Origin: Streptosporangium album
Lineage (GTDB): Bacteria; Actinomycetota; Actinomycetes; Streptosporangiales; Streptosporangiaceae
Length of the DNA: 64,000 bases
NCBI RefSeq assembly: GCF_014203795.1
Contig: NZ_JACHJU010000001.1
Coordinates: 248,001-312,000, forward strand
Direction: 5' to 3'
The notes under the pieces were generated by a model that saw only the letters and a program-made list of their open reading frames with translations, did not search any database and was not told the origin of the DNA. Positions within the stretch are counted from its first letter, which is position 1; every line of letters starts with the position of its first letter. The position numbers and the translations under genes are program-made. Below are positions 1 to 64,000 of the stretch, one piece after another.

Positions 1-265
1 AGTCGTCCGGCTCCGGTGGTTCGGCGAGCATGTCCGTGCCGAGCCAGATCCCGTCGAGGTCCTCGGCCAGCCGGGTCGCGAGGTGGACCGGGAGTCCGGC
101 CAGCTCGTCCACCACGTCCACCAGCTCCCGGCGCGCTCTCCCGGACCAGTGCCGGTGGATCACCCGCTCCAGCACCCCGCAGTCGCGGGTGCCGTCCCGC
201 GGCAACGGCTCGCGATGGCCCACATGGCCCACATGGCCCGCCTGGTTCGAAGGGGGAGTCCTCAT
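1..265 (-). CDS. Hypothetical protein, 3' end outside the window
   Basis: An open frame starts at an ATG at 265 on the minus strand and runs off the left edge without a stop, giving at least 88 residues. The N-terminus contains GHVGHVGH, encoded by a short tandem repeat of a 9-base unit (around 218-235). The visible rest is hydrophilic, with VIHRHWSGRARRELVDVVDE followed by an acidic stretch ending EPPEPDD. No domain is recognised and no strong ribosome site precedes the ATG. It is divergent from the secreted protein gene at 469. Function unknown. Confidence 0.5.
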   Translation of the reverse strand, partial: MRTPPSNQAGHVGHVGHREPLPRDGTRDCGVLERVIHRHWSGRARRELVDVVDELAGLPVHLATRLAEDLDGIWLGTDMLAEPPEPDD

Positions 266-468
266 CCGGAGCGCTCCGTTCTACCGGGAAGTGTTTCCGG
301 TGGTAAACGTCCGCTGCGGGACCGTTCATTACAGGCTGATGCACGGATATTCGGTACGGAAAGAATGCGATCCTTCACCGGTGCGTCCCCATTCACCGGT
401 CTACCCTCGGCCTCGAAAGCCGATCGGATACGGCGGCCGTCACCGATTACCCCAAAAGAGGATTAATC

Positions 469-1029
469 ATGAAAATCAGCCTTAAGGAACCAGGTGTGGT
501 CTGTGCCGTCGCGCTCTCAAGCGCCCTTGCCGCACCCCCATGCACGGCCACCGCTCACGCGTCCGGCCCGAGGCCCGCGTCCCGGTGTGAGACCGACACC
601 GCGCAGGCGGTCGCGGCACAGCTCCAGAGAGCCCCGGACGGACGGCTCACCTCCCCGGACACGCTCTCCTACGGCGGCGGCGCGGAGGTGATCGCCTTCC
701 GGCCGCCGTCCTGCGCCGCCGCCCGCCGGAACACCGAGCGCGACTGCGACGAGGACGGCGTCCTCGACAACGCGGTGTGCCTCTACGACCGCAGGGCCTT
801 CGAGGGCTCCCGCCAGGCCATCAAGGCAACGGGGACGAGAAGGCTAAATGGGTCAATTGCCATTATGTCCATTAAAAATGATCGGCCTTTCATTTTCCTT
901 GTCAAAAAGACCCCGGCTGAACGTGGAACCTGCTTCTCTCCGGGTGAGGGCTACGGCAACACGGGCCAGGTGGCCGGGCAGCGATGGGTGGACGCCCATC
1001 CCAGCCTGCGCGAGTGCGGCGCCCTCTGA
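469..1029 (+). CDS. Small secreted cysteine-containing protein
   Basis: A protein of 186 residues with an N-terminal signal peptide: a short basic start (MKISLK), a hydrophobic core to about residue 28 and an Ala-rich cleavage region before HASGPRP. The mature part has six cysteines (in RCETD, PPSCAA, RDCDE, AVCLYD, GTCFSP and LRECG), so disulfides are likely. The CLYDRRAFEG segment vaguely recalls small secreted inhibitors of the peptidase inhibitor I36 type, but I cannot assign it. A good ribosome site (AGAGGA, six bases before ATG) fixes the start. The stretch 840-910 is more A+T-rich than its surroundings. Confidence 0.7.
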   Translation: MKISLKEPGVVCAVALSSALAAPPCTATAHASGPRPASRCETDTAQAVAAQLQRAPDGRLTSPDTLSYGGGAEVIAFRPPSCAAARRNTERDCDEDGVLDNAVCLYDRRAFEGSRQAIKATGTRRLNGSIAIMSIKNDRPFIFLVKKTPAERGTCFSPGEGYGNTGQVAGQRWVDAHPSLRECGAL

Positions 1030-1090
1030 GGACCCGCACCGGACGGGGTGCCGCTCCGGCGGCCCCGCGTCATCGGTCACGGGCCGCCGG

Positions 1091-2242
1091 TCACGACGTC
1101 CTCCCCTCGCCCCTCACCCAGGCGCTGACGGCATAGGTCCGATACTCCTCCACAGCGGGTCGCGAGCCACCGGCGTCATCCGCGCCGGCGGTCCTGATGA
1201 GCTCGGTCGCCAGAAGACCGCCGGTCACCGAGCTGACGACGAACACCCCCAGCAGCGGCCCGTCCTCGAAACCGAACGCCTGTCCCGGCCTCCCCGCCCG
1301 GTCTCTTATCCGCCCGAGCGATCTCAGATCGTCCTGACCCGCGAAGACCCGCCACAACACCGCCGCCAGGGCCGGCTCGACCACGTCGTAGGAGTAGAGG
1401 TTCTCCATCGCCCGGACGAGGCGGCGCGTCTCCGTCATCGTGGTCTGCGGCTCGGTGCCGAGGAGTTGCCCGCGCAATCGCGTCCAGGACCTCGACAGCA
1501 TGGCCGCCCTCGGTTCCAGGCCTTCCGCCCGGCCGCCGCCCTGGGCGGGCTCGGGGACCGAGGGCCGGCTCCCGGGCGAGATCCCCGCCCAGCCGCCGCC
1601 TCCGAACGGCCTGCCCGGCGTCCTCGTCGTGTGGTAGACCCCCTTCCCGCTCACCGGCGTCCACCGCCTGACCACCCACGGCATGATCTTCGAATCCGTG
1701 CCGCCCGGCTCGACGGCGGTGGCGAGCAGCCACTCCTCGGTCCTGACATAGCTCCATGGGCCGGGCGCGGGGCGTGGCCGGCCCGCCGCGAGCGCGGCCA
1801 GCTCCAGCAGCCGGGCCGAGGCCGGCGGGAAGGACGCCATCGGGCGGGGCGAGGATTCCCGCAGGGGTTCGGTGGCCGAGATGCGCGTGATCCTCGCCAG
1901 GTCCTCCGGGATCTCCGGGCCTTCGGGACCGGCCTCCGGCGGGGCGACGGCGGGAGGGCGCCCCTGCGGGGCACCGGCGGGCGCCGGGGCCTGCCGGGAC
2001 TCCGGCGGTATCCGGAAGGGGATCACCGTCGCCACGGCGACCCCGAGGGCCGTGACGGCGAGGGCGGGCCCCCGCCCTCGCAGCCACCCTCCCCTCGTCC
2101 GCCGGGAGGCGCCCTCACGCAGGATCCGCCCGAGGATCTCCTCCTCGTCGCCGGCGCCCACACTCCCGCTCACCTCGTGCGGGGGGATCGGGTTGTGCCT
2201 GACCATCAGCTCGCGGATCTCGTCGCGCCCTTCCGAGGTCAC
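1091..2242 (-). CDS. CU044_5270-like membrane protein, probable sigma-factor partner
   Basis: About 383 residues. The N-terminal 50 are hydrophilic (EEEILGRILRE), one membrane segment lies near residues 55-75 (ALAVTALGVAVATVIPF), and a long outer domain follows. The architecture and the sigma-factor neighbour match proteins annotated as the CU044_5270 family in this actinobacterial group; that name is from recall. The GTG start at 2242 overlaps the TGA of the sigma gene by four bases (GTGA) and has GGGGAGGGGGAG just upstream, so translation is probably coupled. An in-frame ATG upstream at 2260 is less likely. Inferred role: membrane anti-sigma or sensor partner of the ECF factor. Confidence 0.7.
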   Translation of the reverse strand: MTSEGRDEIRELMVRHNPIPPHEVSGSVGAGDEEEILGRILREGASRRTRGGWLRGRGPALAVTALGVAVATVIPFRIPPESRQAPAPAGAPQGRPPAVAPPEAGPEGPEIPEDLARITRISATEPLRESSPRPMASFPPASARLLELAALAAGRPRPAPGPWSYVRTEEWLLATAVEPGGTDSKIMPWVVRRWTPVSGKGVYHTTRTPGRPFGGGGWAGISPGSRPSVPEPAQGGGRAEGLEPRAAMLSRSWTRLRGQLLGTEPQTTMTETRRLVRAMENLYSYDVVEPALAAVLWRVFAGQDDLRSLGRIRDRAGRPGQAFGFEDGPLLGVFVVSSVTGGLLATELIRTAGADDAGGSRPAVEEYRTYAVSAWVRGEGRTS

Positions 2243-2772
2243 CGCTCCCCCTCCCCGCACTCCAGGCGCATCTCGCGCAGAGACTCGCCCAGCCGCAGGC
2301 GCGCCCGGCAGAGCCGTACGCGGACCGCGTTGGGCGTCAGGCCGAGGATCGCACCGATCTCCTCGACCGTGAGGTCCTCCCAGTAGTGCAGGCGGAGAAC
2401 CTCGCCGTCCTTGGGGCGCAGCCGCGCCATGGCCGTCTCCATAGCGGTCCGGATCTCCTCCTCGTCGCGGAGGCCGCCCTCCGGCAGGTCGGGCGGCAGT
2501 TGTCGCAGCAGTCCGGCCAGGCGCTGCCTGCGGCGCTCACCCCGGGTCGCGTTCCGCACATGCCCCCAGGCCACGCGGTACAGCCAGGCGACGACGGCCC
2601 TGTCATCCCCCCTGGGGAGTCGATGCCTCTTCCGCCAGGCCGTGTGGAAGGTGCAGGAGGCGATGTCGTCGGCCGCCGTGCGGTCGACGCGGCGTGCCGC
2701 GTACGCCCACACGGACCGGTAGAAGGTGCGGAACATCCAGTCGAACCATTTCTCCTCGTCGTCCTCCGCCAC
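2239..2772 (-). CDS. ECF-subfamily RNA polymerase sigma factor
   Basis: About 177 residues from the chosen GTG. Region 2 is seen as FYRSVWAYAARRVDR through ADDIASCTFHTAWRKRH and VVAWLYRVAW, region 4 as VLRLHYWEDLTVEEIGAILG and NAVRVRLCRARLRL, the helix-turn-helix that reads the -35 element. The GTG at 2772 is preferred because GGGAAGGGG lies about five bases upstream; ATG 2799 and GTG 2841 are alternatives. It is followed, with overlap, by a membrane partner, the usual layout of a sigma/anti-sigma pair. No target promoter can be named. A similar pair lies at 47.8-49.2 kb inside the transposon. Confidence 0.9.
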   Translation of the reverse strand: MAEDDEEKWFDWMFRTFYRSVWAYAARRVDRTAADDIASCTFHTAWRKRHRLPRGDDRAVVAWLYRVAWGHVRNATRGERRRQRLAGLLRQLPPDLPEGGLRDEEEIRTAMETAMARLRPKDGEVLRLHYWEDLTVEEIGAILGLTPNAVRVRLCRARLRLGESLREMRLECGEGER

Positions 2773-3000
2773 GGCCGCCCCTTCCCAACATGCCGTCATC
2801 GTTCCTACGTCCAGCACCAAGGGTTCGATTACAGATCTCACACAGAAGTCAACGGAAAGTCACGCACCGTCCCGCTCCCGGCGAGGGGCGCGGCGCGGGT
2901 GAGGCGGACGGGCGGCAACGAACGCTCCGGCGGCGGTCACCGTGATCTCGGCGAGTAGGGTCGTTGGTGGCTAACGCTTCGTGATCGAAAGGACATCGCC

Positions 3001-3429
3001 ATGGCGACGACACGTACCGCGACGACTCATTGGAAGGGCGCCCTGCTCGACGGTTCGGGCACCGTCTCGCTCGAAACCTCCGGGGTGGGCACGTTCGATG
3101 TGTCCTGGCCCTCGCGGGCCGAGCAGGCGAACGGCAAGACCTCGCCGGAGGAGCTCATCGCGGCCGCGCACTCCTCCTGCTTCTCGATGGCCCTGTCCCA
3201 CGGCCTGGCGCAGGCGGGCACCCCGCCGCAGGCGGTGGACACCACGGCGGATGTGACCTTCCAGCCGGGTGAGGGCATCACCGGGATCGTCCTGTCGGTC
3301 CGCGCCCAGGTTCCGGGGCTGTCCGCCGAGGAGTTCCAGAAGGCGGCGGAGACGGCCAAGGCGAACTGCCCGGTGAGCAAGGCCCTCGCGGGCACGACGA
3401 TCAGCCTCAAGGCCGAACTGCTGAGCTGA
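3001..3429 (+). CDS. osmC: OsmC/Ohr-family peroxidase
   Basis: Its 142 residues are typical for the family. OsmC-type enzymes reduce organic hydroperoxides with two conserved cysteines, seen here in HSSCFSMAL (about residue 60) and ANCPVSKAL (about 124). The N-terminus (TTHWKGALLDGSG) resembles the OsmC branch more than Ohr. ATG with GAAAGGA eight bases upstream sets the start. It is monocistronic, with its own upstream region and a hairpin after the stop. Cytoplasmic peroxide defence is the expected role. Confidence 0.9.
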   Translation: MATTRTATTHWKGALLDGSGTVSLETSGVGTFDVSWPSRAEQANGKTSPEELIAAAHSSCFSMALSHGLAQAGTPPQAVDTTADVTFQPGEGITGIVLSVRAQVPGLSAEEFQKAAETAKANCPVSKALAGTTISLKAELLS

Positions 3430-3439
3430 TCACCCTTGT

Positions 3440-3480
3440 CCGTGGCCGTGCGTGCTCCGCCGGGGCGCGCGCGGCCACGG
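3440..3480 (+). terminator. Candidate terminator after osmC
   Basis: CCGTGGCCG at 3440-3448 pairs with CGGCCACGG at 3472-3480: nine perfect base pairs around a GC-rich loop, 11 bases past the osmC stop. There is no U-tract, which is common for actinobacterial terminators. Confidence 0.45.
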
Positions 3481-3624
3481 CCAGGCACCGTGAGCCTCGG
3501 GGGCTCCGGATGCCCCGCATGGGGGGACGGCTCAGTCCGGCCGTCCGTGTTCCCCGCCGCACAAGGGTGACAAGAACGACAACACCCTGCACACGAGGGC
3601 CAAACTGGAGGAGAATAGGGCTAC

Positions 3625-5741
<2,117 letters not shown>

Positions 5742-5745
<4 letters not shown>

Positions 5746-6146
5746 AGCCCGGTCGCGACCGCGGCGGTGAGCAGCACCAGGACGAACGTGGTCAGCCCTG
5801 CCAGGCCGTGCAGCACGACGGCGAGCACGGGGAAACCCTGTTCGGCGCCGCGCGCGTGCCGGCCTCCGCCCAGCCAGCGGGTGAACATGGTGAAGCCCAG
5901 CAGGGCGGAGGCCGCGAGCACCCCGAACGACACCCACGCCAGGGTCCGCTCGGAGGTGAGCACGTAGGCGACCCAGCAGCCCAGGGCGGAGACCGCCAGG
6001 CCGGGATGGGCGAAGACCAGCACGGCGGGGAACCGGGTCACCTTCGTCCGCTGCTGGCGCAGGCCCCCACCGGAGAGCCAGAGATACAACAGGTAGATCC
6101 CGGCCATCGCTGTGATCAACCATGTCACTATCGCGACCAGCCCCAC
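5742..6146 (-). CDS. Small four-helix membrane protein
   Basis: A protein of 134 residues with four hydrophobic segments: about residues 3-25, 42-62, 67-87 and 108-132. It is Gly/Ala/Leu-rich, with a short polar stretch GGGRHARGAEQ before the last helix. There is no signal or enzymatic motif. It converges on glgX with overlapping stop codons and is divergent from the reductase at 6272. Probably an inner-membrane protein of unknown function. Confidence 0.75.
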
Positions 6147-6271
6147 AAACCCTCCCAGATCTCCCAGAGTGAATCATGTAACGAGAGTCAGTCGAAGTCA
6201 CCAGAAGCGTCGAATCCGTTATCGACAGTGGTGGTGACGTCCCTGATCCGCCGCTGTGCCAAGGTAGGGGA

Positions 6272-7006
6272 ATGCGTCTTATCCACCCCGCCTCCTCCGG
6301 CGACGTCGACCTCGCCCGGGTCTACGCCTACCCGGACGGCCCGTGTGTCCGGGTCAACATGGTGGCCAGCGCCGACGGCGGGAGCTGGCTGGAAGGGCGG
6401 TCGGGCGGGCTGTCCGGCAAGGGCGACCGGCGGATCTTCGGAGTGCTCCGCGGGCTGGCCGACGTCGTCCTGGCGGGAGCGGCGACCGTGCGGACCGAGG
6501 GGTACGGCCCCGCCCGGCCGAGAGAGTCGTGGCGCCCGCTGCGCGAAGGCCGCCCGGCCGCTCCGCCGGTGGCCGTGGTGACCCGGCGGCTCGACCTGGA
6601 CCTGTCGGGCGCGCTGTTCACCGAGGCAGAGCCGGGCGCGCGGACGATCGTCGTCACCTGCGACGCCGCCCCCGAGGAGCGCCGGAAGGAGGCAGCCAGG
6701 CACGCCGAGGTGATCGTGGCCGGACACGACGGGGTGGACCTGGCGTCGGCGGTCAGGGAGCTCGGCGAGCGCGGTCTGGGCAGGGTGCTGTGCGAGGGCG
6801 GGCCCAACCTCAACGCCCAGCTCGCCGAGGCCGGTCTGATCGACGAGCTCTGCCTCACGCTGAGCCCGGCCCTGGTCGGCGGGGACGCCGCACGGATCCT
6901 GAACGGCCCGGCCTCGCTCACCCGGCTCCGCCTGGCGCACGTTCTGGAGGAGGAGGGCTTCCTCTTCACCAGATATATTCGGACCTCTGGTGAGCCGGCC
7001 GGGTGA
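6272..7006 (+). CDS. RibD C-terminal-like pyrimidine reductase family protein
   Basis: A protein of 244 residues matching the RibD-C/DHFR-like fold. RVNMVASADGGSWLEGRSGG is the substrate and cofactor start, followed by DRRIFGVLRGLADVVLAGAAT and the closing CEGGPNLNAQL and LTLSPALVGGDAARIL. Enzymes of this fold reduce deaminated riboflavin intermediates with NADPH, but stand-alone actinobacterial members are often not the real RibD; no deaminase domain is present. AAGGTAGGGGA precedes the ATG. Its TGA overlaps the GTG of the ligase fragment (GTGA), so both are probably translated together. Confidence 0.85.
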   Translation: MRLIHPASSGDVDLARVYAYPDGPCVRVNMVASADGGSWLEGRSGGLSGKGDRRIFGVLRGLADVVLAGAATVRTEGYGPARPRESWRPLREGRPAAPPVAVVTRRLDLDLSGALFTEAEPGARTIVVTCDAAPEERRKEAARHAEVIVAGHDGVDLASAVRELGERGLGRVLCEGGPNLNAQLAEAGLIDELCLTLSPALVGGDAARILNGPASLTRLRLAHVLEEEGFLFTRYIRTSGEPAG

Positions 7007-7299
7007 GTTCAGGGCGCCGGGCACGACGACACATGTTCGAGGGCGCCGGCCCCCCATCCCTGGAGCGCCGCGTCGCTCCCGGTGCGATCTCCCGCTGGAG
7101 CGCCACCAAGGGCCTGTCCTTCGTCCCGCTGAGGCCGGAGCTGGTGGTGGAGGTCGCCTACGACCACATGGAGGGGCGCCGGTTCCGGCACACCGCCCAG
7201 TTCCGCCGCCAGCGGGACGACCGCACCCCCGAATCGTGCACCTACGAGCAGCTCGAACAGCCGGTCTCCTACGATCTGGACGACATCCTGGCCGGATAG
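7003..7299 (+). pseudogene. C-terminal fragment of an ATP-dependent DNA ligase
   Basis: The last 70 of 98 residues (SRWSATKGLSFVPLRPELVV, VAYDHMEGRRFRHTAQF, then SCTYEQLE and DLDDILAG) match the end of the OB-fold domain of actinobacterial LigC/LigD-type ATP-dependent ligases, which normally have about 300-350 residues. The adenylation domain with the KxDG lysine is absent here and in the upstream sequence. The frame is intact and starts by GTGA overlap with the reductase gene, so a short protein may still be made. It could be a decayed ligase or a retained DNA-binding fragment. A LigD polymerase domain lies 2.6 kb away. Confidence 0.7.
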
Positions 7300-7347
7300 A
7301 ACATCATTCCGGTAGACAGAAGCACAAAGAAACGATATATCTCGATC

Positions 7348-7701
7348 ATGGCCAGATCATCCTCCTCCGACGACGAGCTCAGAGCCGCCGTGGCGGCCCG
7401 CCGCGACCTCGGGCCCGAGTACGAAGACTCCCTGGTGGAGGGCTTCCTGGACAAGATGGACCAGGAGATCGACCGGCGGGTGGACGACCGGATCGCCGCC
7501 CGCTCCCGCAAGGAGGCCCCGGCGGTCCGCCCGTCGGTGGACGCCGGCCAGCGCCTGGCGCTGTCGATCGTCTCCGTCGTGTTCGGCGTGATCAGCACGG
7601 TGGCCCTCGCCGTCACGGACACGGAATCGTATGTGATGGTGCTCGTCTGGCTCGGCATCGTCAGCGTGAACGTGGCCTTCGCCCTCGGCCGGCGCCGGTA
7701 A
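7348..7701 (+). CDS. Conserved small integral membrane protein
   Basis: A protein of 117 residues. The N-terminal 60 are charged (SLVEGFLDKMDQEIDRRVDD), then two membrane segments at about 68-88 (LALSIVSVVFGVISTVALAV) and 93-112 (YVMVLVWLGIVSVNVAFAL), ending in a basic GRRR tail. The cytosolic stretch looks helical and amphipathic. Similar two-helix proteins are widespread in actinobacteria without known function. It stands alone, 38 bases before the end of the convergent kinase gene. Confidence 0.75.
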   Translation: MARSSSSDDELRAAVAARRDLGPEYEDSLVEGFLDKMDQEIDRRVDDRIAARSRKEAPAVRPSVDAGQRLALSIVSVVFGVISTVALAVTDTESYVMVLVWLGIVSVNVAFALGRRR

Positions 7702-7739
7702 TCCTGAACGAAGGGGTCCACGCCCTTCGAAAATCCGGT

Positions 7740-9749
7740 TCAGAGTGTGGCGCTGGAGAGACGGGACACGCGCAGGTAGGTCTCGCGGGCCTCGTCGTTG
7801 AAGGAGGGCGACAGCACGCGGTCGGATCGGCCGTTCCCGTCGGTGTCGTCGAAGGCCGAGACGACACCGCCGACGTATCCCACCCCGCGCTTCTGCTCGT
7901 ACCTGATGATCAGTGGGCCGCCGTCGGCACCGGGGGTCAGCGAACACTTCTGCGCGCGTCCGCCGCCCGTGGACGACTCCGAGGAGACGCCGAAGCACCA
8001 ACGGAGCCGGCCGCCCGTGCTGGGGGACGTTCCGCCCGGATCGGCTTCCGCCGGGTAGCCGAAGACGTAGGCCGTCTGCCGGCCGGACTGATTCCACGCC
8101 AGCCCCTGAGCCCCGACGGCGTCGGCTAGGCGCTTGCCGCCCGCACCGTGGACGGTGACGAACGCGTAGTCGTAACCGCGGTCGCCGCCGCTGGTGAACT
8201 TCGGATGGAGGGCCGCCGCGGAGCCCGGGTAGATCCCGAAGGGGGCCTGGCCCCGGTCGTAGGCCGGCACGAAGACCAGCGAGGCGACGGCCTCGTGCCG
8301 CGCCGGGTCGTAGAGGCAGTGGCCTGCGGTCACCAGGAGGTTGCCGGACTCGGAGTTCACCGAGGTGGCCGAGCACCAGCGGCGACGCTCCCCCACTCGG
8401 AAGAACACCTTGCCGAGCGTCTGGGGAACGTTCGCGCGGATATGGCCTGGCTTCTTCTCACCGCTCGGCGGCTCCATGTCGTACGGGGGGACCGTGGCGG
8501 GGTCACCCGTGCTCACGGCACCGGTCCTGTTCCCCTCCGGCCCCCACGCGATGCCCTCGCCGTACGGCACGGCTGCCTCAAGTGCCTCCGGCGTCCACTC
8601 CGCGACGACCTCCTTGGCGACCTCCGGGGATGCGGTCAGGGTGAGCAGGGAGGAGGACACGGTGCCCTGGCCGTCTTCCCCCGACGGTCCGCTGCCAGGC
8701 CGGCCGTTCGCGTACACGAACGCCGCCACCGCCACCGCGACGACGGCGAGAGCGATCCCCGGCAACAGGTAACGCAGAGGGAGCTTTCCACCGTACGCCG
8801 GTCTCCGGCGGCGCGGCGGGGGCTTCCTCCGGGAATCCCCCGGGTGGGCGGCGGATTCCGGCACCGGCGGGATGCCCGTTCCCGCATGCGGCCTCAGGCC
8901 CGCTCCTCCGGCCTCCCCACCCGCCCCCTCCGGCGCGCTCGCGTCCGGATCCCCGCCGACAAGGGCCATCAGCACCTCCGGGGCGGCGGGCCGATCGGCC
9001 GGGTCTTTGGCCAGGCAGCGGGCGACCAGCGGTCGGAGGTCGGCGGGGAGCGCCGACAGATCGGGATCCGCCTGCAGGATCCGGTACATCAGAGCGGGGA
9101 AGTCCCGGCCGAAAGGGGGTTGTCCCGTGGCCGCGTAGATCATCGTCCCGGCCCAGCTGAAAATGTCCGACGCGGCGGCGACGTCACCGCCGGAGAGCTG
9201 TTCGGGCGACATGTAGGCGGGGGTGCCGATCCCGCCGGTCGTCGACGTCACGGAGTCCAGGGCACGTGCGATGCCGAAGTCGATCACCTGTGGGCCGTCG
9301 GGCCCGATGAGAACGTTACCGGGCTTGAAATCACGGTGGACGACCCCGGCGCGGTGGATGGCGGCCAGCGAGGCGGCCGTGCTCACCGCCAGGCGGTGCA
9401 GCGCCCCGGGGCTGTAGGGGCCCTCCTCGCCGACGATCTCTGCCAGGGAGGGGCCGTCGACGTACTCGCTGACCACGTAGGGACGCTCGTGGTCGACCGC
9501 CGCGTCCAGCACCCTGACCGTACTGAACTCCGCGACGCTGCTCGCTGTCTGGATCTCGCGTATGAAACGTTCCATGGCCCGGCGGTCGGTGACCATCCTG
9601 GGGTGGATCGCCTTGACCGCGACCCTCTCCCCCGAAGGCGACTCGGCGAGATAGACGACCCCCTGCCCGCCCGCCCCGATGCATCCGAGCAGGCGGTAGT
9701 CACCCAGATGGCTGGGATCGTCGGCACGTAAGGACTGGATCGTCGGCAT
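7740..9749 (-). CDS. Membrane Ser/Thr protein kinase fused to a trypsin-like domain lacking the catalytic Ser
   Basis: Residue counts are from the chosen ATG (669 residues). A PknB-type kinase fills about 1-270: glycine loop IGAGGQGVVYLAE, ATP Lys in VAVKAI, catalytic loop VVHRDFKPGNVLI, metal-binding VIDFGIARAL and SPEQLSGG. A Pro/Arg-rich linker leads to one membrane segment near 325-345 (YLLPGIALAVVAVAVAAFVY). The outer domain is chymotrypsin-like, with His in VTAGHCLYDP and Asp in YDYAFVTV. The motif normally GDSGGP or GASGGP reads TPGADGGPLI, so Asp replaces the nucleophilic Ser. Inferred: a receptor kinase with a non-proteolytic sensor domain. ATG 9749 is chosen over 9797 because GGGGGAG lies six bases upstream. 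Confidence 0.9.
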   Translation of the reverse strand: MPTIQSLRADDPSHLGDYRLLGCIGAGGQGVVYLAESPSGERVAVKAIHPRMVTDRRAMERFIREIQTASSVAEFSTVRVLDAAVDHERPYVVSEYVDGPSLAEIVGEEGPYSPGALHRLAVSTAASLAAIHRAGVVHRDFKPGNVLIGPDGPQVIDFGIARALDSVTSTTGGIGTPAYMSPEQLSGGDVAAASDIFSWAGTMIYAATGQPPFGRDFPALMYRILQADPDLSALPADLRPLVARCLAKDPADRPAAPEVLMALVGGDPDASAPEGAGGEAGGAGLRPHAGTGIPPVPESAAHPGDSRRKPPPRRRRPAYGGKLPLRYLLPGIALAVVAVAVAAFVYANGRPGSGPSGEDGQGTVSSSLLTLTASPEVAKEVVAEWTPEALEAAVPYGEGIAWGPEGNRTGAVSTGDPATVPPYDMEPPSGEKKPGHIRANVPQTLGKVFFRVGERRRWCSATSVNSESGNLLVTAGHCLYDPARHEAVASLVFVPAYDRGQAPFGIYPGSAAALHPKFTSGGDRGYDYAFVTVHGAGGKRLADAVGAQGLAWNQSGRQTAYVFGYPAEADPGGTSPSTGGRLRWCFGVSSESSTGGGRAQKCSLTPGADGGPLIIRYEQKRGVGYVGGVVSAFDDTDGNGRSDRVLSPSFNDEARETYLRVSRLSSATL

Positions 9750-9857
9750 TCGGTCTCCCCCGTGACCCGATGAGATCAATGCGGCAGACCCTAGCAAAAC
9801 CCGCGATCATCGATTCCCCGCCCGCGGCGAGCGGCCGGGTGCGGCGGGACCGGTCAC

Positions 9858-10862
9858 CTACCGCGAGTCGCCGCGCGCCTTGCTGGGCTGCACCCGCTTC
9901 GGCTCACCCGGCATCTTCGGGTAGTTCGGCGGATAGGGCATGTCCTCGTGACCGTCGCGCTCGAACCACTCCAGGAGGGGCTCGATCGAGAAGGCCCGCT
10001 CGTCGATCGCCGCGTGCACGTCGCCCAGCTTGGCGAACCGGGCCGGGACCGTCCGGATGTCGAAGTCGCGCGGATCTGCGTCCTCCAGCTCCTTCCAGGT
10101 GAGCGGGGTCGAGACCGGGGCGTACGGTCTGGCCCGCACCGAGTAGGCGGCGGCCACGGTCCGGTCGCGGGCGTTCTGGTTGTAGTCGATGAAGACCCGC
10201 TCCCCCCGCTCCTCCTTCCACCACGCGGTGGTGGCCAGGTCCGGAACGCGGCGCTCCACCTCCCGGGCGAAGGCGATCCCTGCGTAGCGCACCTGGGTGA
10301 AGTCCCAGCGCGGCTCGATCCGCACGCTGATGTGGATGCCCCGGTTGCCGGAGGTCTTGGGGAAGCCGGTCATGCCGAGCTCCTGGAGGATCTCGGAGGC
10401 CACGGAGGCCACCCTGCGCGCCTCCTCGAAACCGGTGCCGGGCTGGGGGTCGATGTCGACGCGCAGCTCGTCGGGGTGGTCGGTGTCCGAGGAGCGGACC
10501 GGCCAGGGGTGGAAGTCGATGGTCCCCAGGTTCGCGCAGTAGGCGATGGCGGCGACCTCGGTCACCTTGAGCGCGTCGGCGGTGCGCCCGCCGGGGAAGC
10601 GGACCGTGACCGTCTGGAGCCACTCGGGGTGCTTGGGGGGCATGCGCTTCTGGTAGATGCCCTCGGTCTCGACCCCGTCGGGATGGCGCTTGAGATAGGT
10701 GGGGCGGTCGTACAGGGCGCGCAGCGCCCCTTCGCCCACACTCACGTAATACTCGACCAGCTCGCGCTTGGTCGCTCCGATCTCCGGGAAGTAGATCTTG
10801 TCGGGATTGGTGACCTTGACGACCCGGTCCCCGACGGTGAGTTCGATGTACGGCGACGCCAT
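9858..10862 (-). CDS. ligD: LigD-type polymerase/primase domain protein
   Basis: About 334 residues from ATG 10862 (MASPYIELTV). It matches the POL domain of bacterial NHEJ LigD: KVTNPDKIYFPE, LVEYYVSVGEGALRALYDRP, the metal-binding Asp pair in LRVDIDPQPGTGF, and SGNRGIHISVRI. Such proteins add or fill in nucleotides, often ribonucleotides, at broken ends. Ligase and nuclease domains are absent, so this is a stand-alone POL protein as in many actinomycetes. No Ku gene is visible. An in-frame start at 10910 is less likely. Confidence 0.92.
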   Translation of the reverse strand: MASPYIELTVGDRVVKVTNPDKIYFPEIGATKRELVEYYVSVGEGALRALYDRPTYLKRHPDGVETEGIYQKRMPPKHPEWLQTVTVRFPGGRTADALKVTEVAAIAYCANLGTIDFHPWPVRSSDTDHPDELRVDIDPQPGTGFEEARRVASVASEILQELGMTGFPKTSGNRGIHISVRIEPRWDFTQVRYAGIAFAREVERRVPDLATTAWWKEERGERVFIDYNQNARDRTVAAAYSVRARPYAPVSTPLTWKELEDADPRDFDIRTVPARFAKLGDVHAAIDERAFSIEPLLEWFERDGHEDMPYPPNYPKMPGEPKRVQPSKARGDSR

Positions 10863-11174
10863 AGGGCGAACCGTACTCCATAGGGGGCGGGTCCGCCCCG
10901 GAGCCGCCACGGCGGCGGGACCGGGCTCTCGACGGGACGGACCGCATGACCACCTGTCTCGCTCTCCGGTTCCGGGCGCTGGCGCGCCACCCGGCCGGCG
11001 GCATCCGACCGCCCAGTTGATCGTTGGACGGCCTGACAGGTGATCTCACCCTTAACCAGGAAGGCAAGAACCCCCCACACTTAATGACGCAAAATCGGAC
11101 ATAAATGGATGCTTCGCCCACAAGGTTTTTTCGGGCGGACATCCGGCCCTCACAGGAGACGCCCGGCGACCACA
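10863..11174. other. Intergenic stretch without a recognised gene
   Basis: Divergent spacer between the LigD polymerase gene and msrB. It holds the msrB upstream region and several short GC hairpins. Positions 11040-11130 are clearly more A+T-rich. I see no convincing coding frame or RNA gene. Confidence 0.5.
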
Positions 11175-11186
11175 TAGGCTGGGGGC
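11175..11186 (+). promoter_or_regulatory. -10 element for leaderless msrB
   Basis: TAGGCT at 11175-11180 lies exactly six bases before the msrB ATG and there is no Shine-Dalgarno-like site at normal spacing. TANNNT six or seven bases upstream of the start codon is the usual sign of leaderless transcription in actinobacteria. The -35 region is weak. Confidence 0.5.
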
Positions 11187-11588
11187 ATGGACAAGGTGGT
11201 CAAGAGCGACGCCGAGTGGCGCGTCCAGCTCTCTCCCGAGGAGTTTCACGTTCTCCGCCAGGCGGGCACCGAGCGCCCCTTCACCGGAGAATACGTCGAC
11301 ACCAAGACCGAAGGCGTCTACAGCTGCCGCGCCTGCGGCGCCGAGCTGTTCCGGTCGGACACCAAGTTCGACAGCCACTGCGGCTGGCCGAGTTTCTATG
11401 AGCCGTCGAAGTCGGAGGCGGTGACCCTGATCGAGGACCGTTCGCTCGGCATGACCCGCGTCGAGGTCCGCTGCGCGGCCTGCGACTCACACCTGGGCCA
11501 CGTCTTCCACGGCGAGGGCTACGGCACGCCCACCGACGACCGCTACTGCATCAACTCCGTGTCGCTCCGAATGGAGCCCACCGGCTGA
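11187..11588 (+). CDS. msrB: Peptide-methionine (R)-S-oxide reductase MsrB
   Basis: Full-length at 133 residues. The zinc site is two CxxC pairs (SCRACG and RCAACD); the signatures HCGWPSFYEP and LGHVFHGEG are present, and the catalytic Cys sits in RYCINSVSL. It reduces methionine-R-sulfoxide in oxidised proteins using thioredoxin. The start is supported by the leaderless -10 element. A short GC hairpin (11593-11609) follows the stop and could terminate it. Confidence 0.97.
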   Translation: MDKVVKSDAEWRVQLSPEEFHVLRQAGTERPFTGEYVDTKTEGVYSCRACGAELFRSDTKFDSHCGWPSFYEPSKSEAVTLIEDRSLGMTRVEVRCAACDSHLGHVFHGEGYGTPTDDRYCINSVSLRMEPTG

Positions 11589-11724
11589 CCATCGGCCCCG
11601 CCGGGGCCGGAACGCACGACACTCAGGCCTCCCCAGAAGGTGAAGACGGCCGGAGGCCGGGTAAAGCGAGATCACGCATCGTATGCGGACGTCTCCGTAA
11701 AGTGATCTTTCTCAGGGAGCCGAC

Positions 11725-11823
11725 GTGCACATCCGGCACAGGTGGGAGGTCATCGAGAGCATCGGCAGGGTCAGGACCCAGCGCTGCGTGCTCTGCGGCA
11801 AGACCCGGGTCAGGGTGAGCTGA
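11725..11823 (+). CDS. 32-residue basic protein with a CxxC pair
   Basis: A GTG-started frame with GGGAG six bases upstream encodes MHIRHRWEVIESIGRVRTQR followed by CVLCGKTRVRVS. It is rich in Arg and has a single CVLCG knuckle, like half of a zinc ribbon, so it may bind metal as a dimer or bind nucleic acid. I recall very similar short proteins in other actinomycetes, which supports a real gene; this needs a search. It lies between msrB and a convergent gene. Confidence 0.6.
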   Translation: MHIRHRWEVIESIGRVRTQRCVLCGKTRVRVS

Positions 11824-11841
11824 GCGGCCGGGACGCCCTCG

Positions 11842-12471
11842 CTACCCCCCGGGCTTGGGATGGGTGACACGGCAGTCGGAGTCGCCGGGCCCGAGGATGT
11901 TGGCCAGCACGGGGTTGCCGTTCTCCCCGAACTTCGCCTGGACGAAGACCACCGGCTTGGACTCGCCGAGCTCCCCGACGAGATAGTTCACACCCGTCTG
12001 GCACAGCTTCAGTGCCTGCTTCGAGTTGTTCGCCGACTCCGGGAGATCCGTATATATCCGGAGATAGCCTCCAACGATGCGGATGTCCTTGACACGCTTG
12101 GTCGCCTTGTGGCTCGCGAAGTAGGCAAACGCCTTCTGGTCACTGTGCTTGGACGGTCCGGCCGCCTCCGCCTCCGCCTCGTCCGCGGCCCGCTTGTCCG
12201 CGCCGGACGTGGCGGCCGTCACCGGGCCGCCTCCCGCGGAGGCGGCCTTCGGGGGCGCGGGGACCGCCCGCCCCTGCGCCTGCGGCAACGACTGCGACTG
12301 GACTCCGGACCGCGCCGGCGGGGTCCGGAGCAGGGACCCGCCCAACGCCAGCCCCGCGACGGCCAGCGCGGTCGCCCCCACCGCGATCTCGAGAACCCGT
12401 GCCTTGGCCTTCCTTCTCCGGCGTCCACGCTCGCGCCGTGTGGACCGTGCCAGATCCTGGCCCTTCTGCAC
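11842..12471 (-). CDS. Membrane-anchored or secreted protein of unknown function
   Basis: 209 residues from GTG 12471, which has GGGAGG six bases upstream; longer readings run into the hemQ 5' side and are rejected. A very basic start (RSTRRERGRRRRKAKA) precedes one membrane segment at about 28-50 (EIAVGATALAVAGLALGGSL). Then comes a Pro/Ala/Glu-rich linker and a folded outer domain of about 95 residues (KRVKDIRIVGGYLRIYTDLP to SDCRVTHPKPGG) with two cysteines. Looks like a type II membrane protein. No family recognised. Confidence 0.7.
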   Translation of the reverse strand: MQKGQDLARSTRRERGRRRRKAKARVLEIAVGATALAVAGLALGGSLLRTPPARSGVQSQSLPQAQGRAVPAPPKAASAGGGPVTAATSGADKRAADEAEAEAAGPSKHSDQKAFAYFASHKATKRVKDIRIVGGYLRIYTDLPESANNSKQALKLCQTGVNYLVGELGESKPVVFVQAKFGENGNPVLANILGPGDSDCRVTHPKPGG

Positions 12472-12650
12472 CCTTGGCCTCCCGGAGAGAGGTGGTTTTC
12501 CCTGAGTATGACAAACCACGTGAGGATATCGACCGTTTCCGAGGATCCGTCTGGCACCGCACACGCCCGCGTGACGGCGCCCCGCCGCCCGAAGACGCCC
12601 GGGAGCGGCGCCGGGCGGGGTGAGTAGCGACGACGGAGCCCCGGCCCCGC

Positions 12651-13358
12651 CTACGGCAGCGCGGCGATCAACTCGCTGACCGGCTTGCGGATCCCCGTGT
12701 AGAAGGGGGTCTCCTCCCGGGTGTGCCGCCGGGCCTCGGCGGCGCGCAGGGTCCGCATCAGGTCGACGATGCGGTGCAGGTCGTCGGCCTCGAAAGCGAG
12801 CATCCACTCATAGTCGTTCAGCGAGAAGCAGGCCACGGTGTTGGCCCGCACGTCCGGATAGTCGCGGGCCATCCTGCCGTGTTCGGCGAGCATCCGGCGG
12901 CGGTCGGCGTCGTCCAGAAGGTACCACTCGAGGGAGCGGACGAACGGGTAGACGCTGACGTACCGCCGCGCCTCCTCCTCGGCCAGGAAGGCCGGGATGT
13001 GTGACTTGTTGAACTCGGCCGGGCGGTGCAGCGCCATCGCCGACCAGACCGGCTCGGTCAGCGTTCCGAGGCCGGTGCGGCGGAACCGGGCGTAGGTCTC
13101 CTGCAGATCCTCGGCGGTCGGCGCGTGCCACCAGAACATGAAGTCGGCGCCGGCGCGGAACCCGGCCACGTCGTAGAGGCCGCGGGTGACCACGTCCTTC
13201 TCGGCCATCTGGGCCAGGAGGTCCTCGACCTCGTCTGCCATGCCCTCGCGATTGCCCGGGCAGCGCTCGGTCAGCTTGAAGACCGACCACATCGTGTAGC
13301 GGATCACCTGGTTCAGGTCGCGTGCCTTGGGCCGCGGGTTCCCGTCCGTCGTCCTCAC
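12651..13358 (-). CDS. hemQ: Coproheme decarboxylase HemQ
   Basis: A protein of 235 residues, chlorite-dismutase family. HemQ removes two propionates from Fe-coproporphyrin III with peroxide to give haem b. Signatures are [11 protein letters not shown], the [16 protein letters not shown] segment with the reactive Tyr, the [17 protein letters not shown] segment with the proximal His, and [12 protein letters not shown]. The gene directly follows cgoX (7 bases between), so the last haem steps are co-transcribed. hemE lies 2.7 kb further upstream on the same strand. Confidence 0.95.
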
Positions 13359-13365
13359 CCCTCCG

Positions 13366-14814
13366 TCAACTCCGCCGACTCGTCAGCGAATCGGCTTTCC
13401 CGTCCCATTCTCCCGTGGGGTCCAGGTGGTCCAGAATCCGGGCCGCCGCGGTGCGGGCGGTGGAGACACAGGCCGGGATGCCGAGGCCGTCGTAGGCCGC
13501 GCCGCACAGGGCCAGACCGGGCTGGGTCGCGACGGCCGCGCGGATGCGGGCGACCCTGTCGAGGTGGCCCACGTCGTACTGCGGCAGGGAGCCGCCCCAG
13601 CGGGTCACCCTGGAGTCCCGCGGCAGCCCGCGCACGCCCATGACCTCCACCATCTCGGCCATCGCCAGAGCCACCAGCTCGGCGTCGTCGCGCTGGAGCA
13701 CGGCCTCCTCGCCGATGCGGCCGATCGAGCACCTCAGCAGGATCAGATTGGGGTCGGCCTCGGTCAGGTGCGGCCACTTGACCGAGCTGAACGTGACGGC
13801 CTTGATCGGGCGTCCGTCGACGGGCGGGACGAGGTAGCCGCTGCCGGCCGGCGGCCGGGGGAACGCCTCCCGCGGATAGGCGAGGGTGACGATGGCCATG
13901 CTGGCGTAGTCGATCCTGGCCAGCTCCGCGGCGGCCAGGGGCGCCTCTCCTGCGAGCAGGCGGCTCGCCGAAGGGCCGGGGGTGGCGACGATCACCGCGT
14001 CGGCCTCGATGACCTCGGGCTTGGGCACCGGCCCGGCCACCAGCTGCCAGCCGGTCGTGGTGCGGCGTATCTCCCGGACCGTGACCCCGGTCCTGATCTC
14101 GGCGCCGGACGCGGCGGCCACGGCCTCGGGCAGGGTGCCCATCCCCCGCCGCAGCGTGGTGAAGACGGGCCCGGCGTCCTTGGGCGCATCGGCGCTGACC
14201 TCTCGGGCGGCGGCGAGCAGCGACCGCTCCGAGCGCGCGGCGATGGCGATCTTGGGCATCGTCGCGTCCAGCGAGAGCCGGTCGGCCTGACCCGCGTAGA
14301 CGCCGCCGAGCAGCGGCTCGATCAGACGCGCGACGACCTCGTCGCCCATCCGGGCGCGGATGTAGGCGGCCACCGACACGTCGGTGCTGACCCGCGTGGC
14401 CGGGAGGATCTGGTCCAGCGGCACGCGGGCGAGGCCCGCGGGGCTGAGAATCCCCGACCTGGCCAGCGCGATCAGGTCGGACGGGACGCCCATGACGTGC
14501 CCCTTGGGCATGGACCTCAGCACGCCCCGGGACAGGATGGCCGCCTGGGTGGTGCCGGGATGCCGTAGCTCCTCGCCCAGGCCGACCATCCGGGCCAGGT
14601 CCTTGCCCTCGGGCCGCCGCGCGAGCATCGCCTCCGCCCCGGCGTCGGCCGAGACCCCCGCCACCTCGGTGGCGTACAGCTTGCCGCCGATCCGCCGGGC
14701 GCCGTCGAGCACGGTCACCCGGACGTCTCCTCCGCCCTGGCGCAGGTACCACGCGGCGGCCAGCCCCGCGATCCCGCCGCCGACGACCACCACATGGCAC
14801 CGGTTGCCTTCCAT
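13366..14814 (-). CDS. cgoX: Coproporphyrinogen III oxidase (HemY/HemG type), CgoX
   Basis: A protein of 482 residues with an N-terminal FAD-binding motif [18 protein letters not shown] and the second dinucleotide site [12 protein letters not shown]. The C-terminal FAD region reads [20 protein letters not shown]. In actinobacteria this flavoprotein oxidises coproporphyrinogen III to coproporphyrin III, feeding ferrochelatase and then HemQ; older annotations call it protoporphyrinogen oxidase HemY/HemG. It is followed by hemQ. Confidence 0.94.
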
Positions 14815-14860
14815 GACTCCTGACCGTACCGTCCCCCCTGCCCGGTCGCGCGTCCCGCCA

Positions 14861-14892
14861 CCCCGGAGCCCCGGAGCCCCGGAGCCCCGGAG
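14861..14892. repeat. Four perfect tandem copies of CCCCGGAG
   Basis: An 8-bp unit repeated four times without interruption in the short divergent spacer between cgoX and the DUF4349 gene. Both genes would have promoters nearby, so copy-number changes could alter spacing. Confidence 0.85.
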
Positions 14893-14955
14893 AACGTGAC
14901 GCCATCGTGATGCCTCCCGCCAAACCCCGCCCGCGCCGTCGCCGTCAACAAGGGC

Positions 14956-15987
14956 ATGAGCAGATTCCGGTACGGCTCCCGCCTGGCGGTCACGCTGGCG
15001 GGGATGGTGTTGTTGGCGTCGGCCTGCGGGGGCGGCGAGGCGACCATGCAGTCCGCGCAGTCCGCCGACGCTCCGGCGGCCGAGCGGAAGGCGGTGGCCC
15101 AGGACGGAGGCACCGCTTCGAGCGCCCGCGTGCCCAGGGCACAGAGATCGGCGGCGGCGTCGGCCGGCACGGCGGGGCAGCAGGTCACGGTGGTCCCGCA
15201 GGACCGGGCGATCATCTACACGGCGGAGATGACGGTCCGGGCCAAGGACGTCACCGCGGCCGCCGACAAGGCCCGGCAGGTCGTCGCCGGTGCCGGCGGC
15301 TACCTGGCGATGGAGAAGTCGGACGCCTACTCCGGTGGCGAGGGCTCCGCGCAGCTCGTCTTCAAGGTCCCGCCGCAGGGCTATCCCGCCGTCCTGGACC
15401 GGCTGGGCAAGGAGCTCGGCACGCGCGAGTCGCTCCAGCAGAACACCGAGGACGTCACCGAGCAGGTCGCCGACGTGGAGAGCCGGCTGAGGTCGGCGAA
15501 GACGGCGCTCGACTCGCTGCGCACGCTGATGAAGAAGGCCGACACGATCGGCCAGGTGCTGGACGTCGAGCGGGAGATCTCCGGCCGGGAGGCCGACCTG
15601 GAGTCGCTCCAGGCGCGGCAGAAGTCGCTGGCCTCGCAGACGAGCCTGGCGACGCTGACGCTGAACCTGGTGGGCCCGGCGGCCGTGGTCCCCGAGCCCG
15701 AGGAGGAGCCGTCCGGATTCCTCAGCGGGCTGCGATCGGGCTGGAAGGGGTTCGTCACGGCCGTGAAGATCGGGCTGACCGTCCTGGGCGCGCTGCTCCC
15801 CTGGATGATCGTGATCGTTCCGCTCGGGTGGGTGGTCCTCCGGCTCGGTCGTACCAGAAGGGGAACCTCCCGGACGGCGCCCGCGCCGTTCACCCTCGAG
15901 CCGTTCACCCCTGATCCGGACCCGGACGGGCCCGGACAGGCCGCAGACGACCCCGGGCAGGAGCCTGCCCCCTCCGAGCGCTCATAG
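14956..15987 (+). CDS. DUF4349 lipoprotein
   Basis: A protein of 343 residues. The lipobox LLASACGGG gives Cys at about residue 24. A low-complexity Ala/Ser/Gln stretch precedes the DUF4349 domain (RAIIYTAEMTVRAKDVTAAA to LATLTLNL). This contains a predicted coiled-coil hairpin (DVESRLRSAKTALDSLRTLM and REISGREADLESLQARQKSL). One membrane segment near 280-300 and an acidic tail follow. Function unknown; cell-envelope location is clear. It sits in the haem cluster but on the opposite strand. Confidence 0.9.
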   Translation: MSRFRYGSRLAVTLAGMVLLASACGGGEATMQSAQSADAPAAERKAVAQDGGTASSARVPRAQRSAAASAGTAGQQVTVVPQDRAIIYTAEMTVRAKDVTAAADKARQVVAGAGGYLAMEKSDAYSGGEGSAQLVFKVPPQGYPAVLDRLGKELGTRESLQQNTEDVTEQVADVESRLRSAKTALDSLRTLMKKADTIGQVLDVEREISGREADLESLQARQKSLASQTSLATLTLNLVGPAAVVPEPEEEPSGFLSGLRSGWKGFVTAVKIGLTVLGALLPWMIVIVPLGWVVLRLGRTRRGTSRTAPAPFTLEPFTPDPDPDGPGQAADDPGQEPAPSERS

Positions 15988-16064
15988 GACCCGCGCGCCA
16001 CCGGCCCGCCCCGCAGGGACCCTCATCCAGCGGCGCGCGGACCCGGCGTCCGCGGGCGGGGCCG

Positions 16065-17102
16065 TCAGCGGGCGGACGCCTCGTGCACGAAGTCGGTGAG
16101 GCGGGCGAGCTGGTCGGGGTCGGCGCCGGGCGGCACGCCGTGGCCCAGGTTGAAGATGTGGCCCTCGGCCTTGGCACCGCGGGCGAGGATGTCACCCGCG
16201 CGGCGCTCGACAACCTCCCAGGGGGCGAACAGCGTCGCCGGGTCCAGGTTGCCCTGGAGCGCTTTGCCCGGCCCGACCCGCCGGGCGGCCTCGTCGAGCG
16301 GGACCCGCCAGTCGACGCCGACGACGTCGGCCCCCGCCTCGCCGAGCAGGCCGAGCAGTTCGCCGGTGCCCACGCCGAAGTGGATGCGGGGGATGTCCAG
16401 GTCGGCCAGGCCGGCGAAGATGCGGCTGGTGTAGGGCAGGACGAACTCACGGTAGTCCTCGGGGGCGACGGCGCCGACCCAGGAGTCGAAGAGCTGGACG
16501 GCCGAGGCTCCGGCGGCCGCCTGGACGCGCAGGAAGCCGAGGGCGATCCCGGTCAGCCGGTCCATCAGGGCATGCCACAGGTGCGGCTCGCCGTACATCA
16601 TCGCCTTGGTGTGGTCGTGGTTCTTGGAGGGCCCGCCCTCGATGAGGTAGGACGCCAGGGTGAACGGCGCGCCCGCGAAGCCGATGAGCGGGGTCGGGCC
16701 GAGCTCCCCGGTCAGCGCCCGGATGGCCTCGGTGACGTAGGAGACGTCACCGGGCTCGATCGGGCGCAGCCTCTTGACCGCGGCCGCGTCCCTGATCGGC
16801 TCGGCCACCACCGGGCCGACGCCGGGCTTGATGTCCAGGTCGATCCCGATCGCCTTGAGCGGCACCACGATGTCGCTGAAGAAGATGGCCGCGTCCACGC
16901 CGTAACGGCGGACCGGCTGCATCGTGATCTCAACGATCAGGTCGGGGGTGGCGCACGCGGTGAGCATCGGCACCGTTCCGCGCACGGCCCGGTATTCGGG
17001 CAGCGAGCGACCTGCCTGGCGCATGAACCACACGGGGGTGTGGGAGACGGGCAGGCGGCGGCAGGCGCGCAGGAACGGAGAGTCGGCAAGCTCGGGAGTC
17101 AC
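16065..17102 (-). CDS. hemE: Uroporphyrinogen decarboxylase HemE
   Basis: A protein of 345 residues, normal length. Signatures are [16 protein letters not shown] (substrate-binding Arg loop), [30 protein letters not shown] and [17 protein letters not shown]. It decarboxylates uroporphyrinogen III to coproporphyrinogen III, the substrate of CgoX. The start is GTG 17102. The GGGAGG directly abutting it is too close to act as a ribosome site, while CACCCT lies six bases further up, so leaderless translation is possible. Confidence 0.96.
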
Positions 17103-17504
17103 CCTCCCAGGGTGCCATGCCAGGGGTACGGTCCGCTCATCACGTCCATTACCTGGGGTTCTCGCTATGAAATCACCGGCTATTCAATGGGATCACCGTC
17201 AACAACACCCAGATAGTTCCAAGTCATGATGACGATCTAGTTTTGACGGTTTTGAGTGCTTCGTCCGTCAAAAAGTGATGTGGGCTCGTCGCCCGCGTCG
17301 CCGGACGGCACGAGGCGATCATGTTTCCGGGTACAGTTCCTCCCATTGACGGATCTGGCACGCCCCCCGGCTGGTCCAAATGTTCGTCAAGTCACCGCGC
17401 GGCATCGATTCCGGCATCACTTTCGGGACACGCCGAGCACGTTGCGCGGAATTGTCGGCGCGACGTGCCAACGTCGGACCACGACCCGACGAAAGGCCCG
17501 TGCG
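17103..17504. other. Intergenic stretch upstream of hemE
   Basis: About 400 bases without a convincing gene. It contains the hemE promoter region, an A+T-rich portion at 17140-17275 and the inverted repeat at 17241-17273. The rest is GC-rich and featureless to my eye. Confidence 0.5.
17241..17273. repeat. Inverted repeat TTTTGACGG / CCGTCAAAA
   Basis: Perfect 9-bp arms at 17241-17249 and 17265-17273 with a 15-base spacer, in an A+T-rich patch between hemE and the small zinc protein gene. It could be a regulator site or a small bidirectional terminator; there are short T and A runs at the arm ends. Confidence 0.5.
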
Positions 17505-17717
17505 ATGTCCACGATGTGGAGTTCAACCGAACGCCGCGGTGAGCACTGTGCTATATGTGCCGCCGAGCGGGTTTTCGAGCAGCCCGCCCGTTCCGACGGC
17601 CACGGACCGGGCCGGTGTCCCGAGTGTGCCTGTGTCGAATGCGGTCACGCGCTGTTCCCCGGAGTTCCCGATGGCGAGGGCGCGTCCGCTCTCCGCCGGG
17701 CGATGGCAGTAGCTTGA
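17505..17717 (+). CDS. Small cysteine-rich, probably zinc-binding protein
   Basis: 70 residues from ATG 17505 (MSTMWSSTERRGEHCAICAA). Cysteine pairs occur in HCAICAA and in RCPECACVECGH, which together look like a small zinc ribbon or treble clef. The ATG has AAAGG about nine bases upstream. Upstream in-frame starts give implausible sequence. It precedes the DUF3000 gene on the same strand. Function unknown. Confidence 0.5.
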   Translation: MSTMWSSTERRGEHCAICAAERVFEQPARSDGHGPGRCPECACVECGHALFPGVPDGEGASALRRAMAVA

Positions 17718-17774
17718 TCGGCTCCAATGGCTCTTACACCTACCCCAGTGGTCCCCATGCGCTCAGTTCCGACC

Positions 17775-17786
17775 TACGCTTCCGAT
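17775..17786 (+). promoter_or_regulatory. -10 element for the leaderless DUF3000 gene
   Basis: TACGCT at 17775-17780 followed by six bases and ATG, with no ribosome site. This matches the leaderless TANNNT-N6-ATG layout also seen at msrB and at 23131 and decides the start at 17787. Confidence 0.5.
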
Positions 17787-18383
17787 ATGACCCTCGGTGA
17801 GGCACCGCCCGCTCCCGCCGTCTTCCGGCGTGCGGCGGCCACCCTGCGCCCTGGCGAGGTCAGACCGGAGATCGAGCTGGAGGACATCCCCGCGCCCCAG
17901 CGTCTGGCTCCTTACTCGGCCGCCATCGGCGCCTCGGTCTACCGCGACGACGACGAGCTGGCGGTCGGCCGCCTCATCATGCTCTTCGACCCGGACGGCC
18001 AGCGCGGCTGGGACGGGCAGTTCCGGCTGGTCGCCTACGTCCGGGCGGACATGGAGCCGGAGATCACCGAGGATCCCCTGCTCGGGCCCGTCGCGTGGAG
18101 CTGGCTCACCGAGTCGCTCGACGCGCACGGCGCCGGTTACACCGCGGCCGGGGGGACCGTCACCCGGGCCGTCTCCGAGGGCTTCGGCAACAAGGCCGAG
18201 GACCCGGTCACCACGGAGCTGGAGCTGCGCGCCTCCTGGTCTCCGCTGGAGGAGGACCTTTCCAGCCATGTCGCCGCCTGGTGCGATCTGATGTGCCTTG
18301 CGGCGGGTATACCACCCCTGCCACCCGACGTGGCGACTCTGCCGCCACGCCGTCGCGAAGATCCGGAGCCCTTCCGAACGTGA
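17787..18383 (+). CDS. DUF3000 domain protein
   Basis: 198 residues from ATG 17787. The core reads VRPEIELEDIPAPQRLAPYS, RLIMLFDPDGQRGWDGQFRL and a closing CDLMCLAAGIPPLPP, as in the actinobacterial DUF3000 family. It is cytosolic, without recognised catalytic residues. Its TGA overlaps the GTG of ribonuclease D by four bases, a pairing I recall in other actinomycetes near hemE. ATG 17727 is an alternative start. Function unknown, probably linked to RNA metabolism by context. Confidence 0.88.
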   Translation: MTLGEAPPAPAVFRRAAATLRPGEVRPEIELEDIPAPQRLAPYSAAIGASVYRDDDELAVGRLIMLFDPDGQRGWDGQFRLVAYVRADMEPEITEDPLLGPVAWSWLTESLDAHGAGYTAAGGTVTRAVSEGFGNKAEDPVTTELELRASWSPLEEDLSSHVAAWCDLMCLAAGIPPLPPDVATLPPRRREDPEPFRT

Positions 18384-19606
18384 CCGACGAGACAACCATC
18401 GTTCCGCTGCTGGAGCCACGAGAGGGAATCCCACCCGTCATCGAGGACGCAGCCGCCCTTGCACATGTCGTGCGCGCCTTCGCCGAGGGCACCGGCCCGG
18501 TCGCCGTGGACGCCGAGCGAGCCTCGGGCTACCGCTACAGCGGCCGCGCCTACCTCGTGCAGCTGCGTCGCTCCGGTGCGGGTAGCGCGCTGATCGACCC
18601 GACCCACTGCCCGGATCTGTCGGAGCTCGACGCGGCGCTGGCCGACACGGAAGTGGTGCTGCACGCGGCCTCCCAGGACCTTCCCTGTCTGGCGGAGCTG
18701 GGCTTTCATCCCCGCAAGCTGTTCGACACCGAGCTGGCCGGGCGCCTGCTCGGCTACGAGCGGGTCGGCCTCGGCATGATGGTGGAGAACGTCCTCGGCT
18801 TCAAGCTGGAGAAGGGCCACTCGGCGGCCGACTGGTCCGCCCGCCCGCTGCCGGAAGACTGGCTGCGCTACGCGGCGCTCGACGTCGAGGTCCTGGTCGA
18901 GCTGCGCGACGTCCTCCACGAGGAGCTGGAGTCCAGCGGCAAGCTGGGGTGGGCGCGCGAGGAGTTCGCCTCTGTGCTGGCCTACCGGAGCCCCGCGCCG
19001 CGGTCGGATCCGTGGCGGCGCACCTCCGGGATCCACAAGGTCCGCTCACTGCGCGGGCTGGCGGTGGTCCGGGAACTGTGGACGCTCCGCGACGGGTTCG
19101 CCAGTGAGGCGGACCTGGCACCCGGCCGGGTCCTTCCCGACTCGGCGATCGTCGCGGCCGCGCTGGAGCTGCCCCGCACCACCAAGGCGCTCACCGAGAT
19201 CCCGCCGTTCACCGGCCGCAGCGCCCGCCGGCACCTGCGCGAGTGGCTGGCGGCGATCGGCAGGGCGCGCACGCTGCCGGAGTCGGAGCTCCCGCAGCCC
19301 AGCACCCAGGGTGACGGGCCGCCGCCCGCCAACCGGTGGATGGACCGTGACCCGATCGCCGCGCGGCGGCTGGCCGCCGCCAGGGCCGTGGTGGCGGCGC
19401 TCGCCGACGAGCACCACATGCCGACGGAGAACCTGCTCCAGCCCGACGCGGTGCGCCGCCTGACCTGGGAACCGCCCTCGCTCATCGAGGAGGAGACCAT
19501 CTCGGCCCGGCTGCGCGAGCTGGGCGCCCGGGAGTGGCAGATCGGCCTGACCGTCCATCCGGTGACCAAGGCGCTGATCCGGCTGGAGACCAAGGGCGAG
19601 ATCTGA
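18380..19606 (+). CDS. rnd: Ribonuclease D-type 3'-5' exonuclease
   Basis: 408 residues from the GTG overlapping DUF3000. The DEDDy exonuclease motifs are VAVDAERASGY (Asp, Glu), HAASQDLPCLAELG (Asp) and LRYAALDVEVLVEL (Tyr and Asp). An HRDC domain follows at about 210-280 (LAVVRELWTLRDGFA), and the C-terminal third carries a second helical domain. It trims 3' ends of tRNA and other stable RNA using two metal ions. Translation is probably coupled to DUF3000. Confidence 0.93.
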   Translation: MTDETTIVPLLEPREGIPPVIEDAAALAHVVRAFAEGTGPVAVDAERASGYRYSGRAYLVQLRRSGAGSALIDPTHCPDLSELDAALADTEVVLHAASQDLPCLAELGFHPRKLFDTELAGRLLGYERVGLGMMVENVLGFKLEKGHSAADWSARPLPEDWLRYAALDVEVLVELRDVLHEELESSGKLGWAREEFASVLAYRSPAPRSDPWRRTSGIHKVRSLRGLAVVRELWTLRDGFASEADLAPGRVLPDSAIVAAALELPRTTKALTEIPPFTGRSARRHLREWLAAIGRARTLPESELPQPSTQGDGPPPANRWMDRDPIAARRLAAARAVVAALADEHHMPTENLLQPDAVRRLTWEPPSLIEEETISARLRELGAREWQIGLTVHPVTKALIRLETKGEI

Positions 19607-19761
19607 CCGGTTCCGCCGCCCGCTCCCACGGGGGCGCGGGTCCGGGGTCCAGCCCTCTCCATCGCCCGTCGGCACGGATTCTCCCCGGTGCGGCGGAGCC
19701 ATCGCGCGCGGGCCCCGCCCGTACACCCTTCCCGTGCTCTCCACCATGTGGACTGAGGAAA

Positions 19762-19775
19762 GGTAAGCGCTTGCC
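19762..19775. promoter_or_regulatory. Candidate LacI-type operator upstream of the -10
   Basis: GGTAAGCGCTTGCC is a near-palindrome with the central AAGCGCTT typical of LacI-family sites. It overlaps the proposed -35 box and closely resembles the sites at 19804 and 25022. Confidence 0.6.
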
Positions 19776-19799
19776 CAACATGTCGGGCTGCCGTACGGT
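19771..19799 (+). promoter_or_regulatory. Promoter of the oxidoreductase-DUF993-isomerase operon
   Basis: TTGCCC (19771-19776) and TACGGT (19794-19799) with a 17-base spacer resemble a vegetative -35/-10 pair. LacI-type palindromes overlap the -35 box and lie just past the -10, a layout suited to repression. Confidence 0.5.
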
Positions 19800-19803
19800 A
19801 GTC

Positions 19804-19819
19804 TGGAAAGCGCTTTCCA
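19804..19819. promoter_or_regulatory. Perfect 16-bp LacI-type operator
   Basis: TGGAAAGCGCTTTCCA is a perfect palindrome just downstream of the proposed -10 and 16 bases before the ATG at 19836. The ribosome site AGGAGG follows at once, so a bound repressor would block initiation. It matches the site in front of the LacI gene (GGAAAGCGTTTTCC). Confidence 0.75.
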
Positions 19820-19835
19820 TAGGAGGCTCAAGAAG

Positions 19836-20978
19836 ATGTCCCCGCGAAGCATCGGCGTCGTGATGAACGGTGTCACCGGCCGCATGGGTTACCGCCAGCA
19901 CCTGGTCCGCTCGGTCCTGGCGATCAACGAGCAGGGCGGCGTGGCGCTGTCCGACGGCAGCCGGGTGACGCTCAGACCGGTACTGGTGGGCCGGAGCGCC
20001 GAGAAGCTGGAGAGGCTGGCGGACGACCACGGCATCGCCGGCTGGACCACCGACCTCGACGCGGCTCTGGCCGACGACGACAACCTGATCTACTTCGACG
20101 CTCAGGTCACCCAGGCCCGGGTGAAGGCCGTGCTCAAGGCGATCGACGCGGGCAAGCACATCTACGCCGAGAAGCCGACCGCCGAGACCTTCGACGACGC
20201 GCTGGCGCTGGCCGAGGCCGCGACCGCCAGAGGCGTGAAGAACGGCGTCGTGCAGGACAAGCTCTTCCTGCCGGGGCTGCTCAAGCTCAAGCGCCTCATC
20301 GACGGCGGCTTCTTCGGCCGGATCCTTTCGGTGCGCGGCGAGTTCGGCTACTGGGTCTTCGAGGGTGACTGGCAGACCGCGCAGCGCCCGTCGTGGAACT
20401 ACCGCGCCGAGGACGGCGGCGGCATCGTCCTGGACATGTTCCCGCACTGGGCCTACGTGATGGAGAACCTGTTCGGCCGGGTCCGCTCGGTCTACGCCCA
20501 GACCGCCACCCACATTCCCGAGCGGGTGGACGAGCAGGGCAGGACCTACCCGGCCACCGCCGACGACGCCGCCTACGGCGTCTTCGAACTCGACAACGGC
20601 ATCGTGGCCCAGATCAACTCCTCCTGGAACGTCCGGGTGAACCGGGACGAACTGGTGGAGTTCCAGGTGGACGGCACGCACGGCAGCGCCGTCGCCGGGC
20701 TGCGCAACTGCCGCGTCCAGCACCGCGCCACCACCCCCAAGCCGGTCTGGAACCCCGACCTCGCCGTCACCGCGCGTTTCCGGGACGACTGGCAGGAGGT
20801 TCCCGACAACGACGAGTTCGACAACGGCTTCAAGATCCAGTGGGAGATGTTCATCCGCCACGTGGTCGAGGACGCGCCGTTCCCCCACGACTTCACCTCC
20901 GGCGCGCGGGGCGTCCGCCTCGCCGAGCTGGGCCTGCGCTCCTCCGCCGAGGGCCGCCGCCTGCCGGTGGAGCCGTGA
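19836..20978 (+). CDS. Gfo/Idh/MocA-family sugar oxidoreductase
   Basis: A protein of 380 residues. The NAD(P)-binding start is GVVMNGVTGRMGYRQHL, a less usual form of the Rossmann glycine motif, and the family Lys is in HIYAEKPTAETFDDAL. The C-terminal beta domain contains SWNYRAEDGGGIVLDMFPHW, with the substrate-side Asp and His. Members oxidise or epimerise sugars and polyols; the substrate cannot be told here. It is first in an operon with DUF993 and a TIM-barrel isomerase, under LacI-type operators. AGGAGG about 11 bases upstream supports ATG 19836. Confidence 0.9.
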   Translation: MSPRSIGVVMNGVTGRMGYRQHLVRSVLAINEQGGVALSDGSRVTLRPVLVGRSAEKLERLADDHGIAGWTTDLDAALADDDNLIYFDAQVTQARVKAVLKAIDAGKHIYAEKPTAETFDDALALAEAATARGVKNGVVQDKLFLPGLLKLKRLIDGGFFGRILSVRGEFGYWVFEGDWQTAQRPSWNYRAEDGGGIVLDMFPHWAYVMENLFGRVRSVYAQTATHIPERVDEQGRTYPATADDAAYGVFELDNGIVAQINSSWNVRVNRDELVEFQVDGTHGSAVAGLRNCRVQHRATTPKPVWNPDLAVTARFRDDWQEVPDNDEFDNGFKIQWEMFIRHVVEDAPFPHDFTSGARGVRLAELGLRSSAEGRRLPVEP

Positions 20979-21034
20979 TGACCTACCGCGCACGGCCGGA
21001 GCCGGGACTCCACGCCTTTGAGGAGTCTCGATGA
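20978..21034 (+). CDS. Possible 18-residue coupling peptide
   Basis: A frame MTYRARPEPGLHAFEESR exactly fills the gap between two operon genes. Its ATG shares a base with the preceding stop (TGATG) and its TGA overlaps the next ATG (ATGA). It contains the GAGGAG ribosome site of the DUF993 gene. It may be translated only to keep ribosomes moving, or it may be chance. Confidence 0.3.
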   Translation: MTYRARPEPGLHAFEESR

Positions 21035-22161
21035 GGATCGCGCTGCCCGGCGGTGAGCACACGCTGCGCGAACCGGTGACGTGGGCGAGGCCCGCCGGTC
21101 CCGCGGAGAGCCGGACCGTCTACGCGGCCGCCCACGTCGTCGCCGACCCGCTCGGCGACAACACCCCCGGCTCCCCCGCCGCCGTCGACTGGGAGGCCAC
21201 CCTGCGCTTCCGCAGGCACCTGTGGTCGTACGGCCTGCGGATCGCCGACGCCATGGACACCGCGCAACGCAACATGGGCCTGGACTGGGCGGCCACCCGC
21301 GAGCTGATCCGGCGCAGCGCCGCCGAGGCGGCGGAGTTCGGCGACACGGCCACGCTGGTGGCCTGTGGCGCCGGCACCGACCACGCGCCGGACGCGGGGA
21401 CGCTGGAAGAGGTGGTGGCCGCCTACACCGAGCAGATCGAGACCGTGCGGGACGCGGGCGCCGGTGTCATCGTCATGGCCAGCCGCCAGCTCGCCCGGAT
21501 CGCGCGGGGCCCCGAGGACTACCACGCGGTATACGGCAAGCTGCTCTCCCAGACCGACCGGCCGGTGATCCTGCACTGGCTGGGTGAGATGTTCGACCCC
21601 CACCTGGCGGGCTACTGGGGCTCGGCGGACGTGGGCGAGGCCACCGCGGCGTTCCTGGCACTGGTGCGCGAGCACGCACCGATGGTGGACGGCGTCAAGG
21701 TCTCGCTGCTGGACGCCGAGCACGAGATCGGGCTGCGGGCGGCGCTGCCGGAGGGCGTCAGGCTCTACACCGGCGACGACTTCAACTACCCCTCCCTGAT
21801 CAAGTCGGGCAGCCACGCGCTGCTGGGCATCTTCGACCCGATCGCCCCGGCCGCCGCGGCCGCCCTGCAGGCACTCGACGCGGGCGACCTCGGCCGCTAC
21901 GACGAGATCATGGATCCCACGGTCGCCCTCGCACGGAAGATCTTCGAGAGGCCGACCTACAACTACAAGACCGGCATCGTCTTCCTGGCCTGGCTCAACG
22001 GCCACCAGGAGGCCTTCACCATGGTCAACGGCGCCCAGGCGGCCCGATCGCTCCCGCACCTGGCCGAGGTGTTCCGCCTGGCCGACCGCGCCGGGCTGCT
22101 GACGGACCCCGAGCTGGCGGTCCACCGGATGCGGTCGCTGCTGGCGGTGCACGGGCTGTGA
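21031..22161 (+). CDS. DUF993 protein, dihydrodipicolinate-synthase-like aldolase
   Basis: A protein of 376 residues. The TIM-barrel character is seen in WSYGLRIADAMDTAQRNMGL, DAGAGVIVMASRQLARI, RPVILHWLGEMFDPHLAGYW, DGVKVSLLDAEHEIGL and LYTGDDFNYPSLI. The Lys in GVKVS would be the Schiff-base candidate if it is a class I aldolase; this is inference. GAGGAG six bases upstream sets ATG 21031. Between an oxidoreductase and an isomerase, it probably cleaves or rearranges a sugar or polyol catabolite. Confidence 0.85.
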   Translation: MRIALPGGEHTLREPVTWARPAGPAESRTVYAAAHVVADPLGDNTPGSPAAVDWEATLRFRRHLWSYGLRIADAMDTAQRNMGLDWAATRELIRRSAAEAAEFGDTATLVACGAGTDHAPDAGTLEEVVAAYTEQIETVRDAGAGVIVMASRQLARIARGPEDYHAVYGKLLSQTDRPVILHWLGEMFDPHLAGYWGSADVGEATAAFLALVREHAPMVDGVKVSLLDAEHEIGLRAALPEGVRLYTGDDFNYPSLIKSGSHALLGIFDPIAPAAAAALQALDAGDLGRYDEIMDPTVALARKIFERPTYNYKTGIVFLAWLNGHQEAFTMVNGAQAARSLPHLAEVFRLADRAGLLTDPELAVHRMRSLLAVHGL

Positions 22162-22220
22162 ACGAGCGGATCGGAGGAGGACGGACTGTGAGCGAGCGGG
22201 CAGCGGGCGGGAAAGGGACG

Positions 22221-23048
22221 ATGAGCCGTTTCTCGCTGAACCAGTGGACCACGAAGCGGTGGTCGGTGGCCGAGGCCGTCGACGGATGCGTACGGCACGG
22301 CGTCGAGGCCATCGGCCTGTGGCGGCAGAACGTCGCCGAGCAGGGGCTGGACGAGACCGTGAAACTGGTCGCGGACGCCGGGCTGCGGGTGTCGTCCCTG
22401 TGCCGGGGCGGCTTCCTGACCTCGCAGGACGCGCTCGACGACAACCGCAGGGCGATCGACGAGGCGGCCGCGCTGAACGCCGCGTGCCTGGTCATGGTCG
22501 TCGGCGGCCTGCCGGGGGTGGCCCCCGGCGAGCCCCTGGGCGCCTTCGACCGGGACCTCGCCGGAGCGAGGGAGCGGGTCGCCGAGGCGCTGGCCGTACT
22601 CGCCCCCTATGCCGGTGCACGCGGGGTCAGGCTGGCCCTGGAACCGCTGCACCCGGTGTACTGCGCCGACCGGGCGGTGCTGTCCACTCTCGGGCAGGCG
22701 CTCGACCTCGCGGAGCCGTACCCGGCCGAGCAGGTCGGCGTGGTCGTCGACACCTTCCACATCTGGTGGGACCCGCAGGTCCTGGCCCAGATCGCCAGGG
22801 CCGGGGACCGGATCGCGAGCTACCAGGTCTGTGACTTCCTTCACCCGCTCCCCGCCGACGTGCTGCTCGGCCGGGGCGTGATGGGCGACGGCGTGATCGA
22901 CTTCGCGCCGCTGACCAGGGCCGTGGCCGAGGCGGGCTACACCGGGGACATCGAGGTGGAGATCTTCAACGCCGACGTGTGGGCCGCCGATCCGGACGAG
23001 GTCCTGACCCGGGTCAGGACCAGGTTCGGCGAGCTGATCGAGGTCTGA
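22221..23048 (+). CDS. Sugar phosphate isomerase/epimerase (xylose isomerase-like TIM barrel)
   Basis: 275 residues from ATG 22221 (MSRFSLNQWTTKRWSVAEAV). The AP-endonuclease-2/IolE-like barrel shows the metal-site signatures RLALEPLHPVYC (Glu), GVVVDTFHIWWDP (Asp and His), QVCDFLHPLP and GDIEVEIFNADVW (Glu). It is the third gene of the operon. Upstream GTG starts at 22158 (GTGA overlap with DUF993) and 22188 (preceded by GGAGGAGG) are possible, but the extra residues look like spacer. Probable role: isomerise or epimerise the product of the preceding enzymes. Confidence 0.85.
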   Translation: MSRFSLNQWTTKRWSVAEAVDGCVRHGVEAIGLWRQNVAEQGLDETVKLVADAGLRVSSLCRGGFLTSQDALDDNRRAIDEAAALNAACLVMVVGGLPGVAPGEPLGAFDRDLAGARERVAEALAVLAPYAGARGVRLALEPLHPVYCADRAVLSTLGQALDLAEPYPAEQVGVVVDTFHIWWDPQVLAQIARAGDRIASYQVCDFLHPLPADVLLGRGVMGDGVIDFAPLTRAVAEAGYTGDIEVEIFNADVWAADPDEVLTRVRTRFGELIEV

Positions 23049-23094
23049 CACCCGTGTTCGGACGTGCCGACTCGACCCGGATAAGGGATTCACG

Positions 23095-23124
23095 TTGGAG
23101 TGACGTGGTAGGTAATCGTACGGT
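23095..23124 (+). promoter_or_regulatory. Promoter of the leaderless gene at 23131
   Basis: TTGGAG (23095-23100), an 18-base spacer and TACGGT (23119-23124), followed by six bases and the ATG. There is no ribosome site. This is the best formed of the three leaderless promoters seen here. Confidence 0.6.
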
Positions 23125-23130
23125 GGTGTC

Positions 23131-23877
23131 ATGACGACCGCAGAGAGCGAAACCCGTCCCGCCATACAGCGGCCGCCGGAACATGTCATGGCCGTACTGG
23201 AAACGATCAAAGAGTGGGAGGCCGCCAATCCGGACTCCGCACCGTCCGGACACGGGGAGGCGATTCTGTGGGCTCTCGGCGAGCGTGAGCAGGCGCCGAT
23301 CAGTGGCCGCCCGACGTCGGGGGGCCTGCCCACGCTCGCAGACGCACGCGCGGAGATCGACGCCTCCGAGCGGGTGCCGCGCGAGGGCAAGGTCGTCCCG
23401 GCCGACGGGGTCGTGAGCACCCTGAACTGGTTGATCGGCGCCAAGGACGGGTTGCCGATCCCCGGGCGCCGGTCCTCCGAGGGCTGGGGACACCTGGTCG
23501 GCGGACGCGGGGTGATCCTCCGCACCGAAGCCGAGATCGGCCGGGTCGCCGAGCTGGCGCGAGCAGGCAAGCCGAGCGCGTCGAGCGACTGGGAGCGGGA
23601 GTGGTGCTCCGGAACGATCGCCGTGTGTGAATGGGTGCTCGGCACCCGCTCGAAGTCACCCGTCCGGAACACACCGCGTCCCATTCACGGACCGACCGGG
23701 CTCAACCTCGGAATGGAGGAGACCGCGGCCGAGGACGTGTCCCGGCAGCTCGGGCGGGGCCGTCAGCACTCCCCCGGCTACGGCGACGGGGTCATGCGCA
23801 CGATCCGCTGGCTGCGGGGGCAGGTCACCGTCGCACCCGTGAACGAGCAAGGCCGACCGACGATCAGCAACCGCTGA
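23131..23877 (+). CDS. Unknown protein with four divergent repeats
   Basis: A protein of 248 residues without signal or membrane segment. About four copies of a 55-65-residue unit can be seen, each closing on a helix-turn motif: AILWALGEREQAPISGRP, VVSTLNWLIGAKDGLPIPGR, TIAVCEWVLGTRSKSPV and GVMRTIRWLRGQVTVAP. Each has an aromatic W/L helix, a Gly turn and a Pro. Other shared elements are SGH/CSG/YGDG just before the helix. No family is recognised; perhaps a structural or DNA-associated repeat protein. Expressed from its own promoter and closed by a strong terminator. Confidence 0.8.
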   Translation: MTTAESETRPAIQRPPEHVMAVLETIKEWEAANPDSAPSGHGEAILWALGEREQAPISGRPTSGGLPTLADARAEIDASERVPREGKVVPADGVVSTLNWLIGAKDGLPIPGRRSSEGWGHLVGGRGVILRTEAEIGRVAELARAGKPSASSDWEREWCSGTIAVCEWVLGTRSKSPVRNTPRPIHGPTGLNLGMEETAAEDVSRQLGRGRQHSPGYGDGVMRTIRWLRGQVTVAPVNEQGRPTISNR

Positions 23878-23893
23878 GCGCCCCCTACGACGC

Positions 23894-23929
23894 GAACGGC
23901 CCGGACACCCGCAGGTGTCCGGGCCGTTC
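23894..23929 (+). terminator. Strong hairpin terminator
   Basis: 16 perfect base pairs (GAACGGCCCGGACACC and its complement) around a 4-base loop, 17 bases past the stop at 23877. It lies between two convergent genes and could serve both. Confidence 0.8.
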
Positions 23930-24016
23930 CGCCATGCCGGGAGGGGAAGGAGACAGCCTCGGCGCCGCGAGGCCCGGCCCACCCCTACGGAGGGCTCCAG
24001 CGCGGCGGGAGACGGC

Positions 24017-25009
24017 CTACGACAGGCTGCGGGCGCTCTCGCGGAGGACGACCTCGCCGGCCACGTGCACGACGCGAGGCTCCTCGTCCGGGCCGAGTGC
24101 CAGCTCCAGCGCGCGGGCGCCCATGTCGGCCAGCGGCAGCCGTACGGTGGAGAGGGCCGGGACCAGGTCCCGGAGTGTGGCGATGTCGTCGAACCCCGCC
24201 ACCGAGACGTCCTCGGGCACCCGGATGCCACGGCCCCTGAAGGAGGCCAGCGCGCCTACGGCCATCACGTCGTTGACGGCGAACACGCATGTGGCGCCGG
24301 AGACCACGGCCGCCGCCGCGTAGCCGCCGTCGCGGTCGAAGGAACCGTGCACGATCTGCGGCGCCGGCAGGCCGAGCTCGGCGAGCGCCCCGGCGAATCC
24401 GGCCGTCCTGTCGCCGGCCGTGATCAGCCCGGCGGGACCCGCGAGCACGGCGAAGCGCCGGTGCCCCAGCCCGGCGAGGGCCCGGGCGAGTGCGGCCGCA
24501 CCCTCACGGTTGCCCGGCACCACCGAGTCCACCCCGAGCAGGTCCTGGCCGACGCAGGCCACCCGCCCACCGGTCTGACGGTAGCGGTCGAGCTCCTCAC
24601 GGAGCCTGCCGGTCACGTGGGGGTCGGCCACCCGGGACCCGGCGAGCAGCACGGCGCCGACCCGCTGCGCGTTCAGGGTCGAGACGTAGGCGATCTCCCG
24701 TTCGGGGTCGCGGTGCGTGGTTCCGACCATGACCACGAGCCCCTGGCTCTCGGCCACCCGCATGACTCCGTCCGCGATCGCGGCGAAGTAGGGGTCGGTG
24801 AGGTCGTGGACCACCAGCCCGATCACGTTGCTGGCCCCCCGGGCCAGCGTCTGCGCGGCCACGTTGGTCCGGTAGCCGAGCTGGGCGGCGGCCAGTTCCA
24901 CCTTGTCCCGTAAGGACGCCCCCACCTGCCGGGTGCTCCCGTTGAGCACCCGTGAGGCCGTCGCGAGCGAGACGCCCGCCTGCCGCGCGACATCCTCAAG
25001 CGTGACCAC
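24017..25009 (-). CDS. LacI-family transcriptional regulator
   Basis: 330 residues from GTG 25009, which has GGGAGG six bases upstream. The helix-turn-helix and hinge read VTLEDVARQAGVSLATASRV and LNGSTRQVGASLRDKV. The periplasmic-binding-protein-like sensor follows from NVIGLVVHDLTDPYFAAIAD to the end, with GHRRFAVLAGPAG and VAGFDDIATL. A LacI-type palindrome lies 13 bases upstream of the start, and near-identical sites sit at the 19.8 kb operon, so it most likely represses both itself and the oxidoreductase-DUF993-isomerase operon until a sugar ligand binds. Confidence 0.93.
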   Translation of the reverse strand: MVTLEDVARQAGVSLATASRVLNGSTRQVGASLRDKVELAAAQLGYRTNVAAQTLARGASNVIGLVVHDLTDPYFAAIADGVMRVAESQGLVVMVGTTHRDPEREIAYVSTLNAQRVGAVLLAGSRVADPHVTGRLREELDRYRQTGGRVACVGQDLLGVDSVVPGNREGAAALARALAGLGHRRFAVLAGPAGLITAGDRTAGFAGALAELGLPAPQIVHGSFDRDGGYAAAAVVSGATCVFAVNDVMAVGALASFRGRGIRVPEDVSVAGFDDIATLRDLVPALSTVRLPLADMGARALELALGPDEEPRVVHVAGEVVLRESARSLS

Positions 25010-25021
25010 CGACAACCTCCC

Positions 25022-25035
25022 GGAAAGCGTTTTCC
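25022..25035. promoter_or_regulatory. LacI-type operator at the regulator gene
   Basis: GGAAAGCGTTTTCC, symmetric except for one pair, immediately upstream of the LacI ribosome site. It matches the perfect site at 19804-19819, indicating autoregulation. Confidence 0.7.
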
Positions 25036-25230
25036 AAAGTCTGCCAGAGATGCCTGCCCCCCGCACCCCGGACGCGGCCGGCTCTTCGAGAGGCCCGGCA
25101 TGCGGCATCGTAACGCTCTGTCGCGAGAACGGACACCCTCCAAGGGAGCGCGGCCGCCCTGGCTGCACAAGGTATTGTTACCGACGAGTAGCATAGGCGG
25201 GAAGCCACCCAGCAACGAGGAGCGAACCCC

Positions 25231-26430
25231 GTGCCTTCCTCTCGTGACGTCGTATTCGTCGACGGTGTGCGCACGCCCTTCGGCAAGTCCGGTCCCAAGG
25301 GCCTGTACGCCGAGACGCGCGCCGACGACCTGGTGATCCGCGTCATCCGCGAGCTGATCCGGCGTAATCCCAATCTGCCGCCGGAGCGCGTCGACGAGGT
25401 GGCCATCGCGGCCACCACCCAGATCGGTGACCAGGGCCTGACCATCGGCCGTTCCGCCGCGGTGCTGGCCGGACTGCCCAAGAGCGTGCCCGGCTACGCG
25501 ATCGACCGCATGTGCGCCGGAGCCATGACCGCCGTGACCTCGGTCGCCGGTGGCATCGCCTTCGGCGCCTACGACGTCGCCATCGCCGGCGGCGTCGAGC
25601 ACATGGGCCGTCACCCGATGGGCGAGGGCGTGGACCCCAACCCCCGCTTCCTGGCCGAGCAGCTCGTGGACGGTTCCGCCCTGGTCATGGGAATGACCGC
25701 GGAGAACCTGCACGACCGCTACCCGACCATCACCAAGGAGCGCGCGGACGCCTTCGCCCTCGCCTCCCAGGAGAAGGTCGCCAAGGCCTACGCCGACGGC
25801 AGGATCCAGCCCGACCTGGTCCCGATGGCCGTCCGGTCGGCGGAGAAGGGCTGGGGCCTGGCCACCGCCGACGAGGGCCCCCGCCCCGGCACCACCCTCG
25901 ACGGGCTCGCCACCCTGAAGACCCCGTTCCGCCCGCACGGCCGGGTCACCGCCGGCAACGCCTCCGGGATCAACGACGGCGCGACCGGCTGCATCGTGGC
26001 CGCCTCGGACGTCGCCGAGGAGCTCGGGCTCACCCCCAAGATGCGCCTGGTCTCCTACGCCTTCGCGGGCGTGGACCCCGAGGTCATGGGTGTCGGCCCG
26101 ATCCCGTCCACCGAGCGGGCGCTCCGCCTGGCCGGGCTCTCCATCTCCGACATCGGCCTGTTCGAGATCAACGAGGCCTTCGCCGTACAGGTGCTGGCGT
26201 TCCTGGAGCACTTCGGCATCGCCGACGACGACTCCCGCGTCAACCCCTACGGCGGCGCGATCGCCTTCGGCCACCCGCTGGCCTCCTCGGGCGTGCGGCT
26301 CATGACGCAGCTCGCACGCGAGTTCGGCGAACGCCCCGACGTCCGGTACGGCGTGACCACGATGTGCGTCGGCATGGGCATGGGCGGGACGGTCATCTGG
26401 GAGAACCTGGGCTGGGAAGGTAAGAAGTGA
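25231..26430 (+). CDS. fadA: Acetyl-CoA acyltransferase (3-ketoacyl-CoA thiolase)
   Basis: A protein of 399 residues. The acyl-accepting Cys lies in DRMCAGAMTAV, the NEAF motif in LFEINEAFAVQ, the His in AFGHPLASSGVRL, and the second Cys in TTMCVGMGMGG. It splits 3-ketoacyl-CoA with CoA in beta-oxidation. Start GTG 25231 with GAGGAG upstream. Its TGA overlaps the GTG of fadB (GTGA), so the two subunits are made in step. Confidence 0.96.
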   Translation: MPSSRDVVFVDGVRTPFGKSGPKGLYAETRADDLVIRVIRELIRRNPNLPPERVDEVAIAATTQIGDQGLTIGRSAAVLAGLPKSVPGYAIDRMCAGAMTAVTSVAGGIAFGAYDVAIAGGVEHMGRHPMGEGVDPNPRFLAEQLVDGSALVMGMTAENLHDRYPTITKERADAFALASQEKVAKAYADGRIQPDLVPMAVRSAEKGWGLATADEGPRPGTTLDGLATLKTPFRPHGRVTAGNASGINDGATGCIVAASDVAEELGLTPKMRLVSYAFAGVDPEVMGVGPIPSTERALRLAGLSISDIGLFEINEAFAVQVLAFLEHFGIADDDSRVNPYGGAIAFGHPLASSGVRLMTQLAREFGERPDVRYGVTTMCVGMGMGGTVIWENLGWEGKK

Positions 26431-28499
26431 CGGACATCAAGGAACTCTTCGCCGACGAGGTCGTCACCAGGGCGACCGTCCGCGATGTGGAACTGCCCTA
26501 CGGGGCGGGCACCATGGCGCTGATCACGCTGGACAACGGCTTCGACCACACCAAGCCCTCCACGTTCGGCCCCGGAGGTCTCACCTCCCTGAACGAGGCA
26601 CTCGACGCGATCGCGGGCCGCGGCGACCTGGCGGCCGTGGGCGTCGTCGGCAAGCCGTTCATCTTCGCGGTGGGCGCCGATCTCAAGGGCGCCGCCATGG
26701 TCGCCGAGCGGGACCAGGCCCTTGCCATCGGCACGCTGGGCCACCAGGTGTTCCGCCGTCTCGGTGAGCTGGACGTGCCGTCGTTCGCGTTCGTGAACGG
26801 CGCGGCGATGGGCGGCGGTCTGGAGGTCGCCCTCCACTGCACCTACCGGACCATCTCCTCCGGCGTGCCCGCCGTGGCGCTGCCCGAGTGCTTCCTCGGC
26901 CTGGTGCCGGGCTGGGGCGGCACCCAGCTGCTGCCCCGCCTGGTCGGTCCGGCCACGGCCATCAAGCTGATCATCGAGAACCCGCTCTCGCAGAACCGCA
27001 TGATCAAGGGCAGGGACGCCTTCGCGGCCGGCATCGCGGACGCGATGTTCGAGCCCGCCGACTTCCTGGAGGAGTCGCTGCGCTGGGCGGCCCGGGTGCT
27101 GCGCGGTGAGGTGACCGTCTCCCGCACCGACCACACCGCCGAGGACTGGTCGAAGACCGTCGCCGACGCCCGCTTCCTGGTCGACATGAAGCTGCGCGGC
27201 GCCTCCCCCGCCCCCTACCGGGCGCTGGAGCTGATCGAGCTGGCCCGGACCGCCTCGCGCGAGGAGGGGTTCGACGCCGAGAGCCAGGCGCTGGCCGGCC
27301 TCCTCATGGGCGACGAGCTCCGCGCCGGCCTCTACTCCTTCGACCTGGTGCAGCGCCGGGCCAAGCGGCCGGCCGGTGCCCCCGACAAGTCCCTGGCCCG
27401 CAAGGTCACCAAGGTCGGCGTCGTCGGCGCGGGCCTGATGGCCTCGCAGATGGCGCTGCTGTTCGCCCGCCGCCTGGAGGTCCCGGTCGTACTGACCGAC
27501 CTCGACCAGGCGCGGCTGGACAAGGGCGTCGGCTACGTGCACGCCGAGGTCGACAAGCTGCTCGGCAAGGGCCGCGTGTCCGGCGACCAGGCCAACCGGC
27601 TCAAGGCCCTGGTGACGGGCTCGCTGACCAAGGACGCGTTCGCCGACGCCGACTTCGTCATCGAGGCGGTCTTCGAGGACCTGAAGGTCAAGCAGCAGGT
27701 GTTCGCCGAGGTGGAGGCGGTCGTCTCCGCCGAGTGCGTGCTGGCCACCAACACCTCCTCGCTCTCCCTCACCGAGATGGCCGCGGGGCTGCGGCACCCC
27801 GAGCGGGTCGTGGGCTTCCACTTCTTCAACCCGGTCGCCGTGATGCCGCTGCTGGAGATCATCCGGGGTGAGAAGACCGACGACGCGACACTGGCCACGG
27901 CCTTCTCGGTCGGCAGGTCGCTGAAGAAGTCGTCGGTGCTGGTCAAGGACGCGCCCGCGTTCGTGGTCAACCGGATCCTGACCCGGTTCATGGGCGAGGT
28001 CATCGGCGCCGTCGACGAGGGCACCCCGCTGGAGGTCGCCGACCACGCGCTGGACGGGCTCGGCCTGCCGATGACGCCGTTCACCCTGCTCCAGCTCGTC
28101 GGCCCGGCCGTCGCGCTGCACGTCGCCGAGACCATGCACGCGGCCTTCCCGTCCCGCTACGGCGTGTCGGAGAACCTCGCGCGGCTGGTCGCGGCGGGCA
28201 AGCCCGGCGTCTACGCGCCGGACTTCTCGCTGGACGCGGAGGCCGTGACCCTCTTCTCCGGCGGCACCTCCCCGTCGACCGCCGAGGAGGTACGGCTGCG
28301 CGCGCTGCGGGCGCTTGAGGAGGAGATCCGCATCATGCTCGACGAGGGCGTGGTGGCGGCGGCCCAGGACATCGACCTGTGCATGATCCTCGGTGCCGGC
28401 TGGCCGTTCCATCTGGGGGGCGTCACGCCGTACCTGGACCGGACGGGCATCGCCGAGCCGCGCTTCCTGCCGCCGGGTGTGGCCTCCGTCCCCGCGTAG
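26427..28499 (+). CDS. fadB: Trifunctional-type enoyl-CoA hydratase/3-hydroxyacyl-CoA dehydrogenase
   Basis: A protein of 690 residues. The N-terminal crotonase half has the oxyanion glycines in VNGAAMGGGLEVALHC and the acidic pair region ALPECFLGLVPGWGG. The dehydrogenase half begins VGVVGAGLMASQMALLFARR (NAD site) and contains TNTSSLSLTEMA and GFHFFNPVAVMPL. It hydrates enoyl-CoA and oxidises the 3-hydroxyacyl product, which FadA then cleaves. GTG start overlaps fadA. A strong hairpin ends the operon. Confidence 0.96.
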   Translation: MTDIKELFADEVVTRATVRDVELPYGAGTMALITLDNGFDHTKPSTFGPGGLTSLNEALDAIAGRGDLAAVGVVGKPFIFAVGADLKGAAMVAERDQALAIGTLGHQVFRRLGELDVPSFAFVNGAAMGGGLEVALHCTYRTISSGVPAVALPECFLGLVPGWGGTQLLPRLVGPATAIKLIIENPLSQNRMIKGRDAFAAGIADAMFEPADFLEESLRWAARVLRGEVTVSRTDHTAEDWSKTVADARFLVDMKLRGASPAPYRALELIELARTASREEGFDAESQALAGLLMGDELRAGLYSFDLVQRRAKRPAGAPDKSLARKVTKVGVVGAGLMASQMALLFARRLEVPVVLTDLDQARLDKGVGYVHAEVDKLLGKGRVSGDQANRLKALVTGSLTKDAFADADFVIEAVFEDLKVKQQVFAEVEAVVSAECVLATNTSSLSLTEMAAGLRHPERVVGFHFFNPVAVMPLLEIIRGEKTDDATLATAFSVGRSLKKSSVLVKDAPAFVVNRILTRFMGEVIGAVDEGTPLEVADHALDGLGLPMTPFTLLQLVGPAVALHVAETMHAAFPSRYGVSENLARLVAAGKPGVYAPDFSLDAEAVTLFSGGTSPSTAEEVRLRALRALEEEIRIMLDEGVVAAAQDIDLCMILGAGWPFHLGGVTPYLDRTGIAEPRFLPPGVASVPA

Positions 28500-28516
28500 C
28501 GACGCCTCGTCGCCGG

Positions 28517-28560
28517 AGGCGTGCCGCCGTCCCGCCCGTGGGGCGGGCGGCGGCACGCCT
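28517..28560. terminator. Bidirectional hairpin terminator after fadB
   Basis: A 20-pair stem starting AGGCGTGCCGCC with one bulged T and a 3-base loop, 17 bases past the fadB stop and about 55 bases past the end of the convergent permease gene. Confidence 0.85.
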
Positions 28561-28614
28561 TCTCAGCTCGCGCACGCCGTACGGGCCGCCGGAACCGGGG
28601 ACGGTCCGTGGTGG

Positions 28615-30084
28615 TCAGGGAGCGCCCGTCGAATGCCGCGACAGCCGGCTGTGACGGTAGCTGTAGGTGACGTACACGACGACGCCGATGATCATCCATA
28701 TGACGAACCTGAGCCAGGTCTCCACCGGAAGGTTGAGCATCAGGTAGAGGCAGGCCAGCACCGACAGGATCGGCACCAGCGGGACCAGCGGGGTGCGGAA
28801 GGAGCGAGGGAGGTCCGGACGGGTGCGCCGCAGGATGACCACCGCTATCGAGACGATCACGAACGCGAAGAGCGTGCCGATGTTGACCAGCTCGGCGATC
28901 GTCGACAGCGGCACCAGCCCCGCCAGGATCGCGACGATGACACCCACCAGGATGGTGATCCGGTACGGCGTGCCGAACTTCGGGTGGACCTTGGCCAGAA
29001 CGGCCGGCAGCAGGTGGTCCCGGGACATCGCGAACATCACCCGCGACTGGCCCATCATGAGGATCATCACGACGGTGGTGAGACCGGCCAGCGCGCCGAT
29101 GCTGATGAGCGTCGCCGCCCAGGTCTGGCCGACCGCCTTGAACGCGTCCGCCAGCGGCGCGGACTCGCTCAGCCGGGAGTAGGGCTGCATGCCGACGACG
29201 ACCAGGGAGACCGCGACGTACAGCAGGGTGCAGATGGCCAGTGAGGCGATGATGCCGATCGGCAGGTCGCGCCGCGGGTTGCGGGTCTCCTCGGCCGCGG
29301 TGGCGACCACGTCGAAGCCGATGTAGGCGAAGAACACGATCGCCGCGGCGCTGAAGACGCCCAGCATGCCGAAGGCGACGGGGCTGATCCCGAACAGCAC
29401 CTGGATCAGCGGCGCCGCGAGGCCCCCCACCGCCGGGGTGGACTTGGCGGGCGGGATGAACGGGCTGTAGTTGGCCGCCTTGACGAAGAACAGCCCCGCC
29501 ACGATGACGAGCAGGACCACCGCGAGCTTGATGGTGACGATGATCAGGTTGAGCCGGGAGGAGAGCTTGATCCCGGCGACCAGCACGGCGGTGAGCACCA
29601 GCACGACCAGCGCCGCGGGCAGGTTGAAGGTGGCCCCCTCCCCGGCGATCGCGGCGGGCAGGGTGATCCCCATGGAGGACAGCAGCGAGGTGAGGTAGCC
29701 CGACCAGCCGACCGCCACGACCGCGGCGGCGAGCATCAACTCCAGCGTCAGGTCCCAGCCGATGATCCAGGCGGGGAACTCGCCGAGGGTGGCGAAGGCG
29801 AAGGTGTAGGCCGATCCCGCGACCGGCACGGTAGAGGCGAACTCGGCGTAGCAGAGCGCGGCCAGCGCGCAGACGATCCCGGCGACCACGAACGACAGCG
29901 CGACCGCGGGCCCCGCCAGATCCCTGGCGACCCGGCCGGTGAGGACGAAGATGCCGGTACCGATGATGACGCCGATGCCGAAGACGGTCAGGTCGAGCGC
30001 GGAGAGATCCTTACGCAACCGGTGTTCGGGAGCCTCGGTGTCCCGGATCGACTGTTCTATCGACTTGATACGGAAAACCGTCAT
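28615..30084 (-). CDS. APC-family amino-acid permease
   Basis: A protein of 489 residues with about 12-14 hydrophobic segments. The APC signature is in TVFGIGVIIGTGIFVLTGRV (first helix, unwound Gly-rich region), followed by FAALCYAEF-like and GSAYTFAFATLGEFPAWIIG. It resembles the cationic amino-acid transporter branch. N- and C-termini are cytosolic. Substrate unknown. Divergent from DedA with a 140-base spacer. Confidence 0.92.
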   Translation of the reverse strand: MTVFRIKSIEQSIRDTEAPEHRLRKDLSALDLTVFGIGVIIGTGIFVLTGRVARDLAGPAVALSFVVAGIVCALAALCYAEFASTVPVAGSAYTFAFATLGEFPAWIIGWDLTLELMLAAAVVAVGWSGYLTSLLSSMGITLPAAIAGEGATFNLPAALVVLVLTAVLVAGIKLSSRLNLIIVTIKLAVVLLVIVAGLFFVKAANYSPFIPPAKSTPAVGGLAAPLIQVLFGISPVAFGMLGVFSAAAIVFFAYIGFDVVATAAEETRNPRRDLPIGIIASLAICTLLYVAVSLVVVGMQPYSRLSESAPLADAFKAVGQTWAATLISIGALAGLTTVVMILMMGQSRVMFAMSRDHLLPAVLAKVHPKFGTPYRITILVGVIVAILAGLVPLSTIAELVNIGTLFAFVIVSIAVVILRRTRPDLPRSFRTPLVPLVPILSVLACLYLMLNLPVETWLRFVIWMIIGVVVYVTYSYRHSRLSRHSTGAP

Positions 30085-30224
30085 GATTCCCCCTTACCTA
30101 CCAGAGTTGCCGTTCTCCATGGATCAGGTCATGCCCGCCTGATCAACGGCTGAACGGGAAGGTAAGGGTTCTTTCGGGGAAAGTCCCTGATGCCCTCGGC
30201 ACTCTCACGCGACACCATCGACCC

Positions 30225-30881
30225 ATGCTCTTGGACATGTTGGGCCAGTTGGACCCCTATCTGGTCGGCGCGGTGTTGCTGGCCGTGCTGGCGCTGGACG
30301 GTTCCCTGCTGATCGGGACCGTGCTCCCCGGGGACGCGGCGATCGTCGTGGCGGGGACCACGCTGACCGGCGCCGCCGAGATCGCGGTGGCGGCGGTCGC
30401 CGGGGTGATCGGTTGCTACCTGGGCGCCACCGGCGGCTGGCTGATCGGCCGCCGGTACGGCTCGCGCGTCCGCCACAGCAGGGCCGGGAGGTGGGTCGGC
30501 GAACACCGCTGGGCCCGGGCCGAACGGCTGGCGACCGGCACGGACGGCGGCCCCGCCCTCGCCGCCGCCTCCTTCCTGCCCGTCGTCAACTCACTGACCC
30601 CGGTCCTCGCCGGAACCTTCGGCATGCCCTACGTCCGCTTCATCCGCTGGACGCTGGCCGGCAGCGTGACCTGGGTGACCACCTACCTGGTGCTCGGCTC
30701 CGTCGCCGGCGAGTTCGCCCGGCAGAACCAGCACCTGATGGTGCCGGTGGCCGGATGCCTCGCCCTCCTGGCCGCGGGCCTCGTCGTGATCGGCAGACGG
30801 GCCCGCGCGAGCAGGACGGCCGAGGTCAGCGAGCCGGATCGTTCTCCAGCGCCGGAGACCGTCTCGCCACCGCCTCGGTGA
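30225..30881 (+). CDS. DedA/SNARE-associated-family membrane protein
   Basis: A protein of 218 residues. The DedA core shows a re-entrant loop with [12 protein letters not shown], then the [20 protein letters not shown] motif and a late [13 protein letters not shown] with [12 protein letters not shown]. DedA proteins are linked to lipid-carrier (undecaprenyl phosphate) recycling and membrane energetics. The last 56 bases overlap the end of dxs on the other strand, which encodes an unstructured Pro/Arg tail here. CACCAT lies six bases before the ATG; leaderless start possible. Confidence 0.85.
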
Positions 30882-32745
30882 TCTCGCGGGCGATGTCCTG
30901 CGCGGTCAGGCCGATCTCGTTGAGGATCTTCGCCCGCTTGGCGTGGTCCAGGAAGCGCTGCGGGATGCCGTAGGTCCGGATCGGGACGTCCACGTCGGCG
31001 TCGCGGAGCATCCTGGCGACCGCGTCGCCGACGCCGCCCACCCGGCCGTTGTCCTCCACCACCACCACCAGCTTGTGCGCGCCGGCGGCCGTCACCAGCG
31101 CCTCGTCCAGTGGCTTGACCCAGCGCGGGTCCACCACGGTCGTCGAGATCCCCTGGGCGTCGAGCAGGGTGGCGGCGTCCAGGCACAGCTCGGCCATCGG
31201 GCCGACGGAGACGAGCAGCACGTCCGGATCGCCCGTACGCAGCACGTCCATCCCCCCGAGCCGCCCGACCGCCTCGATCTCGGTGGCCACCGGCCCCTTG
31301 GGGTAGCGGACGACGGTGGGGCCGTCGTCGACCTCCACCGCCTCGGCCAGCAGCTCGCGCAGGCGCGGCTCGTCACGCGGGACCGCGACGGACAGCCCCG
31401 GGATGACCTGGAGGATCGACAGGTCCCACATGCCGTTGTGGCTGGCGCCGTCGTCACCGGTGACGCCCGCCCGGTCGAGCACGACCGTGACCGGCAGCCT
31501 GTGCAGGGCGACATCCATGAGGAGCTGGTCGAAGGCGCGGTTGAGGAAGGTCGCGTAGATCGCCACCACCGGGTGGAGCCCGCCGAGCGCCAGGCCGGCG
31601 GCGCTGGTGAGGGCGTGCTGCTCGGCGATGCCGACGTCGTAGAGGCGGTCGGGGTAGGCCTCGGAGAACGGGATCAGCCCGGTCGGGCCGAGCATCGCGG
31701 CGGTGATGGCCACGATGTCCTGCCGCTCGGCGCCCAGCCGCACGATCTCCTGGCTGAAGACGTTGGTCCAGCCGTGCGGCTTGGGCTTCTCCTCGCCGGT
31801 CAGCGGGTCGAAGACACCCGGCGAGTGGAAGCAGTCCTCGTCGTGGTTCTCGGCGAAGGAGTAACCGAAGCCCTTCTTGGTGAGCACGTGGACGATGACC
31901 GGGCGGCGGAAGCCGCGGGCCTTGCGCAGCGCGGCCTCCACGGCCTGCTCGTCATGGCCGTCGACCAGGCCGATGTATTTCAGGCCGAGGTCTTCGAACA
32001 TGACCTGCGGGGCGAGGACGTCCTTGATGCCCTTCTTCATGCCGTGCAGCGCGTCGTAGAACGGGGCGCCCACCACCGGGACCTTCGTCAGGTTGTCCTT
32101 GACGAACTCCAGGACGTCCTCGTAACGCTGGGTGGCGCGCAGCGAGGCCAGGTGCGAGGCGAGACCACCGATGGTCGGCGAGTAGGAGCGGCCGTTGTCG
32201 TTGACCACGATGATCAGCGGCAGGTCCCTGTGCGCGGCGATGTTGTTGAGCGCCTCCCAGGCCATACCGCCGGTGAGCGCGCCGTCGCCGATCACCGCGA
32301 CGACCGTGCGGTCGACCTCGCGGCGCAGCTTGTACGCCTTGGCCAGGCCGTCGGCGTACGACAGCGCGGTGGAGGCGTGGGAGTTCTCGATGATGTCGTG
32401 CTCGGACTCGGTCTGGCTCGGGTAACCCGACAGGCCGCCTTCCTGTCGGAGCGTCTCGAACTGCGCGGCGCGGCCGGTGAGCATCTTGTGGACGTAGGCC
32501 TGGTGGCCGGTGTCCCAGAGGATGCGGTCGCGTGGCGAGTCGAAGACCCGGTGCAGGGCGATGGACAGCTCGACCACACCGAGATTGGGTCCCAGATGGC
32601 CTCCGGTGCGGGCAGTGGAACTGACCAGCAGGTCCCGGATCTCGGCGGCCAGCCGGGGCAGCTCGCCCGCTCCCAGCAGCTTGAGATCCCGTGGTCCCTT
32701 GACCGTCTCCAGAAGACTGCCAGGTCGTCCGGTCCGCTCGCTCAC
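30826..32745 (-). CDS. dxs: 1-deoxy-D-xylulose-5-phosphate synthase
   Basis: A protein of 639 residues, standard length. The thiamine-diphosphate motif is [20 protein letters not shown], transketolase signatures include [13 protein letters not shown] and [20 protein letters not shown], and the active-site His is in the N-terminal [10 protein letters not shown] loop. It condenses pyruvate and glyceraldehyde 3-phosphate, the first step of the MEP isoprenoid pathway. The 3' end overlaps dedA by 56 bases (convergent). Confidence 0.97.
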
Positions 32746-32865
32746 GGAATCATCCCCTCTGTTCCAGTCAGCATCAGACCGAGTCTAGTTCGCGTGGCGG
32801 GCGGCGCCTCCGGTGACGGGGATTCTGCACGTTTTATTCACACTTGCAATACTCTTTGCCTCACC

Positions 32866-33705
32866 ATGAGCACTCTCCCCTTTAGGCAACTATCGTCACT
32901 CATCGTCGCTTCGCTGGCTTTCCCCCTGGTCATGGGTGTGGGAGTCGCGAACGCCGCCGCTCCGTCGACCGCCAAGACCTCCGCCGTGAAGGAGCAGGCC
33001 CCGCCGCGTGGCCGTGCCGCCGCGACGGCCAACCCCATCTACCGGACCGGCACGCTGCCCGCCGTACGGTGCGCCACCGGGCAGATCCGCGCGGGGAGCG
33101 CGGCCTCCTACAAGGTCTTCATGACCCGCGTCGACCGCTGCCTGAACCTGGCGTGGAAGACGCAGTTCAAGAAGGCCAGGCTGCCCTTCGCCCAGCCCAA
33201 GCTCCGCTTCACCACCTCCAAGGTCAGCAGCCCGTGCGGCCGCTGGCCCCAGGGGGCCGGGGGCTACTACTGCTCCAGTAACCGCACCATCTACATCGGC
33301 GTCTTCCGGGATGTGCTGAAGAGCCCGTACGCCCCCAACCACGCCCAGTTCATGGCGCACGAGTACGCACACCACGTGCAGCAGCTCGCCGGCATCATGA
33401 ACTACTACGGCCAGAGCGTCTGGCGGGCCGGGTCCTCCACCAAGCTCGCCTTCTCCCGCCGCCTCGAACTGCAGGCCGACTGCCTCGGCTCCGCCTTCCT
33501 GCGGCAGATCGCCGACGACCTGCCGGTCGAGCAGGAGCAGTGGGACGCGATGGTCGACTGGGTCGCCAAGAACGGCCAGAAGACCTGGGTGAAGAACGAC
33601 CACGGCAAGGGCCGCAGCCAGGCCTACTGGATGCAGCGCGGCTTCAACGCGGGCTCCCCGTCCGCGTGCAACACCTGGACCGCTTCCTCCGGAACCGTCG
33701 CCTGA
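32866..33705 (+). CDS. Secreted zinc metallopeptidase (neutral zinc peptidase family), copy 1
   Basis: 279 residues from ATG 32866. Signal peptide to about residue 31 (SLIVASLAFPLVMGVGVANA). The mature part starts near NPIYRTGTLPAVRCATG. The zinc motif is HEYAHHVQQLAG with a downstream ELQADCLG, giving a third ligand Glu. Cysteines (CATG, RCLNLAW, PCGRW, YYCSSN, ADCLG, SACNTW) suggest three disulfides. It is followed at once by a paralogue and separated by a terminator. A longer in-frame reading from 30943 is antisense to dxs and rejected. Confidence 0.9.
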   Translation: MSTLPFRQLSSLIVASLAFPLVMGVGVANAAAPSTAKTSAVKEQAPPRGRAAATANPIYRTGTLPAVRCATGQIRAGSAASYKVFMTRVDRCLNLAWKTQFKKARLPFAQPKLRFTTSKVSSPCGRWPQGAGGYYCSSNRTIYIGVFRDVLKSPYAPNHAQFMAHEYAHHVQQLAGIMNYYGQSVWRAGSSTKLAFSRRLELQADCLGSAFLRQIADDLPVEQEQWDAMVDWVAKNGQKTWVKNDHGKGRSQAYWMQRGFNAGSPSACNTWTASSGTVA

Positions 33706-33731
33706 CCATTTCCCGCTGACCATTTCCCGCC

Positions 33732-33770
33732 GGAAATGCGGCCGCGCTCTCCTCACGCGGCCGCATTTCC
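33732..33770 (+). terminator. Hairpin terminator between the two peptidase genes
   Basis: 15 perfect base pairs (GGAAATGCGGCCGCG and complement) with a 9-base loop, 26 bases past the first peptidase stop. Shows that the paralogues are separate transcription units. Confidence 0.8.
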
Positions 33771-33809
33771 GCTTTCCCACCACATTGAATTACATTAGGG
33801 TTCGGGATC

Positions 33810-34589
33810 ATGCGTACCCCCCTTATCGCCCTGATATCCGGCGTGCTCGCGGGTCTGTTGTTCGCCGGTACGGCCAGCGCAGGCGTCGTGGAACGGTCCG
33901 GCCCGGCGCCCACCGGCAAGACGGCCCAGACCGCCAACCCGATCTACAAGACCGGGAAGCTCGAACTCAAAAAATGCGAGGAGCAGCCGGTCATCTCCAA
34001 CGACCTCGACTCCGCGCGTGTCTATCTCGAGTTTTTGATGGACTGCCTCAACGAGAGCTGGGAATACCAGTTCTCCAAGGCCAAACTGCCCTTCTCCAAG
34101 CCCTCGTTCGAGACGATCTCCCGCGCCGGCCGCCCGACCGCCTGCGGCAAATTCCCCAAGGGCGCCCAGGCGATCTACTGCAACGTCAACAAGAAGATCA
34201 CCTTCCTGCTCAGCCCGGAGATCCTCTCCCAGTCGACCGAGCTGTTCCTGTTCGAGGTGGTGGCCCACGAGTACGGCCACCACGTACAACAGCTCTCGGG
34301 CATCATGGGCGCCTTCGCCAACCGGAAGTACAAGAGTGACAAGGCCTACCTCGCCGAGCTTCGCAAGATCGAGCTCCAGGCCGAGTGCTTCAGCGGCGCC
34401 TTCCTCGGCAGCGTCTGGCAGTCCCTGGGCCGCCGGCAGTCCGACTTCTCCTACGTCCTCGACTTCTCCTACGACACCGTCAGCCACGGCAAGGCCACCA
34501 ACATCGCCTACTGGCTGAAGCGCGGCTTCAACCAGGAGAGCCCCGGTGCCTGCACCACCTTCTCCGCCCCCGCGTCCAGGGTCGCCTGA
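33810..34589 (+). CDS. Secreted zinc metallopeptidase, copy 2
   Basis: A protein of 259 residues, clearly related to the gene before it. It has a signal peptide (IALISGVLAGLLFAGTASA), the shared NPIYKTGKL start, zinc motif HEYGHHVQQLSGIMG and ELQAECFSGAFLG. It keeps the AYWLKRGFNQESPGACTTF ending found in copy 1 as AYWMQRGFNAGSPSACNTW. Its sequence has diverged substantially, so the duplication is not recent. Likely substrate: cell-wall or extracellular proteins; unproved. Confidence 0.88.
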   Translation: MRTPLIALISGVLAGLLFAGTASAGVVERSGPAPTGKTAQTANPIYKTGKLELKKCEEQPVISNDLDSARVYLEFLMDCLNESWEYQFSKAKLPFSKPSFETISRAGRPTACGKFPKGAQAIYCNVNKKITFLLSPEILSQSTELFLFEVVAHEYGHHVQQLSGIMGAFANRKYKSDKAYLAELRKIELQAECFSGAFLGSVWQSLGRRQSDFSYVLDFSYDTVSHGKATNIAYWLKRGFNQESPGACTTFSAPASRVA

Positions 34590-34604
34590 CCTCCCCTTCC
34601 GGAA

Positions 34605-34650
34605 AGCCGCCCGTCGCCGTCCCCCAGCCGCGCGACGGGCGGCTGTTTTT
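34605..34650 (+). terminator. Rho-independent terminator after peptidase copy 2
   Basis: AGCCGCCCGTCGC (34605-34617) pairs with 34632-34644 (13 perfect pairs), followed by GTTTTTC. One of the few hairpins here with a real T-tract. Confidence 0.85.
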
Positions 34651-34845
34651 CACCGGGCGGACGGCCTGTTCCCCTCCCGGGACGAGGTCTGTCACCCCGG
34701 TCGCGGAGACGACGGCCGCTCCAGGCGCGACACGGGTGGCGACGGACAGCGCACTCTGCGTAATGTGGTCATGCCACCTGTGTGCCCTTCACTCCACAAC
34801 ACCAGGTCGGGTCCCCCTTTGTTCGACGGCGAGGAGAGGAACGCG

Positions 34846-35328
34846 TTGGACACCACAGAGGTACGCATGCGGGTCCTGGAGACCGATGTGGCAGTGCTCA
34901 ACATACGCACCGAGGAGAACAGGACGATGACGTCGGCGATGTTCGAGGTGCTCGGCGATCTGCGCACGGCGACATCGGAGCTCCGGACGGAGGTGACGGG
35001 GCTCCGGACGGAGATGACGGGGCTCCGGACGGAGGTGACGGAGCTCCGCAAGGGTCAGGACGAGCTCCGCGCGGGACAGGACGAACTCCGCGCGGGACAG
35101 GACGAGCTCCGCACCACCACCCAGGAGCTCAGGGTGAGTGTCGCCCAGCTCCGGATCACCACCGGGAAACTGGAGGCCGGTCAGGACGAGCTCCGGGCGG
35201 ACATGTCCTCGGTCAAGCGGTCCGCCGGGAACCTGGAGACGTCGATGAAGCGGATCGAGGACGACGTGGCCGGGCTCAAGGCCGGTCACGTCGAGCTGCG
35301 CAACCTGGTGGCCGGCCTGATCAAGTGA
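34846..35328 (+). CDS. Heptad-repeat coiled-coil protein
   Basis: About 160 residues from TTG 34846, chosen for GGAGAGG about six bases upstream; ATG 34771 is an alternative. Nearly the whole protein is a parallel coiled coil: LRTEVTG repeated about four times, then LRAGQDE about three times and looser heptads to the end. No membrane segment or other domain. It may be a dimerising or structural protein. The heptads are encoded by almost identical 21-bp units, so copy number may vary between strains. Confidence 0.65.
   Translation: MDTTEVRMRVLETDVAVLNIRTEENRTMTSAMFEVLGDLRTATSELRTEVTGLRTEMTGLRTEVTELRKGQDELRAGQDELRAGQDELRTTTQELRVSVAQLRITTGKLEAGQDELRADMSSVKRSAGNLETSMKRIEDDVAGLKAGHVELRNLVAGLIK
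34979..35115. repeat. 21-bp tandem repeats encoding coiled-coil heptads
   Basis: Two runs: a unit with GCTCCGGACGGAGGTGACG about three times, then a unit with GCTCCGCGCGGGACAGGAC about three to four times. Length 21 bp keeps frame and adds one heptad per copy. Confidence 0.7.
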
Positions 35329-35517
35329 ACCCCGAGGGCCGCCGGCCGCCCCTGGGATCGGAGCCGGCGGCCCCTCCTTCTCTCCGGACCGGGGTCTCCG
35401 CACCGCGGGGGAGAACGGCCCCGCACAACACCACCGCGGACCCCGACGAACCTCTACGAGGTCCACCGGACCGCCGGCGGGGGGCGGGTGCGGCCTGCGC
35501 CGTACGGAACGAGAAGA

Positions 35518-36759
35518 TCAGGAACCCGCGCGGACGAGAACTTCCAGGGGGTCGGCGAGGACCTGGGCGAAGGCGAGTTCGGCGGCGCCGACGAGGGTGG
35601 CGTCGTCGCCGAGGGCCGAGGTGCGCAGGCGGAGGCTTTCGCGCGAGGGGGGGAGCGCGTCGACGGCGAGGCGGCTGCGGACCTGGGCGGCGGACCCGAG
35701 GTAGACCTCGCGGAGCATGCCGCCGAAGATGACCATCTCGGGGTTGAAGACGTTGACGAGGTTGGCGACGCCCAGGCCGAGCCAGTCGCCGACGCGGCTC
35801 AGCGCCGCCTGCGCGACGATGTCGCCGCGGTCGGCGGCGTCGACCACGGCCCGGACGGCGTCACGGCCCATCTCGGGACCGAGGCGGCCCGCGGCCTCCA
35901 GCACGGCCCGCTCCCCCGCCTCGGCCTCCAGGCAGCCGAGTGAGCCGCAGCCACAGGGCCGGCCCTTGGGGTTGACGACCATGTGCCCGACCTCGCCGCC
36001 GAAACCCCGGTGGCCGCCGAGCAGCTGACCGTTGACGATCACACCGCCGCCGATGCCGACGTCGCCGTGGAGGTATATGAGGTCGCGGCAGCCGACGCCG
36101 ACGCCCCGGGTGTGCTCGGCGAGGGCGGCGAGGTTGGCGTCGTTGCCCACCGTCACCGGTAGGCCGAGCGCCAGCCTGCGGGTCATCTCCTCGGCGAACG
36201 GCACGTCTATCGAGCCCATGTTGGGCCCGAATCTGATGATCCCGTCGCCGCGGCCCACTCCCCCGGAGAAGGCCGCGGCCACCCCGACGCACACCGTGTC
36301 GGGCCGGGTCTTGCGATGCATCTGCCGGGCGAACCCGGCGAGCGGGCCGACTATCTCGTCCAGGGTGAAGGGACCGCGGCGCCGTATCGTCTCGCGCCGG
36401 TCGAGGATCGTGCCGCCCAGGCCGACGCGGGCGGCGACCAGCCGGTCGACGCCCACGTCGAGGGCGAACACGTAGACCCGCGCCGACTCCGGGCGGACCA
36501 CGAGGGACGGGCGTCCGGCCCTGCCGGTCTCCCTGGGGAGCTCCTCCCGGACCAGGCCGGCGGCCGTCAGATCGGCGGTGAGGGCCATGATGGTGCTGCG
36601 GTTGAGCCCCATCCGGTTGGTGAGTTCCGCGCGCGAGGTCGGACCGCTGAGGTGCACATGCCTGAGCAGGGCGCCGAGGTTGTGGCGCCTGATCTCCTCC
36701 TGGGAGGGGCCAGCCCGCATCGCTTGGGTTTCCTTCGAGGGGTCGGGGTCGCTGATCAC
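35518..36759 (-). CDS. ROK-family transcriptional regulator of the xyl-type operon
   Basis: A protein of 413 residues. A winged helix comes first (IRRHNLGALLRHVHLSGPTS and RAELTNRMGLNRSTIMALTA), then a ROK sugar-kinase fold with VYVFALDVGVDRL, NDANLAALAEH, the GxGGG motif DVGIGGGVIVNG and the zinc motif PCGCGSLGCLE. Context and sequence recall Rok7B7 of Streptomyces, which sits beside xylFGH. GTG 36759 overlaps the xylH stop (GTGA); ATG 36720 is an alternative start with a GAAGGA site. Likely controls sugar uptake in response to a sugar ligand. Confidence 0.9.
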   Translation of the reverse strand: MISDPDPSKETQAMRAGPSQEEIRRHNLGALLRHVHLSGPTSRAELTNRMGLNRSTIMALTADLTAAGLVREELPRETGRAGRPSLVVRPESARVYVFALDVGVDRLVAARVGLGGTILDRRETIRRRGPFTLDEIVGPLAGFARQMHRKTRPDTVCVGVAAAFSGGVGRGDGIIRFGPNMGSIDVPFAEEMTRRLALGLPVTVGNDANLAALAEHTRGVGVGCRDLIYLHGDVGIGGGVIVNGQLLGGHRGFGGEVGHMVVNPKGRPCGCGSLGCLEAEAGERAVLEAAGRLGPEMGRDAVRAVVDAADRGDIVAQAALSRVGDWLGLGVANLVNVFNPEMVIFGGMLREVYLGSAAQVRSRLAVDALPPSRESLRLRTSALGDDATLVGAAELAFAQVLADPLEVLVRAGS

Positions 36760-38003
36760 CTTAGACCAGTGGCGGCCGCCCGCTTGCGGGACAGTGCGTC
36801 CACCCCTGCGGCCAGCAGCAGAACCGACCCGGTAACCATGAACTTCACCCCGGAGCTGTAGCCCATCAGACCCATGCCGTTCTCGATCACCGCGACCACG
36901 GTGCCGCCGAGGATGGCGTCCAGCACCCGGCCCTTGCCGCCGAACAGGCTGGTCCCGCCGATCACGGCGGCGCCCACCGCGTACAGCAGCACGTTGCTGC
37001 CGCCGGTGTTGGGGTCGACCGAGCTGGCCCGGGAGGCCGCGATGATGCCGCCGACGGCGGCCATGGAGGAACAGATCACAAACGCGCTGATCTTCATCCG
37101 GTCGACGTTGATGCCCGCCCGGCGGGCGGCCTCGGCGTTGCCGCCGACCGCGTAGAGGTGTCGCCCGAACGCGGTACGGCGGAGCACGAACGTCCAGACC
37201 AGCAGGAGCACCACGATGATCGGCACCACGATCGGCACGCCGGCGAGCGAGACGATCGCCGCGTTGCGGCTCCGCTCCACGTTGAGGAAGTAGACGGCGA
37301 GCCCGCCGAGCACCGCCAGGGCGCCCACCCGGACCGCGATCAGCGAGATCGGGTCGGAGGTCAGGCCCCGGGCGGCCCTCTTTCGCGCCCGCAGCAGTTG
37401 CAGCGCGGCGTAGGCGACGACTCCGACGGCCAGCAGCGCCCAGCCCAGCATGGGCGGGAGGTTCTTGTTGGCGACCGCGAGGATCGTCTGGTCGCGGATG
37501 GCGATGATGGTGCCGCCCTGGATCAGCAGCAGGACGAGCCCCTGGAAGGCCAGGAAGGCGGCGAGGGTCACCACGAAGGAGGGGATGCCGAGTTTGGTGA
37601 CGATGGAGCCGAGCGTGGCGCCGATCACCACACCGGCCAGGATGGCCACCAGCACCGCCACGTACCAGGGAAGGCCCTGGTTGGTGAGCATGATCGCGAG
37701 GATCGAGGCGCAGACGCCGCTGGCGAAGCCCGCCGACAGGTCGATCTCGCCGAGGAGCAGCACGAAGACCAGGCCCATGGCGATCACGGTGACCGCGGCG
37801 CCCTGGGTGAGCAGGTTGGCGAAGTTGCCCGCGGTGAGGAAGGAGGGACGCAGGATGGCGAAGACCGTGCAGAGCACGACGAGACCGAACACGGCGGGCA
37901 GCGCGCCCATCTCGCCACCGCGGACCCGCTCGGCGTAGCCGCGGACGTTGGAGCTGATGGAGGGTGCCTCGGACGCGCGCTCCGGGGAAATCGTGGCGGT
38001 CAT
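36756..38003 (-). CDS. xylH: Sugar ABC transporter permease (XylH type)
   Basis: 415 residues from ATG 38003, which overlaps the ATPase stop (ATGA). About ten membrane segments; the carbohydrate-uptake-2 permease motifs include GLVFVLLLGEIDLSAGFASG, TKLGIPSFVVTLAAFLAFQG and the late YAVGAAVIGGTSLFGGKG. A longer in-frame reading to 38621 is antisense to the ATPase and rejected. It forms the membrane pore for the XylF/XylG pair; xylose is the best guess by synteny but other pentoses are possible. Confidence 0.92.
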   Translation of the reverse strand: MTATISPERASEAPSISSNVRGYAERVRGGEMGALPAVFGLVVLCTVFAILRPSFLTAGNFANLLTQGAAVTVIAMGLVFVLLLGEIDLSAGFASGVCASILAIMLTNQGLPWYVAVLVAILAGVVIGATLGSIVTKLGIPSFVVTLAAFLAFQGLVLLLIQGGTIIAIRDQTILAVANKNLPPMLGWALLAVGVVAYAALQLLRARKRAARGLTSDPISLIAVRVGALAVLGGLAVYFLNVERSRNAAIVSLAGVPIVVPIIVVLLLVWTFVLRRTAFGRHLYAVGGNAEAARRAGINVDRMKISAFVICSSMAAVGGIIAASRASSVDPNTGGSNVLLYAVGAAVIGGTSLFGGKGRVLDAILGGTVVAVIENGMGLMGYSSGVKFMVTGSVLLLAAGVDALSRKRAAATGLR

Positions 38004-38764
38004 ACCGTGACTCCGTTGGTGAGGCCGAGGTCGCCGCTCCGGCCAGAGGTGATCAGTTCGACGACCTGCGCGTGGGTGACGTCGGCGGTCTTCACCTGGG
38101 CCGCCATCCGGCCGAGGTAGAGCGCTGCGATCCGGTCGGACACGGCGAACACGTCGTTCATGTTGTGTGAGATGAGCACGACGGCCAGGCCCTGGTCGGC
38201 CAGGCGGCGGACCAGCTCCAGCACCTGCGCCGTCTGGGCCACGCCGAGCGCGGCGGTGGGCTCGTCGAGGATGACGACCTTGCTGTTCCAGAGCACGGCC
38301 TTGGCGATGGCCACGGTCTGCCGCTGGCCGCCGGAGAGGCTGGCGACGTGCTGGCGGATGGACTTGACGGTCCTGACCGACAGGCTCTCCAGGGTCTTGG
38401 CCGCCATCTCCTCCATCGTGTCCTCGTCGAGCACGACGCCGCGCTTCTTCTCGCGGCCGAGGAACATGTTCTGGACGATGTCGAGGTTGTCGCAGAGCGC
38501 GAGGTCCTGGTAGACGATCTCGATGCCCAGCTCGCCCGCGTCGCGCGGGCTGTGGATCTGGACGGGTCTGCCATCGAAGAGATACTCGCCCGCGTCGATC
38601 GGGTGGATACCGCCGACGCACTTGACGAGGGTGGACTTGCCCGCGCCGTTGTCGCCGACCAGCGCGGTGACCTCTCCGGGGTAGACGGAGAAGTCGACGT
38701 CGTGCAGAACCTGCACGGGACCGAAGCTCTTGTCGATCCCACGGAGTTCCAGTACGGGGTTCAT
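38000..38764 (-). CDS. xylG: Sugar ABC transporter ATPase (XylG type, single domain)
   Basis: 254 residues from ATG 38764 with GAGGAG seven bases upstream. Walker A LVGDNGAGKSTLVKCVGG, signature ASLSGGQRQTVAIAKAV, Walker B KVVILDEPTAALG and switch His in LISHNMNDV. Enterobacterial XylG has two fused ATPase domains; this protein has one, as in many actinobacterial CUT2-like systems, and probably works as a dimer. Third upstream partner is the binding protein. Confidence 0.93.
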   Translation of the reverse strand: MNPVLELRGIDKSFGPVQVLHDVDFSVYPGEVTALVGDNGAGKSTLVKCVGGIHPIDAGEYLFDGRPVQIHSPRDAGELGIEIVYQDLALCDNLDIVQNMFLGREKKRGVVLDEDTMEEMAAKTLESLSVRTVKSIRQHVASLSGGQRQTVAIAKAVLWNSKVVILDEPTAALGVAQTAQVLELVRRLADQGLAVVLISHNMNDVFAVSDRIAALYLGRMAAQVKTADVTHAQVVELITSGRSGDLGLTNGVTV

Positions 38765-38782
38765 GTGGGGCTCCTCGATGCG

Positions 38783-38820
38783 GGGGTACGGCCGGCGGAG
38801 GTCCGCCGGCCGTGCCCCCG
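38783..38820 (-). terminator. Intercistronic hairpin between xylF and xylG
   Basis: An 18-pair stem with one G-T mismatch and a 2-base loop (arms GTACGGCCGGCGGA and TCCGCCGGCCGTGC at the core), directly after the xylF stop. In binding-protein operons such hairpins partly stop transcription or protect the upstream mRNA, giving more binding protein than ATPase. Confidence 0.75.
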
Positions 38821-38825
38821 GCGCG

Positions 38826-39944
38826 TTACTGGATTCCGGCCTCGGTGCACTTGGCGGCGAAGTCACCGGTGCACAGCTCGTCCTTGCTCACGTAACCGTC
38901 GGCCACGACGTCCTTGACGTTGTCGACGTAGATGGCCTGCGGGTCGAGCAGGACGGCGGGGACGTCCGCGTTGCTCTCGGTGTCCTTGACCGAACCGGTC
39001 GCCGCGGGCTTCTCGCCCTTGGCGAGGGCGATGGCGAGCTGGGAGGCCGCGTCGGCCTCCTTCTTGATCGCCTTGTAGACCGTCATGCACTGGTCACCGG
39101 CGAGGATGTTCTGCAGACCCTGCACGGTGGCGTCCTGGCCGGTGACCGGGACCTTGCCGTTGAGGTTGTTCTTCTTCAGCACGGTGATGGCGGCGTTGCC
39201 GAGGCCGTCGTTGGCGGCCAGCACACCGGCGATCTTCGGCTGCTCGGTGAGCATCTGCTCGAAGATCGTGCCCGCCTGCGCGTTGTCCCAGTCCGGCACC
39301 GACTGGTCCGGACCCTTGACGTAGTCCTTGGAGTCGTACTTGGCCTTGAGCACGCCGTCGTAGCCGTTCTTGAACAGCGTGGCGTTGTTGTCGGTGGGCG
39401 AGCCGTTGAGCTCGGCGATGATCGGCTTGTCGGCCTTCTTGTCGGTCAGGCACTTGACCAGGCCCTCGCCCTGCAGGGTGCCGACCTTGGTGTTGTCGAA
39501 GCTGACGTAGTAGGAGGCGCCGCCGTTCAGGGTCAGCCGATCGTAGTCGATCGTGGCCACGCCCTGGGACTTGGCCTTGTCGAGTACGGCCTTGCCGGTC
39601 CCGCTGTCCAGGTTGACGATCATCAGCACGGTCGCGCCATTGGTGATCATCTGGTCGGCGATGGTCTGGAACTGGGTCTTGTCGCCCTGGGCGTTCTGGA
39701 TGTCGTAGGCGACGCCCGCGGCCTTGAACGCCTCCTCCAGATACTTGCGGTCCGCGGTCTCCCAGCGGGCCGAGGACTTGCTGTCCGGCAGGATGACGCC
39801 GACCTTGCCGGCCACGGCCTGGCTCGCCGCGGGAGCGGTGCTGTTCTGGGCGGCGGTGGTGGTGTCGCTTTCACCACCGCAGGCGGTGAGACCGAGGGTC
39901 ATGGCCGCGGCGGCGGCGGTCAAGCTGAGGATCCCCTTGCGCAT
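38826..39944 (-). CDS. xylF: Sugar-binding lipoprotein (XylF type)
   Basis: 372 residues from ATG 39944 with AAAGGA about ten bases upstream. Lipobox LGLTACGGES, then a type I periplasmic-binding fold: GKVGVILPDSKSSARWETAD, ATVLMIVNLDSGTGKAV, DYDRLTLNGGASYYVSFDN and VPVTGQDATVQGLQNILAGD. The phrase YDRLT and overall order match the xylose-binding protein family. First gene of the operon; a transposon end lies 226 bases upstream of the start, so part of the original control region may be displaced. Confidence 0.92.
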   Translation of the reverse strand: MRKGILSLTAAAAAMTLGLTACGGESDTTTAAQNSTAPAASQAVAGKVGVILPDSKSSARWETADRKYLEEAFKAAGVAYDIQNAQGDKTQFQTIADQMITNGATVLMIVNLDSGTGKAVLDKAKSQGVATIDYDRLTLNGGASYYVSFDNTKVGTLQGEGLVKCLTDKKADKPIIAELNGSPTDNNATLFKNGYDGVLKAKYDSKDYVKGPDQSVPDWDNAQAGTIFEQMLTEQPKIAGVLAANDGLGNAAITVLKKNNLNGKVPVTGQDATVQGLQNILAGDQCMTVYKAIKKEADAASQLAIALAKGEKPAATGSVKDTESNADVPAVLLDPQAIYVDNVKDVVADGYVSKDELCTGDFAAKCTEAGIQ

Positions 39945-40046
39945 GGTGCACGGGTCCTTTCTGGGGGAGATGGGGGTATAGATCCGAGATGGGGGCATGC
40001 CGAGCTCGCGGGTACGGCCGTCCGGGTTCCGGCTCACCGTTCCGTT

Positions 40047-40071
40047 GAATGTTGTTTGCCGCAACGTATTC
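40047..40071. promoter_or_regulatory. Possible operator in the xylF promoter
   Basis: GTTGTTTGCCGCAAC (arms GTTG and CAAC) inside a wider imperfect inverted repeat with GAAT and ATTC at the outer ends, about 110 bases upstream of xylF. It could be the ROK site. Not confirmed by a second copy. Confidence 0.3.
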
Positions 40072-40164
40072 CGCCGTTGGCCAGGAACACCAGACCTTGG
40101 ATAGGTAAAGTTTGTTGTGGCCGGTAACAATCCAGAAACGCAGACTTAACCGACCGCGCTCCGC

Positions 40165-40169
40165 GCGAT
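40165..40169. repeat. Left target-site duplication GCGAT
   Basis: Identical to 49713-49717 and directly abutting the TGTGACT left end. Five bases is the duplication length made by Tn7-like elements. Confidence 0.9.
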
Positions 40170-40194
40170 TGTGACTCGCCGAGATAGTTGTCAC
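40170..40194 (+). repeat. Left terminal inverted repeat with TnsB-like site
   Basis: Begins TGTGACTCGCC and ends GATAGTTGTCAC. A second related motif, GGTTGCTGTCACC at 40203-40215, overlaps the tniQ stop codon, so the left end is very compact. Confidence 0.88.
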
Positions 40195-40210
40195 TTCGCC
40201 ACGGTTGCTG

Positions 40211-41440
40211 TCACCAACCTGGGGCCGAGTTGAGCCGTGGCCCATGACGGAGGCCGCTCCAGGGTTTGCGCATAGCGACTGCGAGGGCCCTTGATCGTCT
40301 GGGGTTGCTGCGGATCGCGTTTGTGGCTCGCCCGTTGGTTCGGTCAGCTTGAATCAGCAGGGGGGCCAGGGCCCTTTGAAGGCCGCCCGAGGTCGGTTTC
40401 TTGAGGACCTTCCAGGCGATGCTCAAGATCGCGGCGCAGGTGCGGGCGTCTGCTGGGGCGGCGGCCCAGGGCTGTGAGACTCGGAACTGGTTTTGATGAT
40501 GGTGGGTTTGACGAGTCCGGCTCATGTGCAGTCGCAGGCGTGCTTCTTCATCGATGGCTGCGGCCAGGGTAGGTGAGGCGCAGAGCCCTTCGGAAGCAGG
40601 CCATGAGAGCAGGACCAGGGCCGCGATGATGCCGAGATCCGTGAAGTACTGGTGGTTCATGATGGGAGTTCCTGCAACCCGGAGCGGATCTCCCGGGGGC
40701 CGGTTCATGTTGGTGATCAGGCTGTTTTGAAGTCGGAGAAGCTCCGGGACTTCATCGGCTGGCTGATGGTCGGGTGAGGGGTCGGCGAGCTGAACTCCGC
40801 AGAACGCTCTACGGCCTCCTGAGGGTTTTTGCCCGGTGAGGTGCCGACACTGGGTGGGATGGGGACGCGGATCGCTGAGGCTGCCGACCGCTGAACGATC
40901 CATCGGGGCCGCGTGGATTTCATGGTTGCTGCCCGCGGGGCAGGCGTGGCGGAGCAGACGCTGGTGGATGGGACAGGCGAAGACCATCGGGAGATACCAA
41001 TGTCTTCGCCAGGGTCCGCCATGTTCGTTCTGCAAGGGGCTGCCGTCACCGGCCAGGCATTGCGGGCAGTATCGGGGTTCGCTGTGGAACAACCATCGGT
41101 GGTGGAAGGACAACTGGGCGAGAGGGGTCGGCTCTGGCCGTATCTCCGGAGGGCCGTGCTGCAGGGTGTTGAAGATGCCGAGTTGGCCAACGCAGAGGTT
41201 CGCGGCTTCCTGTGGAGTGAGGCGGGTTGCCGTGGCGAAGGGCTGGAGATGGTCCTTCAGGTCGATCACCAGCTGGGTCGAGAGAACTCTGGGAGGACGG
41301 CGATGGGAGGCGTCGACTAGCCCGGTGAGGAAAGCGAGATAGCCGGGACTGATGTTCAGCCGGTGAGCCAACCTGAGCATGAATCCGGTGAGAGATTCGT
41401 CTGGCAGCGGATCCAGGCTTCTGGGCAGAGGCTCTGGCAT
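40211..41440 (-). CDS. tniQ: TniQ-family transposition protein
   Basis: About 409 residues from ATG 41440 (MPEPLPRSLDPLPDESLTGF). The TniQ start PLPDESLTGFMLRLAHRLNI is clear, and a zinc-binding region follows with YCPQCLAGDG, then VFACPIHQRLL and HACPAG. TniQ proteins (relatives of TnsD) take part in target choice with the TnsC ATPase. Starting four bases after the stop of the tnsC tail shows the original operon order tnsC-tniQ before the IS entered. A longer in-frame start at 41491 would overlap that tail. No second TnsD/TniQ is present. Confidence 0.87.
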   Translation of the reverse strand: MPEPLPRSLDPLPDESLTGFMLRLAHRLNISPGYLAFLTGLVDASHRRPPRVLSTQLVIDLKDHLQPFATATRLTPQEAANLCVGQLGIFNTLQHGPPEIRPEPTPLAQLSFHHRWLFHSEPRYCPQCLAGDGSPLQNEHGGPWRRHWYLPMVFACPIHQRLLRHACPAGSNHEIHAAPMDRSAVGSLSDPRPHPTQCRHLTGQKPSGGRRAFCGVQLADPSPDHQPADEVPELLRLQNSLITNMNRPPGDPLRVAGTPIMNHQYFTDLGIIAALVLLSWPASEGLCASPTLAAAIDEEARLRLHMSRTRQTHHHQNQFRVSQPWAAAPADARTCAAILSIAWKVLKKPTSGGLQRALAPLLIQADRTNGRATNAIRSNPRRSRALAVAMRKPWSGLRHGPRLNSAPGW

Positions 41441-41444
41441 CGGT

Positions 41445-41654
41445 TCAGCTCGCGGTCTCATTCGCGGCGGGTCCGCGATCATCGAAGACACGGTTGCGGC
41501 CGGGTGGGCGTTGTGTCGTCCTGCTCGGCTTGTCGGCTGGGATGTTGGGGGTCTCTCCGGCGGCGGGATCGCGGCTGAGGTCGTTGCCTAAATCGATGTC
41601 AATGGTATCGAGCAAGTCGATGTCGAGGAGGCCGCGTCCAGGGAGGTGGTGTTT
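41445..41654 (-). pseudogene. Displaced 3' end of tnsC
   Basis: An open stretch of 69 codons runs from the IS256 border to a TGA four bases before tniQ: KHHLPGRGLLDIDLLDTIDI, then DLGNDLSRDPAAGETPNIPA and GRNRVFDDRGPAANETAS. It has no start of its own. The sequence has the look of a TniB/TnsC C-terminal tail and lies exactly where that tail belongs. The truncated tnsC ends in a similar GRELLDV segment, so the junction is not a simple clean insertion. Confidence 0.65.
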
Positions 41655-42993
41655 GAGAAGGCCACCCGTAATCGGTGACTATTAGGAAGCAATCGCCTCA
41701 ATAGTCACTTTAGCATCGTTTGTCTTATTTTTAGAATCGGGTGAATCGGTGTTCTTGCGACACTCGGCGAGGACCTCCAGCCCCATATAGCGGCGCTGTT
41801 CGGTCCACTCGTCGTTCTGCTCGGCCAGTACCGCGCCGACGAGCCGGACGATCGAGTCGCGGTTGGGGAAGATACCGACGACGTCGGTCCGCCTCCTGAT
41901 CTCCTTGTTCAGGCGCTCCTGAGGGTTGTTGCTCCACGTCTGACGCCAGACGGCTTTGGGGAAGGCGGCGAAGGCCAAGATGTCCTCGCGGGCCTCGTCC
42001 AGATGCTCGGCCGCCTTCGGGTACTTGGCCTCCAGTACCTGCACGACATGACGATGCTGGGCATAGACCGACTCGGCGTCAGGCTGCTCGAAGATGGTGC
42101 GCAGCATGGTGGCCACCCATGGCTGGGCCGACTTCGGAACGCGCGTGATCAAGTTTCGCGCGTAGTGGGTTCGACACCTCTGCCAGGATGCGCCCGGCAA
42201 AGTGGAGGCGATCGCGTCGCGCAGCCCGGCGTGGCAGTCGGAGGTCACCATCAGCACGCCGGACAGGCCGCGGGCGACCAGGCCGCGCAGGAACGCCGGC
42301 CAACCCGCGCCGTCCTCGCTGGAGACGACGTCCAGGCCGAGGATCTCGCGCAGGCCGTCGGCGTTGACACCGGTGGCGACCAGGGCGTGCACGGTCACCG
42401 TCCGGCCGCCTTCGCGGACCTTCTGCGTGAGGGCATCGATCCAGACGAAGGTGTACGGGCCGGCGTCCAGCGGCCGGGACCGGAACTGCTCCACCATGCC
42501 GTCGAGTTCGGCGGCCATCGCCGAGACCTGCGACTTCGACAACGAGGTGATGCCCATCGCCTCGGCCAGCTTCTCCACCCGCCGCGTCGACACCCCGAGC
42601 AGGTAGGAAGTCGCCACCACCGAGGTGAGCGCCCGCTCGGCCCGGCGTCGCTTGTCCAGCAGGAAGTCCGGGAAGTAGGAGCCCTGTCGTAGCCGGGGCA
42701 CGGCCAGTTCGATGCTCCCGGCCCGGGTGTCCCACGGCCGCGTACGGTAGCCGTTGCGGGTGTTGACCCGCTCGCTGCTGATCTCGCCGTAGCCGGCGCC
42801 GCACAGCTGCTCGACCTCGGCATCCATCATCCGCTGCGCGAACTCCCGGATCATCGTGCGCAGCAGGTCCGGACTCGCCGCGGCCAGGGTGTCTTCCAAG
42901 TACTCCCCGGCAGCGGGCACAATGTCATTGACGGCCACTTCGTCCCCTTCGTGTTGATATGAGCGAATCGAAGGATTACGGAGTGGCCGTCTC
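41655..42993. mobile_element. IS256-family insertion sequence inside the Tn7-like element
   Basis: Ends are imperfect inverted repeats of about 20 bp: GAGAAGGCCACCCGTAATC at 41655-41673 and, read inward from the right, GAGACGGCCACTCCGTAATC (42974-42993), one indel apart. It encodes one transposase. No matching 8-9 bp duplication is seen (TGGTGTTT left, TTGTCACA right), which suggests rearrangement after or during insertion. Confidence 0.85.
41682..42938 (-). CDS. IS256-family (mutator-type) transposase
   Basis: A protein of 418 residues, intact. The DDE residues are Asp in YTFVWIDALTQKVREGGR, Asp in GVLMVTSDCHAGLRDAI and Glu in NNPQERLNKEIRRRTDVVG, with the mutator signature WQRCRTHYARNL. 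Start GTG 42938 with GAAGGGGA upstream. It moves the IS by a copy-out mechanism typical of the family. Same strand as the tns genes. Confidence 0.95.
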   Translation of the reverse strand: MAVNDIVPAAGEYLEDTLAAASPDLLRTMIREFAQRMMDAEVEQLCGAGYGEISSERVNTRNGYRTRPWDTRAGSIELAVPRLRQGSYFPDFLLDKRRRAERALTSVVATSYLLGVSTRRVEKLAEAMGITSLSKSQVSAMAAELDGMVEQFRSRPLDAGPYTFVWIDALTQKVREGGRTVTVHALVATGVNADGLREILGLDVVSSEDGAGWPAFLRGLVARGLSGVLMVTSDCHAGLRDAIASTLPGASWQRCRTHYARNLITRVPKSAQPWVATMLRTIFEQPDAESVYAQHRHVVQVLEAKYPKAAEHLDEAREDILAFAAFPKAVWRQTWSNNPQERLNKEIRRRTDVVGIFPNRDSIVRLVGAVLAEQNDEWTEQRRYMGLEVLAECRKNTDSPDSKNKTNDAKVTIEAIAS

Positions 42994-43028
42994 TTGTCAC
43001 ATGGATCTCACCCGTGCCAACGCCAGGC

Positions 43029-44171
43029 CTAGATCACCCGCACACCATCTCCCTGGACGTGAACGTCGAGGAGTTCCCGGCCGGTGCCGATGGCCGCGGT
43101 GCACCCATCCTCGATGAGCCGTTCCAGCAGGCCGACAATCCCGGCGGTTCGGGCGAAGAGGTATTCGGGCATCTTGCCGGTGGTGAGCATGCTGGGTGGG
43201 GCGCGAAAGAGCCGCAACTGGTCTTCGATGCCGGCCAGGTGCGCCAGCCAGGCGTTGATGGTCTCGGGGGTGCTGTAGTCGAACGGGTCGAGATCGATCA
43301 AGTCGAACCGGCGCTGGGTCTGGGTGGCGGCTTCGTCGTTGCCGTTCTTCTTCGTGTGCCGCCGGCCGGTAAAGACCCACTGGCCGGTGCGCAGATCGTG
43401 ACGGCCTTCACCCAGCAGGCCGGAGGTGCGGATCCCGACCCCGATCAAGATCAGGGTGACTTGCATGCTCATCAGACTCCGTAGCAGGTCCAGGGTGTCT
43501 TGGTCGGCTTCGCGGTGCATCTTGAGCCGGGTGATGTCATCGATGATCAAGACGCGGGTGCCGTGGTCACGGAGCGAATCTCGGACTGAGCGGATTAGCT
43601 GAGGCAGGGTCGCCCGATAGCCCAGCGGGTGGCCATAGAAACTCAAGATCGCCTCGCAGAGGCTCTTGGGTGTCGCGGTGACCGGGGTCTGGACGTAGGC
43701 GACCGGTGCCCAAAGATCTCGGGTCCCGAGGATGGCGTCCGGGTTGAGCTGCTGGTGTAGGAGCCGCCAGAAGTCCTCGAACGCCGCCGCTGCCTCGCAG
43801 ACTGTCTCGGTCTTGCCCTGGTAGCCACCACCGTTGATCATCAGCCCGGCGCGGGTGGTGGGCTTGGTTTTCAGCGCGTTGCTCTGGATCCGTGAGCGCA
43901 TGATGGTGGTGACCTTCAGGCTCATCGGAGTTTCCTGCAGTCGCAGGTTCGCATGAGTGGCTGCCCGGTGCAGATCGTGTAGAGCCTGACCTCGTGGTCC
44001 TTGCGCCCGATGGGCGGCCAGGTCCAGACGTGGTGCAGGAACGAAGCTTCCCCGGGTGAGACGAAAGTGCTGCCAGCCTTGAATGGTTTCCCGGTCGATC
44101 GGCGCGCCGGGCAGCGTGAACGACGCCGGGCGACCCTCCTGTGCTGCGGGATCGTCCACCACTTCGTGCAT
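43029..44171 (-). CDS. tnsC: TnsC/TniB-like AAA+ ATPase, C-terminus altered by the IS
   Basis: A protein of 380 residues. It has an N-terminal helical region (DLHRAATHANLRLQETPM), Walker A in MINGGGYQGKTETV, Walker B in TRVLIIDDITRL, a sensor region in LILIGVGIRTSGLLGEG, and RRFDLIDLDPFDY. This ATPase links the transposase to the target chosen by TniQ. The last about ten residues (HVQGDGVRVI) look unrelated to the family tail, which lies beyond the IS256 element. ATG follows the tnsB stop by 11 bases with AGAGG adjoining. Activity may be impaired. Confidence 0.85.
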   Translation of the reverse strand: MHEVVDDPAAQEGRPASFTLPGAPIDRETIQGWQHFRLTRGSFVPAPRLDLAAHRAQGPRGQALHDLHRAATHANLRLQETPMSLKVTTIMRSRIQSNALKTKPTTRAGLMINGGGYQGKTETVCEAAAAFEDFWRLLHQQLNPDAILGTRDLWAPVAYVQTPVTATPKSLCEAILSFYGHPLGYRATLPQLIRSVRDSLRDHGTRVLIIDDITRLKMHREADQDTLDLLRSLMSMQVTLILIGVGIRTSGLLGEGRHDLRTGQWVFTGRRHTKKNGNDEAATQTQRRFDLIDLDPFDYSTPETINAWLAHLAGIEDQLRLFRAPPSMLTTGKMPEYLFARTAGIVGLLERLIEDGCTAAIGTGRELLDVHVQGDGVRVI

Positions 44172-44182
44172 CCTCTTTCTGC

Positions 44183-46408
44183 TCAGTCGTCGCCTGATGT
44201 CGCTGCCTGTGGTGGGTCTTCCGGGTCGGGGAGGGCGAACAGATTGCCGCGCCGGTAAGCGGCGCCCAACGGTGGCGGCACTCGCGGTTGTCCTGGGCCT
44301 TGAGCTTGTTCGCGCCGGTGCCGGCGTTCGGCATCCAGCGCTCGGACCGCCTGAATTGGACGAGGCGCCTGCAGGTCTTGGGCCGGGTGGTGCCTGTCAG
44401 CGGGCCGGTCCTCGGCTGCGGACTCGGCTCTGTTCTCCTCCCGGGAATGCCCGATCCGTTCAGTCTTGCTCAGCTGCGTCGGCCACTGCTCGACCGGGAT
44501 CCGGGCGCTGAGCAGTTCGAGGAGCAATGGCAGCAGTTCGGCGTCGCTGCGCGGTCGCAGCCCGGCCTTGCGAACGACGGTCAGGAGTTCCTCGACGCGC
44601 TGGTCCCCGAACGCCGGAACCTGCCCTTCGGGCGGCAGCCCCGTCCAGCGCAGCGGGTGCCACTCATGGGTGAGGGGATCTTGGAAGAACACGGTGCGGC
44701 GGTCACGCGGCTCGCGGTGGATCCGCCAGCGGCCTTTGTGCCGCCCGCCGCGTGAGGACAACTCACTCCGATAGGGATCCAGAGCATCACCGTCATACCA
44801 AAGCCCGGCGATCTTCACCCCGCGGTCCCCGTGGATGCCGACATGATGCGCGGGAAGCAGCTGGTAGTAGAGCTCCGGCGCGGGAATCTGCAGAGCGAAC
44901 CCGGCCTGCTGGAACGATGCCGCGAACAGTGAATTGGGGCTGTGGTCACCGCCCGGATCCCAAGCCGGTGCGTACTCGCCGAGCCTGCGGTTCTGCCAGA
45001 GCGCCACGATCCACGTTGCGATCAGGTGTTCCATCTCCGCGACCGTCAACACCGCGTCACCCTCAGGATCGGCGCCCCGATCGGCGATGTCGATGCCGCT
45101 GTAGCCGGGGAGCCGCTCGAACAGCAGCGACCGGATCGCGCCGAAAACGCGTTCGACTGCGTGCTTGTCGGTCGGCCGCAGCACCCGGGCGGGCAGGATG
45201 TTGCAACCGAGCACCCGCTGGACCTCGACCAGGTGGTGGTTCTTATAGACCGACCCGTGATCGGTGGTAACCGTCTCCGGGGAGAAGAACGGCAGACCAG
45301 CGACCTTATGACCGGCGAACTCGGCGACCACCGCGGCCGGCAGGCCCGGGTAAGGCCACTCCAGCTCTGGCCCCCACTCGGGGCGCATCGGCAGCGGCAA
45401 CATCACATCGCGCAGCACCATCGCGACGTCGACCGAGGTATCGGAGACCAGCGTCAGCCGGAACGCGCAGAGCGAATGCGTATAAACATCCAACGCGAGT
45501 GTGAGATGAACCGTGGTCGGGTCCGCGAACACGCTCTCGCGAACCATCACCGGCAGCACCGTGGTGTCGAGCGCGACGACCTGGCCCGGCCGGTCGATCA
45601 GCACATGGCCGCCCGGCGTCGGCAGCTGAGCGCTGCGGACATACCGCTGACGGCCGCCGCCAGAGCCGAACCACTCCCGCCAGACCCGCCGCAGCGTGTT
45701 GTAGGACGGGACGACAACCTCCGGCCCGAACATCTCCCGCACGTACTGGTGGATCATGGTTTCGCGGCTGCGCATGCTGATCCGCGACCGGTGCAACGTC
45801 TCGGCTCGAACCGCCAAGATCGCCTCACGGACCTGTTCGCCAACGCTCGGGTGCCCGCCCGACTGCCGCAACCACCGCTCATCAGCGCAGCCGATCAGAC
45901 CCGATCGGCGACGGCCCTGCTCCCACCGAATCAAGGTCCGATAGCCGACCTTCGCCAGCCCAAGCAGGCCGGCCTCTTGCCGATCCAACACCGCCAGCTC
46001 CGCGACCTTGGCCAGCCGCCGCTCAGATAACGTCGTGCGGTCCGGGTCATAACACGGTTTGGGCTCCCCAGGGCCTGGCCGGCCCGGATCTCCGCTGCGG
46101 AACCCAGTGGCCACCTCCAGCAGGTGTGCCATCCGCAGCTGGGCCAGGCGGAGTTTGTCCGGCGGCAAGTCCCCGGCCGCTGGCGGTTGTCGACCCCGTG
46201 CCGCCCCCGAGGCCTCGGTGCGCGAGGAAGGACGGCAGCTGGGATGGTTGGCCAGGAACGCAAAACTGACCCGTTGCCGGGTCCCATCCGCGGCAACGAG
46301 CTGGACTCGCCCCAGATGCGGTTCGCGAAGCTCAACTTTCCACGGCTCGCCGTCCAGGATCAGCTCGACACCAGCCGAAAGATCCAACACTTCCGCCAGT
46401 CCGGTCAC
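44183..46408 (-). CDS. tnsB: TnsB-like DDE transposase
   Basis: A protein of 741 residues. An N-terminal helix-turn-helix region (EVLDLSAGVELILDGE to about 240) binds ends, then the Mu/TnsB integrase core: first Asp in GQVVALDTTVLPV, second Asp in ETVTTDHGSVYKNHH, Glu in PTDKHAVERVFGAIRSLL. The beta-barrel domain follows, and a charged Pro/Arg-rich tail (after about 640) may contact TnsC. GTG start overlaps the tnsA stop by four bases. TnsB joins 3' ends to the target. Confidence 0.93.
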   Translation of the reverse strand: MTGLAEVLDLSAGVELILDGEPWKVELREPHLGRVQLVAADGTRQRVSFAFLANHPSCRPSSRTEASGAARGRQPPAAGDLPPDKLRLAQLRMAHLLEVATGFRSGDPGRPGPGEPKPCYDPDRTTLSERRLAKVAELAVLDRQEAGLLGLAKVGYRTLIRWEQGRRRSGLIGCADERWLRQSGGHPSVGEQVREAILAVRAETLHRSRISMRSRETMIHQYVREMFGPEVVVPSYNTLRRVWREWFGSGGGRQRYVRSAQLPTPGGHVLIDRPGQVVALDTTVLPVMVRESVFADPTTVHLTLALDVYTHSLCAFRLTLVSDTSVDVAMVLRDVMLPLPMRPEWGPELEWPYPGLPAAVVAEFAGHKVAGLPFFSPETVTTDHGSVYKNHHLVEVQRVLGCNILPARVLRPTDKHAVERVFGAIRSLLFERLPGYSGIDIADRGADPEGDAVLTVAEMEHLIATWIVALWQNRRLGEYAPAWDPGGDHSPNSLFAASFQQAGFALQIPAPELYYQLLPAHHVGIHGDRGVKIAGLWYDGDALDPYRSELSSRGGRHKGRWRIHREPRDRRTVFFQDPLTHEWHPLRWTGLPPEGQVPAFGDQRVEELLTVVRKAGLRPRSDAELLPLLLELLSARIPVEQWPTQLSKTERIGHSREENRAESAAEDRPADRHHPAQDLQAPRPIQAVRALDAERRHRREQAQGPGQPRVPPPLGAAYRRGNLFALPDPEDPPQAATSGDD

Positions 46409-47277
46409 CGCAGGTCCCCCTGAAGGACCACGGTCGACCGATCAGTCAGCGGCTCTGCCAGATCGATGCCCAGCCGACGGTGCCAGAGAAGATGTAGCAG
46501 CTGGGCGCGGGCCACCGCCGGAACATCGCTGCGTTCGGCCAGTTCGCCGAAAGTCGCTCCGCCGTCGGCTGCCGCTTCCAACAGGCCAGGCCGTAGCCCC
46601 AGCGGGTCACTCAACGGACGGCGCTGCGAGGACAACGTTCCCAACGTCGTCTCCACATGGGCGCGCCACCCAGCGACAACCACGTAGTGCCATCCGGCCG
46701 CCAACGCAGCCTCCGCAGCCGCAGCGAAGGAGATCCGGGTCTGCTCATCAAGGAGTGCACGCGGTCGCACATCGATCAACCAGACCCCACGGCGCGTGAC
46801 CGCCAGGAAGTCAGGTATGTGTTTCCGCCATCCCGATGACGTCGCGAACTTCAACCTCACCGGCTGCGCAAGGACATCGACCACCGCGGCGGCGAAGTCC
46901 AACACCATCAGCAGCCGGGCCTCTTCCAGGCTCTCGAACCCATGATGCCGTCCCGTCGACACCAGATACTGCAACCCTGGCCGGTGCCGTTGGCTCCGTC
47001 TCCATGTGAACGTCCGTACCGAACCAAACCACGAGACCGGTGCCCCCGCCAGGTCCCGCACCGGACACGTCACCTCACCGTCGGCCGTCTTCCACGTCAC
47101 CGTCCAGCGGCTGGTCCAGCCCTCGCTCAGCTCCAACATCGGCTTCGACGCCTCGCACGAGAACGGCACCAGCAGCTCGTTCCAAGCACAGCGATGGGAC
47201 CACAGCAGCCCTCCGGCCCCCGTAGCCGGCACCGCACCTCGCGCGACTCGGTAATCCTCCGGCACCTCACCAGGCAA
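46405..47277 (-). CDS. tnsA: TnsA-like endonuclease subunit
   Basis: A protein of 290 residues. The TnsA nuclease core is seen as HHGFESLEEARLLMVLDF (Glu), KHIPDFLAVTRRGVWLIDVR (Asp), followed by a winged C-terminal region (GATFGELAERSDVP). TnsA cuts the 5' ends so that movement is cut-and-paste. The usual catalytic Lys of the ExK/DxK motif is Arg here (IDVRPR), which may reduce cutting. Start uncertain: TTG 47277 or GTG 47265; the protein before residue 45 is poorly supported. Confidence 0.85.
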   Translation of the reverse strand: MPGEVPEDYRVARGAVPATGAGGLLWSHRCAWNELLVPFSCEASKPMLELSEGWTSRWTVTWKTADGEVTCPVRDLAGAPVSWFGSVRTFTWRRSQRHRPGLQYLVSTGRHHGFESLEEARLLMVLDFAAAVVDVLAQPVRLKFATSSGWRKHIPDFLAVTRRGVWLIDVRPRALLDEQTRISFAAAAEAALAAGWHYVVVAGWRAHVETTLGTLSSQRRPLSDPLGLRPGLLEAAADGGATFGELAERSDVPAVARAQLLHLLWHRRLGIDLAEPLTDRSTVVLQGDLR

Positions 47278-47321
47278 ACATAGAAGAACTACTTAGAGCA
47301 GCGAATCCATCACACAAACTG

Positions 47322-47336
47322 GTGACAACTCCGTTG
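47322..47336. promoter_or_regulatory. TnsB-like motif just upstream of tnsA
   Basis: GTGACAACTCCGTTG shares its first nine bases with the right-end motif GTGACAACTATTCTG. It may be an inner right-end site now separated from the others by the IS21-like unit, or a site for autoregulation of the tns operon. Confidence 0.45.
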
Positions 47337-47482
47337 TGGTTCTGTTCGTGTGAAGGAGGAACGTTTGTCGATGAAACTCGGCAACACCCCTGATCACAGC
47401 GATGTCGTGTCGATGAGTTCTGGCAACACCCTGGCCCTGGCGATGAGAGCATCAAAGTGCTGCTCGCCGCAAAGGGGACCCG

Positions 47483-47665
47483 ATGCTGTCGCAGTCCAAG
47501 ACAGAGCTTTACGCGGCGATCCGACGCGATATGCGAGGTGGGATGTCGATCCGCGCCGTGATGCGCTAGCACTCTGTGTCCTACCTCACCGTGACCAAGG
47601 CTTCCGCGTCGGCCTGGCCCGAACTGCGTAAAAACCGACCCCGCGGCCGACGCGGCTGGCACGGA
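47483..47665 (+). pseudogene. IstA (IS21-family) transposase, N-terminal remnant
   Basis: MLSQSKTELYAAIRRDMRGG and MSIRAVMR read like the N-terminal helix-turn-helix of IS21 IstA proteins, then an in-frame TAG at 47567-47569, then HSVSYLTVTKASASAWPELR continues the motif. Only about 60 of the expected 400-500 residues remain. CAAAGGGG upstream of the ATG is a plausible ribosome site. Confidence 0.65.
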
Positions 47666-47788
47666 CCCGCTCAAAGGCCGAGCAGGCCAGCGCGGGACAA
47701 CAACGACGGGGAGGCCTTGGACGCGGCCCCCGAGGGCCCTCTCGTCGGGGACGTCGGGGGCCGCGTATGCTTATCGATCTTGCATCGG

Positions 47789-48652
47789 TCAGAAGCCAGG
47801 CGGCCGGGTCGCGGCCGGGCCTGGCACGACGTGCAGGATGATCACGCCGTCGTTGTAGGTTTTAGCCGACGCGACCGCCCAGCTGGGATCGATGCGGGAA
47901 GCTGGCACGTTCTCCTCGCTCTGGAAGCCTCGCTCTCCACTCCTCAGTGGCCAGTCGAGCTCGTAGGCCACCTTCAGGTCGTGTTCGCGCACGACGCGGG
48001 CCGCCTCGCCTGCGGATCGGCCCTGGAGCGTCACTCCGGCCAGCGCCTCGCCCGGCCAGCTCGCGTCGGCGGGGTAGGCGTATTTCTCGCCGGGCTTCGC
48101 CGGGTGGCCCAGGCGTAATTGCGCGGGCCCCTTGAGGTCGGCGGTGATGCGGAAGGCCGTCAGACATCCTTCGACGCGCTCGGCGCAGTCGGACACGGTG
48201 ACTGACGCCTGAGCACCGGAGCCGGCCTTGTCGAGGTCGACTCCGACGACGGGGGATCGCTGCTGCGGCGAGACGGGGATCAGCTTCACCGTGATGTTGT
48301 CCAGGCCGACCTTGCGGAAAGCCTTCTCCAGCTCGGCGGGGTCGGGATCGCCGTCGGTGATGTAGAAGGCGTACTCGTCGCCGTCGCGGTCGATCGTCAC
48401 GGCCTGACTGGCGTACACCTGCTCGGACGCCCTGAACAGGGACGGCCCGACGACCAGGGCTCCCGCCAGGACGGCGCTCGCGGCCACGCCGAGCAGGACG
48501 CGGCGAGGAGAGGGCATGCGTCGTCGCTGGGCCGGAGCCTGCTCCAGCAGGACGATCTCCGCCAGCAGCGCGTCCGCCTCAGCGGAGAACGCCCGGCCGG
48601 CCAGGTCCTCGTCCAGCACCTTTGCCCGGTTCTTGAGGATCTGATTGTTCAT
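47789..48652 (-). CDS. Membrane partner of the transposon-borne ECF sigma factor
   Basis: A protein of 287 residues. The N-terminal 50 are cytosolic (RAFSAEADALLAEIVLLEQA), one membrane segment lies at about 52-72 (VLLGVAASAVLAGALVVGPS), and an outer domain of about 210 residues has a single pair of cysteines (VSDCAERVEGCLTAF). It occupies the same position as the CU044_5270-like gene at 1.1-2.2 kb, and its ATG overlaps the sigma stop (ATGA). Probably a negative regulator or sensor of the sigma factor; not proven. Confidence 0.7.
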   Translation of the reverse strand: MNNQILKNRAKVLDEDLAGRAFSAEADALLAEIVLLEQAPAQRRRMPSPRRVLLGVAASAVLAGALVVGPSLFRASEQVYASQAVTIDRDGDEYAFYITDGDPDPAELEKAFRKVGLDNITVKLIPVSPQQRSPVVGVDLDKAGSGAQASVTVSDCAERVEGCLTAFRITADLKGPAQLRLGHPAKPGEKYAYPADASWPGEALAGVTLQGRSAGEAARVVREHDLKVAYELDWPLRSGERGFQSEENVPASRIDPSWAVASAKTYNDGVIILHVVPGPAATRPPGF

Positions 48653-49197
48653 CGTGACTCCTTCTCGACGAGAGGCCGCGTTTCGAGACAGGCCGATGGG
48701 CGGATCTGCTGCAGGGCCTTGGTGAAGCGCTTGCGGGCCCGGTGCAGGCGAGTGCGGGCGGCGGTTCGTGAGCAGCCCAGCACCTCGGCGATCTGTCCGG
48801 GGTCGAGATCCTCCCAGACGGCCAGGGTCAGCAGCTCGCGATCATCGTCCGAAAGCGTGTCCATGGCCTGGCCCACCTCGTCAGGCCCGCTCAGGGGGAA
48901 GGCCGGAGGGTAGAGCAGCTCGGTCTTGGCCGTGAGCTCGGCGTGCCGGGTGGCTCTGCGTCGCTCGCCACGACGGTGGTTGGCCAGGACCCGCCGGGCC
49001 ACGCCGTACAACCAGAGCCTGCCGGCCTCGCCGTGCGGGAGCTCATCCATCCGCCGCCAGGCGATCACATAGGTCTCAGCCACGACATCGGCCGCGTCCT
49101 CGGCGCAGGAACAGCGCCGCATGGCGTAACCGAGGATCTGCTCGTACGTTCGCCGGTACACGGCCTCGAACCGAGACCGGTTGTCTGTTTCATCCAC
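48649..49197 (-). CDS. ECF sigma factor carried by the transposon
   Basis: A protein of 182 residues. Region 2: FEAVYRRTYEQILGYAMRR, AEDAADVVAETYVIAWRRMD and LWLYGVARRVLANHRRGER. Region 4: LLTLAVWEDLDPGQIAEVLG and SRTAARTRLHRARKRFTKAL. GTG 49197 with GAGGA six bases upstream. Sigma factors are unusual transposon cargo; its promoter targets may lie in the element or in the host. It is similar in type to the factor at 2.2-2.8 kb but clearly not a recent copy. Confidence 0.92.
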   Translation of the reverse strand: MDETDNRSRFEAVYRRTYEQILGYAMRRCSCAEDAADVVAETYVIAWRRMDELPHGEAGRLWLYGVARRVLANHRRGERRRATRHAELTAKTELLYPPAFPLSGPDEVGQAMDTLSDDDRELLTLAVWEDLDPGQIAEVLGCSRTAARTRLHRARKRFTKALQQIRPSACLETRPLVEKESR

Positions 49198-49609
49198 GCG
49201 TCATCCTCGTTAGACCTTTCGAACGCTCAGGGGGTTTCAATCCCTACGTGTCCGCGAGCGACCGCAGAATTACAGGCCAATACGACTCACGCTCTGCCAC
49301 CACTTCATCACGAGCGGGTCAGAGCCCGAAAGGTCAGCAGCCGCGCGTACGCACCGTTACGGCGAGAAGAACATCGACGCGGACTGCGTTCATCTGAGGT
49401 GCTGAAGTGTGAACGAGGGCGGGGCTGTCCAGGCAGCCCGCCCTCACACACTCAGGGCAAAGGGGTCATGAGGCTGCGCCGAGGATCTCTGCACTGTTGC
49501 TGAATCTCATCGACATTCCCGGCCCCGTTGAGCCGCTGGCATTGCTCTAACTCGTGAACAAGCGTTGCTGCTTCTGATCGATGCAATCACCGTTGCGTAG
49601 AGCAACCCA
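49198..49609. other. Non-coding stretch of the transposon right arm
   Basis: About 410 bases between the sigma gene and the right-end motifs. It holds the sigma promoter region, a GC hairpin at 49415-49445, the inner IS21-like repeat (49494-49515) and an A+T-richer part after 49500. I see no credible gene. Confidence 0.6.
49415..49445. terminator. GC-rich hairpin in the right arm
   Basis: GAGGGCGGGGCTG pairs with CAGCCCGCCCTC with one bulged G and a 6-base loop. It may be the terminator of a lost gene of the IS21-like unit. Confidence 0.5.
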
Positions 49610-49650
49610 GTGACAACCATCCTGAGCATTCAGTGACAACTATTCTGGCT
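49610..49650. promoter_or_regulatory. Two TnsB-like motifs near the right end
   Basis: GTGACAACCATCCTGAGC at 49610 and GTGACAACTATTCTGGCT at 49633, 23 bases apart, in the same orientation as the terminal copy at 49688 (GTGTCAACTATCAAGG). Multiple spaced sites are a feature of Tn7-type ends. Confidence 0.7.
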
Positions 49651-49687
49651 CGCCTGCACCATCACCGCTGGTTGGCGGATCTACCAG

Positions 49688-49712
49688 GTGTCAACTATCA
49701 AGGAAAGTCACA
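49688..49712 (-). repeat. Right terminal inverted repeat
   Basis: Read inward it begins TGTGACTTTCC and ends GATAGTTGACAC, matching the left repeat at 20 of 25 positions. Confidence 0.88.
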
Positions 49713-49717
49713 GCGAT
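49713..49717. repeat. Right target-site duplication GCGAT
   Basis: Same five bases as 40165-40169, directly after the AGTCACA end of the element. Confidence 0.9.
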
Positions 49718-49872
49718 CGACGGAACGGCCGACACCGCGACCGGCATGGGGTTTGCGGTTCCCGGGATGCCCCCGTCCGCAGGATCGGCGGCACGCGGGA
49801 GGGTGAGGCCGGACGCCAAGGCATGGGCGGGCCCCAGAGGCCGGGCGCGCCGAAGACCGGGCGGGCGGGCCC

Positions 49873-50475
49873 TCAGACCGACAGGGCGATGCTGTCGGGT
49901 ATGGCGGCGAACGTCTCGTCGAGCAGGCGGCCGAGCCCTTCGCGCCCGCCCGCGCCTCCCGTCGCGGTCCAGTCCAGAGCGGCGCACCGCCAGGACGCGA
50001 TCATGACCTCCACCGCGAGGCGGAGCCGTACGTCTCCGACGAGCCCGACACGCGCACCGACCCGCTCGACGGCGGCCTCGGTGGTCTCGTTGCAGTAGCG
50101 CAGGCTGTGCGCCTGCACCGACGGCACCTTCACGCTGAGCGCGCGGGCGGCCATGAAACGCCGCTCCCAGTCGTCGTCCATGTCGGCGAGGCTCACGTCG
50201 AGCGTCCGGCGCAGGCAGACCAGCACCGGTCCGTGGAACTCGTGCGCGTCCACCTCCCGCAGCCATGTCGACCACAGCTCGGTGTCGGCGGCCAGCGCGA
50301 CGTCCTCCTTGGAGGAGAAGTTGCGGAAGAACGTGCGCTTGGACACCTCCACCGCGTCGACCAGCTCGTCCAGCGTCGTCGCGTCGTAGCCCTTCTCGGT
50401 GAACAACCGCAGGGCCGTGTCCGTCAACGCCTTGCGGGTGCGGAGCTTCTTGCGCTCACGGAGCGGCATGGTCAT
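49873..50475 (-). CDS. TetR-family transcriptional regulator
   Basis: About 200 residues from ATG 50475 (or 50469). The helix-turn-helix is RERKKLRTRKALTDTALRLF with LDELVDAVEVSKRTFFRNFS. The ligand-binding half is of the large acyl-type group, with ALDWTATGGAGG near the end. It lies downstream of acnA on the same strand but behind a strong terminator. In corynebacteria a TetR regulator (AcnR) sits beside acn; whether this is equivalent cannot be told. Confidence 0.88.
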   Translation of the reverse strand: MTMPLRERKKLRTRKALTDTALRLFTEKGYDATTLDELVDAVEVSKRTFFRNFSSKEDVALAADTELWSTWLREVDAHEFHGPVLVCLRRTLDVSLADMDDDWERRFMAARALSVKVPSVQAHSLRYCNETTEAAVERVGARVGLVGDVRLRLAVEVMIASWRCAALDWTATGGAGGREGLGRLLDETFAAIPDSIALSV

Positions 50476-50615
50476 GATGTCATCGTACCCCTCAGGGGCG
50501 GATGCACTTTGGTGCCTTTTGCCACTGAGTGGCGCAGATATTGCGGGGATGGTCGCGTTCGCCGCCGCACCCGTGCTGATCGGGTCGGGCGCGGACCCGG
50601 GCCGTGGCCGGAACA

Positions 50616-50658
50616 CGAGAACCGCCCGGCGGGATGATGTGCCGCCGGGCGGTTCTCG
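50616..50658 (-). terminator. Strong terminator downstream of acnA
   Basis: 17 perfect base pairs (CGAGAACCGCCCGGCGG and complement) around a 9-base loop, 55 bases past the acnA stop and upstream of the TetR gene. Confidence 0.88.
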
Positions 50659-50713
50659 TTCGGGGCTTCCCCCCTTTGCGGGCGGGGCTCATGTACGGCC
50701 CCGCCCCCCTGGC

Positions 50714-53488
<2,775 letters not shown>

Positions 53489-53577
53489 GATTGGCCTCCC
53501 TCATCACCCAGTTGTCCGGCGCGCCACCATAAAGGGCGCATATGAAATCCTGCCGCACCCTCGGAGTGCCCATGTCA

Positions 53578-53593
53578 GTTAGGTATGCCTAAC
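53578..53593. promoter_or_regulatory. Palindrome resembling an iron box upstream of acnA
   Basis: GTTAGGTATGCCTAAC, perfect 6-bp arms. It resembles half of a DtxR/IdeR/DmdR iron box (consensus begins TTAGGTTAG). Aconitase is an iron-sulfur enzyme, so iron control would make sense. The second half is degenerate. Confidence 0.4.
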
Positions 53594-53618
53594 CCGGCCC
53601 TCGGGGTTGCAGTGGATG

Positions 53619-53660
53619 TCTCGACATCAAGATATCCCCAGAGATATCTCGACATCAAGT
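53619..53660. promoter_or_regulatory. Two direct copies of palindrome-like TCTCGACATCAAG
   Basis: TCTCGACATCAAGA (53619-53632) and TCTCGACATCAAGT (53647-53660), 28 bases apart, each partly self-complementary (TCTYGAYRTCRAGA). Located about 130-170 bases upstream of acnA and just past the end of the convergent-side hydrolase gene. Looks like a tandem regulator site; regulator unknown. Confidence 0.5.
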
Positions 53661-53675
53661 TACCTGCCAGTAGGT

Positions 53676-54404
53676 TCAGAGGGGGGCGAGACGGAAGTAC
53701 AGCAGCCCGAGGACGACGACGGAGAGGGCGGGGGCGAGGAACTTCTGCTCGAAGGCGCGGCCCGTCTTGATCCCGATCTTCCACGGCAGCACCCAGCGCT
53801 GCCTCATCGGCCACAGCACCGGACAGCCCTTCTCCGTACAGCAGTCCCCCGTGACGTGCGTCAGGCACCCGACCGCGACCGCCAGCCCCAGCCAGGCATA
53901 GCCCACGTTGTCGCTGCGGAACATCGCGAACAGTCCGACCGTCAGACCGATGTTGACCACCGCGGAGGCGAACTTCTTGCCCGGGATGCCGATCCCGATC
54001 GACCGGAGCGCCAGGCCGATGAGCAGCACGACCAGGATGTCGCGGCCGATCGGGTAGGTGTTGGCCAGGTAGTGGGCGCCGAATCCGGCGCCGGCCGCGA
54101 AGAGGAGGGAATGGGTGGCGTTGCGGTGACCGCCACTCAGCCAGGCGACGGCCTTGCTCAGCCCCCAGGTGACCGGACCGAAGGTCTGGGCGATCGTCGC
54201 GCTGGGGTGGTCCAGGTCCGGCAGCATGGCGGCCCCGGAGCAGATCAGCGCCCCGGCGACGAACTCGGCCGGGGTGAGCGCGTTCGCCATGACACCGGTC
54301 TCGGCGAACCTGGTGGACTCGGTGAGCAGCGGCAGAGCGGCCAGTGTCGGCGCGACCCCCAGCCAGGCGATCGCCCCCGTCAGCGCGTGCGTATGCCCCA
54401 TCAT
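53676..54404 (-). CDS. YdjM/DUF457-like membrane-bound metal-dependent hydrolase
   Basis: A protein of 242 residues with about five to six hydrophobic segments. Metal-site motifs are GHTHALTGAIAWLG at the N-terminus, AAMLPDLDHPSATIAQ and LSGGHRNATHSLLFA, then GCLTHVTGDCC. These are the conserved His/Asp positions of the LexA-regulated YdjM family. ATG 54404. It is upstream of acnA on the same strand, but with acnA's own control region between. Confidence 0.88.
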   Translation of the reverse strand: MMGHTHALTGAIAWLGVAPTLAALPLLTESTRFAETGVMANALTPAEFVAGALICSGAAMLPDLDHPSATIAQTFGPVTWGLSKAVAWLSGGHRNATHSLLFAAGAGFGAHYLANTYPIGRDILVVLLIGLALRSIGIGIPGKKFASAVVNIGLTVGLFAMFRSDNVGYAWLGLAVAVGCLTHVTGDCCTEKGCPVLWPMRQRWVLPWKIGIKTGRAFEQKFLAPALSVVVLGLLYFRLAPL

Positions 54405-54675
54405 CCGCCAAACACCCCCGTCAAGATCACCTCAGGTGACTGTACGGCAAAGCCCGCTTCAAGCGGAGGACCGTGCCACCTTGCATCATCGGCGCGTCGA
54501 GACGGTGAGATCAATCCGGCACATGGTGACTTCTGGGTCACGGGACGGGGCCCGCATGTCGCAGAAACGACAGACGGGACCGTTCCGCACCGAAAGCACC
54601 CCCCAGCCCTTCCGGCACGGAACGAATCCCGTCTATGTCCTTTGTAACGTGCAGGTCTCAATGCTTGTTCCGAAA

Positions 54676-55441
54676 TCAGCCGAGAATTGCGTGATCTATC
54701 TCACTTTTTCTTTGCGCGACGACGATCTCACGCTCAGTCACCGTCATCAGGAACGGTACGACAGGCAGAACGGCCAGTACCGCGAAGACCGCGAAGGCCC
54801 CTGTCAGCCCCATCACCTCGGCCAGCAGGCCGGCCAGCCCCGCGCCGACCGGAAGGGTCCCCCAGCTCAGCAGCCTGGCGGCCGCGCCGACCGCCCAGGC
54901 CTCGGGGAACACGGCCGGGACGACCATCATGACGGCCGTGCCGACGAGATCGGCGAAGAGCACCCAGCGCACGCCCAGCAGGCGGTTGACCGCGGTGACG
55001 AGCACGGCGCCGAGCAGTCCTCCCACGCCGATCGAGCTGAGCGGCAGGCCGTACCCGGCCGGATCGAGATGGAGCACCTGGACGGCGTAGGAGGGCAGGA
55101 GCGCCGGCCACGCACTCCAGCAGGCCGCCGATGGCCGGACCGGCGAACTCGTTGGCCACGGTCTCGGCGCCGGCGATCCAGGCGTTGACCCGGCCGAGCC
55201 GATCCGTCGGCACGGCCGCCGGGACCAGGGCTCCGACCGCGGAGTTCGCCACCACCTCCGCCAAACCGACGGACACGCCCGCCAGGTAGAGCAGCGGCAG
55301 CGAGAGCGCGCCGGCGGCGACTGCCGCCAGCAGACCCAGCGCGACCACGAGCCTGACCAGGTTCGCCGCGGCCGCCAGCCGCCGGCGGTCGTGGCGGTCG
55401 ACGAACACCCCCGCGTGGAGCGAGGCCAGCCAAAACCCCAA
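54676..55441 (-). pseudogene. MFS transporter pseudogene
   Basis: Two frames are needed. Frame one (55441 down to about 55100) reads WLASLHAGVFVDRHDRRRLA through AWIAGAETVANEFAGPAIGG; frame two continues LPSYAVQVLHLDPAGYGLPL to the TGA at 54676. About 60 N-terminal residues and roughly 100 in the middle are missing relative to a normal MFS exporter of about 410 residues, and the frameshift lies near 55100. The 5' end abuts the PadR promoter. A decayed exporter gene is the simplest reading. Confidence 0.75.
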
Positions 55442-55472
55442 ATATCACCCCATAGGCTTGTCGTTAGAATGT

Positions 55473-55499
55473 TCTCGATATATCTTTGAAGCATCGAGA
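55473..55499. promoter_or_regulatory. Inverted repeat in the PadR promoter
   Basis: TCTCGAT (55473-55479) and ATCGAGA (55493-55499) flank ATATCTTTGAAGC in an A+T-rich patch just upstream of the PadR gene. PadR regulators usually bind such sites at their own promoter. Confidence 0.55.
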
Positions 55500-55533
55500 G
55501 CGATCTAAAGATGACCGCGACCAAGGAGGAATC

Positions 55534-56286
55534 ATGACGTCCGCACACGCGATGGGCGGCCGGTGGGCAGGGGCCGTCCCCGCCGAGATCCGGCACGAGA
55601 TGAAGCGCGCCGCCAGGGAGACCTGGCGGACCATGGCCGCCGGCTGGCAGCAGGACGGCCCCCACCACGGCGAGCCCGGCCCGCACCACGGGTGGGGTCC
55701 GCACGAGCACCGGCAGCGGGGGCGCCGTGGCCCCTTCCCCGGCGGCGCCTTCCCGTGGGACTTCGGCAGAGGCGGCCCGGGGCGAGGCGGCCCGTTCGGC
55801 GGGCGACCGCCGTTCGGCCGGGGGCGCAAGGCGAAGCGGGGCGACGTCCGCGCCGCGATCCTCGCGCTGCTCTCCGAGGAGCCGCGTAACGGCTACCAGA
55901 TCATCCAGGAGATCGACCGGCGCAGCGAGGGAGGCTGGAAGCCCAGTCCCGGTGCGGTCTATCCGGCGCTGCAGCAGCTCACCGACGAGGGCCTGGTCCT
56001 GTCGGAGGAGAGCGACGGCCGCAAGTCCTTCCGGCTCACCGAGGCGGGCCAGACCTACGTGGCCGCGCACGCCGACGAGATGCGCGCCCCGTGGGAGGAG
56101 ATGACGCCCGACGTCGACGACAGCACCTGGGAGCTGATGAACCTGGCCCGCCAGTCGGGATTCGCCATGCTGCAGATCCTGCAGACCGGCAGCGACGAGC
56201 AGATCCGCCAGGGCAAGCAGATCCTGGTCGAGACGCGCCGTAAGTTGTACCAGGTCCTGGCAGACGGCGACCCCGGCGAGGAGTGA
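55534..56286 (+). CDS. PadR-family transcriptional regulator
   Basis: 250 residues from ATG 55534 with AAGGAGGA five bases upstream. A Gly/His/Arg-rich N-terminal 100 residues (GPHHGEPGPHHGWGPHEH) precede the winged helix: VRAAILALLSEEPRNGYQII, GAVYPALQQLTDEGLV and ESDGRKSFRLTEAG. A dimerisation helix follows. The His clusters could bind metal. Next to it lies a DUF1707 gene (seven bases between stop and ATG), and the decayed MFS exporter is divergent, the classic target position. Confidence 0.93.
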   Translation: MTSAHAMGGRWAGAVPAEIRHEMKRAARETWRTMAAGWQQDGPHHGEPGPHHGWGPHEHRQRGRRGPFPGGAFPWDFGRGGPGRGGPFGGRPPFGRGRKAKRGDVRAAILALLSEEPRNGYQIIQEIDRRSEGGWKPSPGAVYPALQQLTDEGLVLSEESDGRKSFRLTEAGQTYVAAHADEMRAPWEEMTPDVDDSTWELMNLARQSGFAMLQILQTGSDEQIRQGKQILVETRRKLYQVLADGDPGEE

Positions 56287-56293
56287 ACCTTCG

Positions 56294-56800
56294 ATGACGT
56301 CCCGAGAGGATCTCCGCATCGGAGACGCCGAGCGCGAGGCGGCCATGACGGCCCTGCGTGAGCACTACGCGCAGGGCCGCCTGACCCACGAGGAGCTCGA
56401 CGAGCGCATCGAACGGACCCTGTCCGCGCGCACCGGCCGCGATCTGGCTCTGGCCGCCGCGGACCTTCCCGACCTGTACGGCTCCGGCCCCCAGGACGAC
56501 GGCGACGCACACGGCCCGCGGGGCCGGGCACATGGCTGGGCCGGCGAGTGGCACGGGGGCCACGGCCGTCGCGGATACGGCCGGATCCGGATGGGCGCCC
56601 ACCCCGCGTCCTGGCACCACCACGGAATGGGCCGCCGGGGCGGGCCGCCGGGCTTCCCGCTGGTTCTCCTGGCCCTGGTCGCCACGGTGGCGATCGCCGG
56701 GTTCGGGGCGCTCAAGTTCGTCTTCCTGGCCTGGCTGGTGATGGGCGTGGTGGGCGTGCTCCGCCACAGGCGAGGACACTCCCCCCGGTACAGAGGCTAG
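56294..56800 (+). CDS. DUF1707 membrane protein
   Basis: A protein of 168 residues. The DUF1707 domain is at 1-60 (DLRIGDAEREAAMTALREHY and GRLTHEELDERIERTLSART). A His/Gly-rich linker and two hydrophobic stretches at about 120-150 (FPLVLLALVATVAIAGFGAL and FVFLAWLVMGVVGVL) follow, with a basic tail. It is co-transcribed with PadR. DUF1707 proteins often accompany PadR or other regulators in actinomycetes; role unknown. Confidence 0.88.
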   Translation: MTSREDLRIGDAEREAAMTALREHYAQGRLTHEELDERIERTLSARTGRDLALAAADLPDLYGSGPQDDGDAHGPRGRAHGWAGEWHGGHGRRGYGRIRMGAHPASWHHHGMGRRGGPPGFPLVLLALVATVAIAGFGALKFVFLAWLVMGVVGVLRHRRGHSPRYRG

Positions 56801-56979
56801 AGAAGGGATTCCCGCAGTCTCCGCATCTCCCCCGCGATCCGGTCCAGCGAGGCGTCAAGCTCTGCCTTCGTCGGCGCGGCCCCGGGCGGTCGCGGGCCCT
56901 CCGTCCCGCGCTGCGCCCTTCCCCGGCGGGCGGACGCCGGGGGCGGGGGAGGGCCGTCTTCGGGGAAGATCGGAGACAT
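56797..56979 (-). CDS. Small hypothetical protein
   Basis: 60 residues from ATG 56979: a Pro-rich start (MSPIFPEDGPPPPPASARRG) and a helical, probably coiled-coil end (KAELDASLDRIAGEMRRLRE). The codon use looks genuine. It begins ten bases after the sugar-porter stop, so it could be the second gene of that operon. Its stop overlaps the DUF1707 stop. Function unknown. Confidence 0.5.
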   Translation of the reverse strand: MSPIFPEDGPPPPPASARRGRAQRGTEGPRPPGAAPTKAELDASLDRIAGEMRRLRESLL

Positions 56980-56989
56980 GGGCGAGAAC

Positions 56990-58399
56990 CTAACCCATGT
57001 CCTCAAGCTTGCGTCCCTTGGTCTCCTTGACCTTCCACCACACGAAGGCGAAGGACAGCGCGGCGAAGAAGGCGTATCCCACGTACGCGCCGGCCAGGCT
57101 CCACGCGGCCAGGGACGGGAAGGAGACGGTGATCAGCCAGTTGGCCACCCACTGGGCGGAGGCGGCCACGGAGAGCGCGGCGGCCCTGATCCGGTTGGGG
57201 AACATCTCGCCGAGCAGCACCCAGACGACGACACCCCACGACAGCGCGAAGAACAGCACGAAGATGTGCGCGGCGACGAGGGCCACGACGCCCTGCGTCG
57301 CCGGCAGCCTGACGGTGTCGCCGGTGGGGATGCCCGCGCTGAACGCCCACGCGGCCACGGCGAGCGCGATCGTCATGCCCGCGGAGCCGATCAGCAGCAG
57401 CGGTCTGCGGCCGATCCGGTCGACCAGCGCGATGGCGATGAACGTGCCGACGATGTTGATGATCGAGGTGGAGAAGCTGATCAGCAGCGAGTTGCTCTGG
57501 TTGATGCCGACCGACTGCCACAGCGCCGACGAGTAGTAGAAGATGACGTTGATGCCGACGAACTGCTGGAAGACCGAGAGCAGGATGCCGATCCAGACGA
57601 TCGGCAGCAGACCGAGTGAGGGCCCGCGCAGGTCACGCAGCCGTGGCCGGTGCTCGCTGCGCAGCGAGTCCTGGATCTCCGTCATCCGCGCGTCCAGGTC
57701 GGCCTTGTCGCCCTCCACCTCGGCGAGCACCCTGCGCGCCGTCGGCAACCTGCCCGCCGCGACGAGGAACCGCGGCGACTCGGGGATGATCGTCGAGAAC
57801 AGCAGGTAGAGCAGGGCCGGGATCAGGCAGGCGCCGAGCATCCACTGCCACGCCTCCAGGTTGAGGAGCTTGTTGTTGACGTTGCCGCCCGCGAGCTGCG
57901 CGATCGCGTAGTTGACGAGCTGGGAGACGGCGATGCCGAGCACGATCGCGAGCTGCTGGAAGGAGCCCAGGCATCCCCGGTAGGCGGGGGGCGCGACCTC
58001 GGCGATGTAGGCGGGGCCGATCACCGAGGCCATCCCGATCCCGACGCCCGCCAGTACCCGCCAGAAGGCGAGGTCCCAGATCGCGAACGGCAGCGCCTGG
58101 CCGACGGAGCTGATCGCGAAGAGGACCGCGGCCACCTGCATCGTCCTGGTGCGTCCCCAGTGGTCGGCTATGCCCCCGGCGATCCACGCGCCGATCGCCG
58201 AGCCCAGCAGCGCGATCGCGACCACGAAACCGATCTGGACCGGGCCGACACCGAAGTGTTTCTGGATCCCGGTGACGGCGCCGTTGATGACGGCGCTGTC
58301 GTAGCCGAAGAGGAATCCGCCGATCGCCGCCGCGGCGGTGATGAAGACAACGTGCCCCAGGTTCTCACTGGAGGTACCCGAAGGGGTAATACCGACCAT
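56990..58399 (-). CDS. Sugar porter, major facilitator superfamily
   Basis: A protein of 469 residues with 12 membrane segments. Sugar-porter motifs are GGFLFGYDSAVINGAV, GGIADHWGRTRTMQVAAVLF, PESPRFLVAAGRL in the central loop, QQFVGINVIFYYSSALW and VDRIGRRPLLLIGSAG. It is a proton symporter for glucose or a similar hexose by family; the exact sugar is not shown. Divergent from nothing close; VLRF1 ends 217 bases upstream. Confidence 0.93.
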   Translation of the reverse strand: MVGITPSGTSSENLGHVVFITAAAAIGGFLFGYDSAVINGAVTGIQKHFGVGPVQIGFVVAIALLGSAIGAWIAGGIADHWGRTRTMQVAAVLFAISSVGQALPFAIWDLAFWRVLAGVGIGMASVIGPAYIAEVAPPAYRGCLGSFQQLAIVLGIAVSQLVNYAIAQLAGGNVNNKLLNLEAWQWMLGACLIPALLYLLFSTIIPESPRFLVAAGRLPTARRVLAEVEGDKADLDARMTEIQDSLRSEHRPRLRDLRGPSLGLLPIVWIGILLSVFQQFVGINVIFYYSSALWQSVGINQSNSLLISFSTSIINIVGTFIAIALVDRIGRRPLLLIGSAGMTIALAVAAWAFSAGIPTGDTVRLPATQGVVALVAAHIFVLFFALSWGVVVWVLLGEMFPNRIRAAALSVAASAQWVANWLITVSFPSLAAWSLAGAYVGYAFFAALSFAFVWWKVKETKGRKLEDMG

Positions 58400-58615
58400 G
58401 ACCGTCCTTTCCCCCGAAAAACACAGGCATCCATGGATCGACCGTCAAAGGTCGCATCCAATCGCGAGCAGGGGGTCATTCATGTCATGAGCTGCTAAAA
58501 CACGCCTCTCATCTACAGGATGGGTGTCTCACGGCGGCCGGTAGTGGATCAGGACGGCTCTCCGATCACGGCCGCGCGCGGGCCGGCCGCACACCCTGCC
58601 TCCTCGGCTCTCTCC

Positions 58616-59779
58616 CTACCAGCGCAGGATCGCGGCGACCCCGTCGAAGTCGGCCAGGACGTCGGAGGACTCCTGGTCCAGGACGATCACCTCGGCGTCG
58701 ATGTCCAGGGCGCGCTCGATCATGCGCTCGCCCAACCTGTCCTCCTGGACATGCTCCTGGGGCGACTCCCCCTGCGGGATCTGGTCGGGCGGGCAGAGCC
58801 GCCCGTCGGCCGTGCGGCTGCCGCTCCACTCGCGCGACTCGGCCAGCAGCAGCTGCGCCACCCTGCTGTCGTTCAGCGCGTTGAGCGTGTCCGCCAGGCC
58901 GACTGCCCCGCGCCCGCCGGACAGGGCGGCATCCTTGGCCCGGTTGGCCAGCGCGGTGGCCAACCGGGTACGGGCGGCCAGGAGCTGCGGCTCCGCGTAC
59001 TCGGCGATCTTGGCCGGAGGCAGCGCGTCCACCACCGCGTCGATCTGGATGATGTCGCCGGTCAGCTCCGCCGCCATGATCTCGGTCAGCTGGACGTCGC
59101 CGATCAGCACGACCGTGATCCAGCCCCGGCTCGCGGCCTGTTCGGTGATGCTCGGCCCGGTGGCGCGCAGGAGTCTGGTGAGGTTCTCCTCGACCCGGCG
59201 TTCGAACTTGTCCCGGTGCGTCGCGGCCTGCCGGGCGAGCTCCGAGGTCGCGGGACCGCGCATCTGCCGCCAGTCCTCGGCGCTGAGATCGAAGTCCGTC
59301 CGGCCCGCCTCCTCGGCCGTGCCGTAGCGGTAGTCGATCATGCGCAGCCCGTCCCGGGAGACGAGCACGAGCCCGGCGGGTGGCGCGGTCTCCACCGTGT
59401 TGACCAGCGGCCGCACGTAGGCCGTCGACTCCAGCACGATCTGGTCGGGGACCGGCAGCTGGAAGGAGAAGGTCCACGCCTCGTCGCTGCCGACCGGGGC
59501 GAACAGCACCCGTCCCAGCCCGGACTCGGTCGGGTTGAGCAGCAGTGCGAACTCCGTCTCCAGCTTCTCCAGCCGTGCCAAGACGGCCACCCGCCGGGGC
59601 CGGTCCCCATCGGCGCTGACCTGCTTGCGCAGGTCGGCGAGCTGGTTGCCGAACCGGATCCGCCACGCGGGCCGGATCGCCGCCTCCTCCCGGGGATCGG
59701 CGGTCACGTAGAACGACAGCACTCCTTGGTCGTCGTGGATGGCGACGACCTCTCGCAGAGCCGCACGATCGAATCTCAC
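58616..59779 (-). CDS. VLRF1/Vms1-like aeRF1-type release factor
   Basis: 387 residues from GTG 59779 with AGGGAGGA five bases upstream. The start VRFDRAALREVVAIHDDQGV and the C-terminal part (GLADTLNALNDSRVAQLLLA and DIDAEVIVLDQESSDVL) match the bacterial aeRF1-like (baeRF) group that includes Vms1-like proteins. These are predicted to release peptides from tRNA on stalled ribosomes. No GGQ loop is evident; the family often uses another loop. It lies 119 bases downstream of pnkp on the same strand, so a link with RNA repair is likely. Confidence 0.7.
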   Translation of the reverse strand: MRFDRAALREVVAIHDDQGVLSFYVTADPREEAAIRPAWRIRFGNQLADLRKQVSADGDRPRRVAVLARLEKLETEFALLLNPTESGLGRVLFAPVGSDEAWTFSFQLPVPDQIVLESTAYVRPLVNTVETAPPAGLVLVSRDGLRMIDYRYGTAEEAGRTDFDLSAEDWRQMRGPATSELARQAATHRDKFERRVEENLTRLLRATGPSITEQAASRGWITVVLIGDVQLTEIMAAELTGDIIQIDAVVDALPPAKIAEYAEPQLLAARTRLATALANRAKDAALSGGRGAVGLADTLNALNDSRVAQLLLAESREWSGSRTADGRLCPPDQIPQGESPQEHVQEDRLGERMIERALDIDAEVIVLDQESSDVLADFDGVAAILRW

Positions 59780-59898
59780 GACGTTCCTCCCTGGTGGCCC
59801 GGTCTCCAACGATATGGACACCTCCGGGAAGAGCCGTCGTACCAATCGGGAAAATGCCTTCCTTCTTCTCTTTACCCGTGCTTCTCTTTACCCGCAGA

Positions 59899-62424
59899 TC
59901 ACAGACGCGGGTCCACCGGCTCGGACTCCAGCGCCAGGACGGCGAAGACCGCCTCATGCACCCGCCACAGCGGCTCGCCCTCGGCCAGCCTGGACAGCGC
60001 CTCCAGCCCGAGGGCGTGCTCCCGCAGGGCCAGCGAGCGCTTGCGGCCCAGGAAACGGCGGCGCAGGACCTCCAGGCTCTCGGTGTAGTCGGGGCCGTAG
60101 ATGATCCGCAGGTACTCCCGCCCGCGCACCTTCACCCCCGGCTGCACCCGGCCGGCGGGCACGGCCGCGCCCGTGGCGTCCGCCGGGTGAGGCCACTCCA
60201 GCGGCTTGACGACCATGCCCTCGCCACCGTCGGCCGTCAGCGCCGACCACCAGGCGGTCGCCGCGTCCATGGACTCCTGCGAGGCCAGATCGACGGTCAG
60301 GTGCCGGGTGGGTGCGATCAGCGGGTCGGCGAGCCGGGAGAGCATGTCCAGGTGCCAGGAGTGCGGCTCCTGCACGGCGGTGGCCCGGCCCTCGCAGGCC
60401 AGGATCTGGAACGGCGCCAGGCGCAGGCCCTCCAGGCCGGAGACCGGCCAGCAGTAACGCGCATAGGCGTCCCTGAATCGGGCAGCGTTGTCGGAGCGGC
60501 GTCGGGTGCGGTCCAGTAGATCGCCCACATCCAATCCGCGCCCGGCCGCCGCCTCCAGTGCGCTGATCGCCTCGGGCAGCGCCGTACGGGCCGCCGCGCC
60601 CACCGACGCGTACTGGCTGCGGATCAGCCCCTCCGCCTTGGCCGACCAGGGCAGCAGCTCACAGTCGAGCGCCAGCCAGTCCGTGCCCAGCTCGTCCATG
60701 AGAGGCGCGCACGCCTGCCGGAGCCGGTTCACCAACTCGTCGGTGTCGGCGAAGAACGGCCTTCCCGTCCGGGTGTAGACGGCCCCCGCGGTCCCGTCCT
60801 CGACCCCGAACCGCGCCGCCGCCACCTGCGGGTTCCTGGCCAGTACGGCCACCGCACGCGAGCCCATGTGCTTCTCCTCGCACACGACCCGGGTGATCCC
60901 CGCCTCGGTGAACTCCGCGAACGCCTCGGCCGGGTGCTCCAGGTAGCCGTCGAGCCGGGAGGTCTCCGGCGGCGCCATCGTCGGCGGCAGGTAGACCAGC
61001 CAGCGCGGGTCGACCGCGAACCGGCTCATGATCTCCAGCGCGGCGGCCGCGTTCTCCTCCCTGACCTTGATACGGCCGCCGCCGTGGCGCACCTCGATGT
61101 GCTTGACCCCTCCGACGTCGTCGATGGAGAGCATGCCGGGGTCGCGGTGGCCGGGGGCGGTGAACGGCCTGGCCGACTCGTACCAGACCTTCTCGGCGGG
61201 CACCGAGACGATCTCCTTTTCCGGGTAGCGGAGCGCGGTGAGCTTCCCGCCGAACACGGCACCGGTGTCCAGGCAGATCGTGTTGTTGATCCACTCGGTC
61301 TCGGGGACCGGGGTGTGACCGTAGACGACCATGGCCCGGCCCCGGTACTCCGTCGCCCAGGGGTAGCGCACCGGCAGGCCGTACTCGTCGGTCTCGCCCG
61401 TGGTGTCGCCGTACAGCGCGAAGGAGCGCACCCGGCCCGAGGCTCGGCCGTGGTAGGCCTCCTTCAGCCCCGCGTGCGCGACGACGAGCCTGCCCCCGTC
61501 GAGCCGGTAGTGGCTGATCAGCCCGTCCATGAAGGCCAGCGCGGCGGCGCGGAACTCCTCGGGCTCGGCGGCGAGCTGGTCCAGCGACTCCTGCAGCCCG
61601 TGGGCGACCCTGACCTTGCGGCCGTTGAGCGCGCGGGCCAGCTTCTGCTCGTGGTTACCGGACACGCACAGCGCGGTCCCGGCCGCGACCATGCCCATGA
61701 CGAGCCGGAGCACGCCCGGCGAGTCAGGTCCCCGGTCCACCAGGTCGCCGACGAACACCGCCGTCCTGCCCTCGGGGTGGACCGCCCCCGTGCCGCCGGG
61801 CTCGACGTCCCAGCCCAGGGTGCGCAACAGCGTCTCCAGCTCGGCGCGGCATCCGTGCACGTCGCCGATGACATCGAACGGCCCGGTCAGCTCACGCCTG
61901 TCGCTCCACGCCTTCTCCCGGACGACCGTGGCGGCCTCGATCTCGTCGGTCCCGCGCAGCACGTGGACCCTGCGGAAGCCGTCCCGGGAGATCTTCGCCA
62001 TGGAGCGCCGCAGGTCCTTGCTCTGCCGCCGGATCACGTGGGAGCCGAAGTCACGGTCGGGCCTGGCCTCGTTGCGCTCGACCGCCACCTCCTCCGGCAC
62101 GTCCATGACGATCGCGTCGACCAGCACGTTGTGGGATTTGGCGAGCTCGACCAGCTTCTTGCGCGCCTCCCACTGGACGTTGGTGGCGTCCACGACGGTG
62201 AGGAGGCCCCGCCGCAGGCGGGTGCCGACGATGTAGTTGAGCACGTCGAAGGCGTCTGGGGTGGCGGCCTGGTCGTTCTCGTCGTCGGCCACCAGCCCCC
62301 GGCAGAAGTCCGAGGAGACCACCTGGGTCGGCGCGAAGTGCCTGCGGGCGAAGGTCGACTTGCCGCTCCCCGAGATCCCCACGAGCACGACCAGCGACAT
62401 CTCCGGCACAGCGATCTCAGTCAT
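59899..62424 (-). CDS. pnkp: Polynucleotide kinase-phosphatase (bacterial Pnkp)
   Basis: A protein of 841 residues in three domains. The kinase is at 1-170 with P-loop LVGISGSGKSTFARR. The phosphatase (calcineurin-like) is at about 180-420 with VIGDVHGC, VGDLVDRGPDSPG, SGNHEQKLAR and YGHTPVPE. The ligase-like adenylyltransferase is at about 480-841 with Lys near 517 in VCEEKHMGSR. It heals cut RNA ends: 5'-OH phosphorylation and removal of 2',3'-cyclic or 3' phosphate, then adenylation. With Hen1 it forms the bacterial RNA repair complex. Its start overlaps the hen1 end by eight bases. Confidence 0.95.
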   Translation of the reverse strand: MTEIAVPEMSLVVLVGISGSGKSTFARRHFAPTQVVSSDFCRGLVADDENDQAATPDAFDVLNYIVGTRLRRGLLTVVDATNVQWEARKKLVELAKSHNVLVDAIVMDVPEEVAVERNEARPDRDFGSHVIRRQSKDLRRSMAKISRDGFRRVHVLRGTDEIEAATVVREKAWSDRRELTGPFDVIGDVHGCRAELETLLRTLGWDVEPGGTGAVHPEGRTAVFVGDLVDRGPDSPGVLRLVMGMVAAGTALCVSGNHEQKLARALNGRKVRVAHGLQESLDQLAAEPEEFRAAALAFMDGLISHYRLDGGRLVVAHAGLKEAYHGRASGRVRSFALYGDTTGETDEYGLPVRYPWATEYRGRAMVVYGHTPVPETEWINNTICLDTGAVFGGKLTALRYPEKEIVSVPAEKVWYESARPFTAPGHRDPGMLSIDDVGGVKHIEVRHGGGRIKVREENAAAALEIMSRFAVDPRWLVYLPPTMAPPETSRLDGYLEHPAEAFAEFTEAGITRVVCEEKHMGSRAVAVLARNPQVAAARFGVEDGTAGAVYTRTGRPFFADTDELVNRLRQACAPLMDELGTDWLALDCELLPWSAKAEGLIRSQYASVGAAARTALPEAISALEAAAGRGLDVGDLLDRTRRRSDNAARFRDAYARYCWPVSGLEGLRLAPFQILACEGRATAVQEPHSWHLDMLSRLADPLIAPTRHLTVDLASQESMDAATAWWSALTADGGEGMVVKPLEWPHPADATGAAVPAGRVQPGVKVRGREYLRIIYGPDYTESLEVLRRRFLGRKRSLALREHALGLEALSRLAEGEPLWRVHEAVFAVLALESEPVDPRL

Positions 62425-63964
62425 CTCCGCCTCCCGCGCCCGTGGCGCTTCCCCTGCCGAACAGGGCCATCTGGGTGGGCGGTCCCACCTCGGGGTCGTC
62501 GTCGCCGACCGGCCGGAAGGCGACGTGGTAGCCGTACTCCTCGCCGGCCCTCGCCGCCCAGGACCGGAACTCCGCCCGGGTCCACTCGAAGCGGTGGTCG
62601 GGGTGGCGCATGCCCGTCAGGGAGTTGTAGCGCACGTTGTACTCGGCGTTGGGGGTCGTCACGATCACGTGGGCGGGCCGCGCGACGCCGAAGACGACCC
62701 GCTCCAGCGCTCCCAGCCGGGGTGGGTCGACATGCTCGACGACCTCCATGAGCACGGCGGCGTCATATCCGGCGAACCGGTCGTCGGTGTAGGTCAGCGC
62801 TCCCTGGAACAGCTCCAGCCGCTCCCGCTGCCGGTCGGACATCCGGTTGAGCTTCAGACGCCTGGCCGCGATCGCGAGCGCCTGCGCCGACACGTCCGTC
62901 CCGGCCACCTTCGTGAGCTCCGGCCTGCCCAGCAGTTCCCCGACCAGCTGCCCCGACCCGCATCCCAGGTCGATGACGGTGCGCGCGCCGGTCTCCGCCA
63001 GCGTCGCGAGGACCGCCTCGTGGCGCAGCGCGTTCAGCGGCCGCCTGGGCGCGGCGTCCCGCTCCGGCGAGGGGGTCGCCGAATCCGTCGCCGTGGCCCC
63101 CTCGGCCGCCTCGGCGTCCGCGGGGACGGCCTCGCCTCCGTCGGCGGGGGCCGCCGCGGCGGCCTCCTCGCCGTTCACGGCGAGGGCCTCCTCCTCGACG
63201 GGAGGGTCGAGTTCCTCCGCCACGTCGTCTCCGAGCTCGGCCAGCCGGGCGAAAGCGGTCCGGGTGAGAGCCGAGTGGCGGCCGAAGTAGCGGCGGGTGA
63301 TCAGGCCCCTCGCGGGATGGGCCGCCAGCCAGGACTCGCCGGCCCGGATCAGCTTGTCCACCTCGTCGGAGGCCATCCAGTAGTGCTTGGAGTCGTCGAG
63401 CACCGGAAGCAGCACGTAGAGCTGGTTGAGCGCGTCGGCCAGCCGCACCTCTCCGCGGAGCGACAGCCGGACGTAGCGGGAGTCCCCCCACTCGGGGAAC
63501 CCCTCGTCCAACGGTACGGCCCGCGCCTCGACCGTCCAGCCCAGTGGCTCGAACAGCCGGTGTGCCATCTCGGGCCCGCCCCGGCAGGGCAGCGCGGGCA
63601 GTGCGATCTCCAGCGGAATGGGGCCGGCGGCCAGTTCGGGACGGCTGTCGCAGCGGCCGGTGCGGGCGGTGCGGAACACGTCCGCCAGCGCCACGGCCAG
63701 GAGCGACGACGCGGCATAGGGCCGGTCGTTGACGTACTGGCCCAGGGCGTAGTCGGGCGTGGACCGGCCACGCGAGCGCACCAGGCGGACCGGATCGACG
63801 TCGAGCATCAGCGCCGCCGTGCAACGCTCCTCGTCCGCCTCCGGATAGAAGACGCGGGCCACGCCGTACGACTGGCCGAACTCCTGGACCCGGTCCGGAT
63901 GCTTGTGCAGCAGGAACCCGAGGTCGGTGGCGGGCCGTACGGTGGTGGAGATCGTGAGCAACAC
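62417..63964 (-). CDS. hen1: 3'-terminal RNA ribose 2'-O-methyltransferase Hen1
   Basis: A protein of 515 residues. The N-terminal half (ISTTVRPATDLGFLLHKHPD and YWMASDEVDKLIRAGESWLA) supports ligation. An acidic Ala-rich linker at 250-310 leads to the methyltransferase: SAM motif TVIDLGCGSGQLVGELLG and the metal-binding Glu-Glu-His set in LMEVVEHVDPPRLG with a later His (MRHPDHRFEW). Hen1 methylates the 2'-OH at the break before sealing, marking repaired tRNA against another cut. GTG 63964. Stop overlaps pnkp. Confidence 0.95.
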   Translation of the reverse strand: MLLTISTTVRPATDLGFLLHKHPDRVQEFGQSYGVARVFYPEADEERCTAALMLDVDPVRLVRSRGRSTPDYALGQYVNDRPYAASSLLAVALADVFRTARTGRCDSRPELAAGPIPLEIALPALPCRGGPEMAHRLFEPLGWTVEARAVPLDEGFPEWGDSRYVRLSLRGEVRLADALNQLYVLLPVLDDSKHYWMASDEVDKLIRAGESWLAAHPARGLITRRYFGRHSALTRTAFARLAELGDDVAEELDPPVEEEALAVNGEEAAAAAPADGGEAVPADAEAAEGATATDSATPSPERDAAPRRPLNALRHEAVLATLAETGARTVIDLGCGSGQLVGELLGRPELTKVAGTDVSAQALAIAARRLKLNRMSDRQRERLELFQGALTYTDDRFAGYDAAVLMEVVEHVDPPRLGALERVVFGVARPAHVIVTTPNAEYNVRYNSLTGMRHPDHRFEWTRAEFRSWAARAGEEYGYHVAFRPVGDDDPEVGPPTQMALFGRGSATGAGGGDD

Positions 63965-64000
63965 CCGGGTCAGTCTGCCCGATACCCGATCAAGAAGGCT

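Follow-up and report, generated by a model that had tools for sequence, protein, structure and literature searches.

How does a Tn7-like transposon with a single, short TniQ protein choose its insertion site? The question arises from a locus in a 64,000-nucleotide stretch of Streptosporangium album DNA (the window), where such an element spans positions 40170–49712 (9543 bp) beside xylF. An earlier note on this DNA had described a complete transposon and had regarded the target choice of its TniQ as unknown. A recurrent site has now been found. The element is delimited by the following features.

40165–40169: TniQ-side target duplication GCGAT, read in the sequence and by the end scan
40170–40215, plus strand: TniQ-side transposon end with a TGTGACT tip; by eye, a pair of neighbouring TnsB-type repeats spaced at about 20 bp, a spacing scored in relatives
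49590–49712, minus strand: TnsA-side transposon end; TnsB-type repeats 78 bp apart
49713–49717: TnsA-side target duplication GCGAT, read in the sequence and by the end scan

The borders that had been claimed were confirmed: GCGAT is present on both sides of the 9543-bp segment, and the arms at 40170–40194 and 49688–49712 are inverted repeats complementary at 20 of 25 positions. Among 200 first-order Markov sequences generated from the flanks, no arm pair beside an identical 5-mer reached 20/25, the maximum being 19, seen once. The window element thus has the TG...CA ends, the several TnsB-type sites and the 5-bp target duplication of a Tn7-like transposon. The stop of tniQ lies 41 bp from the left tip, as had been noted. 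The TnsA-, TnsB-, TnsC- and TniQ-type genes are all on the minus strand.

40211–41491, minus strand: tniQ, 426 aa, short form; PF06527 at 81 bits (cut-off 27); placed by a tree and an AF2 model
41448–41630, minus strand: severed 3′ tail of tnsC, 61 codons with a conserved RNxVFDDxG motif; matches the TnsC C-termini of 18 relatives
43029–44171, minus strand: tnsC open reading frame, 380 aa, truncated; PF05621 and PF13401 above cut-off; the codons below 43065 belong to the end of an insertion sequence
44183–46408, minus strand: tnsB, 741 aa; contains the D-D-E residues; matches TnsB sequences in the PDB
46405–47277, minus strand: tnsA, 290 aa; NF033179 at 139 bits (cut-off 110)

Profile searches, the D-D-E residues and the PDB hits agreed with the canonical gene order assigned earlier. 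For TnsA, the NF033179 match was above its cut-off, and PF08722 scored 25.9 against a cut-off of 26.5. The E and D residues are conserved in the TnsA alignment, and R occupies the position of the Tn7 catalytic lysine in 34 of 35 rows. The Pfam and NCBIfam matches of TnsB were both below cut-off (Pfam rve, 17.1 bits against 32.6), so its identity is based on the PDB sequence hits, which are TnsB proteins (E = 5e-12), and on the D, D and E at the aligned positions, the E being present in 38 of 40 rows, with the window counted twice. The TnsC open reading frame contains the Walker motifs and keeps its family assignment, but it is not an intact AAA+ ATPase, as its C-terminal tail was severed by an IS256-family element; it has 380 aa versus 411–436 aa in 21 of the 30 other aligned rows.

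41622–41630: first copy of the 9-bp duplication GTCGAGGAG flanking the IS256-family insertion
41631–43064, minus strand: insertion sequence of the IS256 family, 1434 bp long and lying within tnsC; it has inverted repeats and is flanked by a 9-bp duplication
41682–42938, minus strand: IS256 transposase; NF033543 at 332 bits (cut-off 150)
43065–43073: second copy of GTCGAGGAG flanking the insertion

The family assignment follows from the mutator-type transposase, the inverted repeats and the 9-bp duplication; target duplications in the IS256 family are 8–9 bp long. Shorter borders, guessed at the start, were rejected, being without a duplication, and the longer element with the 9-bp duplication was found instead. 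Since this insertion severed the conserved TnsC tail, the window copy is, judging from the sequence, probably immobile as long as tnsC is split. Another insertion lies next to tnsA.

47331–47336: first copy of the 6-bp duplication CCGTTG of an IS21-derived unit
47337–49589: IS21-derived unit without a transposase, 2253 bp; second copy on contig C3 of genome G006; ends shared with locus L149
47789–48652, minus strand: 287-aa protein in the unit
48649–49197, minus strand: ECF sigma factor in the unit
49590–49595: second copy of CCGTTG

Neither istA nor istB is intact at 47337–49589; we call the unit IS21-derived because it has the same ends as a 4.9-kb element bearing istA and istB in L149. Versions of 1.4 kb with other cargo and the same ends occur in L145 and L146. 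The second copy on the G006 contig stands alone, is 92.4% identical and has its own 6-bp duplication, TGCCTC, while a 222-bp mini-element on the same contig shows the join without the unit. The ECF sigma factor is therefore not native cargo of the Tn7-like element, a reading that we ruled out; it is carried by a separate IS21-derived passenger. Minus the two insertions, the window element measures 5841 bp, and the native element is about 5.84 kb long and without cargo. The earlier description was thus right about the Tn7-like type, the exact ends, the gene order and the single TniQ, but it missed both nested insertions, and with tnsC split and its conserved tail cut off, the element is not complete.

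The recurrence of the insertion site was revealed by genome comparison. The joined flanks of the element matched 13 of 16 genomes of the same genus, its own included. These flanks contain the proposed recognition region.

40107–40139, plus strand: 33-bp block AAAGTTTGTTGTGGCCGGTAACAATCCAGAAAC, conserved and located upstream of xylF; 30 nt separate it from the transposon tip

Past an identical block, 5 of the 13 site-bearing genomes have a TniQ-side end of the window family in the same orientation, as expected of a Tn7-like element with an attachment site. The distance from block to end is 30 nt in the window genome (G000), 30 in G006, 28 in G004, 29 in G012 and 30 in G001. The other four carriers are remnants, and the only Tns gene match among them is a TniQ fragment in G001, accompanied by the end. 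In G006, 2.6 kb remain, bounded by both ends and flanked on each side by GCGAT, and no Tns gene was matched there; of the element, G004 and G012 keep nothing but the end. Because G004, G012 and G001 are remnants, three duplications are unreadable, and the differences of 1–2 nt in distance could be indels. A search of the 15 other genomes of the genus for TnsB relatives at E 1e-80 gave none.

The empty-site comparison that the earlier note had proposed gave the expected join: G011, the sister of the window genome, and G007, the sister of G004, are empty and read through a single GCGAT. In G014, the sister of G006, the alignment runs across the insertion point with a 4-bp overlap. G003, G009 and G008 have no end, and their sequence runs on through the point; G002 and G013 also have no end, but they are diverged beyond the block, which leaves “empty” unproven for these two. 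The site had been called intergenic and upstream of xylF. This holds in the window genome, but in several relatives the point falls within the last codons of a TauE/SafE permease gene, as seen by translation in L084 and by eye in many other loci. In G006 the translated TauE/SafE frame now stops inside the transposon end.

A TnsB scan of actinobacterial genomes yielded 37 loci. Scanning for ends beside an identical 5-bp duplication gave a convincing pair in 6 of 26 relatives (L011, L013, L022, L030, L032 and L036), and the end profile added L009 with the duplication TTCGC. L015 and L017 were rejected as end pairs, their 16/26 being background. In L026 and L027 the ends are present and no matching duplication flanks them; in L006 only 4 bp are shared. 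The target duplications vary in sequence among the relatives and the ends are alike, so that the alignment of homologous ends, also proposed earlier, showed the relatives ending in the same type of sequence. End-profile matches were 78 bp apart on the TnsA side in the window, L016, L020, L031, L035 and L036, and 20 bp apart on the TniQ side in L006, L009, L022 and L036; L022 has the 20-bp spacing at both ends, and L032 has 42 bp at the TniQ side. The two-TniQ Streptomyces elements L015, L020 and L029 have flanks in common, and their ends were mapped in part. Scanned as possible targets, tRNA genes were absent from the window and from 29 relatives. A block of the xylF type was absent from L001–L040 at up to 12/36 mismatches; therefore, other TniQs use other sites.

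One such site was recognized in the flanks of G118 and G102, which belong to other genera and share palindromic boxes preceding a Clp_N gene. The site matched 133 of 250 genomes searched, 13 of which were read closely. Nine candidates were chosen because the match ran past the junction, and eight of these, from six genera, have a TniQ-side end 30–32 nt past the first palindromic box (G118, G111, G102, G171, G152, G236, G009 and G018), with 2 to 10 mismatches to the end pattern. The weakest matches, with 10 mismatches, are those of G111 and G009; L181 of G227, with 12, was dropped from the count. All four controls are empty, with at least 13 mismatches in the best end match, and among 2000 random 65-nt windows, drawn from a pool that includes true ends, 3 had 10 mismatches or fewer. 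Among the carriers at this site, G111 alone has matches to TnsA, TnsB, TnsC and TniQ that cover most of each protein. For G118, the TnsB match is confined to residues 5–226 and TniQ changes frame. The stretches fetched for G102, G171, G152, G236, G009 and G018 gave no match to a Tns or TniQ gene; these six are therefore lone ends.

A further site is indicated by L013 (Streptomyces inusitatus), which is inserted at a distance of 24 bp from a palindrome of 28 bp that precedes an HTH gene. This palindrome is conserved in Streptomyces: it is present with at most 4 mismatches in 14 of 15 loci fetched by similarity, and within 75 nt on either side none of the 15 had an end match better than 11 mismatches. 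Scoring of 16 flanks for palindromes gave a clear result only in L013, L115 and L121 (0/60 shuffles); the values were 5/60 for L026 and 41/60 for the window. With 3 of 16 flanks clear, a palindrome rule for all elements was rejected.

We then examined TniQ as the candidate reader of the site. Its PF06527 match identifies it as a TniQ/TnsD-domain protein. In the tree, the window protein groups with that of G118 (0.868), and with L013, L026, L027 and both L010 proteins (0.821); this tree excludes rows in which no more than 180 of the window's positions are covered, and one TniQ tree was built without two false fragments, one each from L009 and L014. The open frames in the clade have 404–487 aa, and many other relatives have forms of about 590–690 aa, lengths that are affected by some overcalled starts. 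Short forms also occur outside the clade (L004, 387 aa; L006, 526; L032, 494; L029, 479). The best AF2 model (pLDDT 83.2, pTM 0.84; the other four average 59–64) has helices as far as residue 406, and its confidence is low from residue 413 onwards; the window TniQ is short, and no C-terminal extension is predicted for it. The best PDB match of the model was the TnsD–TnsC–DNA complex (E = 4.3e-4, TM 0.33), followed by a type I-B CAST TniQ (E = 0.016). No partner selector, TnsE or Cas protein was found among the eight ORFs scanned, which agrees with the claim of a single TniQ without another selector. There is no direct repeat of at least 22 nt within 200 bp in 40170–49712; with neither Cas effector genes nor an array detected inside it, the element is not classed as a CRISPR-associated transposon.

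Direct observation covers the anatomy of the element, the recurrence of its site, an orientation and a spacing that stay constant, and the empty sites of sister genomes. Since the comparison of genomes revealed a recurrent site, we consider it likely that this is a Tn7-like actinobacterial cut-and-paste lineage homing to a fixed attachment site, and its targets are probably conserved promoter regions. Our confidence in homing is limited by the carriers themselves, which at both sites are mostly remnants or lone ends. In the mechanism that we propose, TniQ would bind at or near the conserved block before xylF, alone or with a host protein, and would thus read the site. By analogy with Tn7, it would load TnsC, which may in turn recruit TnsA–TnsB. 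Some 30 bp from the block, TnsA–TnsB would then insert the TniQ-side end, giving the 5-bp duplication. It is possible, if somewhat doubtful, that the minimal TniQ homes via the operator of a host transcription factor, recognizing either the palindromic DNA or the host regulator on it. In that case the target selector that is missing would be the host regulator, at xylF as well as at the Clp_N gene and the HTH gene.

The xylF site could also have been filled without homing, by one old insertion in an ancestor of most of the genus, followed by precise losses or by recombination with empty sites. All five carriers belong to one genus and have homologous left ends, four of them decayed; the search of this site, in which 92 of 297 genomes matched and 30 loci were fetched, gave no end in any of the 17 loci from other genera. 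G001 and G012, 93.5% identical over 356 bp with flank included, probably share one insertion. A host tree of rpoB, acn and xylF, built with missing data and rooted on G008/G009, speaks against a single origin. It has 100% support for G000/G011, G004/G007, G006/G014 and (G001,G012)/G013, with weak deep nodes (47–51), and three of the sister pairs differ, the sequence of G011, G007 and G014 continuing through the insertion point. With this rooting, parsimony counts four changes, all gains, versus one gain and five losses. The same kind of end also occurs at the second site in six genera, and we regard the single old insertion as unlikely.

Even less probable, in our view, is a passive hot spot, where the accessibility of a promoter or gene end allows insertion to be tolerated and no sequence specificity comes from TniQ. 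Both recurrent sites are indeed promoter regions, and the Clp_N site has received elements with two rather different TniQs, that of G118 from the short clade and that of G111 with 582 aa and a C-terminal DUF6193 match. Mere accessibility is, however, hard to reconcile with a position constant within 2 nt and one orientation in 5 + 8 carriers, 28–32 nt from a conserved block. Homing thus remains our preferred reading.

Tn7 uses TnsABCD to insert at attTn7, at the end of glmS, with a 5-bp duplication and the tnsA-side end facing glmS. The window element resembles it in having TnsA, TnsB, TnsC and a TniQ-domain protein, TG...CA ends with several TnsB-type sites, a 5-bp duplication, and one orientation at a conserved gene border a short distance from conserved DNA. 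Unlike Tn7, it has a TniQ of 426 aa without a long C-terminal extension, and TnsE was not found; its TniQ-side end faces xylF, with tnsABC reading towards the site, and the sites are the promoter regions of xylF and of the Clp_N gene. In the open-licence PMC papers searched, no title or abstract opening names the xylF and Clp_N sites. The Actinobacteria-dominated clade 2 of Tn7-like transposons had, according to Benler et al. 2021 (PMC8649781), no experimentally characterized member as of 2021; the main text of that paper names no xyl or TauE site (0 occurrences). Our element is like clade 2 in its actinobacterial host and core gene content, the two features compared. Faure et al. 2023 (PMC10293859) describe a TniQ core made of a helical domain, a zinc finger and a helical domain, and they regard a small TniQ that lacks a large C-terminal extension as a hallmark of elements relying on an additional selector. 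The short TniQ is shared with the CASTs and the Tn6022 elements with TnsF treated there, whereas in the window element no Cas gene or partner selector was found among the eight ORFs scanned, and yet insertion at one site is recurrent. A small-TniQ lineage in which no partner was found thus offers two sites of repeated insertion, controls in the form of empty sites and a geometry that stays constant, which make its targeting rule directly testable and, if it works, could give site-specific insertion in actinomycetes.

The unit inserted beside tnsA of the Tn7-like element belongs to an IS21-derived family, in which the ends are common and the passengers vary; the family includes this unit, a relative in contig C3 of the same-genus genome G006, and the elements of L145, L146 and L149. 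Two of the units carry an ECF sigma pair:

window 47337-49589: IS21-derived unit, ECF sigma pair as passenger
G006:C3 16719-18962: IS21-derived unit, ECF sigma pair as passenger

Between the window and G006, the ECF protein is 99.5% identical and its 287-aa neighbour 78.7% identical. Another passenger type was a DoxX-like gene adjoining a CRISPR-like repeat array, and a further type was TetR with an FAD monooxygenase, found together with istA/istB. The CRISPR-like array was identified by eye, as were the passengers in L145, L146 and L149.

Two mini-elements contain scarcely more than the two Tn7-like ends:

G006:C3 32451-32672 (within L114): mini-element, 222 bp
L120 2463-2698 (genome G108): mini-element, 236 bp

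The G108 copy has the duplication GTTCG; no duplication was seen at the G006 copy. At L026 451-456, two transposon tips face one another 4 bp apart, as if two elements lay side by side. Genomes G003, G008 and G010 each have two rpoB genes over the cut-off.

Three Streptomyces elements (L015, L020, L029) each have two TniQ genes. In the TnsA-side flank all three have an amine-oxidase gene in common, and likewise a nitronate-monooxygenase gene; this common flank is a possible further attachment site. In G111, a carrier at the Clp_N site, TniQ (L119 9048-10796) matches DUF6193 at its C-terminus (residues 457-562); this part may be a fused site reader.

Elsewhere in the window's genome, two distant TnsB-like genes (L002 and L003; 33% and 29% identical) adjoin TnsA-like neighbours. 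The element's own TnsA is encoded here:

window 46405-47277, minus strand: tnsA, 290 aa

It has an arginine, found in 34 of 35 aligned rows, at the position of the catalytic lysine of Tn7 TnsA.
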